DNA from: Sphingomonadales bacterium
Lineage (GTDB): Bacteria > Pseudomonadota > Alphaproteobacteria > Sphingomonadales > Sphingomonadaceae
DNA: 60,529 nucleotides
Reading direction: 5' to 3'
Assembly (NCBI GenBank): GCA_027483465.1
Contig: JAIXUQ010000033.1
Span: 1-60,529 of the forward strand
Of the stretch, positions 1 through 60,529 are shown one piece after another (positions within the stretch are counted from its first letter, which is position 1; each line of letters begins with the position of its first letter). The position numbers were made by a program, and so were the translations under genes. Under the pieces are notes generated by a model that saw only the letters and a program-made list of their open reading frames with translations, had not been told where the DNA came from and ran no database searches.

Positions 1-49
1 CAACAACACGCTGCCGAAACAACCTGCTCGCCTTCCGCGACGGGGGCGG

Positions 50-78
50 CTTATCTACCACCCGAAACTCCCCGTCAA
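50..78 (-). promoter_or_regulatory. Probable rRNA-operon type promoter reading out of the left edge
   Basis: On the minus strand a TTGACG box (78 to 73) is followed by overlapping -10 candidates, TAGATA (57 to 52, 15-nt spacer) and GATAAG (55 to 50, 17-nt spacer). A GC-rich discriminator (GCCGCCCC) and a GTTGTT-rich leader follow. This layout resembles stringently controlled sphingomonad rRNA promoters, and no protein gene starts in the remaining bases. That an rRNA operon begins just left of the window is inference. Confidence 0.4.
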
Positions 79-396
79 CCCACTTTCTCCACACCAACCA
101 AAATCAGCGGGAGAAAATGGAGCGACTGTCGCAACCAAGGAACCACACGGCTTCAGGTTACAGCAACCGCTTCCCGGCTGTGCGAGGGCCACTTGCCGCG
201 CCCCCCGAACCGTCGGGAGCGCCCCTCTATGGGGGAGCCCTTCCGGTTGCAACCTGTTTTTTGCAGATCGCTGAAATTTCTGCCTCCTTCCTTCGATGCG
301 GCTCCACTGATGGCAGTGCGCCAGCCGTTGCTTGCCGCCAAATTGCCTGGCCTTTGGTGCCCCTGGTGACGGCTGTCCGGAGAATCGCGGCCGGGA
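79..396. other. Intergenic stretch without a recognisable gene
   Basis: No reading frame here looks like a protein: the short frames on both strands lack family features and good ribosome binding sites. It holds the palindrome GGTTGCAACC (245-254) and a short AT-richer patch around 255-290. It may be the upstream activating region of the leftward promoter at 50-78, which is inference. Confidence 0.4.
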
Positions 397-816
397 TCAG
401 CTGGCAATATAATGTTTGAGCGATTCGGCTTCGGCTTCGGCGTCCTCGATACGCCGCTTGACGAGGTCACCGATGGAAACGAGACCCAGCAACACCCCAT
501 TGTCGACGACCGGCAGGTGACGGAATCGCCGGTCGGTCATCACCGCCATCGCGTCTGCCACGCTGTCACGCGGGCTTGCGGTCACCACCGGTGCCGACAT
601 GATGTCTTGTGCCAGCGCATCATGCACGGCGCGGCCATGGGTATGGAGGCAGCGGCAAATGTCCCGCTCGCTGACCAACCCCTCTATTCGCGGACCGTCC
701 ATGACGAGCACCGCACCGATTCGATGCCGATACAGGAGTTCAGCGATGGCATTGACCGGCGTATCGCGGGTCACGCAGACCATTGGCTTCTTGCCGACGA
801 GAATCGAACCGAGCAT
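397..816 (-). CDS. CBS domain pair protein
   Basis: A 139-residue protein made almost entirely of two CBS domains (about residues 7-60 and 72-125), with SERDI near 49 and GLVSIGDLVK near 111-120, both typical CBS ends. CBS pairs bind adenosyl ligands such as AMP, ATP or SAM and usually regulate a partner; stand-alone pairs of this size are common in Alphaproteobacteria and lack an assigned role. The start at 816 is preferred over an in-frame ATG five codons upstream because GGAGA lies about 7 nt before it. The C-terminal 20 residues are charged and helical. The gene is divergent from the small membrane protein at 940. Confidence 0.85.
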   Translation of the reverse strand: MLGSILVGKKPMVCVTRDTPVNAIAELLYRHRIGAVLVMDGPRIEGLVSERDICRCLHTHGRAVHDALAQDIMSAPVVTASPRDSVADAMAVMTDRRFRHLPVVDNGVLLGLVSIGDLVKRRIEDAEAEAESLKHYIAS

Positions 817-939
817 GATTCGTCTCCGCATGTTGGGCCGGCGCCGTTTCCGGCTCCGGCTGTTGTCTGACGGGCCATGGTGGCGCCGCTTTTTTCTGAC
901 TGGATCAAGATCATGCGCCCGAATCAGCCGGAACGCAAA

Positions 940-1242
940 ATGTCATCGGTGCAATCCGCCGAGGCCGAACGGGCCGCCGCGGGGTGGGCCGCGTTTCGCA
1001 AGTTGATGGCGTGGATTGTCGTGGCCACGCTGCTGACCATCATGGCCGGCTTTGCCTGGCTGCATGCCAGCGGGGCGCCTGCCCGCTGGGAATTGTGGGC
1101 GGCAGCGGCGGGCGGCATTGCCGGCACGATGCTGCTCACCGGTGCCCTGATGGGCCTGGTGTTCCTCTCCAACCGCTCAGGCCATGACCAGAGCGTGGGC
1201 CAGGCCGATCTGGTTGAGGAGCGCTGGCAGGACGAGGCCTGA
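940..1242 (+). CDS. Small membrane protein, two predicted TM segments
   Basis: A 100-residue protein of unknown function. Residues about 20-42 and 54-77 are hydrophobic and should span the inner membrane as a helical hairpin. The N-terminus and the acidic C-terminus (ending ERWQDEA) would then lie on the same side, probably the cytoplasm. The start at 940 is preferred over an upstream frame-compatible start because GGAA lies about 6 nt before it and the residues gained upstream look unstructured. It converges on the DUF4167 gene. I do not recognise a family; small proteins of this type are widespread in sphingomonads. Confidence 0.6.
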   Translation: MSSVQSAEAERAAAGWAAFRKLMAWIVVATLLTIMAGFAWLHASGAPARWELWAAAAGGIAGTMLLTGALMGLVFLSNRSGHDQSVGQADLVEERWQDEA

Positions 1243-1250
1243 ACGGCAGC

Positions 1251-1264
1251 GCCCTGGCCAGGGC
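1251..1264. terminator. Short palindrome between convergent genes
   Basis: The perfect palindrome GCCCTGGCCAGGGC lies between the stop codons of two converging genes and is followed by TTATT on the plus strand. It could act as a weak bidirectional terminator, but the stem is short and has almost no loop. Confidence 0.25.
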
Positions 1265-2134
1265 TTATTCGGCTGCCGGTTCGGCCACAACCTTGCGCGG
1301 GCGGCCACGGCGCTTGGGAGCAGGGTCCGCATCCGGCGCAGCGGCAGCGGGTTCGGCCGGTTCGGCCGGCGGCGGTTCGCTGGCAACCGGCTCGGCGGCA
1401 CGCCGCAGCCCGAGCCGGCGGCCACCACCTGCCGCTTGCGCCACCGGCGGCGGTAGCGCCTGCAGCAGCGATTCGCGCTCGTCACCCAATTCGGGTTCGG
1501 CCGGGGCCGCTGCCCGCTCGGCGCCCGTGTCACGCTCGGCCCGCTCACGCTCCGGCCGGCGCTCGCGGCGATCGCGCTGCCAGTCCCGGCGGCGGTCCGG
1601 CCCGCGGTCGTCACGCGGGCGCGCGTCCTCATCGCGGGCCCGCTCCTCGCGCTGTTCATCGCGCTGGCGATCATCGCGCTGGCGGTCATCGCGGGGCCGG
1701 TCATCGCGATTGCGGCTCTCGCGCGGGCGCTCATCGCGGCGGTCGCGGCGATCGGCCGGGCGGGCATCGGCCTCGTCGCCGGCCTCGTCATCGCCGCCGT
1801 CGGCCACGTCATTGTCATTGTCCAGCGCATCGTCATCAAAACCGTCGCGCGGGCGGCGATTGTCGGGCTGGCGATCGCGATAATCGCCGAGCACGCGGTA
1901 ATAATGCTCGGCATATTGCAGATAATATTCGGCGGTCACCCGATCGCCGGCCTGCTGGGCATCACGGGCCAGGCCACGGTATTTTTCCAGCAACTGGGTG
2001 GCATTGCCACGCTGGCGATTGTCGAGGCGGGGACCATAGTTGTTGCCACCGGCCATTTGTTGCGGGCGCGGCCCGTTGTTGCCGCCACCCCTGCGCCGCC
2101 GCTGGTTGTTCCTGATCAAGTTAGCCGTCCCCAT
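1265..2134 (-). CDS. DUF4167 protein with Arg/Asp-rich tail and AT-hook-like end
   Basis: A 289-residue protein. The first 85 residues fit DUF4167: NNQRRRRGGG, then RGNATQLLEKYRGLARDAQ and a Tyr-rich AEYYLQYAEHYYR segment. This domain is characteristic of Alphaproteobacteria and has no assigned biochemical role. The rest is a low-complexity, highly charged region of Arg, Asp, Glu and Pro repeats, then a Pro/Ala linker and KRRGRPRK near residues 274-281, which resembles an AT-hook or nucleic-acid-binding patch. I chose the start at 2134 because GGAG lies 5 nt upstream and the domain begins there; an upstream extension of the frame has no such support. A nucleic-acid or ribosome-associated role is only inference. 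Confidence 0.85.
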   Translation of the reverse strand: MGTANLIRNNQRRRRGGGNNGPRPQQMAGGNNYGPRLDNRQRGNATQLLEKYRGLARDAQQAGDRVTAEYYLQYAEHYYRVLGDYRDRQPDNRRPRDGFDDDALDNDNDVADGGDDEAGDEADARPADRRDRRDERPRESRNRDDRPRDDRQRDDRQRDEQREERARDEDARPRDDRGPDRRRDWQRDRRERRPERERAERDTGAERAAAPAEPELGDERESLLQALPPPVAQAAGGGRRLGLRRAAEPVASEPPPAEPAEPAAAAPDADPAPKRRGRPRKVVAEPAAE

Positions 2135-2382
2135 TCTTGCTCCGGGCCCATGATCGTGCGGCCGGGGTGGGTGAAAACCGTTCTGCGTCCACGCAGTCTG
2201 CCGAGGTTCCAGTTGGCAGGCACCGCCCGACATGCATGACGGTGAAGGCTGGCGCTGGCGCGCCTGCAAATCCGCTGGCCATGAATGCGCAAAGGCAGCC
2301 CTGCCGCGGCCATCGCGCGGGCTCTGCATCTGCGCCGTAGCGTCAATCCGCACGCGCGCCAAGGGAAAAACGACGAACAGCC

Positions 2383-3186
2383 TCAGCGGGGTGCCTTGGG
2401 CGCCAGGCTGGCCATCAACTGGAAGCAGGCTTCGGGATCCTGGCGCTTGAGATCAAGCAGTTGCATTTCCGAGGCGCCTTCGCGGCCAACGGCGATTTCC
2501 GGGCGATCCGCCATGATGCCGGCGATGATCTGTTCGGCGGCTTCGGCGATGCTGATGCCGCTGTCCACCGGATCCTGGCCGGCACCCTTGCGGCTGCCAT
2601 CGCCGGTGAGCGCATTGGCACCGATGCCGGTGGCGACAAAGCCGGGGGTGAGCACATGCACCTTGATGCCATGCTGGGTGATTTCGGCGCGCAGGGCATC
2701 AGACCAGCCGACCAGCGCATGCTTGGCGGCGCAATAGCCGGTGCGCAGCGGCGAGCCAACCTTGCCGGCCACCGACGCGTTGTTGATGATGCGGCCAGAC
2801 CCGCGTTCCACCATTGCCGGCAGCACCAACTGGGTGAGGCGCAGCGGCGCGAAGAAATCCACCTCCATCAGCGTGCGGTAAACCGCGAACTCCGTGTCCA
2901 GCGCCAGGCTGCGCTGCGAAATGCCGGCGTTGTTGACCAGCCAGTCGATGCCGCCGGTGGCCTGCTGCACACGCGCGACAATCGCCGGAAGCGAATCAAG
3001 ATCGGTGGCCTCGAAGGCTTCCACGAGGCTGCCCGGGCATTCGGCGGCCAGCGCGGCCAGCGCCTCGGGGTTGCGGCCCGACAGCACCAGCCGGGCGCCG
3101 CGCGCGGCCAGGGCCAGTGCCAGCCCCTTGCCGATGCCCGATGACGCGCCGGTGATCCAGACGGTGATGCCTACCAAATCGCTCAT
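2383..3186 (-). CDS. SDR-family short-chain dehydrogenase
   Basis: A 267-residue Rossmann-fold oxidoreductase of the classical short-chain dehydrogenase family. The nucleotide-binding TGASSGIG is at 12-19, NNAG at 85-88, and the catalytic set is Ser138, Tyr151 and Lys155 (YCAAK). An Arg after the second strand (SGRNP) suggests a preference for NADP(H). The substrate is unknown; the C-terminal part resembles DhrS7-like enzymes. The start at 3186 overlaps the stop of the nnrU-like gene as ATGA, so the two genes are translationally coupled. Longer upstream extensions of the frame run through nnrU and are not credible. Confidence 0.88.
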   Translation of the reverse strand: MSDLVGITVWITGASSGIGKGLALALAARGARLVLSGRNPEALAALAAECPGSLVEAFEATDLDSLPAIVARVQQATGGIDWLVNNAGISQRSLALDTEFAVYRTLMEVDFFAPLRLTQLVLPAMVERGSGRIINNASVAGKVGSPLRTGYCAAKHALVGWSDALRAEITQHGIKVHVLTPGFVATGIGANALTGDGSRKGAGQDPVDSGISIAEAAEQIIAGIMADRPEIAVGREGASEMQLLDLKRQDPEACFQLMASLAPKAPR

Positions 3187-3866
3187 TGCAGATAACTCCA
3201 GCCAGCGGCGGGCACACCGATCAGCATCGGATGCGCCCACAGGATAAGGGCCCAAAGCAGCACGCCACCCAGCACCGGCACCGGGCCAGGCCACAGCGCC
3301 GACAGCGGTTGCCGGCCGCCAAGGATCGCCAGAAACGGCACATGGCTGGTGCGGGCCATGTGGGCCGCATAGGCCGGGTTCTGCCCGCGCTTCTTGCCAT
3401 CCTGCAGCGCCGAACCCAGCAGGGCCAGCGTGCCCACCCCGCCGGCCAGCACGATCGTGCGCGGATCGGCAGTCATCAGCATATGGACGCCGGCCCAGAT
3501 CGCAAAGCTCCACATCATGGGATGGCGGGTGATGCGCTGCATGCCCTTGGGATCACCCTTCACGCCGGGCATCATGGCCGGGTTGGGCGCGCTCACCGAT
3601 CCCACAAACAACATGGAGGCGACGAGCATCGCCACCAGCGCCACCGGATAAGCGCTGGCCGGCGCATCCCACAGCCGTTCCTTGGGAATTTGCCGCCACA
3701 GCTGCACGGCACTGCCGAAACTGGCCAGCGCCACCAGCGAATAGAGGATGGCAAAGCCCTTCTCGCCCAGGCGCGCCACCAGCGGCGCCCGCAGCGGATG
3801 CGACAACAGTTCGTGGCCCGCCACAAACAGCGCCATCAACATCCCAAGCAGCAGCAGATCCGACAT
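3183..3866 (-). CDS. NnrU family membrane protein
   Basis: A 227-residue integral membrane protein of the NnrU family, named after a gene needed for nitric oxide metabolism in Rhodobacter and related to isoprenylcysteine methyltransferase-like folds. The family pattern is visible: GHELLSHPLR near 17-26, a central RITRHPMMWSF segment and a late hydrophobic hairpin. About six TM segments can be drawn. No denitrification genes are nearby, so a direct NO role here is not supported. It is coupled by a 4-bp overlap to the downstream SDR gene, and the transporter gene upstream ends 26 bp before it. Confidence 0.8.
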   Translation of the reverse strand: MSDLLLLGMLMALFVAGHELLSHPLRAPLVARLGEKGFAILYSLVALASFGSAVQLWRQIPKERLWDAPASAYPVALVAMLVASMLFVGSVSAPNPAMMPGVKGDPKGMQRITRHPMMWSFAIWAGVHMLMTADPRTIVLAGGVGTLALLGSALQDGKKRGQNPAYAAHMARTSHVPFLAILGGRQPLSALWPGPVPVLGGVLLWALILWAHPMLIGVPAAGWSYLQ

Positions 3867-3892
3867 CGGCCCTCCCCCTCAGCGCGGCACCA

Positions 3893-5653
3893 TCACTTCA
3901 CGCCATGCATCAACCGCTTGAGCAATGGCGAAATCAGCAGCAGCACGCCGCCGATCGCCGCGGCGGCCAGCCCGATGGTCTGGAACACGGCCGTGTAGGT
4001 ATCGAGGCTGACCTTGAGATTGGTCACCTGCCCGCCCACGGTTTCCACGCTGGCAACCTGCGCCACCAGCCCGCCCACATATTGCGCGCAGGCGATGGAG
4101 ACAAACCACAGGCCCATCATCAATCCCACCACGCGGGCAATCGACAGCTTGGTCACCATCGACAGGCCAACCGGCGAGATCATCAGCTCGGCCATGGAAT
4201 GGATGAGATACAGGCCGGCCAGCCACCACAGGCCCACCTTGAAATCATCGCCGGCAAATTGGCTGCCCCACACCAGGAACAGGAAACCGCCGCCCACGCC
4301 GGCCAGCGCCAGACCGAACTTCACCGGGATGCCCGGTTCCAGCCCGCGCCGGCCCAGCGCCTGCCACAGCAGGCTGAACAGCGGGGCCAGCAGCACGATG
4401 AAGATGGCATTGAAGAATTGCGTTTGCGCCGGCTTGATTTCAAACAGGCCAAACACCGAAAGATCGGTGTTGCGCGCGGCAAACAGGGTGAGGCTGGAAC
4501 CGGCCTGTTCGAACAGGGTCCAGAACACCACGTTGAACACGATCAGGATGATCGCCGCCAGCATCATCTGCCATTCCTGCTTGTTGCCATAGAGGATCGA
4601 CCAGATCGGGATCAGCACGACACAGGCGAGGAAGGTGCCGAACAACACCTTGCCCAAAATGGGCAGGCCGGCGAGGTAGCCAAGGAAGCCGGCGCCTTCC
4701 ACCGGCGGCGGCGCCGCCATCAGATTGGTGAACAGGAACCATACCAGCGGCACGCAGGCGATGGCACCCAGATAGATGGGGATGTCACGCCGGGGGGCGC
4801 CTTCCGGCGGCTCGCCATAGCCGGCCAGCTTGGGCCCCGCGAACTGGATCAGATACCAGCTGAGCGTCATCCCCAGCGCCGCCAGCAGGAAGCCGGCCCA
4901 CCAGCCATATTTGTCGGCCAGGAAGGGGCAGGCCAGCTGGCTGCCCAGCGAACCGATGTTGATGCCCATGTAGAAGATGGTGAAGCCGGCATCGCGGCGG
5001 CGGTCACCCTTGGCATAGAGGCTGCCGACCATGGTGGAGATGTTGGGCTTGAAAAAGCCGTTGCCGATGGTGACGGCGGACAGACCGAGCAGCATGATGG
5101 TGACGAACAGCGGATCACGTTCGCCGCCGGCCTCGAAACCGCCCTTGGCCACCCGGCGGGCTTCCTGGCCGTCAGCCGTGACCAGCGAGACGCTGCCATC
5201 CTCATTGCCCTTGATCTGCAGTTTCTGGCCATCAATCGCGACAAACTGCGCCTTGTCGTTGCCGCTGGTCTCCACCGTCACGTCATAGCGGGTGCCGTTG
5301 ATTTCGGCCCAGGGCCTGGCCGCCTCCCCGCCGAAACACAGGGTGAAATAGCCCAGCGCCATCAGCACGGCACCGAACTTCACCGCCTTCTTCGATCCCA
5401 GATAATTGTCGGCCAGCAGGCCGCCGACCAGTGGGGTGAGATAGACCAGTGCGGTGAAGCCACCATAGAGGCTGGTGGTGGTGCTGTCGGAAAACAGGAA
5501 ATGGTTGGCGAGATACAGCGTCAACAGCGCCCGCATGCCATAATAGCCAAACCGCTCCATGGCTTCGGTGGTGAACAGCCGCGCCAGTTGCGCCGGATGG
5601 CCGAACCACTGCGGCCGCGTGTCCACCACGCCGCTGTCCGTTGCTTCGCTCAA
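3893..5653 (-). CDS. POT/PTR family peptide:H+ symporter
   Basis: A 586-residue inner-membrane transporter of the proton-dependent oligopeptide family, which imports di- and tripeptides with H+. The family signature ExxERFxYY is at residues 30-38 in the first TM helix. A polar segment of about 70 residues (110-180) with beta-hairpin character (FVAIDGQKLQIKG) sits between TM3 and TM4, where most POT proteins have only a short loop. About 12-14 TM segments follow the usual pattern. The start is TTG at 5653, with GGGAGA just upstream; no ATG is available before the signature. It is the first gene of a minus-strand run with nnrU and the SDR gene. Confidence 0.88.
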   Translation of the reverse strand: MSEATDSGVVDTRPQWFGHPAQLARLFTTEAMERFGYYGMRALLTLYLANHFLFSDSTTTSLYGGFTALVYLTPLVGGLLADNYLGSKKAVKFGAVLMALGYFTLCFGGEAARPWAEINGTRYDVTVETSGNDKAQFVAIDGQKLQIKGNEDGSVSLVTADGQEARRVAKGGFEAGGERDPLFVTIMLLGLSAVTIGNGFFKPNISTMVGSLYAKGDRRRDAGFTIFYMGINIGSLGSQLACPFLADKYGWWAGFLLAALGMTLSWYLIQFAGPKLAGYGEPPEGAPRRDIPIYLGAIACVPLVWFLFTNLMAAPPPVEGAGFLGYLAGLPILGKVLFGTFLACVVLIPIWSILYGNKQEWQMMLAAIILIVFNVVFWTLFEQAGSSLTLFAARNTDLSVFGLFEIKPAQTQFFNAIFIVLLAPLFSLLWQALGRRGLEPGIPVKFGLALAGVGGGFLFLVWGSQFAGDDFKVGLWWLAGLYLIHSMAELMISPVGLSMVTKLSIARVVGLMMGLWFVSIACAQYVGGLVAQVASVETVGGQVTNLKVSLDTYTAVFQTIGLAAAAIGGVLLLISPLLKRLMHGVK

Positions 5654-5777
5654 ACCCTGTCTCCCTCGCGTCGCCCCCTGCCCGGGCCAATTGTGCCACC
5701 GCTGATAGCCCGGTGGCAGCGAATCGCCAAGCCGCCCGGGCTTGACGGCGGGCGGCGGCGGGCGTCTGCTTCACCCC

Positions 5778-7013
5778 ATGCACCGCTGCCTCGCCATCGT
5801 AGTCGCCCTCGCTCCGCTGCCGGCCGCTGCCGCACCGATGCTGCTGCAGCCGGACCGCGTGTGGGATGGGGAGGCGATGCACAGCGGCTGGCAGGTGCTG
5901 ATCGATGGCCAGCGCATCGTGGCCGCCGGGCCCAACCTGGCGGTGCCGGCCGATGCCCGGCGCATCGCCCTGCCCGGCCAGACGTTGCTGCCCGGCTTCA
6001 TCGAAGGGCACAGCCACCTGCTGCTCCACCCCTATGACAAGACGCCGTGGGATGATCAGGTGCTGAAGGAGAGCGAGGCCTATCGCGTGGTGCGCGCCGT
6101 AGCGCATGCGATGGCCACGTTGATGGCCGGCTTCACCACGGTGCGCGATCTGGGCAGCGAAGGCGCCGGCACCGCCGATGTCGGGTTGAAGCGCGCCATC
6201 GCGGAAGGCCATGTGCCGGGGCCGCGCATGCTCATCGCCACCCGCGCCCTGGTCGCGCCCGGCAGCTATGCGCCGAAGAATGATGCCTGGGCGGTGCCGC
6301 AGGGCGCCGAGGAGGCCGACGGGCCGGCGCTCGTCAGCGCGGTGCGCCGCCAGATCGGGGCGGGCGCCGATGTGGTGAAGCTGTATGGCGATTATCGCTG
6401 GCGCCCCGGCGAGGGCAGCCGGCCGACCTATTCGCAGGCCGAGATCGCCGCTGCCGTGGCCGCCGCCCATGATGCCGGCCGGCCGGTGGCGGTGCATGCC
6501 AACACGGCCGAGGCCATGCGCCGGGCCAGCGCCGCCGGGGCCGATGTGATCGAGCATGGCGGCGAGGGCGATGCCGCCACCTTTGCCCTGATGGCGAAGA
6601 ACCGCACCGTGCTGTGCCCCACGCTGGCCGCCGGTGAGGCCATCGCCCGCTATCGCGGCTGGAACGGGCAGGAGCCAGCGCCGGCCGATGTGGAGGCGGA
6701 CCGCGCCGCCTTCCGCCTGGCCCTGAAGGCCGGTGTGCCGATCTGCATGGGCGGCGATGTCGGGGTGTTTGCCCATGGCGAGAATGCCCGCGAAATGCTG
6801 GCGATGGCGAAGGCCGGGATGAGCAATGCCGGCGTGCTGACCGCCGCCACTGCCGGCAATGCCCGCCATTTCGGCCTGGCCGACCGCGGCCGCATCGCGC
6901 CCGGCCTGCTGGCCGATCTTGTGGCGGTGGCCGGCGATCCACTGGCCGATCTCGCCGCCGTCATCCAGGTGCGCTTCGTGATGAAGGGCGGGGAGACGCT
7001 GCGCCGCGATTGA
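5778..7013 (+). CDS. Exported metal-dependent amidohydrolase (imidazolonepropionase-like)
   Basis: A 411-residue protein with a signal peptide (about residues 1-19, cut near AAAAP), so it should act in the periplasm. It has the amidohydrolase-superfamily TIM-barrel ligands: His78 and His80 (GHSH), Lys201 (VVKLYG) as the likely carbamylated bridge, His240 (VAVHAN), His260 (VIEHGG) and Asp327 (GGDVG). The small beta-sandwich domain is formed by both termini. Relatives include imidazolonepropionase-like enzymes and Xaa-Pro or Xaa-Lys/Arg dipeptidases; a peptidase role would suit the neighbouring peptide transporter, but that is inference. The ATG at 5778 begins the signal peptide, and the stop is close to the nitroreductase gene. 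Confidence 0.85.
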   Translation: MHRCLAIVVALAPLPAAAAPMLLQPDRVWDGEAMHSGWQVLIDGQRIVAAGPNLAVPADARRIALPGQTLLPGFIEGHSHLLLHPYDKTPWDDQVLKESEAYRVVRAVAHAMATLMAGFTTVRDLGSEGAGTADVGLKRAIAEGHVPGPRMLIATRALVAPGSYAPKNDAWAVPQGAEEADGPALVSAVRRQIGAGADVVKLYGDYRWRPGEGSRPTYSQAEIAAAVAAAHDAGRPVAVHANTAEAMRRASAAGADVIEHGGEGDAATFALMAKNRTVLCPTLAAGEAIARYRGWNGQEPAPADVEADRAAFRLALKAGVPICMGGDVGVFAHGENAREMLAMAKAGMSNAGVLTAATAGNARHFGLADRGRIAPGLLADLVAVAGDPLADLAAVIQVRFVMKGGETLRRD

Positions 7014-7045
7014 CTGGTGCGCGCAGCCGGCTAAGCGCCGTGGCC

Positions 7046-7624
7046 ATGGACAGTTTCAATGACCGCAGCAGCCCCGCCACGCTGATCGCCACCCGCCGTT
7101 CGGGCAAGGCGCGGGACATGCTGGCCCCCGGCCCTGATGCCGCGCAACTGGCCGCCATCCTGGGCGCGGCAGCGCGCGTGCCGGATCATGGCAAGTTATT
7201 CCCCTGGCGCTTTGTGGTGGTGGAAAACCGCGCGGCCTTCGCCGATCGGCTGCTGGCCATCTACCGGGCCGCCAAGCCCGATGCCGGTCGGCTGGAGCAG
7301 GAGGCGGTGAACCAGTTCGCCACCCAGGCGCCCTGCCTGGTGGTGGTGCTGGCCAGCGCCCGGCCCAGCCATATCCCCTTGTGGGAACAGGAGCTTTCGG
7401 TGGGTGCCCTGTGCCAGAACCTCTGCCTGGCCGCCCATGCCCATGGCTTTGTGGCCAATTGGCTCACCGGTTGGGCGGCGTTTGACGATCAGGTGCTGGC
7501 ACTGCTTGGGGGCACGGCGCCGGAACGCATCGCCGGCTTTTTCTTCATCGGCACCCAGGCCAAGCCATTGGAAGAACGGCCGCGGCCCGATCTGGCCGCG
7601 ATCACCAGCCACTGGCAGGGCTGA
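7046..7624 (+). CDS. Nitroreductase family protein, YdjA-like
   Basis: A 192-residue FMN-dependent oxidoreductase of the small nitroreductase group. The N-terminus has the RRSGKARDM FMN-binding pattern and AARVPDHGKLFPWRF, which is characteristic of the YdjA subgroup. A central Gly/Ala-rich helix (LSVGALCQNLCLAAHAHGF) and a C-terminal FIGTQAKPLEERPRP segment complete the fold; the enzyme works as a dimer with FMN at the interface. Physiological substrates are unknown for this subgroup. The ATG at 7046 is chosen; a TTG at 7010 overlapping the upstream stop is possible, but its extra residues do not resemble the family. It converges on the GIN-domain gene. Confidence 0.85.
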   Translation: MDSFNDRSSPATLIATRRSGKARDMLAPGPDAAQLAAILGAAARVPDHGKLFPWRFVVVENRAAFADRLLAIYRAAKPDAGRLEQEAVNQFATQAPCLVVVLASARPSHIPLWEQELSVGALCQNLCLAAHAHGFVANWLTGWAAFDDQVLALLGGTAPERIAGFFFIGTQAKPLEERPRPDLAAITSHWQG

Positions 7625-7633
7625 GGTCCGGCG

Positions 7634-8311
7634 CTATTTGCAGGTGACCTCGCCGCTGCCGGCAATGCGGCGGGTGCATTTGGCGCCACCGGTGATCAGC
7701 ACGTCACCCGATCCGGCCAGGCTGACCGCGGCCTCACCGCTGGCCCGCGCCGAGACATTGCCGGAGCCGGCCAGCCTGATATCGGCCGTGGTGCAGGCCA
7801 GACCGGCGAGATCGGCATCGCCGCTGCCGGCCAGCCTGACATTGAGCGCGCTGCACTGGCCGGCGGCCTTGATATTGCCCGAACCGGAGAGCGCGGCGGT
7901 CACCGTCTTGGCATCGATGCGGCCAATCAGCAGATCACCCGATCCGCCCAGCCGGGCATCAAACACCTCGCCGACACCGCGATCGGCCTGGACATCGGCA
8001 GAGCCGCCCACCGACACGCCGCGCAGGGCGGGCATGGTGACGATGATCTGCACCTCGTCCGCCATCATTGACCAGAAACTGCTCTTGCGGCCGATGCCCA
8101 GCGTGCCGCGCTGGACCTTGATGTCCAGCTTGTCGAGATCGTCCTGATCGCCGGTGGCGACCACAGAAAAGCCGTTGCCCTGGCGGATGATCACATTGTC
8201 GCTGCCGCCCACGGCGACCTTGTCGAACCCGCTGACGTCAAAGCGTTTTTCGGCAGCGAAAGCAGGGCTGGCAGCAGCCACGGCGGCAAGCAGCAGGGCA
8301 ACGCGGATCAT
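7634..8311 (-). CDS. Exported GIN/DUF2807 domain protein
   Basis: A 225-residue protein with a signal peptide (about 1-19, cut after SPAFA). The rest is the GIN/DUF2807 fold, a right-handed beta-solenoid of short strands seen as repeats of GSG or GSA (VGGSDN, VGGSAD, LGGSGD, LSGSGN, LAGSGD, LAGSGN, LAGSGD, IAGSGE) about 16-18 residues apart. Two Cys pairs lie in the second half. The family is called a putative auto-transporter adhesin head domain, but the role is unproven and export to the periplasm or cell surface is the only safe conclusion. Its ribosome binding site (AAAGGAG) lies inside the left arm of the 15-bp dyad at 8317-8354. Confidence 0.8.
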   Translation of the reverse strand: MIRVALLLAAVAAASPAFAAEKRFDVSGFDKVAVGGSDNVIIRQGNGFSVVATGDQDDLDKLDIKVQRGTLGIGRKSSFWSMMADEVQIIVTMPALRGVSVGGSADVQADRGVGEVFDARLGGSGDLLIGRIDAKTVTAALSGSGNIKAAGQCSALNVRLAGSGDADLAGLACTTADIRLAGSGNVSARASGEAAVSLAGSGDVLITGGAKCTRRIAGSGEVTCK

Positions 8312-8316
8312 GGCAG

Positions 8317-8354
8317 GCTCCTTTGTGTATTGCTCTTATAATACACAAAGGAGC
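8317..8354. promoter_or_regulatory. Perfect 15-bp inverted repeat over an RBS, containing TATAAT
   Basis: The arms 8317-8331 and 8340-8354 are exact reverse complements (GCTCCTTTGTGTATT), separated by 8 nt. The AT-rich centre includes TATAAT (8337-8342) on the plus strand. The left arm contains the AAAGGAG ribosome binding site of the leftward GIN-domain gene, so folded mRNA would hide that site. There is no U-run after it, so it is not a standard terminator for carD. It could be an operator for a dimeric repressor (GTGTATT-N8-AATACAC resembles half-sites used by PadR-like regulators) or an RNA switch; both are inference. Confidence 0.6.
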
Positions 8355-8372
8355 GCCATGCGCAAGTGCGGC

Positions 8373-8876
8373 TCAGGCCGCCTTCAGCACCTGTTCGATC
8401 TTCTGCTGGGCGGCCGGTTCGTCGATGTTTTCCATCGCGGCCAGTTCGCGGGCCAGGCGGCCGATGGCGGCTTCATAGATCTGCCGTTCGGAATAGCTTT
8501 GTTCCGGCTGGTCTTCGGCGCGGTGCAGGTCGCGCACCACTTCGGCGATGCTCACCAGATCGCCCGAATTGATCTTGGCTTCATATTCCTGGGCGCGGCG
8601 CGACCACATGGTGCGCTTGATGCGCGGCTTGCCCTTCAGCGTGGTCAGCGCCTCGTTCATGGTGGCCTGGCTTGACAGCTTGCGCATGCCCACGCTTTCC
8701 ACCTTGTTCATCGGCACCCGCAGGGTCATGCGCTCCTTTTCAAAGCGCAGCACGAACAGATCGAGAGAAATTCCAGCGATTTCCTGGCTTTGGATCTCCA
8801 CCACACGGCCCACGCCATGCTTGGGATACACAACATAATCGCCCACTTCGAAACCGAGCGTCTTGGCCAGTGCCAT
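8373..8876 (-). CDS. carD: CarD/CdnL family transcriptional regulator
   Basis: A 167-residue protein of the CarD_CdnL_TRCF family. The N-terminal Tudor-like RNA-polymerase-interacting domain is clear (GDYVVYPKHGVGRVVEI near residues 11-27, then RFEKERMTLRVPMNK), followed by an all-helical DNA-contacting domain (RRAQEYEAKI). CarD binds the RNA polymerase beta subunit and stabilises open complexes, notably at rRNA promoters. The start at 8876 is preferred over the 20-codon longer frame because the family begins with this segment. It is the last gene of the conserved cluster helicase / S4 / fdxA / carD, separated from fdxA by 377 bp, so it may have its own promoter. Confidence 0.92.
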   Translation of the reverse strand: MALAKTLGFEVGDYVVYPKHGVGRVVEIQSQEIAGISLDLFVLRFEKERMTLRVPMNKVESVGMRKLSSQATMNEALTTLKGKPRIKRTMWSRRAQEYEAKINSGDLVSIAEVVRDLHRAEDQPEQSYSERQIYEAAIGRLARELAAMENIDEPAAQQKIEQVLKAA

Positions 8877-9253
8877 GCTATGCTGTTCCTCGCTATCCTC
8901 GGCCCGATGGCCAGAAAGGGCGCAGCGGCAGGCCAATCGGCCATGCCGGCAACGCCATCATCCTGATCACCAGACCTGCCTGCTCCATCACCCGTTTCGG
9001 CCCGTTGCCCGCCCGGCAGGGGGGCGATCCGGCAACAAGGCCTGCGACCAGAACGGCGGCAGCAACCGCCGATCAATTCAGGCCGCATAGCATGCTTTTG
9101 TCACAAACTCCATATGATACGGCCACCGCGGTGCCAAAATGCTGCACCACGGTGGCCGAATGATGGTCCCCGGTGACGGCGCGGTGGCCCCCGGTGACGG
9201 AAAAGCGGGCGTTTGTGGCCGCTGGCGAGCCCCGCCCGCCGCTGCCCAAGGCC
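8877..9253. other. Spacer between fdxA and carD with short repeats and a hairpin
   Basis: No gene is visible. It holds a stem-loop at 9121-9157 and a 12-bp direct repeat CCCCGGTGACGG, twice, about 21 bp apart near 9165-9200. The carD promoter probably lies here on the minus strand, but I cannot place a convincing -35/-10 pair. Confidence 0.4.
9121..9157. other. Stem-loop, 14-bp arms with one mismatch
   Basis: GGCCACCGCGGTGC (9121-9134) pairs with GCACCACGGTGGCC (9144-9157) across a 9-nt loop, with a single mismatched position. No U-tract follows on the minus strand. It may be an RNA processing or stability element between fdxA and carD. Confidence 0.4.
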
Positions 9254-9592
9254 TCAGTTGCCCTTGCCGGGATTGGCGGTGAAATATTTGGCGTACTTGC
9301 CGTCCTCGCCCTTGTGCGAATCGGCATCGTCCGGGGTTTCGCCCTTCATGGTGATGTTGGGCCACTGCGCCGAATAGGTGGCGTTCAGTTCCATCCACTT
9401 CTCCAGCCCGCCCTCGGTATCGGGCAGGATGGCTTCGGCCGGGCATTCCGGCTCGCACACGCCGCAATCAATGCACTCGTTGGGGTTGATCACCACCATG
9501 GTCTCGCCCTCATAGAAGCAATCGACCGGGCAGACCTCGACACAGTCCATATATTTGCACTTGATGCAGGCTTCGGTGACGACGTAGGCCAT
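9254..9592 (-). CDS. fdxA: FdxA-type 7Fe ferredoxin
   Basis: A 112-residue cytoplasmic ferredoxin of the FdxA family, carrying one 3Fe-4S and one 4Fe-4S cluster in known members. Cys9, Cys12, Cys17, Cys21 and Cys25 lie in the first motif, and Cys40, Cys43, Cys46 and Cys50 ([12 protein letters not shown]) in the second. A C-terminal tail of about 60 residues ([15 protein letters not shown]) is characteristic of alphaproteobacterial FdxA. The ATG at 9592 has GGAG just upstream. It sits between the S4-domain gene and carD, an arrangement conserved in this class; its electron-transfer partner is not indicated here. Confidence 0.93.
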
Positions 9593-9660
9593 AAAACTCC
9601 CCTCGCGACGGTGCCGGCTGGCACCATGTTGCCGGACAATCCCTGTTTTGCCCCGGCGCC

Positions 9661-9993
9661 TTAGGCGAGGGCCAAGGCTTCTGGCAAGGGGTCATGTTGC
9701 GCAAGCCCTGCCACAGCGGGCCGGCCGGGGGTGAGATCGGTGTAGAAACCGCAGGCTTCCACATAGGGCCCGCGCCGTTCCGGCAGGCCTTCCACCCTGA
9801 CCACGATGATCTGGTCACCGCGCGGCCAGCTCAGCACCGCGCCGGCCCGCACCAGTGCCGAGGCGCGCTCCACCACCCGGCCATCGATGCGCAATCGTCG
9901 GCTTTCGCACAGGGCCTGGGCCTGGGATCGTGATGGCGCCAGTCGCGCGAACCACAGGAATTTGTCCAGCCGCAGCCCTGCACCGTAAACCAA
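9661..9993 (-). CDS. S4-domain RNA-binding protein, Hsp15-like
   Basis: A 110-residue protein whose first 60 residues form an S4 RNA-binding domain ([15 protein letters not shown], then [13 protein letters not shown]), as in Hsp15, which binds 50S subunits carrying a stalled peptidyl-tRNA. The Pro-rich C-terminal part is shorter than in E. coli Hsp15. The apparent start is TTG at 9993, only 3 bp after the helicase stop, so the genes are probably co-transcribed and coupled; no ATG precedes the domain. Pairing an S4 protein with a Suv3-like helicase suggests an RNA-related function, which is inference. Confidence 0.8.
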
Positions 9994-9996
9994 GCG

Positions 9997-12567
9997 CTAC
10001 CTGCCTTTCATCGCTGCCAGGATCGCAAAGGGCGAGGCGCCATTCCCCCCGGCATCGGGAACGGCGGCCGCATCAACGGCCCGGCGCTGGGCGGGCGGGC
10101 GGCCGGCCCAGGCAAATTGGGTGGCGCCATCCACCAGCCGCGGGCGATAGCCCAGCGCCCGCAGCAGCCGCGCCAGCCCGTCGTGCGACAGGCCAAGGCT
10201 GGTCGCCCAGGCCGGATCGGGCATGAACGGCGCCCGCCCGTCACGCCGGTCGTGGATATGGCGGGCCAGCCGGTCCACCATGTCGATGCGCACCGCCTGG
10301 GGGCCCACCAGCCAATAGCCGGCCACCGCCAGATAGTCCGGCGCCAGGCCCTCGCTGGCCAGGCTCACCCGGCCCGGCGGCGGCAGCGGCGGCAATTGTG
10401 CCAGATCCTGCGCCACCGCCCACAGCGCCAGCCGCCAGCGGGTCGGTTCGGGGCGCAGCAGCGTGGGCACGAACACATGCTGCGGCCCCAGCCGCACGCC
10501 GTGGCGGGCCAGCGCCTGCCGGTCCGCCCGGGTCAGGCCAGCCAGTTGTTCGGCCAGCGGCGCCCGGTCGAGCACGCCCAGTGCCGCCACCAGTTGCACC
10601 ACCAGCCCGCGCGCCGGCGGGGAGAGGGTGGCCGCAGCCCCGGCCATCCCGGCCAGCGCCGCCAGCCCGGCCAGCGGCGCCAGCACCCGCGCCACGCCCT
10701 CGCGCACAAACAGGTCCAGCCGGGCCTGCACGCGCTTGCGGTCATCCGGCCCCAGCGCCGCCACCGCGCGGTCAAGCTCCACCCGCGGGTTCAGCGCATC
10801 GCGGCCCTTGCGCAGCAGCGCCACCCGCGCCCCCCGCCAGTGCAGTTGCTGCCCGCCGCCGCCGGCCACCAGCGCGAAATCGCCGGCCGGGCTTTCGGCC
10901 AGCGCCCGCGCCCGCCGCGCCAGTTCGCGCACCAGATGGCGCTCGGCCGCCGCCAGCAGCAGCCGCTGTTCCCCGGCGCGCGCCGCGGCATCGGCGGTGA
11001 AGCGGAAGCCCTCCAGCCGGCCGATCGCCTCGCCATCCACCGCCACCGTGCCATCGCCCTCGATCGCCACCAGCGCATCGGCGCCGCGCGCCTTCAGATC
11101 GCGCAGCAGCACCGCGGTGCGGCGATCAACGAAGCGCTGGGTGAGGGCGCCGTGCAGCGCATCCGACAGCCGGTCTTCCAGCGCGCGGGTGCGCTCGGCC
11201 CATTGGGCGGCGCCGTCCAGCCAGTCCGGCCGGTGGGCGATATAGGTCCAGGTGCGCACCGCCGCGATCCGGTCGGCAATCGCCTCCACATCGCCGCTCA
11301 CCCGGTCAAGATGGGCGATTTCGGCGGCAATCCAGGCATCAGGCAGCCGGCCGTCACCCTCGGTCAGGTGGCGGAACACCCGGCCCACCAGCCGCGTGTG
11401 CGCCTCCACCCCGGTCTTGCGGTAATCGGGCAGGCTGCACGCCTGCCACAGCCGGGTCAGCCCGCGTTCGCCCAGCAGGCGGGAGCGCGCCCGCTCCATC
11501 ACCCAGGGTTCGCCGGCCAGCCGTTTCAGCACGGCCAGATCCAGCGCATCATCGGCGCGCACCAGTTCGGGGCGCGGCGGCCGCGCATCCATGCTCGCCA
11601 CCAGCCGGGCCAGGCTGGAAAAATCCGGATCATGGTTGCGCCACATCAACTGGGTGATCGGTTCGAACCGGTGCGCCTCCAGCCCCTCGATCTCCTCGGG
11701 CGTGAAGCTGCACTGTTCATCGGTGCCCAGTTGCACGGTGCCGAAGGTGCCATCGCGCTGGTGGCGGCCGGCGCGGCCGGCGATCTGTGCCATTTCCGCC
11801 AGCGTCAGCCGGCGCTGGCGCTTGCCATCGAACTTGCCCAGCCCGGCAAAGGCGACATGGGCGATATCCATGTTCAGCCCCATGCCGATGGCATCGGTGG
11901 CGACCAGATAATCCACCTCGCCCGATTGATACATCGCCACCTGGGCGTTGCGGGTGCGGGGGGACAATGATCCCATCACCACCGCCGCGCCGCCCTTCTG
12001 CCGGCGCAGCATCTCGGCGATGGCATAGACTTCGGCGGCGGTGAAGGCGACGATGGCGGTGCGCTTGGGCAGGCGCGACAGTTTTTTCGGCCCGGCATAG
12101 GCCAGGGTGGAAAAGCGCGGACGGGTGACGATCTCGGCCTCGGGCAGCAGCTTGCGCAGCAGGGGCTTCAGCGTCTCGGCGCCCAGGATCATGGTTTCGG
12201 CATAGCCGCGCGCCCTGAGCAGCCGATCGGTGAAGACATGGCCGCGCTCAGGATCGGCGCCCAGCTGGCCTTCGTCCAGCCCCATGAACGCCACCTCACG
12301 GTCAAGCGGCATGGATTCGGCGGTGCACAGGAACCAGCGCGCCTGCGGCGGCACAATCTTTTCCTCGCCGGTGATCAGCGCCACCTGGTGCGCGCCCTTG
12401 GCCGCCACCACCCGGTCATACACCTCGCGCGCCAGCAGGCGCAGCGGAAAGCCCATGATGCCGCTGGCATGGCCGCACAGCCGCTCCACGGCCAGATGGG
12501 TCTTGCCGGTGTTGGTCGGGCCCAGAACGGCCGTCACCTTCGCATCGGCGGGGCTGCGCATGCTCAT
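9997..12567 (-). CDS. Suv3-like superfamily 2 RNA helicase
   Basis: An 856-residue helicase related to mitochondrial Suv3. Walker A is GPTNTGKTH at residues 16-24, motif II reads DEGQ at 98-101 instead of DEAD, and motif VI is visible as QIAGRAGRH in the second RecA domain. A C-terminal region of more than 400 residues, rich in Arg, Ala and Leu, follows and has no clear motif. Suv3-type enzymes unwind RNA in decay or processing. The start at 12567 is chosen because the domain begins there; the longer frame adds 56 Pro/Ser/Cys-rich residues with no resemblance. It is the first gene of the run with the S4 protein, fdxA and carD. Confidence 0.9.
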   Translation of the reverse strand: MSMRSPADAKVTAVLGPTNTGKTHLAVERLCGHASGIMGFPLRLLAREVYDRVVAAKGAHQVALITGEEKIVPPQARWFLCTAESMPLDREVAFMGLDEGQLGADPERGHVFTDRLLRARGYAETMILGAETLKPLLRKLLPEAEIVTRPRFSTLAYAGPKKLSRLPKRTAIVAFTAAEVYAIAEMLRRQKGGAAVVMGSLSPRTRNAQVAMYQSGEVDYLVATDAIGMGLNMDIAHVAFAGLGKFDGKRQRRLTLAEMAQIAGRAGRHQRDGTFGTVQLGTDEQCSFTPEEIEGLEAHRFEPITQLMWRNHDPDFSSLARLVASMDARPPRPELVRADDALDLAVLKRLAGEPWVMERARSRLLGERGLTRLWQACSLPDYRKTGVEAHTRLVGRVFRHLTEGDGRLPDAWIAAEIAHLDRVSGDVEAIADRIAAVRTWTYIAHRPDWLDGAAQWAERTRALEDRLSDALHGALTQRFVDRRTAVLLRDLKARGADALVAIEGDGTVAVDGEAIGRLEGFRFTADAAARAGEQRLLLAAAERHLVRELARRARALAESPAGDFALVAGGGGQQLHWRGARVALLRKGRDALNPRVELDRAVAALGPDDRKRVQARLDLFVREGVARVLAPLAGLAALAGMAGAAATLSPPARGLVVQLVAALGVLDRAPLAEQLAGLTRADRQALARHGVRLGPQHVFVPTLLRPEPTRWRLALWAVAQDLAQLPPLPPPGRVSLASEGLAPDYLAVAGYWLVGPQAVRIDMVDRLARHIHDRRDGRAPFMPDPAWATSLGLSHDGLARLLRALGYRPRLVDGATQFAWAGRPPAQRRAVDAAAVPDAGGNGASPFAILAAMKGR

Positions 12568-12906
12568 GGCCCCACGCTGGTGCCGCAGCGGCGGCGCTGC
12601 AAGTGGCTGCGGCAATGGCGGCAGGCAGCGCTGTGGGTGGCAGGACTGTGGCTGGCGGCGGAAACAGGGGGGCAGAAGCGGGCGGCCGGGAAGGCCGGGG
12701 GCGGGCTGGGCCGCCGCTGCGTCACGCCGATGCACCGCGCATGATCATGGCTGCAACCTTGCACGGGCCGATTCGCCGCGCAAGGGGCACGCAGCGCCGC
12801 AACCGCCCCGACTCGGACTTGTCCACAGGCAAGTTGTTGTGTGACAACGGCTTGACAGTGACGGCCGCGCCACGGCAGGGGCCGGCCAGGCTGGCGGGGG
12901 ACGCGC
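12568..12906. other. Divergent intergenic region between helicase and M23 genes
   Basis: No gene is supported. A TTGACA hexamer lies at 12852-12857 on the plus strand, but no good -10 sits 17 nt further on. A DnaA-box-like TTGTCCACA occurs near 12819 and the interrupted repeat GTTGT/ACAAC near 12834-12847. Promoters for both flanking genes should be here. Confidence 0.4.
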
Positions 12907-14472
12907 GTGTACCAACCCGGATTTCAGGTGGCGGGAAGCACGGCAGCCGGTGCGCCGCCGGCACGCGTGGGCGCAGCATCGGGCCTGCTGCCGGTGGCCG
13001 CGCCGGTGCTGCGGCGGGCGGCCGGCCGGGTGCGCGCCGGGCTGGCGGCCGAACGGCGGCGGCTGGCCGATGATGTTGCCGCCGCGCGCCACGGCCTGAT
13101 CGCCGGCAGCATCGATCTGGATCTGGGCAGCGGGCTGTTCAGCCGGCGCTGGTGGATGAAGGCGGCGGCGCTGGCGGCGCTGGTGGCCGGCGCGCTGTGG
13201 GCCGGCGCCCAGGTGCAGCCGATCCTGCCCGGCAGCCGGCGCCCCTTCACCCCGGCCGAACAGGAAGGCGGCCGTGCCCACGCCATCGCGCCGCTGGCGC
13301 AGGGCGCCCGCACCGGCGCGCCGCCTCTGGTCAACGCCCGGCTGCTGCGCCCGCTGGCCGAACCGCCGGAACGGCCGCGGGTGGAGCGCAGCGTGGCGCT
13401 GGGCCGCGCCGGGCTGGCCGCCGCCCTGCGCAACGCCGGGGTGGGCCGCGATGATCTGGCCGAAGTGACCGCCATGCTGGGCGCGGTGCGGCCCGAACCG
13501 GGCGTGCGCGCCGAACTGGTGCTGGGCCGCCGGCCCGATCGCACGGTGCCGCGCCCGCTGGAGCGGCTGACGCTGCGCGCCGCCTTTGATCTGCAGGTGG
13601 AAATCACCCGGGTGGATGGCGCGCTGAGGCTGCGGCGCATGCCCATCCGCATCGATTCCACCCCGCTGCGGGTGGCTGGCAGCGTGGGCGGCAATCTGGG
13701 CCGGGCGCTGCGCAGCGCCGGCATCCCGGCGGCCCAGGCCGGCGAATTCGTGCGCCAGATGCGCCACGTGATCGATTTCGAACGCGGCCTCGCGCGCAAC
13801 GACCGGTTTGACATCGTGATCGAGCAGGATCGCGCCGCCACCGGCGAAACCCGCCACGGCCGGCTGCTGTTTGGCGCGGTGCGGCGGGCCGGCAAGCCGG
13901 CGGTGGAAATCGGCCTGCACCAGGGCGACTATTATCTGGCCAATGGCGAAGGCGTGAAGCGCGGCCTGATGATGACACCGGTGCAGGGCGCGCGGCTGAC
14001 CAGCGGCTTTGGCATGCGCCTGCACCCGCTGCTGGGCTTTTCGCGCATGCACCAGGGCGTGGATTTCAGTGCCGGTGCCGGCGAACCGATCATGGCGGCC
14101 GGTGGCGGCACGGTCAGCTTTGCCGGCTGGCACGGCGGGCACGGCAAATATGTGATGATCCGCCACAACAAGGATCTGGCCAGCGCCTATGGCCATATGC
14201 AGCGCATCGATGTGAAGCCGGGGCAGCGGGTGCGCCAGGGCCAGAACATCGGCACGGTCGGATCAACCGGCCTCTCCACCGGGCCGCATCTTCATTACGA
14301 GGTGTGGCTGCGCGGCAAGCCGGTCAACCCGGTGGCGCTGCGCTATGTGGGCGGGGCGGAATTGAGCGGCGCGGCGCTGGCCGAATTCCGCAGCCGGATG
14401 CAGCGCTGGCGCGGGCTGGCGGTGATGAACGGCGCCGAACCGGCGGCCAAAACACCGCGCCCCAGCCGCTGA
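12907..14472 (+). CDS. M23 family murein endopeptidase, membrane-anchored
   Basis: A 521-residue protein with a single TM helix at about 84-101, a long periplasmic region and a C-terminal LytM/M23 domain. The zinc site is complete: His382 and Asp386 (MHQGVDF), with His430 (YGHM) and the HLH motif His461-His463. M23 enzymes cleave peptide cross-links in peptidoglycan during growth and division. The middle region (about 130-320) resembles the OapA/LysM-like or Csd3-like inhibitory domains of such enzymes. The start is GTG at 12907; the roughly 80 residues before the TM helix would be cytoplasmic. A methyltransferase-like gene follows 51 bp downstream. Confidence 0.9.
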   Translation: MYQPGFQVAGSTAAGAPPARVGAASGLLPVAAPVLRRAAGRVRAGLAAERRRLADDVAAARHGLIAGSIDLDLGSGLFSRRWWMKAAALAALVAGALWAGAQVQPILPGSRRPFTPAEQEGGRAHAIAPLAQGARTGAPPLVNARLLRPLAEPPERPRVERSVALGRAGLAAALRNAGVGRDDLAEVTAMLGAVRPEPGVRAELVLGRRPDRTVPRPLERLTLRAAFDLQVEITRVDGALRLRRMPIRIDSTPLRVAGSVGGNLGRALRSAGIPAAQAGEFVRQMRHVIDFERGLARNDRFDIVIEQDRAATGETRHGRLLFGAVRRAGKPAVEIGLHQGDYYLANGEGVKRGLMMTPVQGARLTSGFGMRLHPLLGFSRMHQGVDFSAGAGEPIMAAGGGTVSFAGWHGGHGKYVMIRHNKDLASAYGHMQRIDVKPGQRVRQGQNIGTVGSTGLSTGPHLHYEVWLRGKPVNPVALRYVGGAELSGAALAEFRSRMQRWRGLAVMNGAEPAAKTPRPSR

Positions 14473-14523
14473 ACCGGCCATTCTGACATTTTTTGGCCAT
14501 GCTCGCCTGCCAGTGATGCGCCC

Positions 14524-15186
14524 GTGCGGTTGATCCTGCCTGCCTTGCTTGCGCTGGCCCTGCTGGGCGGGGCCACGCCGTTGCCGCGCCCGGCGCGCCC
14601 GGTGGCGCCGATCGTTTCGGAAAGCTGGGGCGAGGAGGCCGAGCGTGACCGGGTGGGCGAAGCCGCCGACGTGATGCGCATTGCCGGCATCCGCGCCGGC
14701 ATGGCGGTGGCCGATATCGGCACCGGCGGCGGCTATTATGTGATGCGGGTGGCCCCGGTGGTGGGGCCGCAGGGCCGGGTTTATGCTCAGGATCTGTCGC
14801 TGGGCGCGCTGGAACGGGTGAAGGTGCGGGTGCGCCGCGCCGGGTTTCAGAATATCCGCTATGTGCTGGGCCGGCAGACCAGCGCGCGGCTGCCGGCGGC
14901 CAGCGTGGACGTGGCGCTGATGGTGCACATGTATCACGAGATCGAGCAGCCCTATCTGCTGCTTGACCGGTTGCGCGCCAGCCTGAAACCGGGCGGGCGC
15001 ATCGCCATCGTCGATCTTGACCGGCCGTCCGAAGCCCATGGCATGCCCAAGGCGCTGCTGATCTGCGAGGTGAAGGCGGTGGGCTATGAACTGGTGGGGG
15101 TGACCGATATCGCCCAGGGCTATGTCGCGCTGTTTCGCCCCGGCGTGCGGCCCGATCCGGCCAGCGTGCGCGCCTGCCGGGCCTGA
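14524..15186 (+). CDS. Class I methyltransferase-like protein with N-terminal signal
   Basis: A 220-residue protein with a Rossmann methyltransferase fold: motif I VADIGTGGG at 62-70, an acidic residue after strand 2 (YAQD), and motif IV/post-I features (VALMVHMYHEI). The first 20 residues (MRLILPALLALALLGGATPL) form a convincing signal or anchor sequence, which is odd because S-adenosylmethionine is cytoplasmic. Similar proteins with a signal peptide are common in Proteobacteria and remain uncharacterised. The start is GTG at 14524. The gene follows the M23 peptidase gene and precedes the DUF3429 gene on the same strand. Confidence 0.8.
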   Translation: MRLILPALLALALLGGATPLPRPARPVAPIVSESWGEEAERDRVGEAADVMRIAGIRAGMAVADIGTGGGYYVMRVAPVVGPQGRVYAQDLSLGALERVKVRVRRAGFQNIRYVLGRQTSARLPAASVDVALMVHMYHEIEQPYLLLDRLRASLKPGGRIAIVDLDRPSEAHGMPKALLICEVKAVGYELVGVTDIAQGYVALFRPGVRPDPASVRACRA

Positions 15187-15249
15187 CGGCCGGTTCCCAG
15201 AACAAATGCCGCATTTGCGCCGGCGCCGGGGGCGTGGCAGGGGGCAGGC

Positions 15250-15678
15250 ATGCAAATCCCGCGCGTTGTGCTGCTCTATGGCCTGGCTGGCCTGATCCCC
15301 TTCTTCGCCAGCCCGGTGGGAACCCTGCTGGCGCCGGATTTCCGCTGGCAATTCAACGAATCCCTGCTGTGGTGGAGCGCCATCATCCTGAGTTTCCTGG
15401 GCGGCGCGCGCTGGGGTGCGGCGGTGCAGGCTGATGCCCCCTCCCCCCGGCTGATCGGGCCGGCGATGCTGCCCAGCATCGCCGGCTGGGCGATCCTGGT
15501 GCTGGTGCCGGCCAATATGCGGGTGATCCAGTTCAGCGCGCTGGCCACCGCGCTGCTGGCCAGCCTGTTGTGGGATCTGGCGGCGCGCGCCCTGCCCGGC
15601 TGGTATGGCCGGCTGCGCATGGTGCTCACCGCCGGGGCGCTGGTGGCACTGGCCTGGCAGGCGATCCTGCAGGGCTGA
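15250..15678 (+). CDS. DUF3429 family membrane protein
   Basis: A 142-residue integral membrane protein with about five hydrophobic segments. The family pattern is visible: YGLAGLIPFFASP near 10-22 and LSFLGGARWGAAV near 47-59, with the GGxRWG core typical of DUF3429. Function is unknown in the family. The ATG at 15250 has a purine-rich AGGGGGCAGG upstream. It is convergent with the methyltransferase gene at 15697, with only 18 bp between the stop codons. Confidence 0.82.
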   Translation: MQIPRVVLLYGLAGLIPFFASPVGTLLAPDFRWQFNESLLWWSAIILSFLGGARWGAAVQADAPSPRLIGPAMLPSIAGWAILVLVPANMRVIQFSALATALLASLLWDLAARALPGWYGRLRMVLTAGALVALAWQAILQG

Positions 15679-15696
15679 AGGCTGGGGGTTGCGGGC

Positions 15697-16560
15697 TCAG
15701 GCCCCCCAGCGCGCGAAGATGGCGGTGGGCAGCAACAGCCCGCGCGCCTCCTCGCGGATCGCCATGTCGCCTACTTCGATGCGGCCGCCGCGGCCGGCGG
15801 TGGCGGCGCTGATCAGCGGGTGGAGGGCGAGCGCCGACATGCGGATGGCATAGACGGTGAGGATGAGGAAGCGCGCCTCGTCGGCCAGCAATTGCCGGGC
15901 CAGATCAACCAGTTCGGGCAGATCACGCTCAAGCTGCCACACCTCGCCATCCGGCCCACGGCCATATTTGGGCGGATCAAAGATCAGGCCGTGATAGCGG
16001 CTGCCACGCCTGACCTCGCGCGCCAGGAACTTGCGCGCATCATCGACGATCCAGCGCACCGGCGCCTCGGCGAGGCCCGACAGGCCGGCATTCTCGCGCG
16101 CGGCGGCCACGCTTTTCTTGCTGGCATCAACATGGGTGACAGCGGCGCCGGCGGCGGCGGCCACCAGGCTGCCCACGCCGGTATAGCCGAACATGTTGAG
16201 CACCCGGTCACCCGGGCGGATGCGGCCGGCCAGCCAATCCCACTGCGCCCCCATGTCGGGGAAATAGCCCAGGTGGCGGAACGGCGTGTTGCTGGCCCAG
16301 AAGCGCACCGGCCCGCGCGCCATTTCCCAGCGCTGCGGCACTTGCGGCTGCAACTGCCAGCGGCCGCCGCCGTCCTCGTCGCTGCCGCCGATGAATTCGC
16401 CATCGGCGCGCCATTCCGGGCTGGCCGGCGCCCACATCGCCTGCGGTTCGGGCCGGATGAAGCGGAAGCGGCCGTGGCGCTCCAGCTTGCGGCCGCCACC
16501 TGAATCGATCAGGCCGAAATCCGCCCACGGTTCGGTGACAAGGGTTTCGAGCCCGGTCAT
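15697..16560 (-). CDS. Class I SAM methyltransferase, RlmI/RlmK-like
   Basis: A 287-residue predicted RNA methyltransferase. SAM-binding motif I is LNMFGYTGVGS near 121-131, the acidic residue after strand 2 is in THVDASKKS, and the catalytic-type motif IV is DPPKYGRGP at 195-203, as in the RlmI/RlmK rRNA cytosine or guanosine methyltransferases. The N-terminal third (WASNTPFRHLGYFPD) matches the shorter alphaproteobacterial version that lacks a PUA domain. The exact RNA target is not deducible. It overlaps the M16 gene by 4 bp (ATGA) and is the last gene of the long minus-strand run from ctaC. Confidence 0.85.
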   Translation of the reverse strand: MTGLETLVTEPWADFGLIDSGGGRKLERHGRFRFIRPEPQAMWAPASPEWRADGEFIGGSDEDGGGRWQLQPQVPQRWEMARGPVRFWASNTPFRHLGYFPDMGAQWDWLAGRIRPGDRVLNMFGYTGVGSLVAAAAGAAVTHVDASKKSVAAARENAGLSGLAEAPVRWIVDDARKFLAREVRRGSRYHGLIFDPPKYGRGPDGEVWQLERDLPELVDLARQLLADEARFLILTVYAIRMSALALHPLISAATAGRGGRIEVGDMAIREEARGLLLPTAIFARWGA

Positions 16561-17789
16561 GCCGCCGGCTTGTGGCGGCCGATTTCGGCGCGGGCGGGGG
16601 CATGGGCCAGCATGGCGGCCCCGGCAGCGCGGGCCTCGTCAACGCCCACCGCCTCGATGCGGGCGACGAGTTCGGCGGGCGGCACGAAGCGGCCATGCAC
16701 CATCAGGCTGCGGCCCAGATAATCGGCGGTGCCCTGCGGGCCTTCCAGCGCCATCAGCAGGCCGGCCACGGCTTGGGCGCGGGTGCGGTTCAGTTCGGCC
16801 TGTTCAAGGCCGTGCGCGGTTTCGTGCAGCACCTGGCCGATCAGCGCCCGCGCCGGCGCCGCCTGTTTGGGATCGGTGGCGGCGTGCACGCTCAGCAGGC
16901 CGGCATCGGCATAGGGCTGCAAGGCGGCCGACACCGTGTAGGCCAGCCCGCGCTCCTCCCGCACCTGCTGGAACAGGCGGGAGGACATGCCGCCGCCGGC
17001 CGCCAGCGTGAACAGCAGGGCGGCATCCTGCGCCGGATCATGATGGCCGGGCGCGGCCCAGCCGGCGGTGAGTTGCGCCTGCTCGATGCGGCGGCTGTCG
17101 TGGTGGCTTTTCGCGGCAAAACGCGCCGCATCGGTGGCGGCCCGGTGCGCCGGCGTGGCCGCGTGCGGGAAGGCGGTGGCCGCCAGCCGGCACAGGCTGG
17201 CATGATCAACCTTGCCGGTGGCCACCAGGGTCAGCCGCTGCGGGGCATAGTGCGCGGCCTGCCAGGCCCGCAGATCATCGGCGGTGATGCGCGCCAGGCT
17301 CGCCTCGTCCCCCAGGATGGAGCGGCCAAGGCCCTGGCCCGGAAAGGCGGCAAGCTGGAGATGATCGAACACGATGTCATCCGGCGTGTCCCGCGCTTCA
17401 CCCAGTTCCTGCAGCACCACCTCCTTCTCGCGGGTGATGTCGTCGGCAGCAAAGCGCGCGCCGGTCACCAGATCGGCGATCAGGTCAACCGCCAGCGGCA
17501 GGTCACGCGCCAGGATGCGGGCGTGAAACATGGTCGAATCGCGGCTGGTCCAGGCATTGAGCTGCCCGCCCACATCCTCCATCTCCTCGGCGATGGCGCG
17601 GGCGCTGCGCCGCCCGGTGCCCTTGAACACCATATGTTCAAACAGATGCGCCAGCCCGTTCAGCTCGGGCCGTTCGTGGCGCGAGCCGGCATCGGCGATC
17701 AGCGCGACCGCCGCGGTTTCCAGCCCCGGCATCGCCCAGCTGGCAACCCTGAGGCCGTTGTCGAGCACGGAGATCTGGGGGCCGTTCAC
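16557..17789 (-). CDS. M16 family zinc peptidase (processing-peptidase type)
   Basis: A 410-residue pitrilysin-type peptidase. The inverted zinc motif HLFEH is at 48-52, and the third ligand Glu128 follows 76 residues after the last His, as expected. The second half contains GGGMSSRLFQQVREERGLAY, the typical substrate-binding element of mitochondrial-processing-peptidase-like proteins. No signal peptide is seen, so it should be cytoplasmic. The start is GTG at 17789, overlapping the thrC stop as GTGA. thrC followed by an M16 gene is a conserved pair in Alphaproteobacteria. It is active-site complete, unlike some alpha-subunit paralogues. Confidence 0.92.
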   Translation of the reverse strand: MNGPQISVLDNGLRVASWAMPGLETAAVALIADAGSRHERPELNGLAHLFEHMVFKGTGRRSARAIAEEMEDVGGQLNAWTSRDSTMFHARILARDLPLAVDLIADLVTGARFAADDITREKEVVLQELGEARDTPDDIVFDHLQLAAFPGQGLGRSILGDEASLARITADDLRAWQAAHYAPQRLTLVATGKVDHASLCRLAATAFPHAATPAHRAATDAARFAAKSHHDSRRIEQAQLTAGWAAPGHHDPAQDAALLFTLAAGGGMSSRLFQQVREERGLAYTVSAALQPYADAGLLSVHAATDPKQAAPARALIGQVLHETAHGLEQAELNRTRAQAVAGLLMALEGPQGTADYLGRSLMVHGRFVPPAELVARIEAVGVDEARAAGAAMLAHAPARAEIGRHKPAA

Positions 17790-19177
17790 CGCGGCCGCGC
17801 CCTTTGGGCAATATAGGCCTCGATCGCCTGCAACTGGGCCGGGGCGACATCATAGCGCTCGGGGCGGTTCATCAGATCGGCCAGCCGGGCAGGCAGCGCC
17901 GGGGTGACGCCGGTGGCCGCCGCCACCGCCGCCGGGAACTTGGCCGAGTGGGCGGTGGCCAGCGTCACCATCGGGCCGCTGCCCGGATCGCGGCGCGCGG
18001 CGGCGAGGCCGATGGCGGTGTGCGGATCGAGCAGTTCGCCGGCCTGGTGCAGCGCCCAGCCCATGGTTTCGGCCATGGCGGCGGCATCCACCCGGGCCGA
18101 GCTGAACAGGCGGGCGGCGGCCGCGCGCTGGTCTTCGGGCAGGCGCATCTGCTTCGTTGCCTCAAATTCGGCCATGCGCGCCGCGAGCGCAGCCGCATCG
18201 CGGCCGGCCAGATCAAACAGCAGCCGCTCGAAATTGCTCGAAACCTGAATGTCCATCGAGGGCGAATCGGTGGGCCGCACCTGGCCGGCGCTGTAATCGC
18301 CGGCCGAAAGCGCGCGGTGCAGAATGTCATTCTCGTTGGTGGCCACCACCAGCCGTTCGATCGGCAGCCCCATCTGCGCCGCGACATAGCCGGCAAACAC
18401 ATCGCCGAAATTGCCGGTGGGCACGGCATAGGCCACGGCCCGGTGCGGCGCCCCCAGCGACAGCGCGGTGGTGAAATAATAGACGACCTGGAACAGCAGC
18501 CGCGCCCAGTTGATGCTGTTCACCGCCGCCAGCGGGAAGCGGCCGGCAAAGGCGGCATCGTTGAACATCGCCTTCACCAGCGCCTGCGCGTCGTCGAAAT
18601 TGCCTTCGATGGCGATATTGTGGATGTTGCCATCCAGCACCGTCGTCATCTGGCGGCGCTGCACCTCGCTCACCCGGCCATGCGGGTGGAGCATATAGAC
18701 CTCCACTCCCGCCCGCCCGGCCAGCGCATCGATGGCCGCCGATCCGGTGTCGCCCGAGGTGGCGCCGATCACCGTCACATGCGCGCCTGATTCGGCCAGG
18801 AAGCGTTCGAAGACGAGGCCCAGCGCCTGCAGCGCGATATCCTTGAAGGCCAGCGTGGGGCCGTGGAAAATCTCGGCGAGGAAATGGCGGTGATCAAGCT
18901 GTTTCAGCGGCACCACTGCGGCATGGGCAAACCGGCCATAGGCGCGGGTGAAAATGTCCCGCAGCGCCGCTTCGTCGAGGCAGTCGCCGGTGAACGGCCG
19001 GCACACGCGCACCGCCACCTCCACATAGGGCAGGCCAGCCATGGCGGCGATCTCGGCGGTGGTGAAGCGCGGCCAATGTTCGGGCACATAGAGGCCGCCA
19101 TCGCTGGCCAGGCCAGCAAGGGTGGCACCCCGGAAATCGAGAATCGCGGCCTGCCCGCGGGTGGAGATATAGCGCAT
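17786..19177 (-). CDS. thrC: Threonine synthase
   Basis: A 463-residue PLP enzyme that converts O-phosphohomoserine to threonine, the last step of the pathway. The PLP lysine is Lys112 in HGPTLAFKD, and the phosphate-binding SGDTGSAAI loop follows at about 145-153. The length and the N-terminal MRYISTRG match the long class of bacterial ThrC. The start at 19177 is followed by family-typical sequence. It lies 12 bp after surf1 and overlaps the M16 gene, so threonine synthesis is transcriptionally joined to the oxidase assembly genes, an arrangement often seen in sphingomonads. Confidence 0.95.
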   Translation of the reverse strand: MRYISTRGQAAILDFRGATLAGLASDGGLYVPEHWPRFTTAEIAAMAGLPYVEVAVRVCRPFTGDCLDEAALRDIFTRAYGRFAHAAVVPLKQLDHRHFLAEIFHGPTLAFKDIALQALGLVFERFLAESGAHVTVIGATSGDTGSAAIDALAGRAGVEVYMLHPHGRVSEVQRRQMTTVLDGNIHNIAIEGNFDDAQALVKAMFNDAAFAGRFPLAAVNSINWARLLFQVVYYFTTALSLGAPHRAVAYAVPTGNFGDVFAGYVAAQMGLPIERLVVATNENDILHRALSAGDYSAGQVRPTDSPSMDIQVSSNFERLLFDLAGRDAAALAARMAEFEATKQMRLPEDQRAAAARLFSSARVDAAAMAETMGWALHQAGELLDPHTAIGLAAARRDPGSGPMVTLATAHSAKFPAAVAAATGVTPALPARLADLMNRPERYDVAPAQLQAIEAYIAQRARPR

Positions 19178-19189
19178 GACGCCTGCCTG

Positions 19190-19831
19190 TTATTCGGGCT
19201 TGGCCAGCGGTGCAACCAATCCACGCTTGCGCAGCCACAGGCCATAGATGGCCGAAAGCGCGATGGCGAGGCCGAACCATTGGCCGGCATAGGCCAGATG
19301 ATTGTCAGGCAGATCAGCCGCGCTGGGCTGGCGCGGCTTGCCCAGCGGCGCGATCGGCGCATCCGGGATCAGCATGAAGCGCGGCCGGCCCGGATCATCG
19401 CCATAGGGCCGTTCGATGATGATGCCGGCCAGTTCATGATCCAGATTGATCACCGCATCCTTGGCCGCGAGATCGCGGGTCCAGCCCGCCACCGCGACGA
19501 TATCGGGCGGCCGGTTGTTGGGCCGGCACGAAACCACGACGAAATAGCCCGAGGTGCCGCCGGCCGAGGCACCGGGGCGCAGATCATAGGGTGTCTTCGG
19601 CCCGGCGTGGCAGCTGATCTCGGCCCGGCGATATTGCACCGACACTTCGCGGGCCATGGCGCGCTGGAATTCGCCGGGGGACACCGGCGGCAGGTTGGGC
19701 GCGGCGGCCAGCCGTTCGATCAGCCGGTGTTTCCATTCGCGGCGTTCCAGCTGCCAGCGGCCAAGGCCGCACAGCACCAGCACCCCGATGAGGGTGATCA
19801 GCGTGGGCAGGATCGGCAGGCGGCGGATCAT
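19190..19831 (-). CDS. SURF1 family oxidase assembly protein
   Basis: A 213-residue protein with a TM helix at each end (about 7-24 and 187-203) and a periplasmic domain between, the SURF1/Shy1 topology. SURF1 aids insertion of heme a into subunit I of cytochrome aa3 oxidase. Family features are LGRWQLERREWKHRLIER near 24-41 and the closing HLAYAGQWFGLA segment just before the second TM helix. It overlaps the DUF983 gene by 4 bp and sits at the end of the ctaCDBGE run, which fits its role. Confidence 0.92.
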   Translation of the reverse strand: MIRRLPILPTLITLIGVLVLCGLGRWQLERREWKHRLIERLAAAPNLPPVSPGEFQRAMAREVSVQYRRAEISCHAGPKTPYDLRPGASAGGTSGYFVVVSCRPNNRPPDIVAVAGWTRDLAAKDAVINLDHELAGIIIERPYGDDPGRPRFMLIPDAPIAPLGKPRQPSAADLPDNHLAYAGQWFGLAIALSAIYGLWLRKRGLVAPLAKPE

Positions 19832-20232
19832 GGTTGTTCGGAATTGGGCGCGTCGGGCGGGGGCATCCGGCTGACTTCGCCGGCATCGTGGCGAAATTCA
19901 AGCGCCACCAGCAGGCCTTTCGACAGGCGCAGCAAGGCCAGCGACAGGCCGGTGACGAGCGGCCCCCACAGCAGCGCATGCACCCACCACGGCGGCGCCA
20001 GCCGGAAATCCACGACCAGCGCCAGCGGCATGACGATGATGCCCACCAGCAATATCACCCCGGCGGCGGCGCCATCGCCCACGTTGAAGCGGCCATAATC
20101 CAGCCCGCAGGCCGGGCAGCCGCCGGCCAGTTGCAGCACGCCAGAAAACAGGGGGCTGCCGCCACAGCGTGGACAGCAGCCCCGGAATGCGACCTGCACG
20201 GCGGCAGGCCGGGATGGATGGGGTTCAGGCAA
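19828..20232 (-). CDS. DUF983 zinc-ribbon membrane protein
   Basis: A 134-residue protein with an N-terminal zinc ribbon (Cys20, Cys23, Cys39 and Cys42 in CCPRCGG and CPACG) and two TM segments (about 57-75 and 80-98). DUF983 proteins often sit between coxC and surf1, as here, and are presumed to help oxidase assembly; no mechanism is known. I place the start at a TTG (20232) overlapping the ctaE stop. A GTG 11 codons later is the alternative, and longer upstream extensions would lie inside ctaE. The C-terminus overlaps the surf1 start as ATGA. Confidence 0.8.
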   Translation of the reverse strand: MPEPHPSRPAAVQVAFRGCCPRCGGSPLFSGVLQLAGGCPACGLDYGRFNVGDGAAAGVILLVGIIVMPLALVVDFRLAPPWWVHALLWGPLVTGLSLALLRLSKGLLVALEFRHDAGEVSRMPPPDAPNSEQP

Positions 20233-21058
20233 ACTGGCTCTGGGCCACGGCGGCGCCAAACTTTGAGCCCCAGACATAGATGGCGATGAACAGGAACAGC
20301 CACACCACGTCAACGAAATGCCAGTACCAGGCGGCGGCTTCGAAGCCGAAATGGTGGCGGGGGGTGAAATCGCCCTTGTAGGTGCGCGCCAGGCACACCA
20401 TCAGGAAGATGGTGCCGACGATGACGTGGAAGCCGTGGAAGCCGGTCGCCATGTAGAAGGCGGCGCCATAGATGCTGTCGGCCAGGCCATATTCGGCGTG
20501 GTGATATTCATAGGCCTGCACGCAAGTGAAGATCAGGCCGAGCGCGATTGTCACCCACAGGCCCTGCTTCAGGCCCTTGCGGTCATCATGGATCAGCGCG
20601 TGGTGGGCCCAGGTGACGGTGGTGCCCGACAGCAGCAGGATCAGCGTGTTCAAGAGCGGGAAGACGAAGGGATCGAGCAGTTCGATGCCCTTGGGCGGCC
20701 AGGCGCCTTCGATGCCTTCGTGCATGGAGGGGTAGAGGGCGGCGTTGAAATAGGCCCAGAACCAGGCGACGAAGAACATCACTTCGGACGCGATGAACAG
20801 GATCATGCCATAGCGGTGATGCAGCTGCACCACCGGCGTGTGATCGCCGGTGTTGGCTTCGTGCACCACATCCTTCCACCACAGGAAGAACATGGCCGAA
20901 ACGGCGGCCAGGCCGGCAAAGAAGGTCGCCATGCCCCAGCCGGCCTTGTGCATCCAGCCGATGGCGCCGCTGGCCAGCACCAGCACCGCCAGCGACATCA
21001 TCAGCGGCCGCGAGGACGGGTTGAGAATGTGGAAATCGTGGGTCTTGCCCGCAGCCAT
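20225..21058 (-). CDS. ctaE: Cytochrome c oxidase subunit III
   Basis: A 277-residue membrane protein with seven TM helices and the standard subunit III features: WWKDVVHEA near 60-68, an EVMFFVAWFWAYF helix with its conserved Glu, GTTVTWAHHAL, and the C-terminal WYWHFVDVVWLFLF. It stabilises the catalytic core of the aa3 oxidase. The start at 21058 begins the usual MAAGKTHDFHIL sequence; the frame extends 14 codons further but without family similarity. It follows ctaG by 10 bp and overlaps the DUF983 gene. Confidence 0.96.
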   Translation of the reverse strand: MAAGKTHDFHILNPSSRPLMMSLAVLVLASGAIGWMHKAGWGMATFFAGLAAVSAMFFLWWKDVVHEANTGDHTPVVQLHHRYGMILFIASEVMFFVAWFWAYFNAALYPSMHEGIEGAWPPKGIELLDPFVFPLLNTLILLLSGTTVTWAHHALIHDDRKGLKQGLWVTIALGLIFTCVQAYEYHHAEYGLADSIYGAAFYMATGFHGFHVIVGTIFLMVCLARTYKGDFTPRHHFGFEAAAWYWHFVDVVWLFLFIAIYVWGSKFGAAVAQSQFA

Positions 21059-21068
21059 GATGGTGGCC

Positions 21069-21677
21069 CTATCCTGATGTGTTACGATTTGTCGCAGCAC
21101 TTAGCTGCTCCGCCCCCGGTTTGTCCACCGGATAGAAGGTGTAGCTGAGCGTGATTTCGTCAATCTTGCTGGCCACCGGATCGTCCATGATGGCCGGATC
21201 GACATACCAGGTCACCGGCATGTCCACCGTCTCGCCGGGCTGCAACGTCTGTTCGGTGAAGCAGAAACAGGCGATCTTGATGAAATACTGCCCGGCGACA
21301 TCGGGGGAGACGTTGAACACGGCGCGCCCCGTGACCGGCCGGCCGCTGCTGTTGGTGGCGCTGTAGAAGGCCAGGCGCTTTTCCCCGATCGGGATGGTCA
21401 CCTCGTTCTGCTTCTGGCGGAAACGCCACGGCAGGCCGGGGGCGGTGTTGGCATCAAAGCGGATCTTGATGGTGCGGCCGGCCACGGCGGCCAGCCGATC
21501 AGCCGCCGGGGCCGCCGCCGCCACCTGGGTGGTGCCGCCAAAGCCGGTGACCTGGCAGAACAGGCGATACAGCGGCACCGCGGCATAGGCGACACCCAGC
21601 ATGGCCACCGCGCCCAGCGCCACGACGGCGCCGGTGCGGCGGTTGGCTGCGGCCAGCGGGGTGCCGGCCTGGCTCAT
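21069..21677 (-). CDS. ctaG: Copper chaperone CtaG (Cox11 type)
   Basis: A 202-residue protein with one N-terminal TM helix (about 19-36) and a periplasmic immunoglobulin-like domain. The copper-binding CFCF motif is in KIACFCFTEQTL, and YRLFCQVTGFGG after the TM helix is diagnostic. It delivers copper to the CuB site of oxidase subunit I. The start overlaps the stop of the small CoxF-like gene (ATGA). The C-terminus ends near ctaE, consistent with the conserved ctaB / small ORF / ctaG / ctaE order. Confidence 0.95.
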   Translation of the reverse strand: MSQAGTPLAAANRRTGAVVALGAVAMLGVAYAAVPLYRLFCQVTGFGGTTQVAAAAPAADRLAAVAGRTIKIRFDANTAPGLPWRFRQKQNEVTIPIGEKRLAFYSATNSSGRPVTGRAVFNVSPDVAGQYFIKIACFCFTEQTLQPGETVDMPVTWYVDPAIMDDPVASKIDEITLSYTFYPVDKPGAEQLSAATNRNTSG

Positions 21678-21919
21678 GATTGCGGGGGCGCCGTGGTGGC
21701 CGGCGAATCGGGGGCCGGTGCGGGGCTGACCGGCGCAGGGCTGATCGGGGCATCCGGGGCATTCTTCACCTGGCCGGTCATCCGCACCACGGTGATGCCG
21801 AAGAACAGCGCGACCAGGCTGAACAGCAGGATGCCCAGCGCCCGGTTGCGCGAGGCGCGGCGGGCGTGGAAGGCGGTGCGATCCGCGTCAGACCATTTGG
21901 CCGGCTCGATGCTCATCAT
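21674..21919 (-). CDS. Small CoxF-like membrane protein
   Basis: An 81-residue protein with one central TM helix (about 28-46), a charged N-terminus (RRASRNRALG) and a Pro/Ala-rich C-terminal tail. Small ORFs of this shape lie between ctaB and ctaG in many Alphaproteobacteria and are often called CoxF; the sequence is poorly conserved and the role in oxidase assembly is presumed from position. Two ATGs in tandem open the frame. It overlaps ctaG by 4 bp and starts 7 bp after the ctaB stop. Confidence 0.75.
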   Translation of the reverse strand: MMSIEPAKWSDADRTAFHARRASRNRALGILLFSLVALFFGITVVRMTGQVKNAPDAPISPAPVSPAPAPDSPATTAPPQS

Positions 21920-21926
21920 CCCGGCC

Positions 21927-22847
21927 TCAGGGCAACAACAGCCGGTCAGCCACCAGCGCGCCGAACAGGCAGGCCAGATAGAGGAGGCTGAACTTGAACA
22001 ATTGTTTTTCCGGGCCCATGCCGGCCGGTGCGGTGGCGGTGTTGCGTGACACTTTCACCGCCATGGCCATGAAGATGATGCCTAGCGTGATGGCGGTGCC
22101 GCCATAGGCCCAATCAGCCAGACCCAGCAGCGTGGGCGCGATGGTGACGGGCACCAGGCCGGCCGAATAGGCAAGGATCTGCCGGCGGGTTTCGGCGAGG
22201 CCATGGGTGACCGGCAGCATCGGCACGCCGGCCTTGGCGTAATCCGCCTCGATGAACAGGGCCAGCGCCCAGAAATGCGGCGGCGTCCACAAGAAGATGA
22301 TGGCAAACAGGATCCAGGCCAGCAGCGGCGTGTCTCCGGTGACGGCGGCCCAGCCGCAGATCACCGGAAAGGCCCCGGCGGCGCCGCCGATGACGATATT
22401 CTGCGGGGTGCGGCGCTTGAGCCAGGCGGTGTAGACGATCACGTAGAACAGGATGGAGACGGCCAGCCAGAAGGCCGCCACCCAGTTGAGCGCCAGGCCC
22501 ATGATGGCGACCGACCCGGTGCCGAGGATGACCCCGAAGGCCAGCGCTTCGGGCTTTTCCAGCTTGCCGGCGGGCAGCGGGCGCTGGGCGGTGCGCTTCA
22601 TGACCGCATCGATATCGGCCTCATACCATTGGTTGAGCGCGCCGGCGGCCCCGGCGGCGACCGCGATGCACAAGATGCCCACGAAGGCCAGGAACGGGTG
22701 CATCTGGCCGGGCGCGGCCACCATGGCGCAGGCGGCGGTGAAGATCACCAGGGTCATCACCCGCGGTTTCAGCAGGGCGAAATAATCCCGCCAGTCCGCC
22801 AGCATCGTGCTGGGCAGGCTGGGGGAGGACGTGGCGAGATCAGACAT
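21927..22847 (-). CDS. ctaB: Protoheme IX farnesyltransferase (heme O synthase)
   Basis: A 306-residue UbiA-superfamily prenyltransferase with about nine TM helices. It attaches farnesyl diphosphate to protoheme to give heme O, the precursor of heme A. The first Asp-rich site is N72 to D80 (NQWYEADID) followed by RTAQRPLP, and the second is near WTPPHFWALALF and YAKAGVPMLPVTHG. The start is at 22847. It lies 48 bp after ctaD, with a strong stem-loop in the gap, and is followed at once by the CoxF-like gene. Confidence 0.96.
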   Translation of the reverse strand: MSDLATSSPSLPSTMLADWRDYFALLKPRVMTLVIFTAACAMVAAPGQMHPFLAFVGILCIAVAAGAAGALNQWYEADIDAVMKRTAQRPLPAGKLEKPEALAFGVILGTGSVAIMGLALNWVAAFWLAVSILFYVIVYTAWLKRRTPQNIVIGGAAGAFPVICGWAAVTGDTPLLAWILFAIIFLWTPPHFWALALFIEADYAKAGVPMLPVTHGLAETRRQILAYSAGLVPVTIAPTLLGLADWAYGGTAITLGIIFMAMAVKVSRNTATAPAGMGPEKQLFKFSLLYLACLFGALVADRLLLP

Positions 22848-22859
22848 TGGAAAGGCCTT

Positions 22860-22887
22860 CGGGGGCGAGGCCCAGGCCCCGCCCCCG
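22860..22887 (-). other. Strong intercistronic stem-loop between ctaD and ctaB
   Basis: Arms 22860-22872 and 22875-22887 (plus strand CGGGGGCGAGGCC and GGCCCCGCCCCCG) pair over 13 positions with one G-U type wobble and a 2-nt tip. It is not followed by U residues. It may protect ctaCD mRNA or lower expression of the downstream assembly genes; this is inference. Confidence 0.45.
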
Positions 22888-22895
22888 TGAAGCGG

Positions 22896-24530
22896 TCACT
22901 TGATGACCGGCAGGGTTTCGAACTGGTGGAACGGCGGCGGGCTGGACAGGGTCCATTCCAGCGTGGTGGCGCCTTCGCCCCAGTAATTGTCCTCAACCTT
23001 GCGGCGCGAAGCGAAGCTGACAATCAGGTTGACGAAGAAGATCAGCATGCCGACGCCCATGATCGCATAGCCATAGCTGGCGATCTGGTTCCAATAGGCA
23101 TAGGCATCCGGATAATCGGGGATGCGGCGCGGCATACCATCCTGGCCGAGGAAGTGCATCGGGAAGAACAGCACGTTCACGCCGATGAAGAACACCCAGA
23201 AGTGCAGCTTGCCGAGCAGTTCGTTGTACTGCTTCCCGAACATCTTGCCGAACCAGTAATACCAGGCAGCGAAGATGGCGAACACGGCGCCCAGCGACAG
23301 CACATAGTGGAAGTGGGCGACGACATAATAGGTGTCGTGGAAATAGGTGTCCACGCCGCCGTTGGAGAGCAGCACGCCGGTGACACCGCCAACGGTGAAC
23401 ATGAAGATGAAGCCGATGGCCCACAGCATGGGCGTGTCGAACTTGATCGAGCCCTGCCACATGGTGGCGATCCAGCTGAAGATCTTGATGCCGGTGGGCA
23501 CCGCGATGATCATGGTGGCGGCGGTGAAATACATCTTGGTGTTCACATCAAGGCCCACGGTGAACATGTGGTGCGCCCACACGACAAAGCCGATGAAGCC
23601 GATCGCCACCATGGCATAGGCCATGCCGAGATAGCCGAACACCGGCTTGCGGCTGAAGGTGGAGACGATGTGGCTGATGATGCCGAAGCCCGGCAGGATC
23701 AGGATATAGACTTCGGGGTGGCCGAAGAACCAGAAGAGATGCTGGTAGAGGATCGGATCACCACCGCCATCGGCCGTGAAGAAATGCGTGCCGAAGTTGC
23801 GATCGGTGAGCAGCATGGTGATGGCGCCGGCCAGCACGGGCAGCGACAGCAGCAGCAGGAAGGCGGTGACCAGCACCGACCAGACGAACAGCGGCATCTT
23901 GTGCATCGTCATGCCCGGCGCACGCATGTTGAGGATGGTGGTGATGAAGTTGATCGCGCCCAGGATCGACGAGGCGCCGGCGATGTGCAGCGACAGGATC
24001 GCCATGTCCACCGCCGGGCCGGGGTGGCCGGCCGTGGAGAGCGGCGGATAGACCGTCCAGCCGGTGCCGGCGCCGTTGGCGCCCGCCGGGCCTTCGACGA
24101 ACATCGAGCCGCACAGCAGCAGGAAGGAGGGCACCAGCAGCCAGAACGAGACGTTGTTCATGCGCGGGAACGCCATGTCGGGCGCGCCGATCATGATCGG
24201 CACGAACCAGTTGCCAAAGCCGCCGATCATGGCCGGCATCACGGTGAAGAACACCATGATCAGGCCGTGGGCGGTGATGAACACGTTCCACAGATGGTTG
24301 GCCTGATCGACATTGCCCTGGGTCATGAAGGTGAGCCACTGGATGCCGGGCTGGGCCAACTCCAGGCGCATGATCCCCGAAATCGCGCCGCCGATGGTGC
24401 CGGCGATGATCGCGAAGATCAGATAGAGCGTGCCGATATCCTTGTGGTTGGTCGAGAAGAGCCAACGCTGGATGAAGCCGGGGGTGTGGTCATGATCGTC
24501 ATGAACACCGGCGGTGGCGGCGTGAGCCAT
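22896..24530 (-). CDS. ctaD: Cytochrome c oxidase subunit I (aa3 type)
   Basis: A 544-residue catalytic subunit with 12 TM helices. The ligands are in place: His88 (TAHG) and His408 for heme a, His406 for heme a3, and CuB ligands His271 (HPEVY, with Tyr275 for the His-Tyr cross-link), His320 and His321. FGHPEVYI with Glu273 is the A-type proton channel signature, and the D-channel region is normal. The ATG at 24530 is preferred because AGAGGA lies 8 nt upstream; a TTG 9 codons earlier is less likely. It directly follows ctaC. Confidence 0.98.
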
Positions 24531-24553
24531 GTTGTTCGTCCTCTTCCCGTCAC

Positions 24554-25465
24554 TCAATCGGCCGCCGCGGCGGCATCAGCCGCCGGCGCGATGCCGTTTT
24601 CCTTTTGCTTGGCAGCCACCCAGGCATCGAACTGCGCCTTCGGCAGCACTTCGATGGCGATAGGCATATAGGCGTGCTTGGTGCCGCACAATTCGCTGCA
24701 CTGGCCGAAATACACGCCCGGCTTGTCCACCTTGAACCAGGTTTCGTTGATGCGGCCCGGCACGGCGTCCATCTTCAGATAGAAGGCCGGCATGGCAAAG
24801 CTGTGGATCACGTCGGCCGCGGTGGTCAGCACCTTCACCGTGGCGCCGGCGGGCACCACCAGGCGATTGTCAACATCCAGCAGCTTGGGCGTGCCGCGCT
24901 TGGCGGCTTCCTCGTTGGTGAGCATGATCGAATCGAAGGTGAAGCCGCCCTGGTCGGGATATTCATATTCCCAATACCACTGGTGGCCGATCGCCTTGAT
25001 GGTGATGTCCGCGCGTGGCGGATCATATTGATTGGCCAGCAGGCGGAAGCTGGGGAAGGCGATCACGATAAGGATCAGCGCCGGCACCACGGTCCACACC
25101 ACCTCGATCACGGTGTTGTGGCTGTTCTTCGACGGCACCGGATTGGCCCCGGCGCGATAGCGCACGATCGTGTAGGCGAGCAGCGCCAGCACGAAGGCCG
25201 CCACCACGAACATCAGCGGATTGAGCACGCTGTGCACCATGGTGTGGGCTTCCACCGCGATATCGGTGACGGGCGCCTGCAGATCAATGCCGCCGGTGGG
25301 CTGGCCGATGCCCGGCGTGGGCGGCAGCAGCGCCGGCGCGGCGGCGGGCACGTCGGTCACGGTCACGGGGGGCACGGGCGCTGCGGCCACGGCCTCCTGT
25401 GCGGCGGCAACAGCCGGGGCGACCATCGCCCCGGCGGAACACATCATCGAGATTATGCGGCGCAT
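24554..25465 (-). CDS. ctaC: Cytochrome c oxidase subunit II
   Basis: A 303-residue subunit with an N-terminal signal sequence, an Ala/Pro-rich stretch, two TM helices (about 85-105 and 125-150) and a periplasmic cupredoxin domain. The CuA site is complete: Cys256, Cys260, His264 and Met267, with an upstream His. [10 protein letters not shown]-like residues ([12 protein letters not shown]) mark the cytochrome c docking and electron entry site. There is no fused cytochrome c domain, so this is an aa3 rather than caa3 type. It is the first gene of the run; a promoter should lie in the 108 bp upstream. Confidence 0.97.
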
Positions 25466-25573
25466 ACTGCCCCTGGCCTGAAACGGGCGGACTCATCCGC
25501 CAAACGACGTAGCTTGTATGACGTGCTGCACCGCAACAGGCAAGCCGGAAACATGGCCTGCCTGTTGGATTTT

Positions 25574-26398
25574 TCAGGCCTTCAGATTTTGGAAGGTGGC
25601 AGATTGCCGCGTCATCTGCGCCTGCACGGCGGCGCCCATGTCGTCGCCCTGCAGCATCCCGGCGTTCCACACCGCGACATATTCCAGCCCGTCGGCCACA
25701 CTGTGATCACGGCCATAGTTCAGCACCTGCTTGATCCCGGCAATGGCCAGCGGCGATTTGGCGCAAATCTCGCGCGCCATCGCATCGGCGGCGGCCAGCG
25801 CCGCCTCGTGGCTGGCCTCCACCCGGTTGACGAAGCCATAGCGCGCCGCCTCCGCCGCCGGGAATTTGCGGCCGGTATAGGCCAGTTCGCGCACCAGCCC
25901 CTGCGGCAGCAGGAAGGGGATGCGTTGCAGCGTGCCGACATCGGCGACGATGGCGACGTTGATTTCCTGGATGGTGAAATAGGCATCCTCGCTGGCGATG
26001 CGGATGTCGCACGCCGTGACCAGGTCCACCCCGCCGCCGATGCAGCCGCCATGGCACACGGCAATCACCGGCACGCGGCAATTGTCGATCACGTTGAAAC
26101 TGTCCTGCAGCTCCTTCACATGGCGGCGAAAGGCCTCGCGCTGGCGGCCCAGATCGGCGTTGCCCCGGCTGGCCGCCGCATTCTGCGCCGCCCATTTCAG
26201 ATCGAGCCCGGCGGTGAAATGCCGGCCCGTGGAGGCGATGATCACGCAGCGCACCGCCATGTCGTGATCGATGGCCTTGAACACCTGCACCATTTCCGGC
26301 CAGAAATCGCCGTTCATGGTGTTCAGCTCGGTCGGGCGATTGAGGGTGATGCGGGCGATGCCGTCCTCCACCCGGTAATCAAGGGTCTTGAGTTCCAT
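25574..26398 (-). CDS. Enoyl-CoA hydratase family, dienoyl-CoA isomerase-like
   Basis: A 274-residue crotonase-fold enzyme. Its oxyanion-hole segments are HFTAGLDL near 60-67 and [10 protein letters not shown] near 116-125. Asp125, Glu145 and Asp153 (VDL, IQEIN, VADVG) fall with the spacing of the three acidic residues of mammalian ECH1, delta-3,5-delta-2,4-dienoyl-CoA isomerase, and [13 protein letters not shown] is also ECH1-like. It therefore probably shifts double bonds during beta-oxidation of unsaturated acids rather than hydrating enoyl-CoA. The start at 26398 has GGGAGG upstream. It is divergent from the [2Fe-2S] gene, 30 bp apart. Confidence 0.88.
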
Positions 26399-26428
26399 AT
26401 CCGCCTCCCAGGGTCTATGGGGGAAGGC

Positions 26429-26875
26429 ATGACCAAGTTCACCGTCAACGGCAATCCTGTCGAATTTCTGATGGACCCCGCCACCCCGCTGCTGTGGGCG
26501 CTGCGCGAGGCGGCCGGGCTCACCGGCACCAAGTTCGGCTGTGGCGCCGGCCTGTGCGGGGCCTGCACCGTGCACGTGGATGGCAAGGCCACCCGCAGCT
26601 GCCAGATCAGCATCGCCGATCTGGAAGGCACGTTCGTCACCACCATCGAGGGCCTGTCCGACAATCGCGACCATGCCCTGCAACAGGCGTGGATCGCGCT
26701 CCAGGTGCCGCAATGCGGCTATTGCCAATCCGGCATGATCATGGCCGCCGCCGCCCTGTTGAAGGAAAAGCCGAAGCCGACCGATGCCGACATCGATGCC
26801 GCCATCACCAACATCTGCCGCTGCGGCACCTATCCGCGCATCCGCAAGGCCATCCATCTGGCCGCTGCCGGCTGA
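26429..26875 (+). CDS. [2Fe-2S] subunit of a molybdenum hydroxylase, IorA-like
   Basis: A 148-residue iron-sulfur protein of the xanthine dehydrogenase small-subunit family. The plant-ferredoxin-type cluster ligands are Cys38, Cys43, Cys46 and Cys58, and the second helical-domain cluster ligands are Cys96, Cys99, Cys130 and Cys132. The size and the [14 protein letters not shown] ending match isoquinoline 1-oxidoreductase alpha subunits. Its normal partner, the molybdopterin-binding IorB subunit, should be next door but the following genes are on the other strand and unrelated. The start at 26429 has GGGGGAAGG upstream. It may serve a partner encoded elsewhere, or be a remnant. Confidence 0.88.
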
Positions 26876-26893
26876 GGCCGGCCCGGCAATCCG

Positions 26894-27805
26894 CTATCGC
26901 CACCAGCGGGACAGATCGTCCGGAATTTCGGCGCCGCGGCTGACCGTCTCGCGCCACCAGCCGGCCGGGCCGCGGCCATTGTCGGCCACCACCGGGGCCA
27001 GATAGACGGCCGGCAGCACCACCTGTTCGGCCTTTGCATGGGTGCGGCGCAGGATCGGCAGCAGCCGGCCATCGCGGCGGGCCCAGGCCTCCATGCGGGT
27101 GATGACCGGGCCGAAATCGCCATCGCGGCGGAACGACAGGCGCTGCACCAGATCGGCGCTGGCCAGCGGGGCGCTGTCAACCACTGCACACAGGCCGGCG
27201 GCGGCAAGCCGTTCCTGGTCTTCTGACCACAGCCAGTCGAGTTGCCGCGCCGTCTTGCCCACCGGCGGACAGGGCCGGCCGCCGGCCGGCACCAGCCGCA
27301 GGCGCGGCAGGGTGGCGGGCCGGGCCGGATCGATGCTGCGGCCATCGCCGATCAGCACCGCGTCCACGCCATGATCGCGCATGGCCTGGATGCAGGTGGA
27401 ATCGCAGGTTTCAGCCAGGCCGAGCAGCGCCAGCGTGCCGCCGCGCGGCAGGGCGACTCTGACACCCATGTCACCCGCCACGGCGGCGGCCAGCCCCGCT
27501 TCGGTTTCGCGCGCCGACAGCCACGGCGGCAGCAGCGCCAGCGCCGCCACCAGCAGCGCGGCGCCCGCCCAGCCGGCCGGGCGGAACCGGTGCCGCGTCG
27601 CCAGCAGCGGCAGGATCACCGCGCCCATGTAGAGAAACAGGCCCGGCGCGATCAGGGCAAACAGCAGCACCGGAATGGTGACCAGCAATATGCCCCACCA
27701 GCCGAAAATGCCCAGCCACAGCGCCACTGCCGCGGTGCCGCCGGTGATCATCCAGGCCCAGCCGATGCGCTTTTCCCAGCGCGACAGCGGCGGATCGACG
27801 ATCAT
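26894..27805 (-). CDS. Membrane protein of unknown function
   Basis: A 303-residue protein I do not recognise. The N-terminal 100 residues hold about three TM segments (16-35, 38-62 and 78-95), after which the protein is soluble and probably periplasmic. The soluble part contains ETCDSTCIQAMRDHGVDAVLIGDG, with Cys residues 4 apart, and further Cys residues in GRPCPP and LCAVV, which would permit disulfides outside the cytoplasm. The gene follows the two DsrE genes with a 4-bp gap, and the shared strand suggests one transcription unit. A link to sulfur handling is only suggested by the neighbours. Confidence 0.7.
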   Translation of the reverse strand: MIVDPPLSRWEKRIGWAWMITGGTAAVALWLGIFGWWGILLVTIPVLLFALIAPGLFLYMGAVILPLLATRHRFRPAGWAGAALLVAALALLPPWLSARETEAGLAAAVAGDMGVRVALPRGGTLALLGLAETCDSTCIQAMRDHGVDAVLIGDGRSIDPARPATLPRLRLVPAGGRPCPPVGKTARQLDWLWSEDQERLAAAGLCAVVDSAPLASADLVQRLSFRRDGDFGPVITRMEAWARRDGRLLPILRRTHAKAEQVVLPAVYLAPVVADNGRGPAGWWRETVSRGAEIPDDLSRWWR

Positions 27806-27809
27806 GCGA

Positions 27810-28349
27810 TCAGAACGGATTCAGCGTGTAGCCGCGCTGCTGGTAGAGGGCGTGGGCGGTGATCGCCGAAAGCGACATCTTCACGCCGGGGATGAGATCG
27901 GCCTTGCCGATCTTCTGGCTGGCGGCGGTCTGCCCGCACAAGATGAACTCCACCCCGGCGCCCAGCAATTTCTTCACCGCATCGGCGCTGGCATTGGCCT
28001 TGCCCTCGTTGCGGGCGGCATAGGCGGCCTCGTTCAGCAGATCAAAGGCGGACGGGCCGTGGAAGATCAGCACGATCTGCACATCCTTGCGCGGCACGCC
28101 GGCGGCGACATGCATGTTGAGCGTGCGCGCCGCGGTTTCGATCTGGCGGCTGAGTTGGCCCGGCGGCGTGCGGGCGGACAGATCGAAGGCGATCCGGAAT
28201 TTCGTGCCCTTCGGGATCGGCACATCGCTGTCCACCGGGGCGATCGGGCCGACATCGGGCAGCACCGGGCCGGCCTGAAAGCCGCTGCGATCCTGGGCCA
28301 GCGCCGGCGCCGCGAGCAGGAGAGAGGCGAGGAGCGCGGCACGCAGCAT
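27810..28349 (-). CDS. Exported DsrE-family protein, first paralogue
   Basis: A 179-residue protein with a signal peptide (about 1-18, cut after PALA). The mature part has a DsrE/DsrF-like alpha/beta fold: VQIVLIFHGPSAFDLL in the middle, a conserved Cys in VEFILCGQT, and a closing ISA-like helix before GYTLNPF at the end. DsrE proteins bind or relay sulfur on that Cys; exported members are uncharacterised. It lies 11 bp downstream of its paralogue (28361-28876), and both end in the same GYTLNPF, so they arose by duplication. Confidence 0.82.
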   Translation of the reverse strand: MLRAALLASLLLAAPALAQDRSGFQAGPVLPDVGPIAPVDSDVPIPKGTKFRIAFDLSARTPPGQLSRQIETAARTLNMHVAAGVPRKDVQIVLIFHGPSAFDLLNEAAYAARNEGKANASADAVKKLLGAGVEFILCGQTAASQKIGKADLIPGVKMSLSAITAHALYQQRGYTLNPF

Positions 28350-28360
28350 GGGGGGGCCTT

Positions 28361-28876
28361 TCAGAACGGGTTCAGCGTATAGCCCTGGGCCTGCAGGATG
28401 GCATGGGCGCTGCTGGCAGAAATGGCCAGTTCCACGCCGGGAAGCAAGTCAGCCTTTTTCACGCCCATCATGTTGGCGGCCTGGCCGCAGACGATGAAGC
28501 GCACGCCCTTGGCCAGCATTTCCTTCACCATCGCCTCGCTGGCGTTGGCGGCGCCGGCGTTGCGCGCGGTATAAACCTCAGGTCTGGTCAGTTCGGCGAT
28601 GGCCGGGCCGTGGACGACCACAGCCACCGCCACGTCCCGCTCGGCCATCCCGTTGCCGACATGGGAATTGATGAAGCGCGCCGCGGTTTCAAAGCCGGGG
28701 TTGCGCTTGCCCGGCGCGGCGGCGGTGACGTCATAGACATGGCGCAACACCGTACCCTTGGGGATCAGCACGTCATGTTCGGTGGCGGTGTAGCTGCCGA
28801 AGCCACGAAAGACCGGGCCATCGAGCGCCGCCGCCGGGCTGGCGAGCAGGACGAGGGCCAGCAGGGCGGTGCGCAT
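28361..28876 (-). CDS. Exported DsrE-family protein, second paralogue
   Basis: A 171-residue relative of the next gene, with a signal peptide (about 1-17, ending SPAAA). The DsrE core is VAVAVVVHGPAIAEL, the Cys sits in VRFIVCGQAAN, and the C-terminus is GYTLNPF. Both paralogues carry a DVLIPKGT or DVPIPKGT segment near residue 40. The start at 28876 overlaps the nitronate monooxygenase stop by one base; the longer frame is Arg-rich and lies inside that gene. Two exported DsrE proteins in tandem may form a heteromer like DsrEF, which is inference. Confidence 0.82.
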   Translation of the reverse strand: MRTALLALVLLASPAAALDGPVFRGFGSYTATEHDVLIPKGTVLRHVYDVTAAAPGKRNPGFETAARFINSHVGNGMAERDVAVAVVVHGPAIAELTRPEVYTARNAGAANASEAMVKEMLAKGVRFIVCGQAANMMGVKKADLLPGVELAISASSAHAILQAQGYTLNPF

Positions 28877-29832
28877 CAGCCAAAGCTCCTGAGGCTTTTC
28901 AGGGTCGATTCGGCTTCGGCCACGGTGCGGCGCACGATCTCGCCGGCGGGCAGGATTTCGGTGATGCCGCCACCGCCCTGCCCGGCCGCCAGGCACTGGG
29001 TTTCGGGGATCACGTCAAGCACGCCGGCGATCGGGCCGAGCCGGTTCAACTGGACCGATTCGGCCACCTGCGCGGCGAACGGCTTGGCATCGCGATTGTC
29101 GAAGTTGCGATTCGAATCATTCACGATGGCGCGCAGCGTCTTGCCGGTGAACACCTTGGAGATGACGGTGTCGCTTTCCGACATGCCCACGATGGCCTCC
29201 TTGTATTTCTGGCCGGCATGCGCCTCTTCCGACGCGATGAAGCGGGTGCCCATCCACACGCCGACACAGCCAAAGGCCAGCGCGGCGGCGAGGCCGCGGC
29301 CATCATAAAGGCCACCGGCCGCCACCACCGGGATATCGACCGCGTCGACACATTGCGGCCACAGCGCCACCGAGGCGACGCTGCCGGTGTGGCCGCCGCC
29401 CTCGGTGCCCTGCGCGATGATCACGTCGCAGCCGGCCTCGGCGGCCTTCACCGCATGCTTCACATTGCCGGCCATGCACATGACGATCACGCCGGCGGCC
29501 TTGAGTTCGTTGATGATCGCCACCGGCACGCCCAGGCCGGCGATGAAGGCCCTGGCACCGCCCTTGATGATCACATCGACACTGGCGGTGAGGGTTTCGG
29601 GCTGGGCGGTGAGCAGATCGACGCCGAAGGGCTTGTCGGTCAGGTCCTTCACGCGCGCCATCTGGTCGGCAATGAACTTCGGCGGCAGGCCGGCCATGCC
29701 CAGCGAGCCGAAGCCGCCGGCCGCCGAGACGGCGGCGCACACCTCGGCATAGGAGACGCCGCCCATGCCGGCGAGCAGCACCGGATGCTCGACACCGAGC
29801 AGATCGCAGATCGGGGTGTGGATCGTCATCAT
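28876..29832 (-). CDS. Nitronate monooxygenase family flavoprotein
   Basis: A 318-residue FMN-dependent TIM-barrel enzyme of the 2-nitropropane dioxygenase family. Visible elements are the N-terminal HPVLLAGMGGVS (phosphate and flavin site), DVIIAQGTEGGGHTG (catalytic-type His and glycine-rich FMN loop), VVAAGGLYDGRG and GVWMGTRFIAS. It would oxidise alkyl nitronates or act as an enoyl reductase-like enzyme; substrate cannot be deduced. The tandem ATGATGA at 29829-29832 overlaps the aldehyde dehydrogenase stop, so coupling is likely. It precedes the DsrE pair. Confidence 0.88.
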   Translation of the reverse strand: MMTIHTPICDLLGVEHPVLLAGMGGVSYAEVCAAVSAAGGFGSLGMAGLPPKFIADQMARVKDLTDKPFGVDLLTAQPETLTASVDVIIKGGARAFIAGLGVPVAIINELKAAGVIVMCMAGNVKHAVKAAEAGCDVIIAQGTEGGGHTGSVASVALWPQCVDAVDIPVVAAGGLYDGRGLAAALAFGCVGVWMGTRFIASEEAHAGQKYKEAIVGMSESDTVISKVFTGKTLRAIVNDSNRNFDNRDAKPFAAQVAESVQLNRLGPIAGVLDVIPETQCLAAGQGGGGITEILPAGEIVRRTVAEAESTLKSLRSFG

Positions 29833-31265
29833 TCCGCCGCCTGTGCTTCGCCAAAGCCGATGATGGCCTTGGTTTCGAGGAAATCGGCAAAGCCATGATC
29901 GCCCCATTCGCGGCCGTTGCCGGATTGCTTGTAGCCGCCAAACGGCGCCATCAGATCAAAGCCGGCCTGGTTGATGTTGACCTGGCCGGCGCGCAGTTCG
30001 CGGGCCACCTTGCGGGCGTGCTCCGGCTCGCCCTGAACATAGGCGGCAAGGCCGTACACCGTGTCATTGCCGATGGCGATGGCCTGCTCCTCGCTGTCAT
30101 AGGGCAGCATGGCCAGCACCGGGCCGAAGATTTCCTCGCGCGCGATGGTCATGTCGTTGGTCACATCGGCAAAGATGGTGGGTTTGACATAATAGCCCTT
30201 GTCCAGCCCCTCGGGCCGGCCGGGGCCGCCAGCGACCAGCGTGGCGCCTTCCTTGATGCCGGTTTCGATCAGGCCCTGGATCTTGTTCCACTGGGTTTCG
30301 CTCACCACCGGGCCCATGGCGCTGTTGCCATTGGGATCGCCCACGGTGGTGGCTTCCGCGACCTGCTTGGCGATGGCGGCGGCCTCGGCCATCCTGGCGC
30401 GCGGCACCAGCATGCGGGTGGGGGCGTTGCAGCTCTGGCCCGAATTCATCATCACGCTCTGCACGCCGCCGGACACCGCCTTCACCAGATCGGCATCGGG
30501 CAGCACGATGTTGGGCGATTTGCCGCCCAGTTCCTGGGCGACGCGCTTGACGGTGTCGGCGGCATTCTTGGCCACCGCGATGCCGGCGCGGGTGGAACCG
30601 GTGAAGCTCACCATGTCCACATCCGGATGGCTGGACAGCGCCACGCCCACGCCGGGGCCATCGCCGTTGACGAGGTTGAACACGCCCTTGGGCACGCCGG
30701 CAGCATGGAGGATTTCCGTCCAGATATACCCCGAGAAGGGCGCGATTTCCGAGGGTTTCAGCACCATGGTGCAGCCGACGGCCAGCGCCGGCGCGACCTT
30801 GCAGGCGATCTGGTTGATCGGCCAGTTCCACGGCGTGATGAAGGCGCACACGCCGATCGGTTCCTTGGTGATCAGCGTGGTGCCGCGCATCTCGTCAAAC
30901 CTGTAGCCCTTCAGCACCTCGATGGCGGTGCCGATGTGGCCGATGCCCAGCGCCGCCTGGGCCTGGTTGCTGAGCCAGGCCGGCGCGCCCATTTCCTCGG
31001 TGATGGCCGCCGCGATGTCGTTGTAGCGCTTCTGATATTCGGCGGCGATGGCGCCCAGCAGCTCGATCCGCTCCTTGACGCTGGTGCGGGCAAAGGCCGG
31101 AAAGGCGGCCTTGGCGGCGGCGACGGCGCGATCGACATCGGCGGCGCTGCCCAGGTTGATGCGGCCGGCCACGGCCTCGGTGGCGGGGTTGATCACATCG
31201 AGCGGATTGGCCGTGGCCGGCTCCACCCATTCGCCGTTGATGTAGAAGTGCAGATAATCACGCAT
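29829..31265 (-). CDS. NAD(P)-dependent aldehyde dehydrogenase
   Basis: A 478-residue member of the aldehyde dehydrogenase superfamily, oxidising an aldehyde to its acid. The general base Glu245 (ELGGKSPN) and the nucleophile Cys279 ([11 protein letters not shown]) are 34 residues apart as usual. FTGSTRAG marks the cofactor loop and [11 protein letters not shown] the C-terminal motif. The substrate is unknown; the N-terminal [10 protein letters not shown] pattern is common in broad-specificity enzymes. The start at 31265 is the first ATG of the domain. It is probably co-transcribed with the nitronate monooxygenase. Confidence 0.92.
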
Positions 31266-31349
31266 GATGCATCCTCCCCAGGAGCTGATTGCAGTGGTTG
31301 TAGCACGCCCCGCGGCCGATTCGGCGCTTGGGCTTTTTGAGGGGGGGCG

Positions 31350-32621
31350 CTATTTCGCCGGCAGCAGCATGGTGGCCGCCGCCGTCATGGTTTGGACGCC
31401 GGTGGCGATGGTGGGCGCCGGATCGGGGGCCCAGCCGGCATTGTGCAGCGACGGGATGGCCGGGCCGCCCTTTTGCGCCGCATCCCACTGCGCCTGGCCC
31501 ACGCCGCCCAGCCAATAGATCACCGAAGGGATGCCCAGCGTGGTGCCGAAGATGTTGTAATCCTCCGACGCCATCGACGGATCGAGATCGATCACGCGGG
31601 CCTTGCCCAGCACGGTTTCAAAACGCGCCTTCAGCCGCAGGGCCAGCGGCGTGTCGTTCAGCGTGGGCGGCGCGGCGGCGCCCTGGGCGAATGTGGGCAT
31701 CAATTGTTCGGGGATGCCGGCGGCGATCGCCTCGCCCTTCGCCACACGCATGATGCCCTCCAGCAGGCGCTGCTGCTGCCGGGCGTCATAGCTGCGGATG
31801 GTCAGTTGCAGCTTCACCTCGTCGGGGATGATGTTGTGCTTCGTGCCGCCGTGGATGCTGCCCACCGTCACCACCGCCGGCTGGAACGGATCATTCTCGC
31901 GGCTCACCAGCGTTTGCAGGGCGCTGACGATGCGGCTGGCCAGCACCACCGGGTCCTTGGTGGTGGCCGGATAGGCGCCATGGCCGCCGATGCCCTTGAC
32001 GCTGATGTCCATGAAACTGGCGGTGGAGAGCGCGCGATCGGGCGGCACGCTCACGGTGCCGGCGGGGATGCGGCTGTCGTCATGCAGGGCCAGGGCGAAA
32101 TCCGGCTTGGGGAAGCGGGTGAACAGGCCATCGTCGATCATCGCCTTGGCACCCATGGAGATTTCCTCGGATGGCTGGCCGATCATCACCAGCGTGCCGC
32201 GCCACGCCTTGCGGTTTTCCGCCATCCAGCGCGCCACGCCCACCCACACCGCCATGTGGATATCATGGCCGCAGGCGTGCATCACATAAGTGTCCTCGCC
32301 GCCGTCATAATGGCCTTTGGCGGTGCTGGCATAGGGCAGGCCGGTGGCCTCCTTCACCGGCAGCGCGTCCATGTCGGCCCGGATCAGCAGCGTCGGGCCC
32401 TTGCCGTTCCTCAGCACCGCCACCACGCCGGTGCGGCCCACCTTCTCGGTCACCTCAAAGCCGGCGGCGCGTGCCTCGGCGGCAAGGATGCCGGCCGACC
32501 GCACCTCCTGAAAGCCCAGTTCGGGGTGGGCGTGCAGATCCTTGTAGAGGGTGACAAGATCAACCGGCGCCGCCGCGGCGGGTGCGGCGGCCAGCAGCAG
32601 GGCGGGGAACAGCATCTTCAT
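31350..32621 (-). CDS. Exported M20 family amidohydrolase, first paralogue
   Basis: A 423-residue metallohydrolase of the M20D (hippurate hydrolase / HipO-like) group with a signal peptide (about 1-18). The binuclear metal site elements are RADMDALP near 80-87, HACGHDIHM near 113-121 with a CGH motif, the catalytic Glu pair in GQPSEE and a late His. Family members cleave N-acyl or N-carbamoyl amino acids or act as carboxypeptidases; a periplasmic role is expected. It lies 18 bp downstream of a paralogue, and much of the sequence is nearly identical between the two, including the repeated LYKDLHAHPELGFQEVRS segment. Confidence 0.9.
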   Translation of the reverse strand: MKMLFPALLLAAAPAAAAPVDLVTLYKDLHAHPELGFQEVRSAGILAAEARAAGFEVTEKVGRTGVVAVLRNGKGPTLLIRADMDALPVKEATGLPYASTAKGHYDGGEDTYVMHACGHDIHMAVWVGVARWMAENRKAWRGTLVMIGQPSEEISMGAKAMIDDGLFTRFPKPDFALALHDDSRIPAGTVSVPPDRALSTASFMDISVKGIGGHGAYPATTKDPVVLASRIVSALQTLVSRENDPFQPAVVTVGSIHGGTKHNIIPDEVKLQLTIRSYDARQQQRLLEGIMRVAKGEAIAAGIPEQLMPTFAQGAAAPPTLNDTPLALRLKARFETVLGKARVIDLDPSMASEDYNIFGTTLGIPSVIYWLGGVGQAQWDAAQKGGPAIPSLHNAGWAPDPAPTIATGVQTMTAAATMLLPAK

Positions 32622-32639
32622 CAGCGCATGTCCTTGCGA

Positions 32640-33923
32640 TCAGCGGGTGGCCGGCAGCAACATCATCACCGCATCGGTCATGGTCGCAACGCCGGTGGCG
32701 ATGGTGGGTTCGGGATCGGGCGCCCAGCGCGGATTGTGCGGGCCGGGCAATTTGGTGCCGTCCTGCTGGGCCTTGGCCCACACCGCCGGGTTCACCGCAC
32801 CCAGCGAATACATCACGGTCTGGATGCGGGCATCGGCAAGGCCGAACTGGTTGAAATCCTCCGAGGCCATGGACGGATTGCCCTCCAGCACCCGGTCAGG
32901 CCCCAGTGTCTTCTGGAACAGCGCCTTGATGCGGGTGGCCAGCGGCGTGGTGTTGATGGTGGGCTGGGTGCCGTTGGGGTCCACTGTCACTTCGGGATAA
33001 AGCGATTCGGGCAAGCCGGCCGCCATCGCCTCGCCGCGCGCGATCCGCCTGATGCCCGCGATCAACCGCGCCTGCACCCCGGCATCAAAGCTGCGCACCG
33101 TCAGTTGCAGATGCACGCTTTCACCGATGATATTGTGCTTGGTGCCGCCGTGGATGCTGCCCACCGTCACCACCGCCGGCTGGAACGGGTCATTCTCGCG
33201 GCTCACCAATGTTTGCAGCGCCACCACGATGCGGCTGGCCAGCACCACCGGGTCCTTGGTGTCAGCCGGATAGGCGCCGTGGCCGCCGATGCCCTTCACC
33301 TCGATATCCACCGTGTCAGCCGCCGATGCGTTGGCCGCCAGATTCACCTGCACGGTGCCCGCCGGGCCGGGGCCATCGTGCAGGGCCAGCGCATAATCGG
33401 GGCGGCCAAAGCGGGCATAAAGCCCATCGGCCAGCATGGCGCGGGCGCCCTGGATGATCTCCTCGGCCGGTTGCGCCACCAGCATCACCGTGCCGCGCCA
33501 GCGCGCCTTGTTGGCGGCCAGCGCCCGCGCCACGCCCACCCACACCGCCATGTGGATATCATGGCCGCAGGCGTGCATCACCGGGGTTTCCGGGCCGCCC
33601 TGATAATGGCCGGTCACCTGGCTGGCATAGGGCAGGCCGGTGATTTCCTTCACCGGCAGCGCATCCATGTCGGCGCGCACCAGCACGGTGGGGCCCTTGC
33701 CGTTCTTCAGCATCGCCACCACGCCGGTGCCGCCCACCTTCTCGGTCACCTCAAAGCCGGCAGCGCGCGCCTCGGCGGCCAGGATGCCGGCCGATCGCAC
33801 CTCCTGAAAGCCCAGTTCGGGATGGGCGTGCAGATCCTTGTAGAGGCTGACAAGATCAACCGGCGCGGCCTGGGCCGCCCCCGCCAGCAGCAGCGCGGTT
33901 ACAGCCCCGAACATCCGTCCCAT
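32640..33923 (-). CDS. Exported M20 family amidohydrolase, second paralogue
   Basis: A 427-residue paralogue of the adjacent gene, with signal peptide MGRMFGAVTALLLAGAAQA. The same metal-site motifs are present: RADMDALP, HACGHDIHM and QPAEE. The N-terminal 90 residues of the mature proteins are almost the same, whereas the dimerisation domain and C-terminus diverge more. The start at 33923 lies 25 bp inside the end of the tauE gene; longer frames run through that gene. The active-site residues look intact, so both copies should be enzymes, perhaps with different acyl or peptide substrates. Confidence 0.9.
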   Translation of the reverse strand: MGRMFGAVTALLLAGAAQAAPVDLVSLYKDLHAHPELGFQEVRSAGILAAEARAAGFEVTEKVGGTGVVAMLKNGKGPTVLVRADMDALPVKEITGLPYASQVTGHYQGGPETPVMHACGHDIHMAVWVGVARALAANKARWRGTVMLVAQPAEEIIQGARAMLADGLYARFGRPDYALALHDGPGPAGTVQVNLAANASAADTVDIEVKGIGGHGAYPADTKDPVVLASRIVVALQTLVSRENDPFQPAVVTVGSIHGGTKHNIIGESVHLQLTVRSFDAGVQARLIAGIRRIARGEAMAAGLPESLYPEVTVDPNGTQPTINTTPLATRIKALFQKTLGPDRVLEGNPSMASEDFNQFGLADARIQTVMYSLGAVNPAVWAKAQQDGTKLPGPHNPRWAPDPEPTIATGVATMTDAVMMLLPATR

Positions 33924-34690
33924 AGCAATTTGCCTCCCACCAGGATCATCAATGCGTGCATGATGGCATAGAAACGCGGGCCGTCCACGCGCCGCACCAG
34001 CACGGTGCCGGCCCAGGTGGAGAGCAGCGCCGCCGGCAGCAGCGCCGCCACATACAGCATGTTGGCCGCGGTGAACGCCCCCAGCGCGGCATAGGCCGGC
34101 ACCTTCAACCAGTTGATCACCGCGAAAAACACGCTGCTGGTGCCGATGAAGGCATCGCGCGGCAGCTTCATCGGCAGCACATGCATCTGGAACGGCGGGC
34201 CGCCGGCATGGGCGATCTGGCTGGTGAAGCCGGCCGCCGCCCCCATTGCCACGCCCTGCCAGGGCTGGCCCGGCCGCGCCGGGGCGCCGCGCCGTTCGGC
34301 GCGGATGCGCTGGATGCCAAAGCCCAGCGCGATCAAGCCCACCGCCGCCTCCACCGCCGCCACCGGCACGAAGCGCGCCAGCGCCCAGCCGGCCAGGATG
34401 CCCAGGCACGATCCCGGCAGCATCAGCGCCAGCACGCGGTTGTTGCGCTGGGCGCCAAAGGCCTTCACCGAAAACACGTCCTGCACCAACAGGATCGGCA
34501 GCAGGATGGCGGCGGCCAGCACCGGGCTCATCCCCAGCGCCATGATCGGCACGCCCAGCACGCCCAGCCCGGCAAAGCCGCCCTTGGCCAACCCCAGCAC
34601 CGCCACCCCGGCGATGGCGGCGGCCCAGAAGGCCCAGCCCGGCGCGGCCAGCGTGGCGGCGATGCCCGCCAGTTCCGATTCGGCCAGCAT
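33899..34690 (-). CDS. TauE/SafE family sulfite or anion exporter
   Basis: A 263-residue membrane protein with about eight TM segments in the typical two-fold repeat. The duplicated signature is visible as GLAKGGFAGLGVLGVPIMAL near 32-51 and GFTSQIAHAGGPPFQMHVL in the second half. TauE/SafE proteins export sulfite, sulfoacetate or related organic anions. Its stop lies 25 bp inside the downstream M20 gene, so coupling is probable. The specific substrate is not readable from the sequence. Confidence 0.88.
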   Translation of the reverse strand: MLAESELAGIAATLAAPGWAFWAAAIAGVAVLGLAKGGFAGLGVLGVPIMALGMSPVLAAAILLPILLVQDVFSVKAFGAQRNNRVLALMLPGSCLGILAGWALARFVPVAAVEAAVGLIALGFGIQRIRAERRGAPARPGQPWQGVAMGAAAGFTSQIAHAGGPPFQMHVLPMKLPRDAFIGTSSVFFAVINWLKVPAYAALGAFTAANMLYVAALLPAALLSTWAGTVLVRRVDGPRFYAIMHALMILVGGKLLWDGCSGL

Positions 34691-34694
34691 GGCC

Positions 34695-35357
34695 TCAGGC
34701 GGCCCGGATCTCGATCAGGGCAATCCGGGCGCTCCAGCGCGGAAACGGCAGGGCCAGGCGCCAATGGCCGGGGCCCAGCGCGGTGAGCACGCCCAACTGG
34801 TCACGATCCCGATCCTCGCCATAGCGCAGCCGGCCGGGCTCGTCGGCGAGCCGCACGCTGCCCAGGAACACCAGCCGATCGACATCGGGATACAGCGTGC
34901 CGGCGAACGTCTGGCGGCCGGGCGCGGTTTCCAGCCCGATCAGCACGCCATCGGCGGTGAAGCGGCAGGGGGCAAAGGCCTCGGCCTGCACGGCAGGCGC
35001 CACCCGCGCGCTGCCCTGGCGCCAGCCGATGCGGATGATGCGGCATTGCGCGGCGCCATTGCCCGCACCCGGCAGCGCGGCGCTGCTCACCACGTCGGGA
35101 TCGGCCACCGGCCCCAGTGCGGCCAGATCGGCGGCGGCGCCGGCGGCCGCGGCATCGGCCAGCGCCTCGCGCCAGGCATCGGCCAGGCGCGACAGGCGGC
35201 CGCGATCGCCATCGCGGATCACCGCCTGCCACACATCGGCACGGCGCACCACGGCATAGGGTTGCAGATCATCGCTGGCACTGCACGCCGCCAGCGCCAG
35301 CACGGGCAGCAGCAGGGGCAACAGCAGGGGTAGCAGCGGGCGGGGCCGGCGCATCAT
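34695..35357 (-). CDS. DUF4893 family lipoprotein
   Basis: A 220-residue protein with a long hydrophobic signal and a lipobox, LALAAC with Cys25, so it should be lipid-anchored. The mature part matches DUF4893: CRIIRIG, a Cys-containing segment with FTADGVLIG, TLYPDVDRLVFLGS, then YGEDRDRDQLGVL and GPGHWRLALPFPRW near the end. Its function is unknown. Two tandem ATGs open the frame, and it overlaps the gmk stop by 4 bp, so it is translated after guanylate kinase in the same transcript. Confidence 0.82.
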   Translation of the reverse strand: MMRRPRPLLPLLLPLLLPVLALAACSASDDLQPYAVVRRADVWQAVIRDGDRGRLSRLADAWREALADAAAAGAAADLAALGPVADPDVVSSAALPGAGNGAAQCRIIRIGWRQGSARVAPAVQAEAFAPCRFTADGVLIGLETAPGRQTFAGTLYPDVDRLVFLGSVRLADEPGRLRYGEDRDRDQLGVLTALGPGHWRLALPFPRWSARIALIEIRAA

Positions 35358-36016
35358 TCGCCCAGCATGCCGCGCACGAAGCTGGCCAGCCCCAACTGGC
35401 GTTTGCGGCGCAGGCGTTCGGCCTTCAGGATGGCGCGGATTTCGTTCAGGCAGGTTTCGGCATCGTCGTTGACGAGGATATAATCATATTCGCCCCAATG
35501 GCTGATCTCGTCGCGGGCGCGGGCCATGCGGCCGGCAATCACCTCGGGATGATCGGTGCCACGGCTGTTCAGCCGGCGTTCCAGTTCCGCCAGCGTGGGC
35601 GGCAGGATGAACACCCGCACCAGATCAGAGGCCGCATCCGTCTGCTGCAATTGCTGGGTGCCCTGCCAGTCAATGTCGAACAGCACATCGCGCCCGGCGG
35701 CCAGCGCCGCCTCCACCGGGCTGCGCGGCGTGCCATAGCGGTTGCCAAACACCGTCGCCCATTCCAGCAGGGCATTTTCGTCCACCATCGACTGGAAGCC
35801 GTCGGGGCTGACGAAATAATAATCCACCCCGTCCACCTCGCCGGGGCGCGGCGGCCGAGTGGTGGCCGAAACGCTCATGGTGATCTCGTTGTCTTCGGCC
35901 ATCAGCGCGCGCGACAGCGTGGTCTTGCCGGCGCCCGAGGGGGATGACAGCACGAACATCAGCCCGCGGCGGTGCGGACCGCGGGCCGGCGCATCACGGC
36001 GGGCAAATTGCGTCAC
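35354..36016 (-). CDS. gmk: Guanylate kinase
   Basis: A 220-residue cytoplasmic enzyme that phosphorylates GMP to GDP. The P-loop SSPSGAGKTT is at 24-33, the GMP-binding SATTRPPRPGEVDGVDYYF follows, and the lid region is RLNSRGTDHPEVI. The N-terminal 19 residues before MFVLSS are a basic extension also seen in relatives. The start is GTG at 36016, overlapping the sspB stop as GTGA; an ATG at 35959 would still give a complete core. It is followed by the DUF4893 lipoprotein. Confidence 0.95.
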   Translation of the reverse strand: MTQFARRDAPARGPHRRGLMFVLSSPSGAGKTTLSRALMAEDNEITMSVSATTRPPRPGEVDGVDYYFVSPDGFQSMVDENALLEWATVFGNRYGTPRSPVEAALAAGRDVLFDIDWQGTQQLQQTDAASDLVRVFILPPTLAELERRLNSRGTDHPEVIAGRMARARDEISHWGEYDYILVNDDAETCLNEIRAILKAERLRRKRQLGLASFVRGMLGE

Positions 36017-36501
36017 TTGCGGCGGAACCGATCGAGCGTGACGACATTGCTGCCGCTCTCGCCGCTGTCGGATTCGGGTGCCGGCGGCGGGGCTTCGGGT
36101 TCGGGCGGCTGATCGGGCGGGGTCTCGCCATCCTTGGGCGCGAATTGCAGGGCGAAATTCACCGCCGGGTCCACAAAGCCGACAATCGCATCATAGGGGA
36201 TGACCAGCGTGGCCGGCATCTGGTTGAACGACAGGCCGATGGAGAAATGATCATCGGCCACCACCAGATCCCAGTAACGGTGCTGGATGACGATGGTCAT
36301 CTCGTCCGGGTAACGTTCCTTCAGGTGTGCCGGGATCGACACGCCGGGGGCGCGGGTGCGGAAGGCGATATAGAAATGATGCCCACCGGGCAGGCCGCCA
36401 TCGGCCTGGATGCGCGACAGCACGCGGCTGACCACGCCGCGCAGCGCATCCTGGACGATATCGTCATAGGGGATCAGGCTGTCTGGGGTGGAGTCGGTCA
36501 C
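36013..36501 (-). CDS. sspB: SspB family ClpXP protease adaptor (alpha type)
   Basis: A 162-residue protein matching the alphaproteobacterial SspB: IPYDDIVQDALRGVVSRVL at the N-terminus, HHFYIAFRTRAPGVSIP, then DEMTIVIQHRYWDLVV and FNQMPATLVIPYDAIVGFVDP. SspB tethers ssrA-tagged proteins to ClpXP. The body is followed by a Pro/Glu-rich flexible linker (about 118-150) and a short C-terminal VVTLDRFRRK, the ClpX-binding tail. The start is GTG at 36501. The ssrA gene, which supplies the tag this adaptor recognises, is only about 0.9 kb away. Confidence 0.92.
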   Translation of the reverse strand: MTDSTPDSLIPYDDIVQDALRGVVSRVLSRIQADGGLPGGHHFYIAFRTRAPGVSIPAHLKERYPDEMTIVIQHRYWDLVVADDHFSIGLSFNQMPATLVIPYDAIVGFVDPAVNFALQFAPKDGETPPDQPPEPEAPPPAPESDSGESGSNVVTLDRFRRK

Positions 36502-36639
36502 GGGGCTGAGCCTTGGCTGATGGGCGCTTCCGATTGGCGCGGGGCGCGGGCGAGGTCAAGCGCAATGGCGGTCGCGGGCGCGGCCGTTGGCGTGCGTCGC
36601 ACCGCGGCCGGCGCGCGTAATTGCCGGCGGAGGACGGGG

Positions 36640-37155
36640 ATGCGGCGGACATTCGCAACAGCGGCACTGATGCTCGGCCTTTCGGGCTGTGTTGCCACCG
36701 GCCGGCTGCCGCAGCCCGCGGCAGGGGCGCCGCCGCTCGATCCCATCGCCTTCTTTGCCGGCCGCACCCTGGGCGAGGGCCTTCTGGTGATCGCCACCCG
36801 CCGGCCGCGACCCGTCACCGTGGCCGGCAGCGGCCGGATCGGGGCCGATGGCGCGATCACGCTGGATCAGGTGGTGACCATGGCCGGTGCCGCGCCCGCG
36901 CAGCGGCAATGGACCCTGCGCCACGATGGCGCCGGCGGCTTCAGCGGCGCATTGACCGATGCGACCGGGCCGGTCAGCGGGCGCATCGAAGCCGGCCGGC
37001 TGCACCTTCGCTTCACCCTGAAGGGCGGCCTGAAGGCCGAGCAATTCCTGGCCCCCGATGCCGATGGCCGCACCGTGCGCAACGTGATGATCCTGCGCAA
37101 ATGGGGCCTGCCGGTGGCCCGGCTGGACGAGGTGATCACGCGGGTGGCGGAGTGA
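36640..37155 (+). CDS. DUF3833-like lipoprotein
   Basis: A 171-residue protein with a lipobox (LGLSGC, Cys17). The mature part resembles DUF3833: DPIAFFAGRTLGEGLL, a GSGRIGADGAITLDQVV strand pair, RQWTLRHDGAGGFSG and NVMILRKWGLPVARLDE near the C-terminus. The role is unknown; envelope localisation is expected. The ATG at 36640 has GGAGGACGG upstream; longer frames run back through sspB. Its stop codon lies directly before the first unit of the hairpin array at 37151, and the ssrA transcript comes from the opposite side. Confidence 0.75.
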   Translation: MRRTFATAALMLGLSGCVATGRLPQPAAGAPPLDPIAFFAGRTLGEGLLVIATRRPRPVTVAGSGRIGADGAITLDQVVTMAGAAPAQRQWTLRHDGAGGFSGALTDATGPVSGRIEAGRLHLRFTLKGGLKAEQFLAPDADGRTVRNVMILRKWGLPVARLDEVITRVAE

Positions 37156-37357
37156 GGGGGTTCTGTTGCCCGGCCCCCCAGAGTCGCACGTTCTTCCGGG
37201 AGGGCCGGATGCGGCCCATGAAGTGAGGGAGGTTCTGTTGCCCGGCCCTCCCAGCCGGTGTGCGTTTTCCGGGGGGCCGTGGGCGCGCAAATCGGTGAGG
37301 GGGTTCTGTTGCCCGGCCCCCCTCGGGCCGCTGGAATCCACTTCTGTTGCCCGGCGT
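37151..37357. repeat. Tandem array of four hairpins with a constant core and covarying stems
   Basis: The plus-strand core TTCTGTTGCCCGGC begins at 37161, 37233, 37304 and 37342. On the minus strand the core is GCCGGGCAACAGAA and each copy is closed by a different stem: CCAC/GTGG, GAGGGGG/CCCCCTC, GGGAGG/CCTCCC and GGGGG/CCCCC. The first three plus-strand units are about 71-72 bp apart, and the fourth is 38 bp on. Unit tails (37198-37208 GGGAGGGCCGG, and a GGGGGGCCG further on) are the exact reverse complement of the next unit head. The array fills the gap between the lipoprotein stop and the ssrA 3' end. No U-run follows the stems. Confidence 0.85.
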
Positions 37358-37379
37358 GGCCCGTGCCGCGGTCTCTTGG

Positions 37380-37638
37380 GGTAATTTCGTCCGTGAGGAC
37401 TCAATTACGCCGCGATCGCGAATGCCTCGTTGTCGTTGGCATTTGTGGGTTTTGAACGGTTTAACGGCTCATTCAGGCCGGGCAAAAACACCGTCTTTGA
37501 ACACACGTCGATCCTGGTTCGGCCCCAGACATCCCCCGACAACGGGTTGATATATGGTGGAGCCGCCGGGTACTGCCCCCGGGTCCGCTGCGTCTATTCC
37601 ACGGCATCATTTATCGCCATAGCCGGCACGCCGGCACC
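37380..37638 (-). ncRNA. ssrA: Two-piece (circularly permuted) tmRNA
   Basis: Read on the minus strand, the acceptor piece comes first and ends in the encoded CCA at 37557-37555 (GGCGGCTCCACCA), with a T-arm of CCGGG/CCCGG before it. After a 28-nt spacer the coding piece begins GGGGCCGAACCAGGATCGA at 37526. The acceptor stem pairs GGGGCCG with CGGCUCC and has the G3-U wobble that alanyl-tRNA synthetase reads. The tag frame follows at 37440-37405, its stop codon lying in a stem (GTAATT/AATTAC) closed by GTCC/GGAC. This order is the permuted form found in Alphaproteobacteria. End points are approximate to a few nucleotides. Confidence 0.92.
37405..37440 (-). other. tmRNA tag reading frame (ANDNEAFAIAA)
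   Basis: From the resume codon GCC the frame reads ANDNEAFAIAA and then TAA. With the alanine carried by tmRNA, the appended tag is AANDNEAFAIAA, similar to the Caulobacter tag and ending in Ala-Ala, the residues bound by ClpX. It is two residues shorter than the Caulobacter tag. The sequence just before GCC is ACAAAT. Confidence 0.88.
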
Positions 37639-37641
37639 CCT

Positions 37642-37670
37642 CATGTAGGGGCTGCGGGGCAAAAGCTCAA
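37642..37670 (-). promoter_or_regulatory. Putative ssrA promoter
   Basis: TTGAGC (37670-37665) and TACATG (37647-37642) are spaced by 17 nt, placing the transcript start a few bases before the acceptor piece near 37636. The spacing and position fit a housekeeping sigma-70 promoter. Confidence 0.6.
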
Positions 37671-37681
37671 TCCCCGGCGGA

Positions 37682-38866
37682 TCAGCCGCGGTTGGCGGCG
37701 ACCAGTTCGCGGTAGCGGCCGAGCACGGCGCCGTTGATGACATCCCAGTCAAAGGCCTGCGCCGCGGCCAGCCCGGCCTTGCCATGGGCGGCGCGCAGCG
37801 CCGGATCGGTGCAATAACGGCCCAGCGCGTCGGCATAGGCGGGAATGTCACCCGGGGTGACCAGCGCGCCGGTGGTGCCATCGCTGACCAGGCATTCATT
37901 GCCGCTGGCCCGTGCCGCCACCACCGGGATGCCGCTGGCCATCGCTTCGAGATTGATGTTGCCAAAGGTTTCGGTGGTCGATGGATTGAACAGCAGATCG
38001 GCGCTGGCATAGGCGCGCGCCAGATTGGTGCCATCCAGAAAGCCGGTGAAGATGGCATCGGGCACCTGCGCCTGAAAACGTTCGCGCGCGGGGCCATCGC
38101 CCACCACCAGCAGCCGGTGCGGAATGCCGCGCTGTTTCAACAGGTTCACCGCAGCGGCCACGGTATCGAGGCCCTTTTCCAGCACCAGCCGGCCCACAAA
38201 GCCGATCACCGCCTCGGTATCACCCAGCCCCAGGCTCCAGCGCCATTCCGGGCTGCGCCGGGCCGGGTTGAACCGGCCCTTGTCCACCCCGCGGCTCCAC
38301 ACCGCCGGCGGCGCGCTGATGATGCCGGATTGCTGCATCATCGCGCCAAAGCCGGCCGTGGTCACGAAAATCTCGTCAAGCCCGGCATAGAAACGCCGCA
38401 GCAGCGCCTCGAGGCCGGGGCGGGCAAAGCCCAGGCCATAATATTCGAGATAGGTTTCAAAGCGGGTGTGGATGGAGGCGACCACCGGCACGCCCAGCGC
38501 GCGTGCCAGCTTCTTGGCGGCATGGGCGGCCGGATCGGGGGCAGAGAGATGGATGATATCGGGAGCGAAGTCGCGGATGTCGCGCTTCAGGCGATCGGGC
38601 AGGCCCAGCGCCAGGCGATACTCGCCGCGCCCCGGAATGGCAAAGCTGGGCACCGAAACCAGGGTGCCGGCCGGTTCGAAGGCCGGCGTGTCGCTGGTGG
38701 GCGAATAGACCCGCACGTCACAGCCCTGCCGCTCAAGGAAGGCGACCAGCCGGTTCAGCGCCTGGTTGGCGCCATCGCGCACATAATTATAGTTGCCGGA
38801 AAACAGCGCCACCCGCAGCGGGCGCTCAGGTGCCCGCTGCGGGCTGGGTGCGATCGCGTCCGGCAT
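37682..38866 (-). CDS. Glycosyltransferase family 4-like protein
   Basis: A 394-residue GT-B glycosyltransferase. The N-terminal domain opens with RVALFSGNYNYVRDGANQAL, the usual nucleotide-diphospho-sugar enzyme entry, and DIIHLSAPD. The C-terminal domain has GFVGRLVLEKGLDT and the donor-binding TTETFGNINLEAMASG with the EX7E-type pattern. It resembles phosphatidylinositol mannosyltransferase-like and GDP-mannose-dependent enzymes of sphingomonads; acceptor unknown. The ATG at 38866 is chosen because conserved sequence starts soon after; a GTG at 38884 is the alternative, as the ribosome binding site is weak for both. Confidence 0.85.
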   Translation of the reverse strand: MPDAIAPSPQRAPERPLRVALFSGNYNYVRDGANQALNRLVAFLERQGCDVRVYSPTSDTPAFEPAGTLVSVPSFAIPGRGEYRLALGLPDRLKRDIRDFAPDIIHLSAPDPAAHAAKKLARALGVPVVASIHTRFETYLEYYGLGFARPGLEALLRRFYAGLDEIFVTTAGFGAMMQQSGIISAPPAVWSRGVDKGRFNPARRSPEWRWSLGLGDTEAVIGFVGRLVLEKGLDTVAAAVNLLKQRGIPHRLLVVGDGPARERFQAQVPDAIFTGFLDGTNLARAYASADLLFNPSTTETFGNINLEAMASGIPVVAARASGNECLVSDGTTGALVTPGDIPAYADALGRYCTDPALRAAHGKAGLAAAQAFDWDVINGAVLGRYRELVAANRG

Positions 38867-38992
38867 CCTGAAGGCTGTGGCCACTTGCTGTTCCCGTATC
38901 GTGGGCGATTCCCGTTGTTGCCCCGCCCTTTGCCAGCGCATTGTGGCCAAGGCGCGGCAAAGCCCGCGCAATTTGTGCGCCGGCGCCCAATG

Positions 38993-39027
38993 AAAACCCC
39001 GCCGGCAGGGCCTGCCGGCGGGGTGTT
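38993..39027 (-). terminator. Rho-independent terminator after rpoC
   Basis: A perfect inverted repeat (38997-39023) with 13-bp arms, CCCCGCCGGCAGG and its complement, has almost no loop. On the minus strand it is followed by TTTTCATT. It lies 37 bp beyond the rpoC stop, so it should end the rpoBC transcript. Confidence 0.75.
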
Positions 39028-39063
39028 TCATTCAGCCCAAGGGCCAGGGTTCAGGCGCAGGGA

Positions 39064-43248
<4,185 letters not shown>

Positions 43249-43287
43249 TCAGGGCACAGGCTCAGCAGTGACGGGCGGGGGCGCCCG

Positions 43288-47430
<4,143 letters not shown>

Positions 47431-47644
47431 GTGCTCGTGTCGCCTCATCTGGCCGGGCGGGTGAACCCGGCGGAAAAACAGCAAAGACCGCACGTCATGC
47501 CGCGGCTGCGGCAATGTCGCACGGTCACTGGCGATGAAACCCCGCCACCTTTCCATCCGTCGCGGCCTGATCGCGCGACAGGCCGTGTCCCGAAAGGTGG
47601 CGGGCTGACCGGGAATCGGGGGGCCCGGCCAGTGATTGTGCCGC

Positions 47645-47673
47645 GATGTAGGCCGGCTGTTGGATTTGGGCAA
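47645..47673 (-). promoter_or_regulatory. Putative rpoBC promoter
   Basis: TTGCCC (47673-47668) and TACATC (47650-47645) are 17 nt apart on the minus strand, downstream of the terminator-like hairpin and about 215 nt before the rpoB start. It would give a long 5' leader. Confidence 0.45.
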
Positions 47674-47712
47674 GGGGGGTGTGGGGGGTGCGGCGTTGGC
47701 GGCCGGCCACGG

Positions 47713-47748
47713 AAAAAGGGGCGGCCCCGGGTGGAGCCGCCCCCTTTC
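47713..47748 (-). terminator. Terminator or attenuator between rplL and rpoB
   Basis: On the minus strand GGGGCGGC pairs with GCCGCCCC around a CCACCCGG-like loop, followed by TTTTT. In E. coli an attenuator also lies between rplL and rpoB, so partial read-through is plausible. Confidence 0.6.
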
Positions 47749-47880
47749 GTTTCGCTTGGCTTGTGCGGGCCGCGGCAAAGCCGCGGACATAGCCTGCCCC
47801 GGCGCAGGCCGGGGTCGGACGGGTTCCGGTTGGGCGCTGTGGCGCCCGCCCGGCCCCGCCGGCCGGCCTTGCGGGGGTCG

Positions 47881-47906
47881 GTGGATAACGCCAGGCGTTA
47901 TCCACA
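47881..47906. other. 12-bp palindrome containing a consensus DnaA box
   Basis: GTGGATAACGCC and GGCGTTATCCAC form a perfect inverted repeat with one central base. The right arm plus the next base gives TTATCCACA, the exact E. coli DnaA box, and the left arm gives TTATCCACC in the other orientation. It starts 15 bp beyond the rplL stop and lacks a U-tract. Confidence 0.5.
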
Positions 47907-47920
47907 CGCCCCGCTGCGGC

Positions 47921-48301
47921 TTACTTCAGTTCGACAGTCGCGCCGGCTTCTTCCAGCTGCTTCTTGAACTTCTCGGCGTCGGCCTTCGACACGCCTTCCT
48001 TCACGGCCTTCGGCGCGCCTTCGACCAGCGCCTTGGCTTCGGTCAGGCCCAGGCCGGTGATGGCGCGGACTTCCTTGATGACGTTGATCTTCTTGCCGCC
48101 GTCGCCGGTCAGGATCACGTCGAACTCGGTCTTCTCTTCGGCGGCCGGCGCAGCAGCGCCACCACCGGCCGGGGCAGCGGCCACGGCCACGGCGGCAGCG
48201 GCGGACACGCCCCACTTTTCTTCCAGCAGCTTGGCCAGTTCGGCGGCTTCCAGCACGGTCAGAGCGGACAGCTGGTCAACGATAGCATTCAGGTCAGCCA
48301 T
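47921..48301 (-). CDS. rplL: Ribosomal protein bL12 (L7/L12)
   Basis: A 126-residue stalk protein. The N-terminal dimerisation domain ([19 protein letters not shown]) is followed by an Ala/Gly/Pro hinge (about 33-53) and the C-terminal factor-binding domain with [27 protein letters not shown]. It forms dimers bound to L10 and recruits elongation factors. The start ATG is 51 bp after rplJ, with a shared transcript. Confidence 0.98.
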
Positions 48302-48352
48302 TGATATTCTCCAGTCTTTTTCATCGGGTCTGTGAAATTGATGATCGAAGGC

Positions 48353-48868
48353 TTACGCGGCTTCCTTCTCGGCATAGGCCGTGAAGACGCGGGCCAGCTT
48401 GGCCGCCGGAGCGGTCGACAGCTGGGCCAGCTTGGTGGCGGGCGCGTTGATCAGGCCCACCAGCTTGGCGCGCAGTTCATCCAGCGACGGCAGTTCGGCC
48501 AGGGCCTTCACGCCGTTCACATCGAGGACGGTGTTGCCCATGGCGCCGCCGACGATCTCGAACTTGTCGGTCGTCTTGGCGAATTCCACCACGATCTTGG
48601 CAGCGGCCACCGGATCGGCGGACGTGGCAAGGCCGCAGGGGCCGGTGAGCAGATCACCGAGCGGCTGGTAGGGCGTGCCTTCGAGCGCGATGCGCGCGAG
48701 GCGATTCTTGGTCACCTTGAAGCTGGCCCCAGCGGCGCGCATCCGGTTCCTGAGATCGCTCGCTTGCGCGACGGTCAGGCCATGGTTGCGCGTGACCACG
48801 ACGACCGACGTTTCGGTCAGCGTCTTGGCCAGGCTGGAGATGGCTTCGGCTTTCTGGGCGCGATCCAT
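48353..48868 (-). CDS. rplJ: Ribosomal protein uL10
   Basis: A 171-residue base of the ribosomal stalk. It has the L10 pattern [34 protein letters not shown] and the C-terminal helix that binds L12 dimers. The ATG at 48868 has AAGGAG upstream; the extra 13 codons before it are not conserved. In bacteria the L10-L12 complex represses this transcript by binding its leader, and a long leader is present here. Confidence 0.97.
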
Positions 48869-49191
48869 GCTCACTCCTTGCACTGTGCCGGGCGCGGGGC
48901 AAAACACCCTGCCCCCGGCGGGACAATGACGCAGGCAAAGCGCCTGCGCCGGCTCAATGAGCCTGAGGCCTGCCTGTCACCATGAGGAGAGCGGCGGGCA
49001 CCAGGCCCGTCCGAAGAGGATCGTCGCCCGTGCAGGCGCAGCACCTGCACAGACCCGCAGCGGCAAGACCGGTGCGGAAAAACTTGCCTCGTCTCATGCA
49101 GGCCCAACCGGCTTAAGGAGCAAGTCTGACCTTGGCTCCACCTGCAATCTCGGACGGTCGCACAGGCCCCAGGGACCGGTGCGGATGCGGC
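48869..49191 (-). other. Leader region of rplJ-rplL
   Basis: About 320 nt separate the promoter at 49192-49220 from rplJ. Short stems are visible (for example GCAGGTGC/GCACCTGC-like pairing near 49033-49048). Autogenous L10 leaders are common in bacteria, so this stretch probably contains the L10(L12)4 site; I cannot place the kink-turn with confidence. No ORF is credible. Confidence 0.5.
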
Positions 49192-49220
49192 GCGTTAGAG
49201 GCTGCGCCGCGCAGAGTCAA
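49192..49220 (-). promoter_or_regulatory. Putative rplJL promoter
   Basis: TTGACT (49220-49215) and TAACGC (49197-49192) are separated by 17 nt, starting just after the terminator-like hairpin that ends rplKA. This makes rplJL an independent unit from rplKA. Confidence 0.6.
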
Positions 49221-49230
49221 GCGTGACCAA

Positions 49231-49268
49231 CGCAAAAGGGCCGGAGCGATGCCTCGCCCCGGCCCTTT
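49231..49268 (-). terminator. Terminator or attenuator after rplA
   Basis: AAAGGGCCGG (49235-49244) and CCGGCCCTTT (49259-49268) form a perfect 10-bp stem with a 14-nt loop. On the minus strand it is followed by another T, giving TTTT, then GCG. It sits 22 bp beyond the rplA stop. Confidence 0.65.
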
Positions 49269-49289
49269 CACATTGGCTGGATCAACCGG

Positions 49290-49988
49290 TCAGTTGGTCA
49301 CGCCGGTGGAGGCCGGATCGACCTTCACGCCGGGGCCCATCGACGAGCTGACGGCAACCTTGAGCAGATATTTGCCCTTGGCGCCCGACGGCTTGGCCTT
49401 GACGACGGCATCGAGCAGCGCATCGAAATTGGCGCGCAGATCATCCTGGCCAAAGCTGGCCTTGCCCAGGATGCCATGGATGATGCCGGCCTTCTCGACG
49501 CGATATTCGATCTGGCCACCCTTGGCGGCCTTCACGGCTTCGCCAACGTTCATGGTCACCGTGCCCAGCTTGGGGTTCGGCATCAGGCCCTTGGGGCCCA
49601 GCACCTTGCCCAGCCGGCCGACCAGACCCATCATGTCAGGGGTGGCGATACAGCGATCGAAATCGATGGTGCCGCCCTGCACGATTTCCAGCAGGTCTTC
49701 GGCGCCCACCACGTCGGCACCGGCGGCGCGGGCTTCATCGGCCTTGGCGCCGCGGGCAAACACGCCCACGCGCACGGTCTTGCCGGTGCCCTTGGGCAGG
49801 GTGACAACGCCGCGCACCATCTGATCGGCGTGACGCGGATCGACACCCAGGTTGAACGAGACTTCGATGGTTTCATCGAACTTGGCCGTGGCCAGGCTCT
49901 TCACCAGGGCAATCGCCTGATCGACAGGATAGAGCTGGTCACGGTTGACGGCGGCTGCAAACGCCTTGGCCTTCTTGGTCATCGGCAT
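49290..49988 (-). CDS. rplA: Ribosomal protein uL1
   Basis: A 232-residue L1 protein. Conserved segments are [55 protein letters not shown] and the C-terminal [15 protein letters not shown]. It binds 23S rRNA at the L1 stalk and typically represses its own rplKA mRNA. The ATG at 49988 is chosen because GGAGGG lies 8 nt before it, although a second ATG two codons later would also fit. It follows rplK by 4 bp. Confidence 0.97.
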
Positions 49989-49992
49989 TGGA

Positions 49993-50427
49993 TCAGCCCT
50001 CCACCACTTCAAGGCCCATCGCGCGGGCCGAACCTTCGATCGTCTTCATCGCCATCTCGATGCTGTTGGCATTGAGATCGGGCATCTTCTTCTCGGCAAT
50101 TTCGCGGATCTGCGACTGCTTGATCTTGGCCACGGCCGCGCCCTTGCCCGGCGTGGTGCCGCCCGACTTCAGGCCGGCGGCCTGCTTCAGCATATAGGAT
50201 GCCGGCGGCAGCTTGGTGATGAAGCTGAACGAGCGGTCCGCATAGACGGTGATCACGGTCGGGATCGGGGTGCCCTTTTCCATGCCTTCCGTCTTGGCGT
50301 TGAACTGCTTGCAGAATTCCATGATGTTGACACCGCGCTGACCGAGCGCGGGGCCGATCGGCGGGCTGGGGTTGGCCATGCCGGCCTTCACCTGCAGCTT
50401 GATATATCCAGTGATCTTCTTGGCCAT
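49993..50427 (-). CDS. rplK: Ribosomal protein uL11
   Basis: A 144-residue protein of the GTPase-associated centre, binding 23S rRNA and L10. The start [13 protein letters not shown], the [24 protein letters not shown] region and the C-terminal SARAMGLEV are diagnostic. It is also needed for RelA activation by uncharged tRNA in other bacteria. An AAGGAG site lies upstream of the ATG. It is separated from nusG by 123 bp containing two hairpins. Confidence 0.98.
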
Positions 50428-50487
50428 CGGGCCACTCCTTGCTGTGTGGTGCTAGCGGCCGGGGCAACCGGCCTCCCACATTTCAGA

Positions 50488-50529
50488 TCCGCCTTGCGGC
50501 GGAAGCGCCCGTTCCGGAAACCGGAACGG
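50488..50529 (-). other. Two tandem stem-loops in the nusG-rplK gap
   Basis: TCCGCC/GGCGGA around TTGC (50488-50503) and CCGTTCCGG/CCGGAACGG around a 3-nt loop (50509-50529) sit in the leader of rplK. No U-tract follows. One of them could be the L1 control site or a processing signal; this is inference. Confidence 0.4.
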
Positions 50530-50550
50530 CGGGATGGTGAAAACGCCGAA

Positions 50551-51087
50551 TTACTTCTGCTTTTCCACCTGTTCGAAGCCGAGTTCGACGGGCGTTGCGC
50601 GCCCGAAGATCGACACCGAAACCTTGACACGGCCATGATCGAAATCGATCTCCTCGACGAGGCCGTTGAAGCTGGCGAAGGGGCCATCGAGCACGCGCAC
50701 GCTGTCGCCGATCTCGAAATTGGCCTTCTTCTTGATCTTGGCGGCCGGGGTTTCCTCCGCCTTGGTGTTGAGCATGCGGGCGGCTTCGGCCTCGCTGATC
50801 GGCTGCGGCTTGTTCTGCTGGCCCAGGAAGCCGGTCACCTTGGGGGTGTTCTTGACGAGGTGGAACACATCGTCAGTCATCGCCAGCTTGGCCAGCACGT
50901 AACCGGGCATGGACTTGCGCTCCACCGCGCGCTTCTTGCCCTTCACCACCTCGGTCACGGTTTCGGCCGGCACCTCGATGGCATCGATGAAGGCTTCAAG
51001 GCCCATGCGGCGGGCTTCGGCGAGGATCGCGTCCTTCACCTTGTTTTCAAAGCCGGAATAGGCGTGGATGATGTACCAGCGCGACAT
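50551..51087 (-). CDS. nusG: Transcription elongation/antitermination factor NusG
   Basis: A 178-residue factor with an N-terminal NGN domain (MSRWYIIHAYSGFENKV, then KSMPGYVLAKL) and a C-terminal KOW domain (FEIGDSVRVLDGPFASFNG). It binds RNA polymerase, suppresses pausing and links transcription to Rho and to the ribosome. The start at 51087 is the canonical one; upstream frame is in the secE gene. It is in the usual secE-nusG-rplK order. Confidence 0.97.
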   Translation of the reverse strand: MSRWYIIHAYSGFENKVKDAILAEARRMGLEAFIDAIEVPAETVTEVVKGKKRAVERKSMPGYVLAKLAMTDDVFHLVKNTPKVTGFLGQQNKPQPISEAEAARMLNTKAEETPAAKIKKKANFEIGDSVRVLDGPFASFNGLVEEIDFDHGRVKVSVSIFGRATPVELGFEQVEKQK

Positions 51088-51095
51088 GATGTTCC

Positions 51096-51323
51096 TCAGG
51101 CAGCCAGGCTGAGCAGGAATTTGACGGTGCGGCCCAGCACCTGATCGATGCCCAGGAAGAAGATCGAGAGGATGCTGGTCATGATCAGCACCATGATCGT
51201 CATCCGCACCGTATCGGGCAGCGTGGGCCAGGCGATCTTGCGGGTTTCGGTCTGCACCTGGCGCACGAATTCCGCCGGGGAAACCCGGGGCTTCTTCGCC
51301 ACTTCCGCCTTTCCGTCGCTCAC
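51096..51323 (-). CDS. secE: Preprotein translocase subunit SecE
   Basis: A 75-residue protein with one C-terminal TM helix (about 34-58) and the typical SecE segment ETRKIAWPTLPDTVRMTIMVLIM. It clamps SecY in the export channel. The start is a GTG at 51323 (VSDGKAEVAKK); longer frames overlap the region before the tRNA and lack similarity. The stop is 8 bp before nusG. Confidence 0.92.
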   Translation of the reverse strand: MSDGKAEVAKKPRVSPAEFVRQVQTETRKIAWPTLPDTVRMTIMVLIMTSILSIFFLGIDQVLGRTVKFLLSLAA

Positions 51324-51512
51324 GCAAGCATGCCTTTGCAAAGTTGCCAACCAATCACGAATCAGCCAGCCGCAGCACGGCAGGCCGCCCAACAACACCA
51401 AGAACCGGCACGGGGCATGGCCCCGCCGCCGGCTGCCTTGGCATCGCAGCACCCTTCACATGGGATCAGCCGCCTTGCTGTTCAACCACTTGCCGGCTGA
51501 TCATCGGGCGAC

Positions 51513-51588
51513 TGGCAGGAGTGGAGGGACTCGAACCCCCGGCCCTCGGTTTTGGAGACCGATGCTCTACCAACTGAGCTACACTCCT
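51513..51588 (-). tRNA. tRNA-Trp (anticodon CCA)
   Basis: A 76-nt cloverleaf with the encoded CCA end at 51515-51513. The acceptor stem is AGGAGTG/CACTCCT, the anticodon loop is CTCCAAA with anticodon CCA, and the T-arm GGTTCGA is standard. It precedes secE, a conserved arrangement in Alphaproteobacteria. Confidence 0.96.
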
Positions 51589-51601
51589 AGGCGCTGGCCG
51601 G

Positions 51602-51630
51602 GCTATAGAGAGGGGATCGCGGCGGCGCAA
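51602..51630 (-). promoter_or_regulatory. Putative tRNA-Trp/secE promoter
   Basis: TTGCGC (51630-51625) and TATAGC (51607-51602) lie 17 nt apart, about 14 nt before the tRNA 5' end, with a GC-rich discriminator. Confidence 0.55.
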
Positions 51631-51664
51631 GAGGGCCGGGCACCCGGCACCCGCCGGCATCCCA

Positions 51665-51693
51665 TTGAAACCGCCCCGGCTCTGCCGTAAGAG
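51665..51693 (+). promoter_or_regulatory. Putative tRNA-Gly promoter
   Basis: TTGAAA (51665-51670) and TAAGAG (51688-51693) are 17 nt apart, and the tRNA begins 10 nt later. The region is divergent from the tRNA-Trp promoter, so the two start back to back. Confidence 0.45.
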
Positions 51694-51703
51694 CAGGCGC
51701 AAC

Positions 51704-51777
<74 letters not shown>

Positions 51778-51887
51778 GCCGCCTGCGGCATTCGCACCTG
51801 CGAAAAATCCCCCGGCCCCGCCTTAATCCGCTGCTGCCGCCGCCGTTCCCCTTGAACGAGCAACCACGGGCAGGAGGGATCACACCG

Positions 51888-52976
51888 ATGCAATATCAGC
51901 CGGGGCCATATGAGGCGCAGGCCGAAGTGCCGGCACCGGCCGATCTGGCGCCGGGCGTGGCCGGCGAGGCGCACGCGGCGCTGAGCTGGTTTGACCGGGT
52001 GCGCGCGCTGCTGGTGCGCACCGGGCTGCCGCCGGAACCGGCGGTTTACGATATCCTGTGGCGCTATGTGCGTGATGAGGATCATGAATTGTCGCTGGCG
52101 GTGGACAGGGCCATGGCCGGCGACGGGCTGACCATCAGCGTGGTGATGGCCCTGCGCGAGACGCATCTGGGCCAGTTGACCCCGGCGCAGGTGAACCAGC
52201 TGATTGCCGAGGCGCATGACCAGGCCGAGGCGCTGGGGCTGCGCATCCAGAGCGGCCAGACCGATCTGGCCGATTATGGCCGCGCCATCGCGGTGGGCGG
52301 CGAGAAACTGGCCGGCCCGCTGGATGCCACGGCGCTGGCCACGCTGCTGGAGCAGCTGGGCGCCGCCACCGCCAGCATGCAGGCCGCCAACGGCCGGCTG
52401 ATGGCCGAGCTTGACCAGGCCGCCGCCGAAACCCGCGCGCTGGCCGACCGGCTGATCCACGCCGAGCGTGCCGCCGTGACCGACGCGCTGACCGGGGTGA
52501 TGAACCGGCGCGGCATCATGGCCGCCATCGAAAAGGCGCAGGAGGAAGCCCAGGCCGCCGGCACCGCGCTGGCGCTGGCCGTGGTGGACATCGATCATTT
52601 CAAGCGGTTCAACGACCGCTATGGCCATGCCATGGGCGATGATGTGCTGTGCTTTGTCGCCCGCCATCTGGCCGACCGGCTGGCCCGCGACGGCGGCCTG
52701 GTGGGCCGGCTGGGCGGCGAGGAATTCGTGGGCGTGATGCCCGGCGTGGGCCTGCAGGCCGCCTGCGGGCGGATTGACCGGGTGCGCGCCGAACTGGCTG
52801 GCCAGGTGCTGCGCAGCGCGGTTGACGGCAGCAGCATGGGCCGCATCAGCTTTTCGGCCGGCGTGGCCGAGCACCGCGGCGGCCAGAGCGGTGACGAGCT
52901 GATCGCCCGCGCCGACAGCGCGCTGTACACCGCCAAGCGGCTGGGCCGCGACCGCGTGGTGCCCGATCGCAGTTGA
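51888..52976 (+). CDS. Diguanylate cyclase (GGDEF domain), probably cytoplasmic
   Basis: A 362-residue protein that should make cyclic di-GMP. The catalytic GGEEF is at 276-280 (GRLGGEEFVGV), preceded by the usual VVDIDHFKRFNDRYGH metal and substrate segment near 228-243. The I-site position just upstream reads RDGG rather than RxxD, so product feedback inhibition may be missing. The N-terminal 200 residues are alpha-helical with no TM segment and a likely coiled coil just before the GGDEF domain (about 155-200). The start at 51888 has GGAGGG about 10 nt upstream; a TTG further upstream is less likely. Confidence 0.88.
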   Translation: MQYQPGPYEAQAEVPAPADLAPGVAGEAHAALSWFDRVRALLVRTGLPPEPAVYDILWRYVRDEDHELSLAVDRAMAGDGLTISVVMALRETHLGQLTPAQVNQLIAEAHDQAEALGLRIQSGQTDLADYGRAIAVGGEKLAGPLDATALATLLEQLGAATASMQAANGRLMAELDQAAAETRALADRLIHAERAAVTDALTGVMNRRGIMAAIEKAQEEAQAAGTALALAVVDIDHFKRFNDRYGHAMGDDVLCFVARHLADRLARDGGLVGRLGGEEFVGVMPGVGLQAACGRIDRVRAELAGQVLRSAVDGSSMGRISFSAGVAEHRGGQSGDELIARADSALYTAKRLGRDRVVPDRS

Positions 52977-53010
52977 TCCCAGGCCCGGCCGGGCAGGGCG
53001 AATAAGTGTG

Positions 53011-53039
53011 TTGACAGCCGCGCCCGGCTGCCGCATTTG
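53011..53039 (+). promoter_or_regulatory. Putative tRNA-Tyr/rlmB promoter
   Basis: A perfect TTGACA (53011-53016) is followed after 17 nt by the weak -10 CATTTG (53034-53039), 33 nt before the tRNA. The -35 is convincing; the -10 is not. Confidence 0.4.
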
Positions 53040-53071
53040 GCCGCCTCCCGACCGGCACAGCGTGCGGACGT

Positions 53072-53158
53072 GGAGGGGTGGCCGAGCGGTCAATGGCAGC
53101 AGACTGTAAATCTGCCGGGTTTCACCCTACGTTGGTTCAAATCCAACCCCCTCCACCA
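53072..53158 (+). tRNA. tRNA-Tyr (anticodon GTA)
   Basis: An 87-nt class II tRNA with acceptor stem GGAGGGG/CCCCTCC, anticodon GTA in CTGTAAA, a long variable arm and an encoded CCA end. The rlmB start is 36 nt downstream, so the two are probably co-transcribed. Confidence 0.95.
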
Positions 53159-53193
53159 CCGTGCCCGCCGCCTGCACAGGATGGCAGATCGAT

Positions 53194-53949
53194 ATGGGCC
53201 GCCGGCCGCACCCCAAGAACCAGCAGGGCCAGAAAAGCCCCTTCCCCCGCCTCTATGGCCGGCATGCGGTGTTCGCCGCGCTGGACAATCCCGAGCGCAG
53301 TTTCCGCAAATTGTGGCTGACCCCACAGACGGCGCGCAGCATCGAAATCCCGGCCGGGCTGCAGGTGCAATATGGCGACGATCATGACCTGGGCCGGCTG
53401 TGCCCGGCCGATGCGCCGCACCAGGGCTATGTGCTGGAGGTGGAGCCGCTGGAGAATGTCTGGCTGGGCGACATATTGAAAGACGCCGACGACGGCGCCA
53501 ACCGCCCGATCGTGGTGCTGGACCAGGTGACCGATCCGCACAATGTGGGGGCGATCATGCGTTCGGCGCTGGCCTTCAACGCCCGCGCCATTGTCACCCA
53601 GGATCGCCACAGCCCGGCCGAATCCGGTGTGCTGGCCCGCAGCGCCAGCGGGGCGCTGGAGGCGCTGCCGTGGGTGCGCGTGGTCAATCTGGCGCGCGCG
53701 CTGGGCGAGATCGGCGAGGCCGGTTTCTGGCGCATCGCGCTGGATGGCGAGGCCGAGGCCTCGCTGGAATCCGCGCTGGGCACGTGCCAGCCCGCACTGG
53801 TGCTGGGCAGCGAGGGCGAGGGCCTGCGCCACCTGACCATCGAGAATTGCGACCAGCTTGCCCGTCTGCCGATTTCGGGCGTGGAAAGCCTGAATGTGTC
53901 GAACGCGGCGGCAGTGGCGCTTTACGCCTGCGCCCGGCGCGGCCTGTAG
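53194..53949 (+). CDS. rlmB: 23S rRNA Gm2251 2'-O-methyltransferase, SpoU family
   Basis: A 251-residue trefoil-knot SpoU/TrmH methyltransferase. An N-terminal substrate-binding domain (RLYGRHAVFAALDNPER) precedes the SPOUT domain, whose motifs are LDQVTDPHNVGAIMRSA, LVLGSEGEGLRHL and ISGVESLNVSNAAAVALY. These fit RlmB, which methylates the peptidyl-transferase-loop residue G2251. The ATG at 53194 is chosen as the first in a frame that then matches the family. It follows tRNA-Tyr directly. Confidence 0.9.
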   Translation: MGRRPHPKNQQGQKSPFPRLYGRHAVFAALDNPERSFRKLWLTPQTARSIEIPAGLQVQYGDDHDLGRLCPADAPHQGYVLEVEPLENVWLGDILKDADDGANRPIVVLDQVTDPHNVGAIMRSALAFNARAIVTQDRHSPAESGVLARSASGALEALPWVRVVNLARALGEIGEAGFWRIALDGEAEASLESALGTCQPALVLGSEGEGLRHLTIENCDQLARLPISGVESLNVSNAAAVALYACARRGL

Positions 53950-53976
53950 GGGGCCGCGCCGGGCAAGGGCGATCGG

Positions 53977-56958
53977 TCAGAACTGGACGCGCGCGCCCAG
54001 GCGGAACACCCGGCCCAGCGGGTTGCCGATGAACGGATCGTAAGACGGCTCCAGCCGCGAGGCCGGCGGCGGGGCGTTGGTGAAATTCTCGATCGAGAAT
54101 TGCAGCTGCGCCTTCACCGCATCGATCGGCAGATCATATTGCACATGCACGTCGTGCTGGGTGAAGGCATCGACAGTGGCCCCGAAATTGGTCGGGCCAA
54201 AGCTGGTGCTGGCGCAATTGGCGAGGCCGATACAGCGATCATCCTTCACGCCATCGACATAGCGCAGCTGGTAGCGCACGTTGATGCCGCTGATGTTGTA
54301 GTTCACCCAGGCATTGGCCCGCAGCGGCGAGACGGTAAGCGGATCACGGAAATAGTTGGTGAAGCCGCGTGCCTGATAGCCGTTCTGCAGCAGCACGCCG
54401 CGGAAGCTGAAATCCTCGAACCGGAAGTTGAGGATGAACGAGCCCTGCGCCCCGAAGCTGAGCTGGCCGGTACCGAAATCGGTCTTGTAATCAAAGGCAA
54501 AATCGAGGCCGCTGACCTTGATGCCCGGCCCGTTCACCCAATCGGTGCGCACCCGGGCGATGTCAAAGCCGGTGGTGGTGCCCTGCACGCAGCCGCCCTG
54601 GAAGGTGATCAGATTGGCCAGCACGCTGCTGCAATTGGCAAAGCGGGTGCCGTTGGCCGCGACCGCGCCGCTGGCCACCGAGGTGGCAATGGCCTGCGCC
54701 GGGGTGGTGGTGATGCGGTCTTCCACGTCAAAGCTCCAGTAATCCACCGAAGCGGTGAAGCCGGACGTGTTGACCACGGCGCCCAGATTGTAGGTGAAGG
54801 CCGTTTCCGGGCCCAGATCGGACGGATTGCCGAAAATATCCACCGACTTGAAGTTGTTGGCCGCCGCCTGGATGCCGGCCAGGCTGGTGATCTGGTTGCG
54901 CGCCACCTGGTTGGCGCGCGGGCCGCGGAAGGTGGTGCCCACCGAACCGCGCAGGATCAGCCAATCGGTGGCGTTCCAGCGCACCGTGCCCTTGGGGTTG
55001 AAGGTGCTGCCCACGGCGCCGCCATAATCTTCAAAGCGGGCTGCTGCCGTCACCTCCAGCTTGGTGGTGACCGGCACCTTCACTTCGGCAAACACCGCCT
55101 TCACATTCTGCTTCACGGTTTCCGGGCGGGTGCCACCCAGGAAGATGAAGGAGCCAACCCCTTCGATGGGCGTGCCAACGCAGCTGCGATCACCCAGCAC
55201 GAAGCAGGGGTTGATGTTGAGGTTGGATTCGTCGTTGATCGGCGTGCTGGACCAGCGGTTGTCACGATACTGGGCGCCAAAGGCATAGGCGATCGGCCCG
55301 CCGCCCAGATCCCAGCCGGTTTCGCCCGAGAAGATGGCATCGATGACAAACTGTTCTTCGGCCTGGTAGGTGCCATTGCGCACGTGCACCCAGTTCACCA
55401 GTTCGACGCTGTTGGAGGCGCCGGCGACGAAATTGGGATTGGTCAGGCCCTGCAGCGAGATCGGCTGCGCCGCGTTGATGAACGGATTGAACCATTGGCA
55501 GCCATTGGCGCCCGGCGTGGTGCCGGTGCAATTGGGGCCGCCCAGGCCGTTCAACGCGGCCTGCAGCCGGCTGCCCACCATGTCGGGCACGCCGGTCCAG
55601 CGGTCAGACCGCCACCAGGTGCCATAAAGCTGGCCGCGGAAGCTGTCGCTGAACTCATGCTCCACCCCGCCCGAAACGCGATAGGCCTTGTTGTTGGCCT
55701 GGCCCTTGCCGGAACCGCGGTTGGGATCGGCCGGGTTGCCCAGCCAGCCGAACGGGCGCCAGAACACCGCGGTGATGGCGCTGACGGGGTTGGCCGGCGT
55801 GTTGGCGGCCAATCCGGTTTGCGACAGGAAGGCGGCGACGCCGGGGTTGTTGGGCGAAACGGTGAAAGCGTTGGCCGAACCGGAACCGCGTGGGCCCTGG
55901 GTGGGCGGGAAGGACGGCGAATAGCCCAGCGAGTTCAGATCGGTCTGGGCATAGAGCAGCTCCAGCCGCAGCTTGGTGCGGTCAGACACTTCCCAATCGG
56001 CCTGGGCATAGGCCTGATACCGGTCTTCCTCTTCGATGATGTTGTTCCACGGGATGAAGCTGAACCGGCACAGCGCGCCGTCGTTCACGCCGCCCACGGC
56101 GGTGCAGGCGGCGTTGCCGCCGTCACGCGCCGTCACCGATGAGCCATCCTGCCGGCGCACGTTGAACAGGCCGGGGGTGGACAGCGCCGACCAGCCCGAC
56201 GGGTTCTGCGCATAGGTGGTGCGGCTGAACGAGCGGGCATAGTTGGGCAGGGTGGAGCGGTGCTGCCAGCCAAAGCCGGCCATCACATTCAGGCTGCCGA
56301 TCTGCTTGCCGGCCAGGATCGAGGCGGTCCAATTGTCCCGCGAGCCGCGGATGGCATCGAAATCGCCCTGGATGATCACGCCGTTGAGCTTGCTGCGGGT
56401 GGTGAAGTTGGCCACGCCGGCAATGGCATCAGAGCCATAGGTGGCGGCCGCGCCATCCTTCAGCACCTCGATATTTTCCAGCGCAAACACCGGGATGAGA
56501 TTGGTGTCGATGAAACCGTCACCCGGGGCAAGCACGGTGCGGCGGCCGTTGAACAGCACCAGCGTGCGTTCCGGGCCAAGGCCGCGCAGGTTCAAAGAGC
56601 CATTGCCCTGAAAGCCCTGGCTGGCGGTGGAATATTGGTTGGAATCACCCAGCGTGGCGCCCACCGAGGGGAGTTGCTTGATGAATTCCAGCGGGGTGCT
56701 CACCCCCTGCTTGTTGAGATCATCGGCGGTGAACACATCCACCGGCATGGCAGCATCGGCACGGGTGCCACGGATGAAGCTGCCGACAACGACGATTTCG
56801 CTGCCTTCGGTTTCTTCATCCTGCTGGGCCTGGGCCACGGCCGTGGGCTGCGCCGCCGCCTGCTGGGCCGCTGCCGCCTGCCCCCAAACCAAGGATGATG
56901 CCAGTGCTGATGTCAGGGCAAACAGCGCGCTCCCTGCGCGCAGTGCGTCACGAGCCAT
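53977..56958 (-). CDS. TonB-dependent outer membrane receptor
   Basis: A 993-residue receptor with a signal peptide (about 1-33), a TonB-box-like EIVVVGS near 53-59, a plug domain (MPVDVFTADDLNKQG to about 190, containing SLNLRGLGPERTLVLFNGRR) and a large beta-barrel that ends with an aromatic residue, GARVQF. No FecR or sigma-interacting N-terminal extension is present. Substrate cannot be deduced; large sphingomonad receptors of this class take up sugars, peptides or metal complexes. GGGAGG lies upstream of the ATG at 56958. It is unlinked to an obvious partner transporter; the gshA gene upstream is on the same strand, 156 bp away. Confidence 0.93.
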   Translation of the reverse strand: MARDALRAGSALFALTSALASSLVWGQAAAAQQAAAQPTAVAQAQQDEETEGSEIVVVGSFIRGTRADAAMPVDVFTADDLNKQGVSTPLEFIKQLPSVGATLGDSNQYSTASQGFQGNGSLNLRGLGPERTLVLFNGRRTVLAPGDGFIDTNLIPVFALENIEVLKDGAAATYGSDAIAGVANFTTRSKLNGVIIQGDFDAIRGSRDNWTASILAGKQIGSLNVMAGFGWQHRSTLPNYARSFSRTTYAQNPSGWSALSTPGLFNVRRQDGSSVTARDGGNAACTAVGGVNDGALCRFSFIPWNNIIEEEDRYQAYAQADWEVSDRTKLRLELLYAQTDLNSLGYSPSFPPTQGPRGSGSANAFTVSPNNPGVAAFLSQTGLAANTPANPVSAITAVFWRPFGWLGNPADPNRGSGKGQANNKAYRVSGGVEHEFSDSFRGQLYGTWWRSDRWTGVPDMVGSRLQAALNGLGGPNCTGTTPGANGCQWFNPFINAAQPISLQGLTNPNFVAGASNSVELVNWVHVRNGTYQAEEQFVIDAIFSGETGWDLGGGPIAYAFGAQYRDNRWSSTPINDESNLNINPCFVLGDRSCVGTPIEGVGSFIFLGGTRPETVKQNVKAVFAEVKVPVTTKLEVTAAARFEDYGGAVGSTFNPKGTVRWNATDWLILRGSVGTTFRGPRANQVARNQITSLAGIQAAANNFKSVDIFGNPSDLGPETAFTYNLGAVVNTSGFTASVDYWSFDVEDRITTTPAQAIATSVASGAVAANGTRFANCSSVLANLITFQGGCVQGTTTGFDIARVRTDWVNGPGIKVSGLDFAFDYKTDFGTGQLSFGAQGSFILNFRFEDFSFRGVLLQNGYQARGFTNYFRDPLTVSPLRANAWVNYNISGINVRYQLRYVDGVKDDRCIGLANCASTSFGPTNFGATVDAFTQHDVHVQYDLPIDAVKAQLQFSIENFTNAPPPASRLEPSYDPFIGNPLGRVFRLGARVQF

Positions 56959-57114
56959 TCTCTCTACCTCCCCAGGTCAGTGTCAGGCCTCTGACCCCCA
57001 GCGGCGGGCCTTGATCACGACGAAGGGAGTGTCAGGCGACGACGCGCGCCTGACAAGAGCAAAAAAGCGCCGAATTGCCGCAGGCTGACGTTTCCCGGCA
57101 ACTGTGGCCGGCAA

Positions 57115-58503
57115 TCAATAGGCCTCGCTCTCATAAACGCGGGTGACGTCCCCGCCCCAGGCACCGTCGTGCAGCGCCAACAGCCGGTCGGCGTTGGTCT
57201 GGCCGCTGGCAATGATCTCACGCAGCGGGTTGAGGAAGCCCTGTTCGCTGTCCCCGGCGGCATTCAGCCGGGCGCGCGCGGCCAGGCCGGCATCGGCGAT
57301 GGCCAGCACCGCGCGGCCCAGATCCTGCAGCGTCCCGCCATTGGGGCTGGCGGCGCCCAGCGCCAGCGCCGGCACCTCGGCGCGCAGGCGGGCGTGATCG
57401 GCCGGGGTCCAATGCTTCACCAGATCCCAGGCCGCATCCAGCGCGCCCTGATCATAGAGCAGGCCCACCCAGAAGGCTGGCAACGCACAGATGCGATCCC
57501 ACCGGCCGCCATCGGCGCCACGCATTTCCAGATAGGATTTCATGCGGACTTCGGGAAAGGCGGTGGACAGATGATCCTTCCAGTCCCCCAGCCGCGGCTT
57601 CTCGCCGGGCAGCACCGCCAGCCTGCCGGCCAGGAAATCGCGGAAGCTCAGGCCCGCCGCATCGATGTAACGGCCGTCGCGGTAGACGAAATACATCGGC
57701 ACATCGAGGGCGTAATCGGCATAGCGTTCAAAGCCGAAGCCATCTTCAAACACGAAGGGCAGCGTGCCGGTGCGGTGCGGATCGGTGTCGGTCCAGATAT
57801 GGCTGCGATAGCTCTTGAAGCCGTTCGGGCGCGATTCCTTGAACGGCGAATTGGCAAACAGCGCGGTGGCCAGCGGCTGCAGCGCCATCGACACGCGGAA
57901 CTTGCGCACCATGTCGGCTTCGCTGCTGTAATCCAGATTGGTCTGGATGGTGCAGGTGCGCAGCATCATGTCCAGCCCCAGGCTGCCCACGCGCGGCATG
58001 TGGCGCAGCATGATGGCATAACGGCCCTTGGGCATCACCGGCAGATCGGCGCGCGCCTTGTCGGGCCAGAAGCCCAGGCCAAGAAAGCCCAGGCCCAGTT
58101 CGGCGCCCACCTCGCGGCATTGTTTCAGGTGGCGGTTGGATTCAGCGCAGGTCTGGTGCAGATTTTCCAGCGGCGCGCCCGAAAGCTCGAACTGGCCGGC
58201 CGGCTCCAGGCTGATATTGCCATCCGCCCCCTTCAGGGCGATCACGTTGGCGCTGCCATCCGGCCCGGTTTCCTCGATCGGTTCCCAGCCATAACGGGTC
58301 ATCGCCATCAGCAGATCGCGGATGCCGCCGGGCTCGGCATAGGATGGGGCGCGGTGATCGGCGGTGCGGAACACGAATTTCTCGTGCTCGGTGCCGATGC
58401 GCCAATCGGCGCGCGGCTTGGCGCCATCGGCAAAGACCGCGATCAGCTGGTCGCGGGTTTCGATGATGGCGTCGTCGCCTGCCGTGGTGACCTTGTTGCT
58501 CAT
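57115..58503 (-). CDS. gshA: Glutamate-cysteine ligase (plant/alphaproteobacterial type)
   Basis: A 462-residue enzyme for the first, rate-limiting step of glutathione synthesis. Conserved segments are WRIGTEHEKFVF, SLEPAGQFELSGAPL, RTCTIQTNLDYSSEADM, DVPMYFVYRDGRYID and KSYLEMRGADGG, the plant-type GCL pattern rather than the E. coli type. The start at 58503 precedes the family-typical N-terminus; the extended frame adds 12 weak residues. The 125 bp upstream separates it from a divergent lipoprotein gene. Confidence 0.94.
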   Translation of the reverse strand: MSNKVTTAGDDAIIETRDQLIAVFADGAKPRADWRIGTEHEKFVFRTADHRAPSYAEPGGIRDLLMAMTRYGWEPIEETGPDGSANVIALKGADGNISLEPAGQFELSGAPLENLHQTCAESNRHLKQCREVGAELGLGFLGLGFWPDKARADLPVMPKGRYAIMLRHMPRVGSLGLDMMLRTCTIQTNLDYSSEADMVRKFRVSMALQPLATALFANSPFKESRPNGFKSYRSHIWTDTDPHRTGTLPFVFEDGFGFERYADYALDVPMYFVYRDGRYIDAAGLSFRDFLAGRLAVLPGEKPRLGDWKDHLSTAFPEVRMKSYLEMRGADGGRWDRICALPAFWVGLLYDQGALDAAWDLVKHWTPADHARLRAEVPALALGAASPNGGTLQDLGRAVLAIADAGLAARARLNAAGDSEQGFLNPLREIIASGQTNADRLLALHDGAWGGDVTRVYESEAY

Positions 58504-58628
58504 GCCCTGCGCCTTAGCCCTGTTGCCGCGTTCAGGCAATCAAGCGCCCCGGTTACACACGCATGACAGGCCGGGCGGCGAACCACCCCCGGCGACTGTC
58601 CAAACGAGCCCTTGCGATTTTGTAAGTT

Positions 58629-58826
58629 ATGCCCAAATTGGCCGCGATGTTGGCGCAACCCCACCCCGCGGCCCTGGTGATTCTGCTGGCGCTCGCGCTT
58701 GGCGCCTGCGGCGTTGAAAGCAGCCAGCCCGCCCCGGTGATCGACGAGGACAAATGGGGCCATCTGCCGCCTGACCCCGAACGCCCGCAACAGGCCGAAG
58801 CCCCGCCGGAAACGCCGCAGGGCTGA
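58629..58826 (+). CDS. Small lipoprotein
   Basis: A 65-residue protein with an N-terminal hydrophobic segment and a lipobox (LALGAC, Cys about residue 27), leaving a mature part of roughly 39 residues rich in Pro and Glu (DEDKWGHLPPDPERPQQ). No family is recognised; short lipoproteins of this type are common in sphingomonads. A second in-frame ATG at 58647 would still include the signal. It is transcribed toward the D-aminoacylase gene, 101 bp away. Confidence 0.65.
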   Translation: MPKLAAMLAQPHPAALVILLALALGACGVESSQPAPVIDEDKWGHLPPDPERPQQAEAPPETPQG

Positions 58827-58927
58827 TCCTGCTGCCTGCCGCCTTGCCCGCGCAAGTGGCAGGCTTGCCGCCGTGCGCGCTTGTGTCATGCTCCCGGCCT
58901 GGAACCACCCGTGGGGAGGGCAATGGC

Positions 58928-60529
58928 ATGCATGATCTGGTCATCCGTGGCGGCACCATCGTTGATGGCAGCGGCCGCCCCCGCTTCACCGGCGATGTTG
59001 CCGTGGATGGCGGCCGCATCACCGCCGTTGGCCGGGTGGTCGCGCCGGGCCGCAGCGAGATCGACGCGCGCGGCCTCGTCGTGGCGCCCGGCTTTGTCGA
59101 TATCCACACCCATTATGACGGGCAGGCGACCTGGGATTCGGAAATGGCGCCGTCCAGCTGGCATGGCGTGACCACGGTGGTGATGGGCAATTGCGGCGTG
59201 GGCTTTGCGCCGGCCGCGCCCGATCGCCACCAATGGCTGATCGGCCTGATGGAAGGGGTGGAGGATATTCCCGGCACCGCGCTGGCCGAAGGCATGCGCT
59301 GGGACTGGGAGAGTTTTCCCGAATATCTGGATGCGCTGGAACGGCGCCCGCGCACCATCGATGTTGCCACCCATGTGCCGCACGGCGCCGTGCGCGCCTA
59401 TGTGATGGGGGAACGCGGCGCCCGCAACGAAAAGCCCACCGCCGATGATATCGCCCGCATGGCCGCCATCGTGGCCGAAGGCGTGAAGGCCGGCGCGCTC
59501 GGCTTTTCCACCAGCCGCACCATCCTGCACAAGAGCATTGACGGCGAACTGGTGCCGGGCACCACGGCCGAGAAGGACGAACTGATCGCCATCGGCCGCG
59601 CCATGGGCGAGGTGGGCCATGGCGTGTTCGAAATGGCCAGCGACCTGAAGCGCGAGTGGGACGAATTCGGCTGGATGGCGGAAATGAGCCGCGAAACCGG
59701 CCTGCCGGTCACCTTTGCCATGCTGCAATCGATCGCCAAGGACTTGCCGTGGGACGAGCAGATGGCCGAAACCGCGCGCGCCAATGCCGCCGGCGCCAAT
59801 ATCGTCGCCCAGATCGCCATCCGCGGCAACGGCATATTGATGGCCTGGCGTGGCACCGTGCATCCGTTCAAGTTCCGGCCCAGTTGGCAGGCCATCGAAG
59901 CCCTGCCCTGGGATGAGCAGTGGCGGCACCTGGCCGATCCGGCGTTCAAGGCAAAGCTGCTGGCCGAAGACAATGTCTGGCCCGAATCCGATGTGCTGCC
60001 ACTGCTGATGGCGGTCGCGCTGGGCTGGGACCTGCAGTATGAAATGACCGAGGCCTTCAATTACGAGCCGGGCGCCGGGGAGACGATCCGCGCCCGCGCC
60101 GCTGCCGCCGGCGTGGAACCGGATGCCTATGCCTATGATCTCCTGTGCCAGGGCGGGGGCAGCGGTTTCATCTATTTCCCCATCCTGAATTATGCCGATG
60201 GCAATCTGGATTTCGTCCACGGCCTGCTGCACCGCGATGATGTCGTGATCTCCCTGTCGGACGGTGGCGCCCATTGCGGCACCATCTGCGATGCCGCCAG
60301 CCCGACCTATCTGCTCCAGCACTGGGTGCGGGACCGGGCGCGCGGCACGGTCAGTCTGGAAAACGCCATCCGCCGCCAGTGCCACGACACCGCCCGGCTG
60401 TATGGCCTGAATGATCGCGGCCTGATCGCGCCGGGCTATCTGGCCGATCTCAACATCATCGATCTGGATCGGCTGCGGCTGGGCAAGCCGTGGCTGGCCT
60501 TTGATCTGCCGGCCGGCGGCAAGCGGCTG
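58928..60529 (+). CDS. N-acyl-D-amino-acid deacylase family protein (cut by the window end)
   Basis: The first 534 residues of an amidohydrolase-superfamily enzyme; the frame stays open to the last base, so the C-terminus is missing. The N-terminus [17 protein letters not shown] is typical, His60 and His62 in [10 protein letters not shown] are the first metal ligands, and [12 protein letters not shown] and [10 protein letters not shown] (the catalytic-type Asp region) match D-aminoacylases. It would remove an acyl group from N-acyl-D-amino acids. The ATG at 58928 is in frame and has GGGAGGG upstream; ATGs at 58923 and 58932 are in another frame. There is no signal peptide. Confidence 0.9.

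Follow-up and report, generated by a model that had tools for sequence, protein, structure and literature searches.

A two-piece tmRNA gene of a sphingomonad with putative extra tandem copies of its terminal 3' module

We analysed a 60,529-nt stretch of DNA from a Sphingomonadales bacterium (the window) and found that an array of four hairpins with an identical loop core almost certainly represents the coding-piece 3' end of a permuted, two-piece tmRNA gene (ssrA) together with what follows it. Judged by sequence and comparison, two of these hairpins, named pk3 and pk4 in our own numbering, are ordinary tmRNA pseudoknots while the other two, modules C and D, are extra tandem copies of the terminal module (Table 1). 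As a whole, the array is best read as a tandem-duplicated 3'-end module of a two-piece tmRNA that forms, at most, a dispensable 3'-end barrier, a reading we consider reasonably probable. The first-pass annotation had placed the four hairpins beside ssrA and did not recognise an RNA family in them. Both points need to be revised, as the four hairpins make up the 3' end of ssrA itself: the copy at 37342 lies inside the match to Rfam family RF01849 (alpha_tmRNA) and the next copy corresponds to the pseudoknot that terminates this RNA.

Table 1. Features of the ssrA region, with positions in the window and strand.
Feature	Position	Strand	Description
sspB	36013-36501	-	PF04386, E 8.8e-44
DUF3833 gene, convergent	36640-37155	+	PF12915, E 3.3e-8; stop codon inside the module D repeat unit
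Extra module D	37152-37180	-	GGGGG hairpin, loop as in the other copies; crossing-stem partner absent nearby
C-rich tail after module C	37198-37208	-	Arm of inverted repeat I2
Extra module C	37223-37258	-	CCGGC-T-GGGAGG-GCCGG-GCAACAGAA-CCTCCC-TCAC; sequence permits a complete pseudoknot
C-rich tail after pk4	37268-37279	-	Arm of inverted repeat I1; complements the adjoining G-rich heads
pk4, second module	37297-37330	-	Coding-piece terminal pseudoknot CGGC-CC-GAGGGGG-GCCG-GGCAACAGAA-CCCCCTC; normal
pk3, first module	37338-37368	-	H-type pseudoknot CGGC-ACGGG-CCAC-GCCG-GGCAACAGAA-GTGG; inside the RF01849 match or at its edge
ssrA, permuted two-piece tmRNA gene	37333-37674	-	RF01849; extent of the Rfam match
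Tag reading frame and stop	37405-37440	-	ANDNEAFAIAA; ARAGORN, sequence
Acceptor piece 3' end	37555-37562	-	CTCCACCA; CCA-bearing, upstream of the coding piece (permuted order)

The 14-nt core GCCGGGCAACAGAA occurs four times without change on the minus strand (37161-37174, 37233-37246, 37304-37317 and 37342-37355), with core-to-core spacings of 38, 71 and 72 nt along the array. It is the sole 14-mer of the window with four occurrences inside 250 nt, and none of 100 windows simulated with a first-order Markov model contained a 14-mer four times within 250 nt. An exact, no-mismatch search found no further copy in the organism's own genome outside the array. The unchanged fourfold core described by the first-pass annotation was thereby confirmed, and the pairing flanks it listed (CCAC/GTGG, GAGGGGG/CCCCCTC, GGGAGG/CCTCCC and GGGGG/CCCCC) are all present. 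The same is true for the complementarity it saw between a unit tail and the head of a neighbouring unit, with 37198-37208 and 37242-37252 forming an exact 11-nt inverted repeat. The pk4 region and the module D region share 28 identical nucleotides (37295-37322 and 37152-37179). In module C the crossing stem CCGGC/GCCGG is present by sequence, and a sequence search for an adjacent crossing-stem partner of module D did not find one. A 282-codon open frame on the minus strand (36556-37404) spans the array antisense to the DUF3833 gene and gives no sign of being a real gene.

Assignment of the array to the end of the coding piece and the DNA that follows is based on the ARAGORN call and on the alignment of RF01849 over the first copy. 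RF01849 matches the window along its full-length model (1-355) with 219.9 bits against a gathering threshold of 50, and ARAGORN predicts a permuted tmRNA (tmRNA*) at 37314-37650 on the minus strand. The terminal part of the RF01849 consensus, with ACCuGGCAACAGAA, is aligned over the first copy (37342-37355). The Rfam match ends at 37333, the ARAGORN gene extends into the copy at 37304-37317, and covariance model R1 scores pk4 at 37293-37336 (E 6.9e-11). Among the matches listed for 37100-37700, from which four lower-scoring overlapping matches of the same clan are omitted, no tmRNA match was found for pk4, C or D; comparison with Rfam, to which the first-pass annotation had pointed, accounts for the first copy and leaves the other three beyond the match. 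Annotation of the permuted gene thus falls short at its end: the Rfam match does not reach the terminal module in the window, nor in relatives where both were located (e.g. G001, G009, G012 and G048). The organism's genome holds one tmRNA match. Measured from the presumed 5' end at 37526, the coding piece is 232 nt long to copy 2, 304 nt to copy 3 and 375 nt to copy 4. Blots detected a 204-nt piece labelled 3' end of tmRNA in S. meliloti (PMC2245857) and a coding piece of ~240 nt in Orientia (PMC7335160). Because 232 nt is near both lengths, the second copy is the likely normal end and the mature RNA would probably still end after the first terminal module, ~232 nt from the presumed 5' end.

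The terminal hairpin is presumably helix 11 of alphaproteobacterial tmRNA (pk4 as a single helix), an identification of our own. Covariation was evaluated for two crossing stems after aligning 48 of the 100 distinct terminal modules without gaps. These rows were chosen by a fixed 7-bp main stem, which favours the main stem; the crossing stem was not a selection criterion. Pairing was found in 99.6% of cells, with both-side changes at 10/11 pairs (7/7 in the main stem and 3/4 in the crossing stem), and shifting the partners by 1 to 3 columns lowered pairing to 48-55%. GCAACAGAA is invariant across the 48 rows, an invariance that is built in because the rows were found through this motif. When all 100 distinct modules are considered, 95 combine a main stem of no fewer than 5 bp with a full 4-bp crossing stem, the exceptions being G023, G032, L033, L034 and L157, compared with 41% complete crossing stems when the loop strand was taken from another module. 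The terminal module thus shows the hallmarks of an H-type pseudoknot, namely two covarying crossing stems and an adenine-rich third loop. Because the crossing stem covaries, our results indicate that the last helix of alphaproteobacterial tmRNA takes the form of a covarying pseudoknot, not of a single helix, in most sequences tested. A 2005 comparative study describes alphaproteobacterial pk4 as reduced to a single helix (PMC1168896); the difference here is the crossing stem, which is supported by covariation in most sequences.

The normal number of modules was established using tmRNA 3' regions from 60 relatives, 58 of which were readable. RF01849 matches were obtained in 95/98 genomes of the relatives set and 69/76 of the class set, and the loci examined were the 30 best-scoring ones of each (best 30 of 95 and best 30 of 69, respectively). 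At class level, one module follows the tag in 27/27 parsed loci among the best 30 of 69 matches (3 unparsed). Order-level loci (best 30) could be parsed in 29 cases, with one module in 22 and two in 7; L029, which is included in these counts, belongs to the window's own family. By eye, L020 (G060) has three modules. Within the window's family, at least two modules, ~38 nt apart, are present in 54/54 readable tmRNAs (21 from the genus, 33 others). pk3 is normal in this family and is seen in relatives.

Extra modules are distributed patchily. The sample of the window's genus comprised 24 genomes with 21 readable tmRNA 3' regions (G003 and G005 were cut and G015 was without match), 8 of which contain extra modules (G000, G001, G009, G010, G011, G012, G020 and G022) while extra copies are absent by pattern in the other 13. 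G009, by eye the nearest-looking relative, has a single extra copy that is altered. In the family, a second GCAACAGAA lies 62-92 nt further on in 31/249 genomes and 22/96 genera by exact pattern, and 31-61 nt further on in 8/249 genomes. Four of these eight are already among the 31 and two are unrelated (G176 and G236, dropped since the tmRNA tag is absent upstream). The union of patterns, including G012 and G297, amounts to about 33/249 family genomes, exact-pattern counts missing copies with a changed loop. Covariance-model search gave a match in 243/249 family genomes; copy numbers were taken from exact patterns because the strict filters of this search give mostly one match per genome. Searching related sphingomonads, as suggested by the first-pass annotation, revealed extra copies in relatives, and searches of the organism's own genome with the exact core and the array DNA gave none dispersed. 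The tag motif is found upstream in 33/35 of the loci L198-L232, with L198 and L201 as exceptions, and G260 is without a locus.

We also scanned a collection of genomes for pairs of exact cores separated by 45-75 nt, which yielded 39 stretches, 37 of them with the tmRNA tag upstream. L161 is tagless by the pattern used yet resembles a tmRNA end, the unrelated L171 (Bacteroidetes) was dropped and L185, from a record titled Bacillus, was treated as a mislabelled sphingomonad. Non-sphingomonad stretches with different units stem from records titled Holosporales (L161), Rickettsiales (L170) and Alphaproteobacteria (L168, L189). Because it is found in several orders with different units, multiplication of the module looks recurrent. 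The arrays are also unlikely to be an assembly artefact of one draft. Independent-looking tandem terminal modules, with units of ~36 to 106 nt, were observed in other alphaproteobacterial families or orders (L020, L161, L168 and L170). Among the 39 stretches, a separate type of ending, unlike that of sphingomonads, consists of a pseudoknot, a plain hairpin and a pseudoknot (L160, L167, L173, L178, L182, L186, L191-L193 and L197; by eye, ten records, four of them titled Geminicoccaceae).

Next to their position, the extra copies were characterised by their resemblance to the terminal copy of the same genome, using the first extra copy of each of 33 long-spacing arrays (60-100 nt) and permutations that ignore relatedness. 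Resemblance was 0.93 to the own terminal copy and 0.63 to those of other genomes for the 5-nt loop start (exact in 25/33), 0.81 and 0.60 for the 3' strand (exact in 14/33), and 0.41 and 0.36 for the 5' half (p 0.0006). This pattern is in keeping with a duplication that covered mainly the 3' half and was followed by homogenisation, or with selection for 3' halves still compatible with the terminal 5' half. Across 58 extra copies the own stem averages 4.1 bp, and by a loose test 7 of them could form a crossing stem; module C is among the few extra copies with both stems and module D has one. Spacings from the terminal to the first extra module range from 38 to 98 nt.

In the window's genus, 7/10 extra copies keep the loop, which is changed in three (one in G009, two in G010), and the extra-copy stem is down to 3 bp in G001, G020 and G022. 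Because of these changed loops and short stems, extra copies can evidently decay, and their sequences suggest weak constraint in this genus. The short-spacing class (38-46 nt) has a 5-bp stem with both-side changes at 4/5 pairs and 94.3% of cells paired in 14 rows; when four decayed rows are included (18 rows), 82.2% of cells are paired, still with 4/5 pairs. The covariation score was reached by 0/500 shuffles in both sets. Given these compensatory changes in the stem, selection acts or has acted on some extra copies. The first-pass claim that the structure is selected therefore stands for the terminal module and for short-spacing extra copies of other sphingomonads, both of which covary.

Spacers were inspected as well. 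The spacer is clearly repeated after the last copy in G010, G036, L216, L218 and L219, and 10/49 rows exceed all shuffles in a corresponding test, two being repeats of the same genomes and three marginal. A spacer motif resembling ACGGTCCTC, followed by a C run, recurs in arrays with ~95-nt units from a number of sphingomonad genera (L205-L227). The exact 15-mer GACGGTCCTCGCCCC is present in 8/249 genomes, 5 times at the array and 3 times at a single module-free place, never at both. An RNAalifold consensus of the 95-nt spacer from 24 units gave weak structure (-8.5 kcal/mol), and no structure is claimed.

According to the first-pass annotation, pairing of unit tails with neighbouring heads constitutes a second, mutually exclusive structure that also covaries. 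Pairing of the two C-rich tails with neighbouring heads is indeed the dominant feature when the array is folded for minimum energy (z -2.6; 3/200 shuffles as stable). Own-genome tails were compared with tails of other genomes by permutation among the 33 arrays. Pairing of the terminal head with the following tail was -21.4 kcal/mol for own and -22.0 kcal/mol for foreign tails (p = 0.91), and pairing of the extra head with the preceding tail gave the own genome no clear advantage (p = 0.17). In the window's genus alone, a small set (n 8), p was 0.15 and 0.56; this set is noisy because a control, in which the head was paired with the 5' portion of the spacer, reached p 0.046. As own tails do no better than foreign ones, we rejected a tail-head switch as a covarying second pairing. 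The impression gained from the window arises because the heads are rich in G and the tails in C, so that nearly any combination can pair.

Downstream of ssrA follow the convergent DUF3833 gene, sspB and a guanylate kinase gene, and a glycosyltransferase gene lies upstream. SspB is an adaptor for SsrA-tagged proteins, and its gene is located downstream of ssrA in the same direction (both minus strand). In several relatives of the genus, sspB is by eye the next gene, at most a few hundred nt past the tmRNA 3' end. The arrays of G020 and G022 have sspB directly downstream (by eye) and, because they adjoin sspB instead, the array appears to be independent of the DUF3833 gene. Regarding termination, no U tract follows modules C and D on the ssrA strand when read from the sequence, as the first-pass annotation had stated. 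A terminator scan for loops of 3-8 nt, which is blind to 14-nt loops, returned one weak plus-strand site with 0.8 expected by chance. T content is 0.445 after terminal modules without arrays (n 97), 0.358 after terminal modules in arrays (n 50) and 0.382 after the last copy (n 50). As it is no higher after the last copy than after the terminal copy, a terminator role is unsupported.

We propose that the extra copies quite probably arose by tandem duplication with homogenisation, in that local duplication would generate them and homogenisation with the terminal copy would keep them alike. A function as 3'-end barrier is a more tentative suggestion. Stable 3' structure slows exonucleases, and because the permuted gene would give the coding piece a free 3' end, the terminal pseudoknot would be the first structure met by an exonuclease such as RNase R. 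A barrier role would follow from these two points combined with a report on Caulobacter that RNase R degrades two-piece tmRNA and that the two-part form may offer the enzyme an entry point (PMC12320835). Modules C and D, if active, would be dispensable backup barriers to exonuclease or read-through. We regard it as just as likely that both are functionless, neutral leftovers of tandem duplication whose similarity is maintained through recombination with the terminal pseudoknot. Their patchy presence, their decay in the genus, the extra 3' halves that follow the own terminal copy far more than the 5' halves do and the spacer trailing the last copy in some arrays, as tandem duplication leaves it, are all consistent with this, while the compensatory changes that retain the 5-bp stem of the short-spacing class and the occurrence of arrays with different units in several orders argue against it. 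The opposite extreme, in which the mature tmRNA includes the extra pseudoknots, with a coding piece of 304 or 375 instead of 232 nt and a regrowing pseudoknot chain, is unlikely: although module C could fold as a full pseudoknot, the window's family already has at least two modules against one in other parsed class members, and one-chain cyanobacterial tmRNAs possess tandem pk4a and pk4b (PMC1168896), most extra copies are missing the crossing stem and copies decay in relatives.

Unlikely, too, is an arrangement of one 5' half with several exchangeable 3' halves, where distal 3' halves would pair with the terminal 5' half and thereby create alternative 3' ends. Many long-spacing extra copies do consist of a full-length 3' strand and a short 5' strand, and the terminal 5' strand pairs better with the own extra 3' strand than with foreign ones (-13.9 and -11.6 kcal/mol, p 0.0002, 33 arrays); however, homogenisation yields the same pattern, the test is uncorrected for relatedness and in the window's genus the effect lacks significance (n 8, p 0.74). 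A role as terminator or roadblock separating ssrA from the convergent DUF3833 gene would be in line with an array that abuts the convergent stop codon and with inverted repeats that permit hairpins on both strands, but appears quite improbable given the missing U tract after C and D and the arrays without a convergent gene in G020 and G022 (by eye). Scars of elements integrated into the ssrA 3' end, which would leave displaced 3' fragments, could account for repeats that often comprise mainly the 3' half of the gene end, the part that is repeated at attachment sites. tmRNA genes are common integration sites (PMC11915505). Yet the short distance from terminal to first extra module, a spacer motif common to several genera and the similar downstream gene of G038 and G039, one with and one without an array (by eye), make such scars very improbable. 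The first-pass annotation had also considered a remnant of a mobile palindromic repeat of the REP or MITE kind. A near-palindromic stretch does surround module C in the minimum-energy fold, but this origin is hardly credible, since all four exact cores lie in this array, array DNA has no match in the organism's genome outside the array better than E 0.1, and the spacer 15-mer of other arrays never occurs both at an array and elsewhere in one genome.

In conclusion, our analysis indicates that tandem duplication alters how many 3' pseudoknots a two-piece tmRNA has, apparently on more than one occasion and even between species of one genus. This offers a natural copy-number series for probing the role of tmRNA pseudoknots and the protection of the free 3' end. 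A bolder proposal, unlikely though conceivable, would be that two-piece tmRNAs regrow a pseudoknot chain by repeated duplication of the terminal module, with interchangeable 3' halves serving as alternative 3' ends that tune stability or ribosome handling. Pseudoknots of tmRNA are known while variable tandem multiplication of the terminal module is apparently new; a literature search of incomplete coverage, with key papers missing, found no title or abstract on variable or tandem 3' pseudoknots in alphaproteobacterial tmRNA. The closest known system is the two-piece alphaproteobacterial tmRNA of RF01849, which agrees with the window in gene, position, strand and terminal module (loop GGCAACAGAA, stem and CAC). 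Its consensus differs in having one terminal module, unpaired, whereas the window has four, three of them beyond the Rfam match. A further likeness exists to cyanobacterial tmRNA, where the terminal pseudoknot occurs as two in tandem, pk4a and pk4b (PMC1168896). That system belongs to another lineage and gene form, and in contrast to it the copy number described here varies within a genus and the extra copies are mostly partial.
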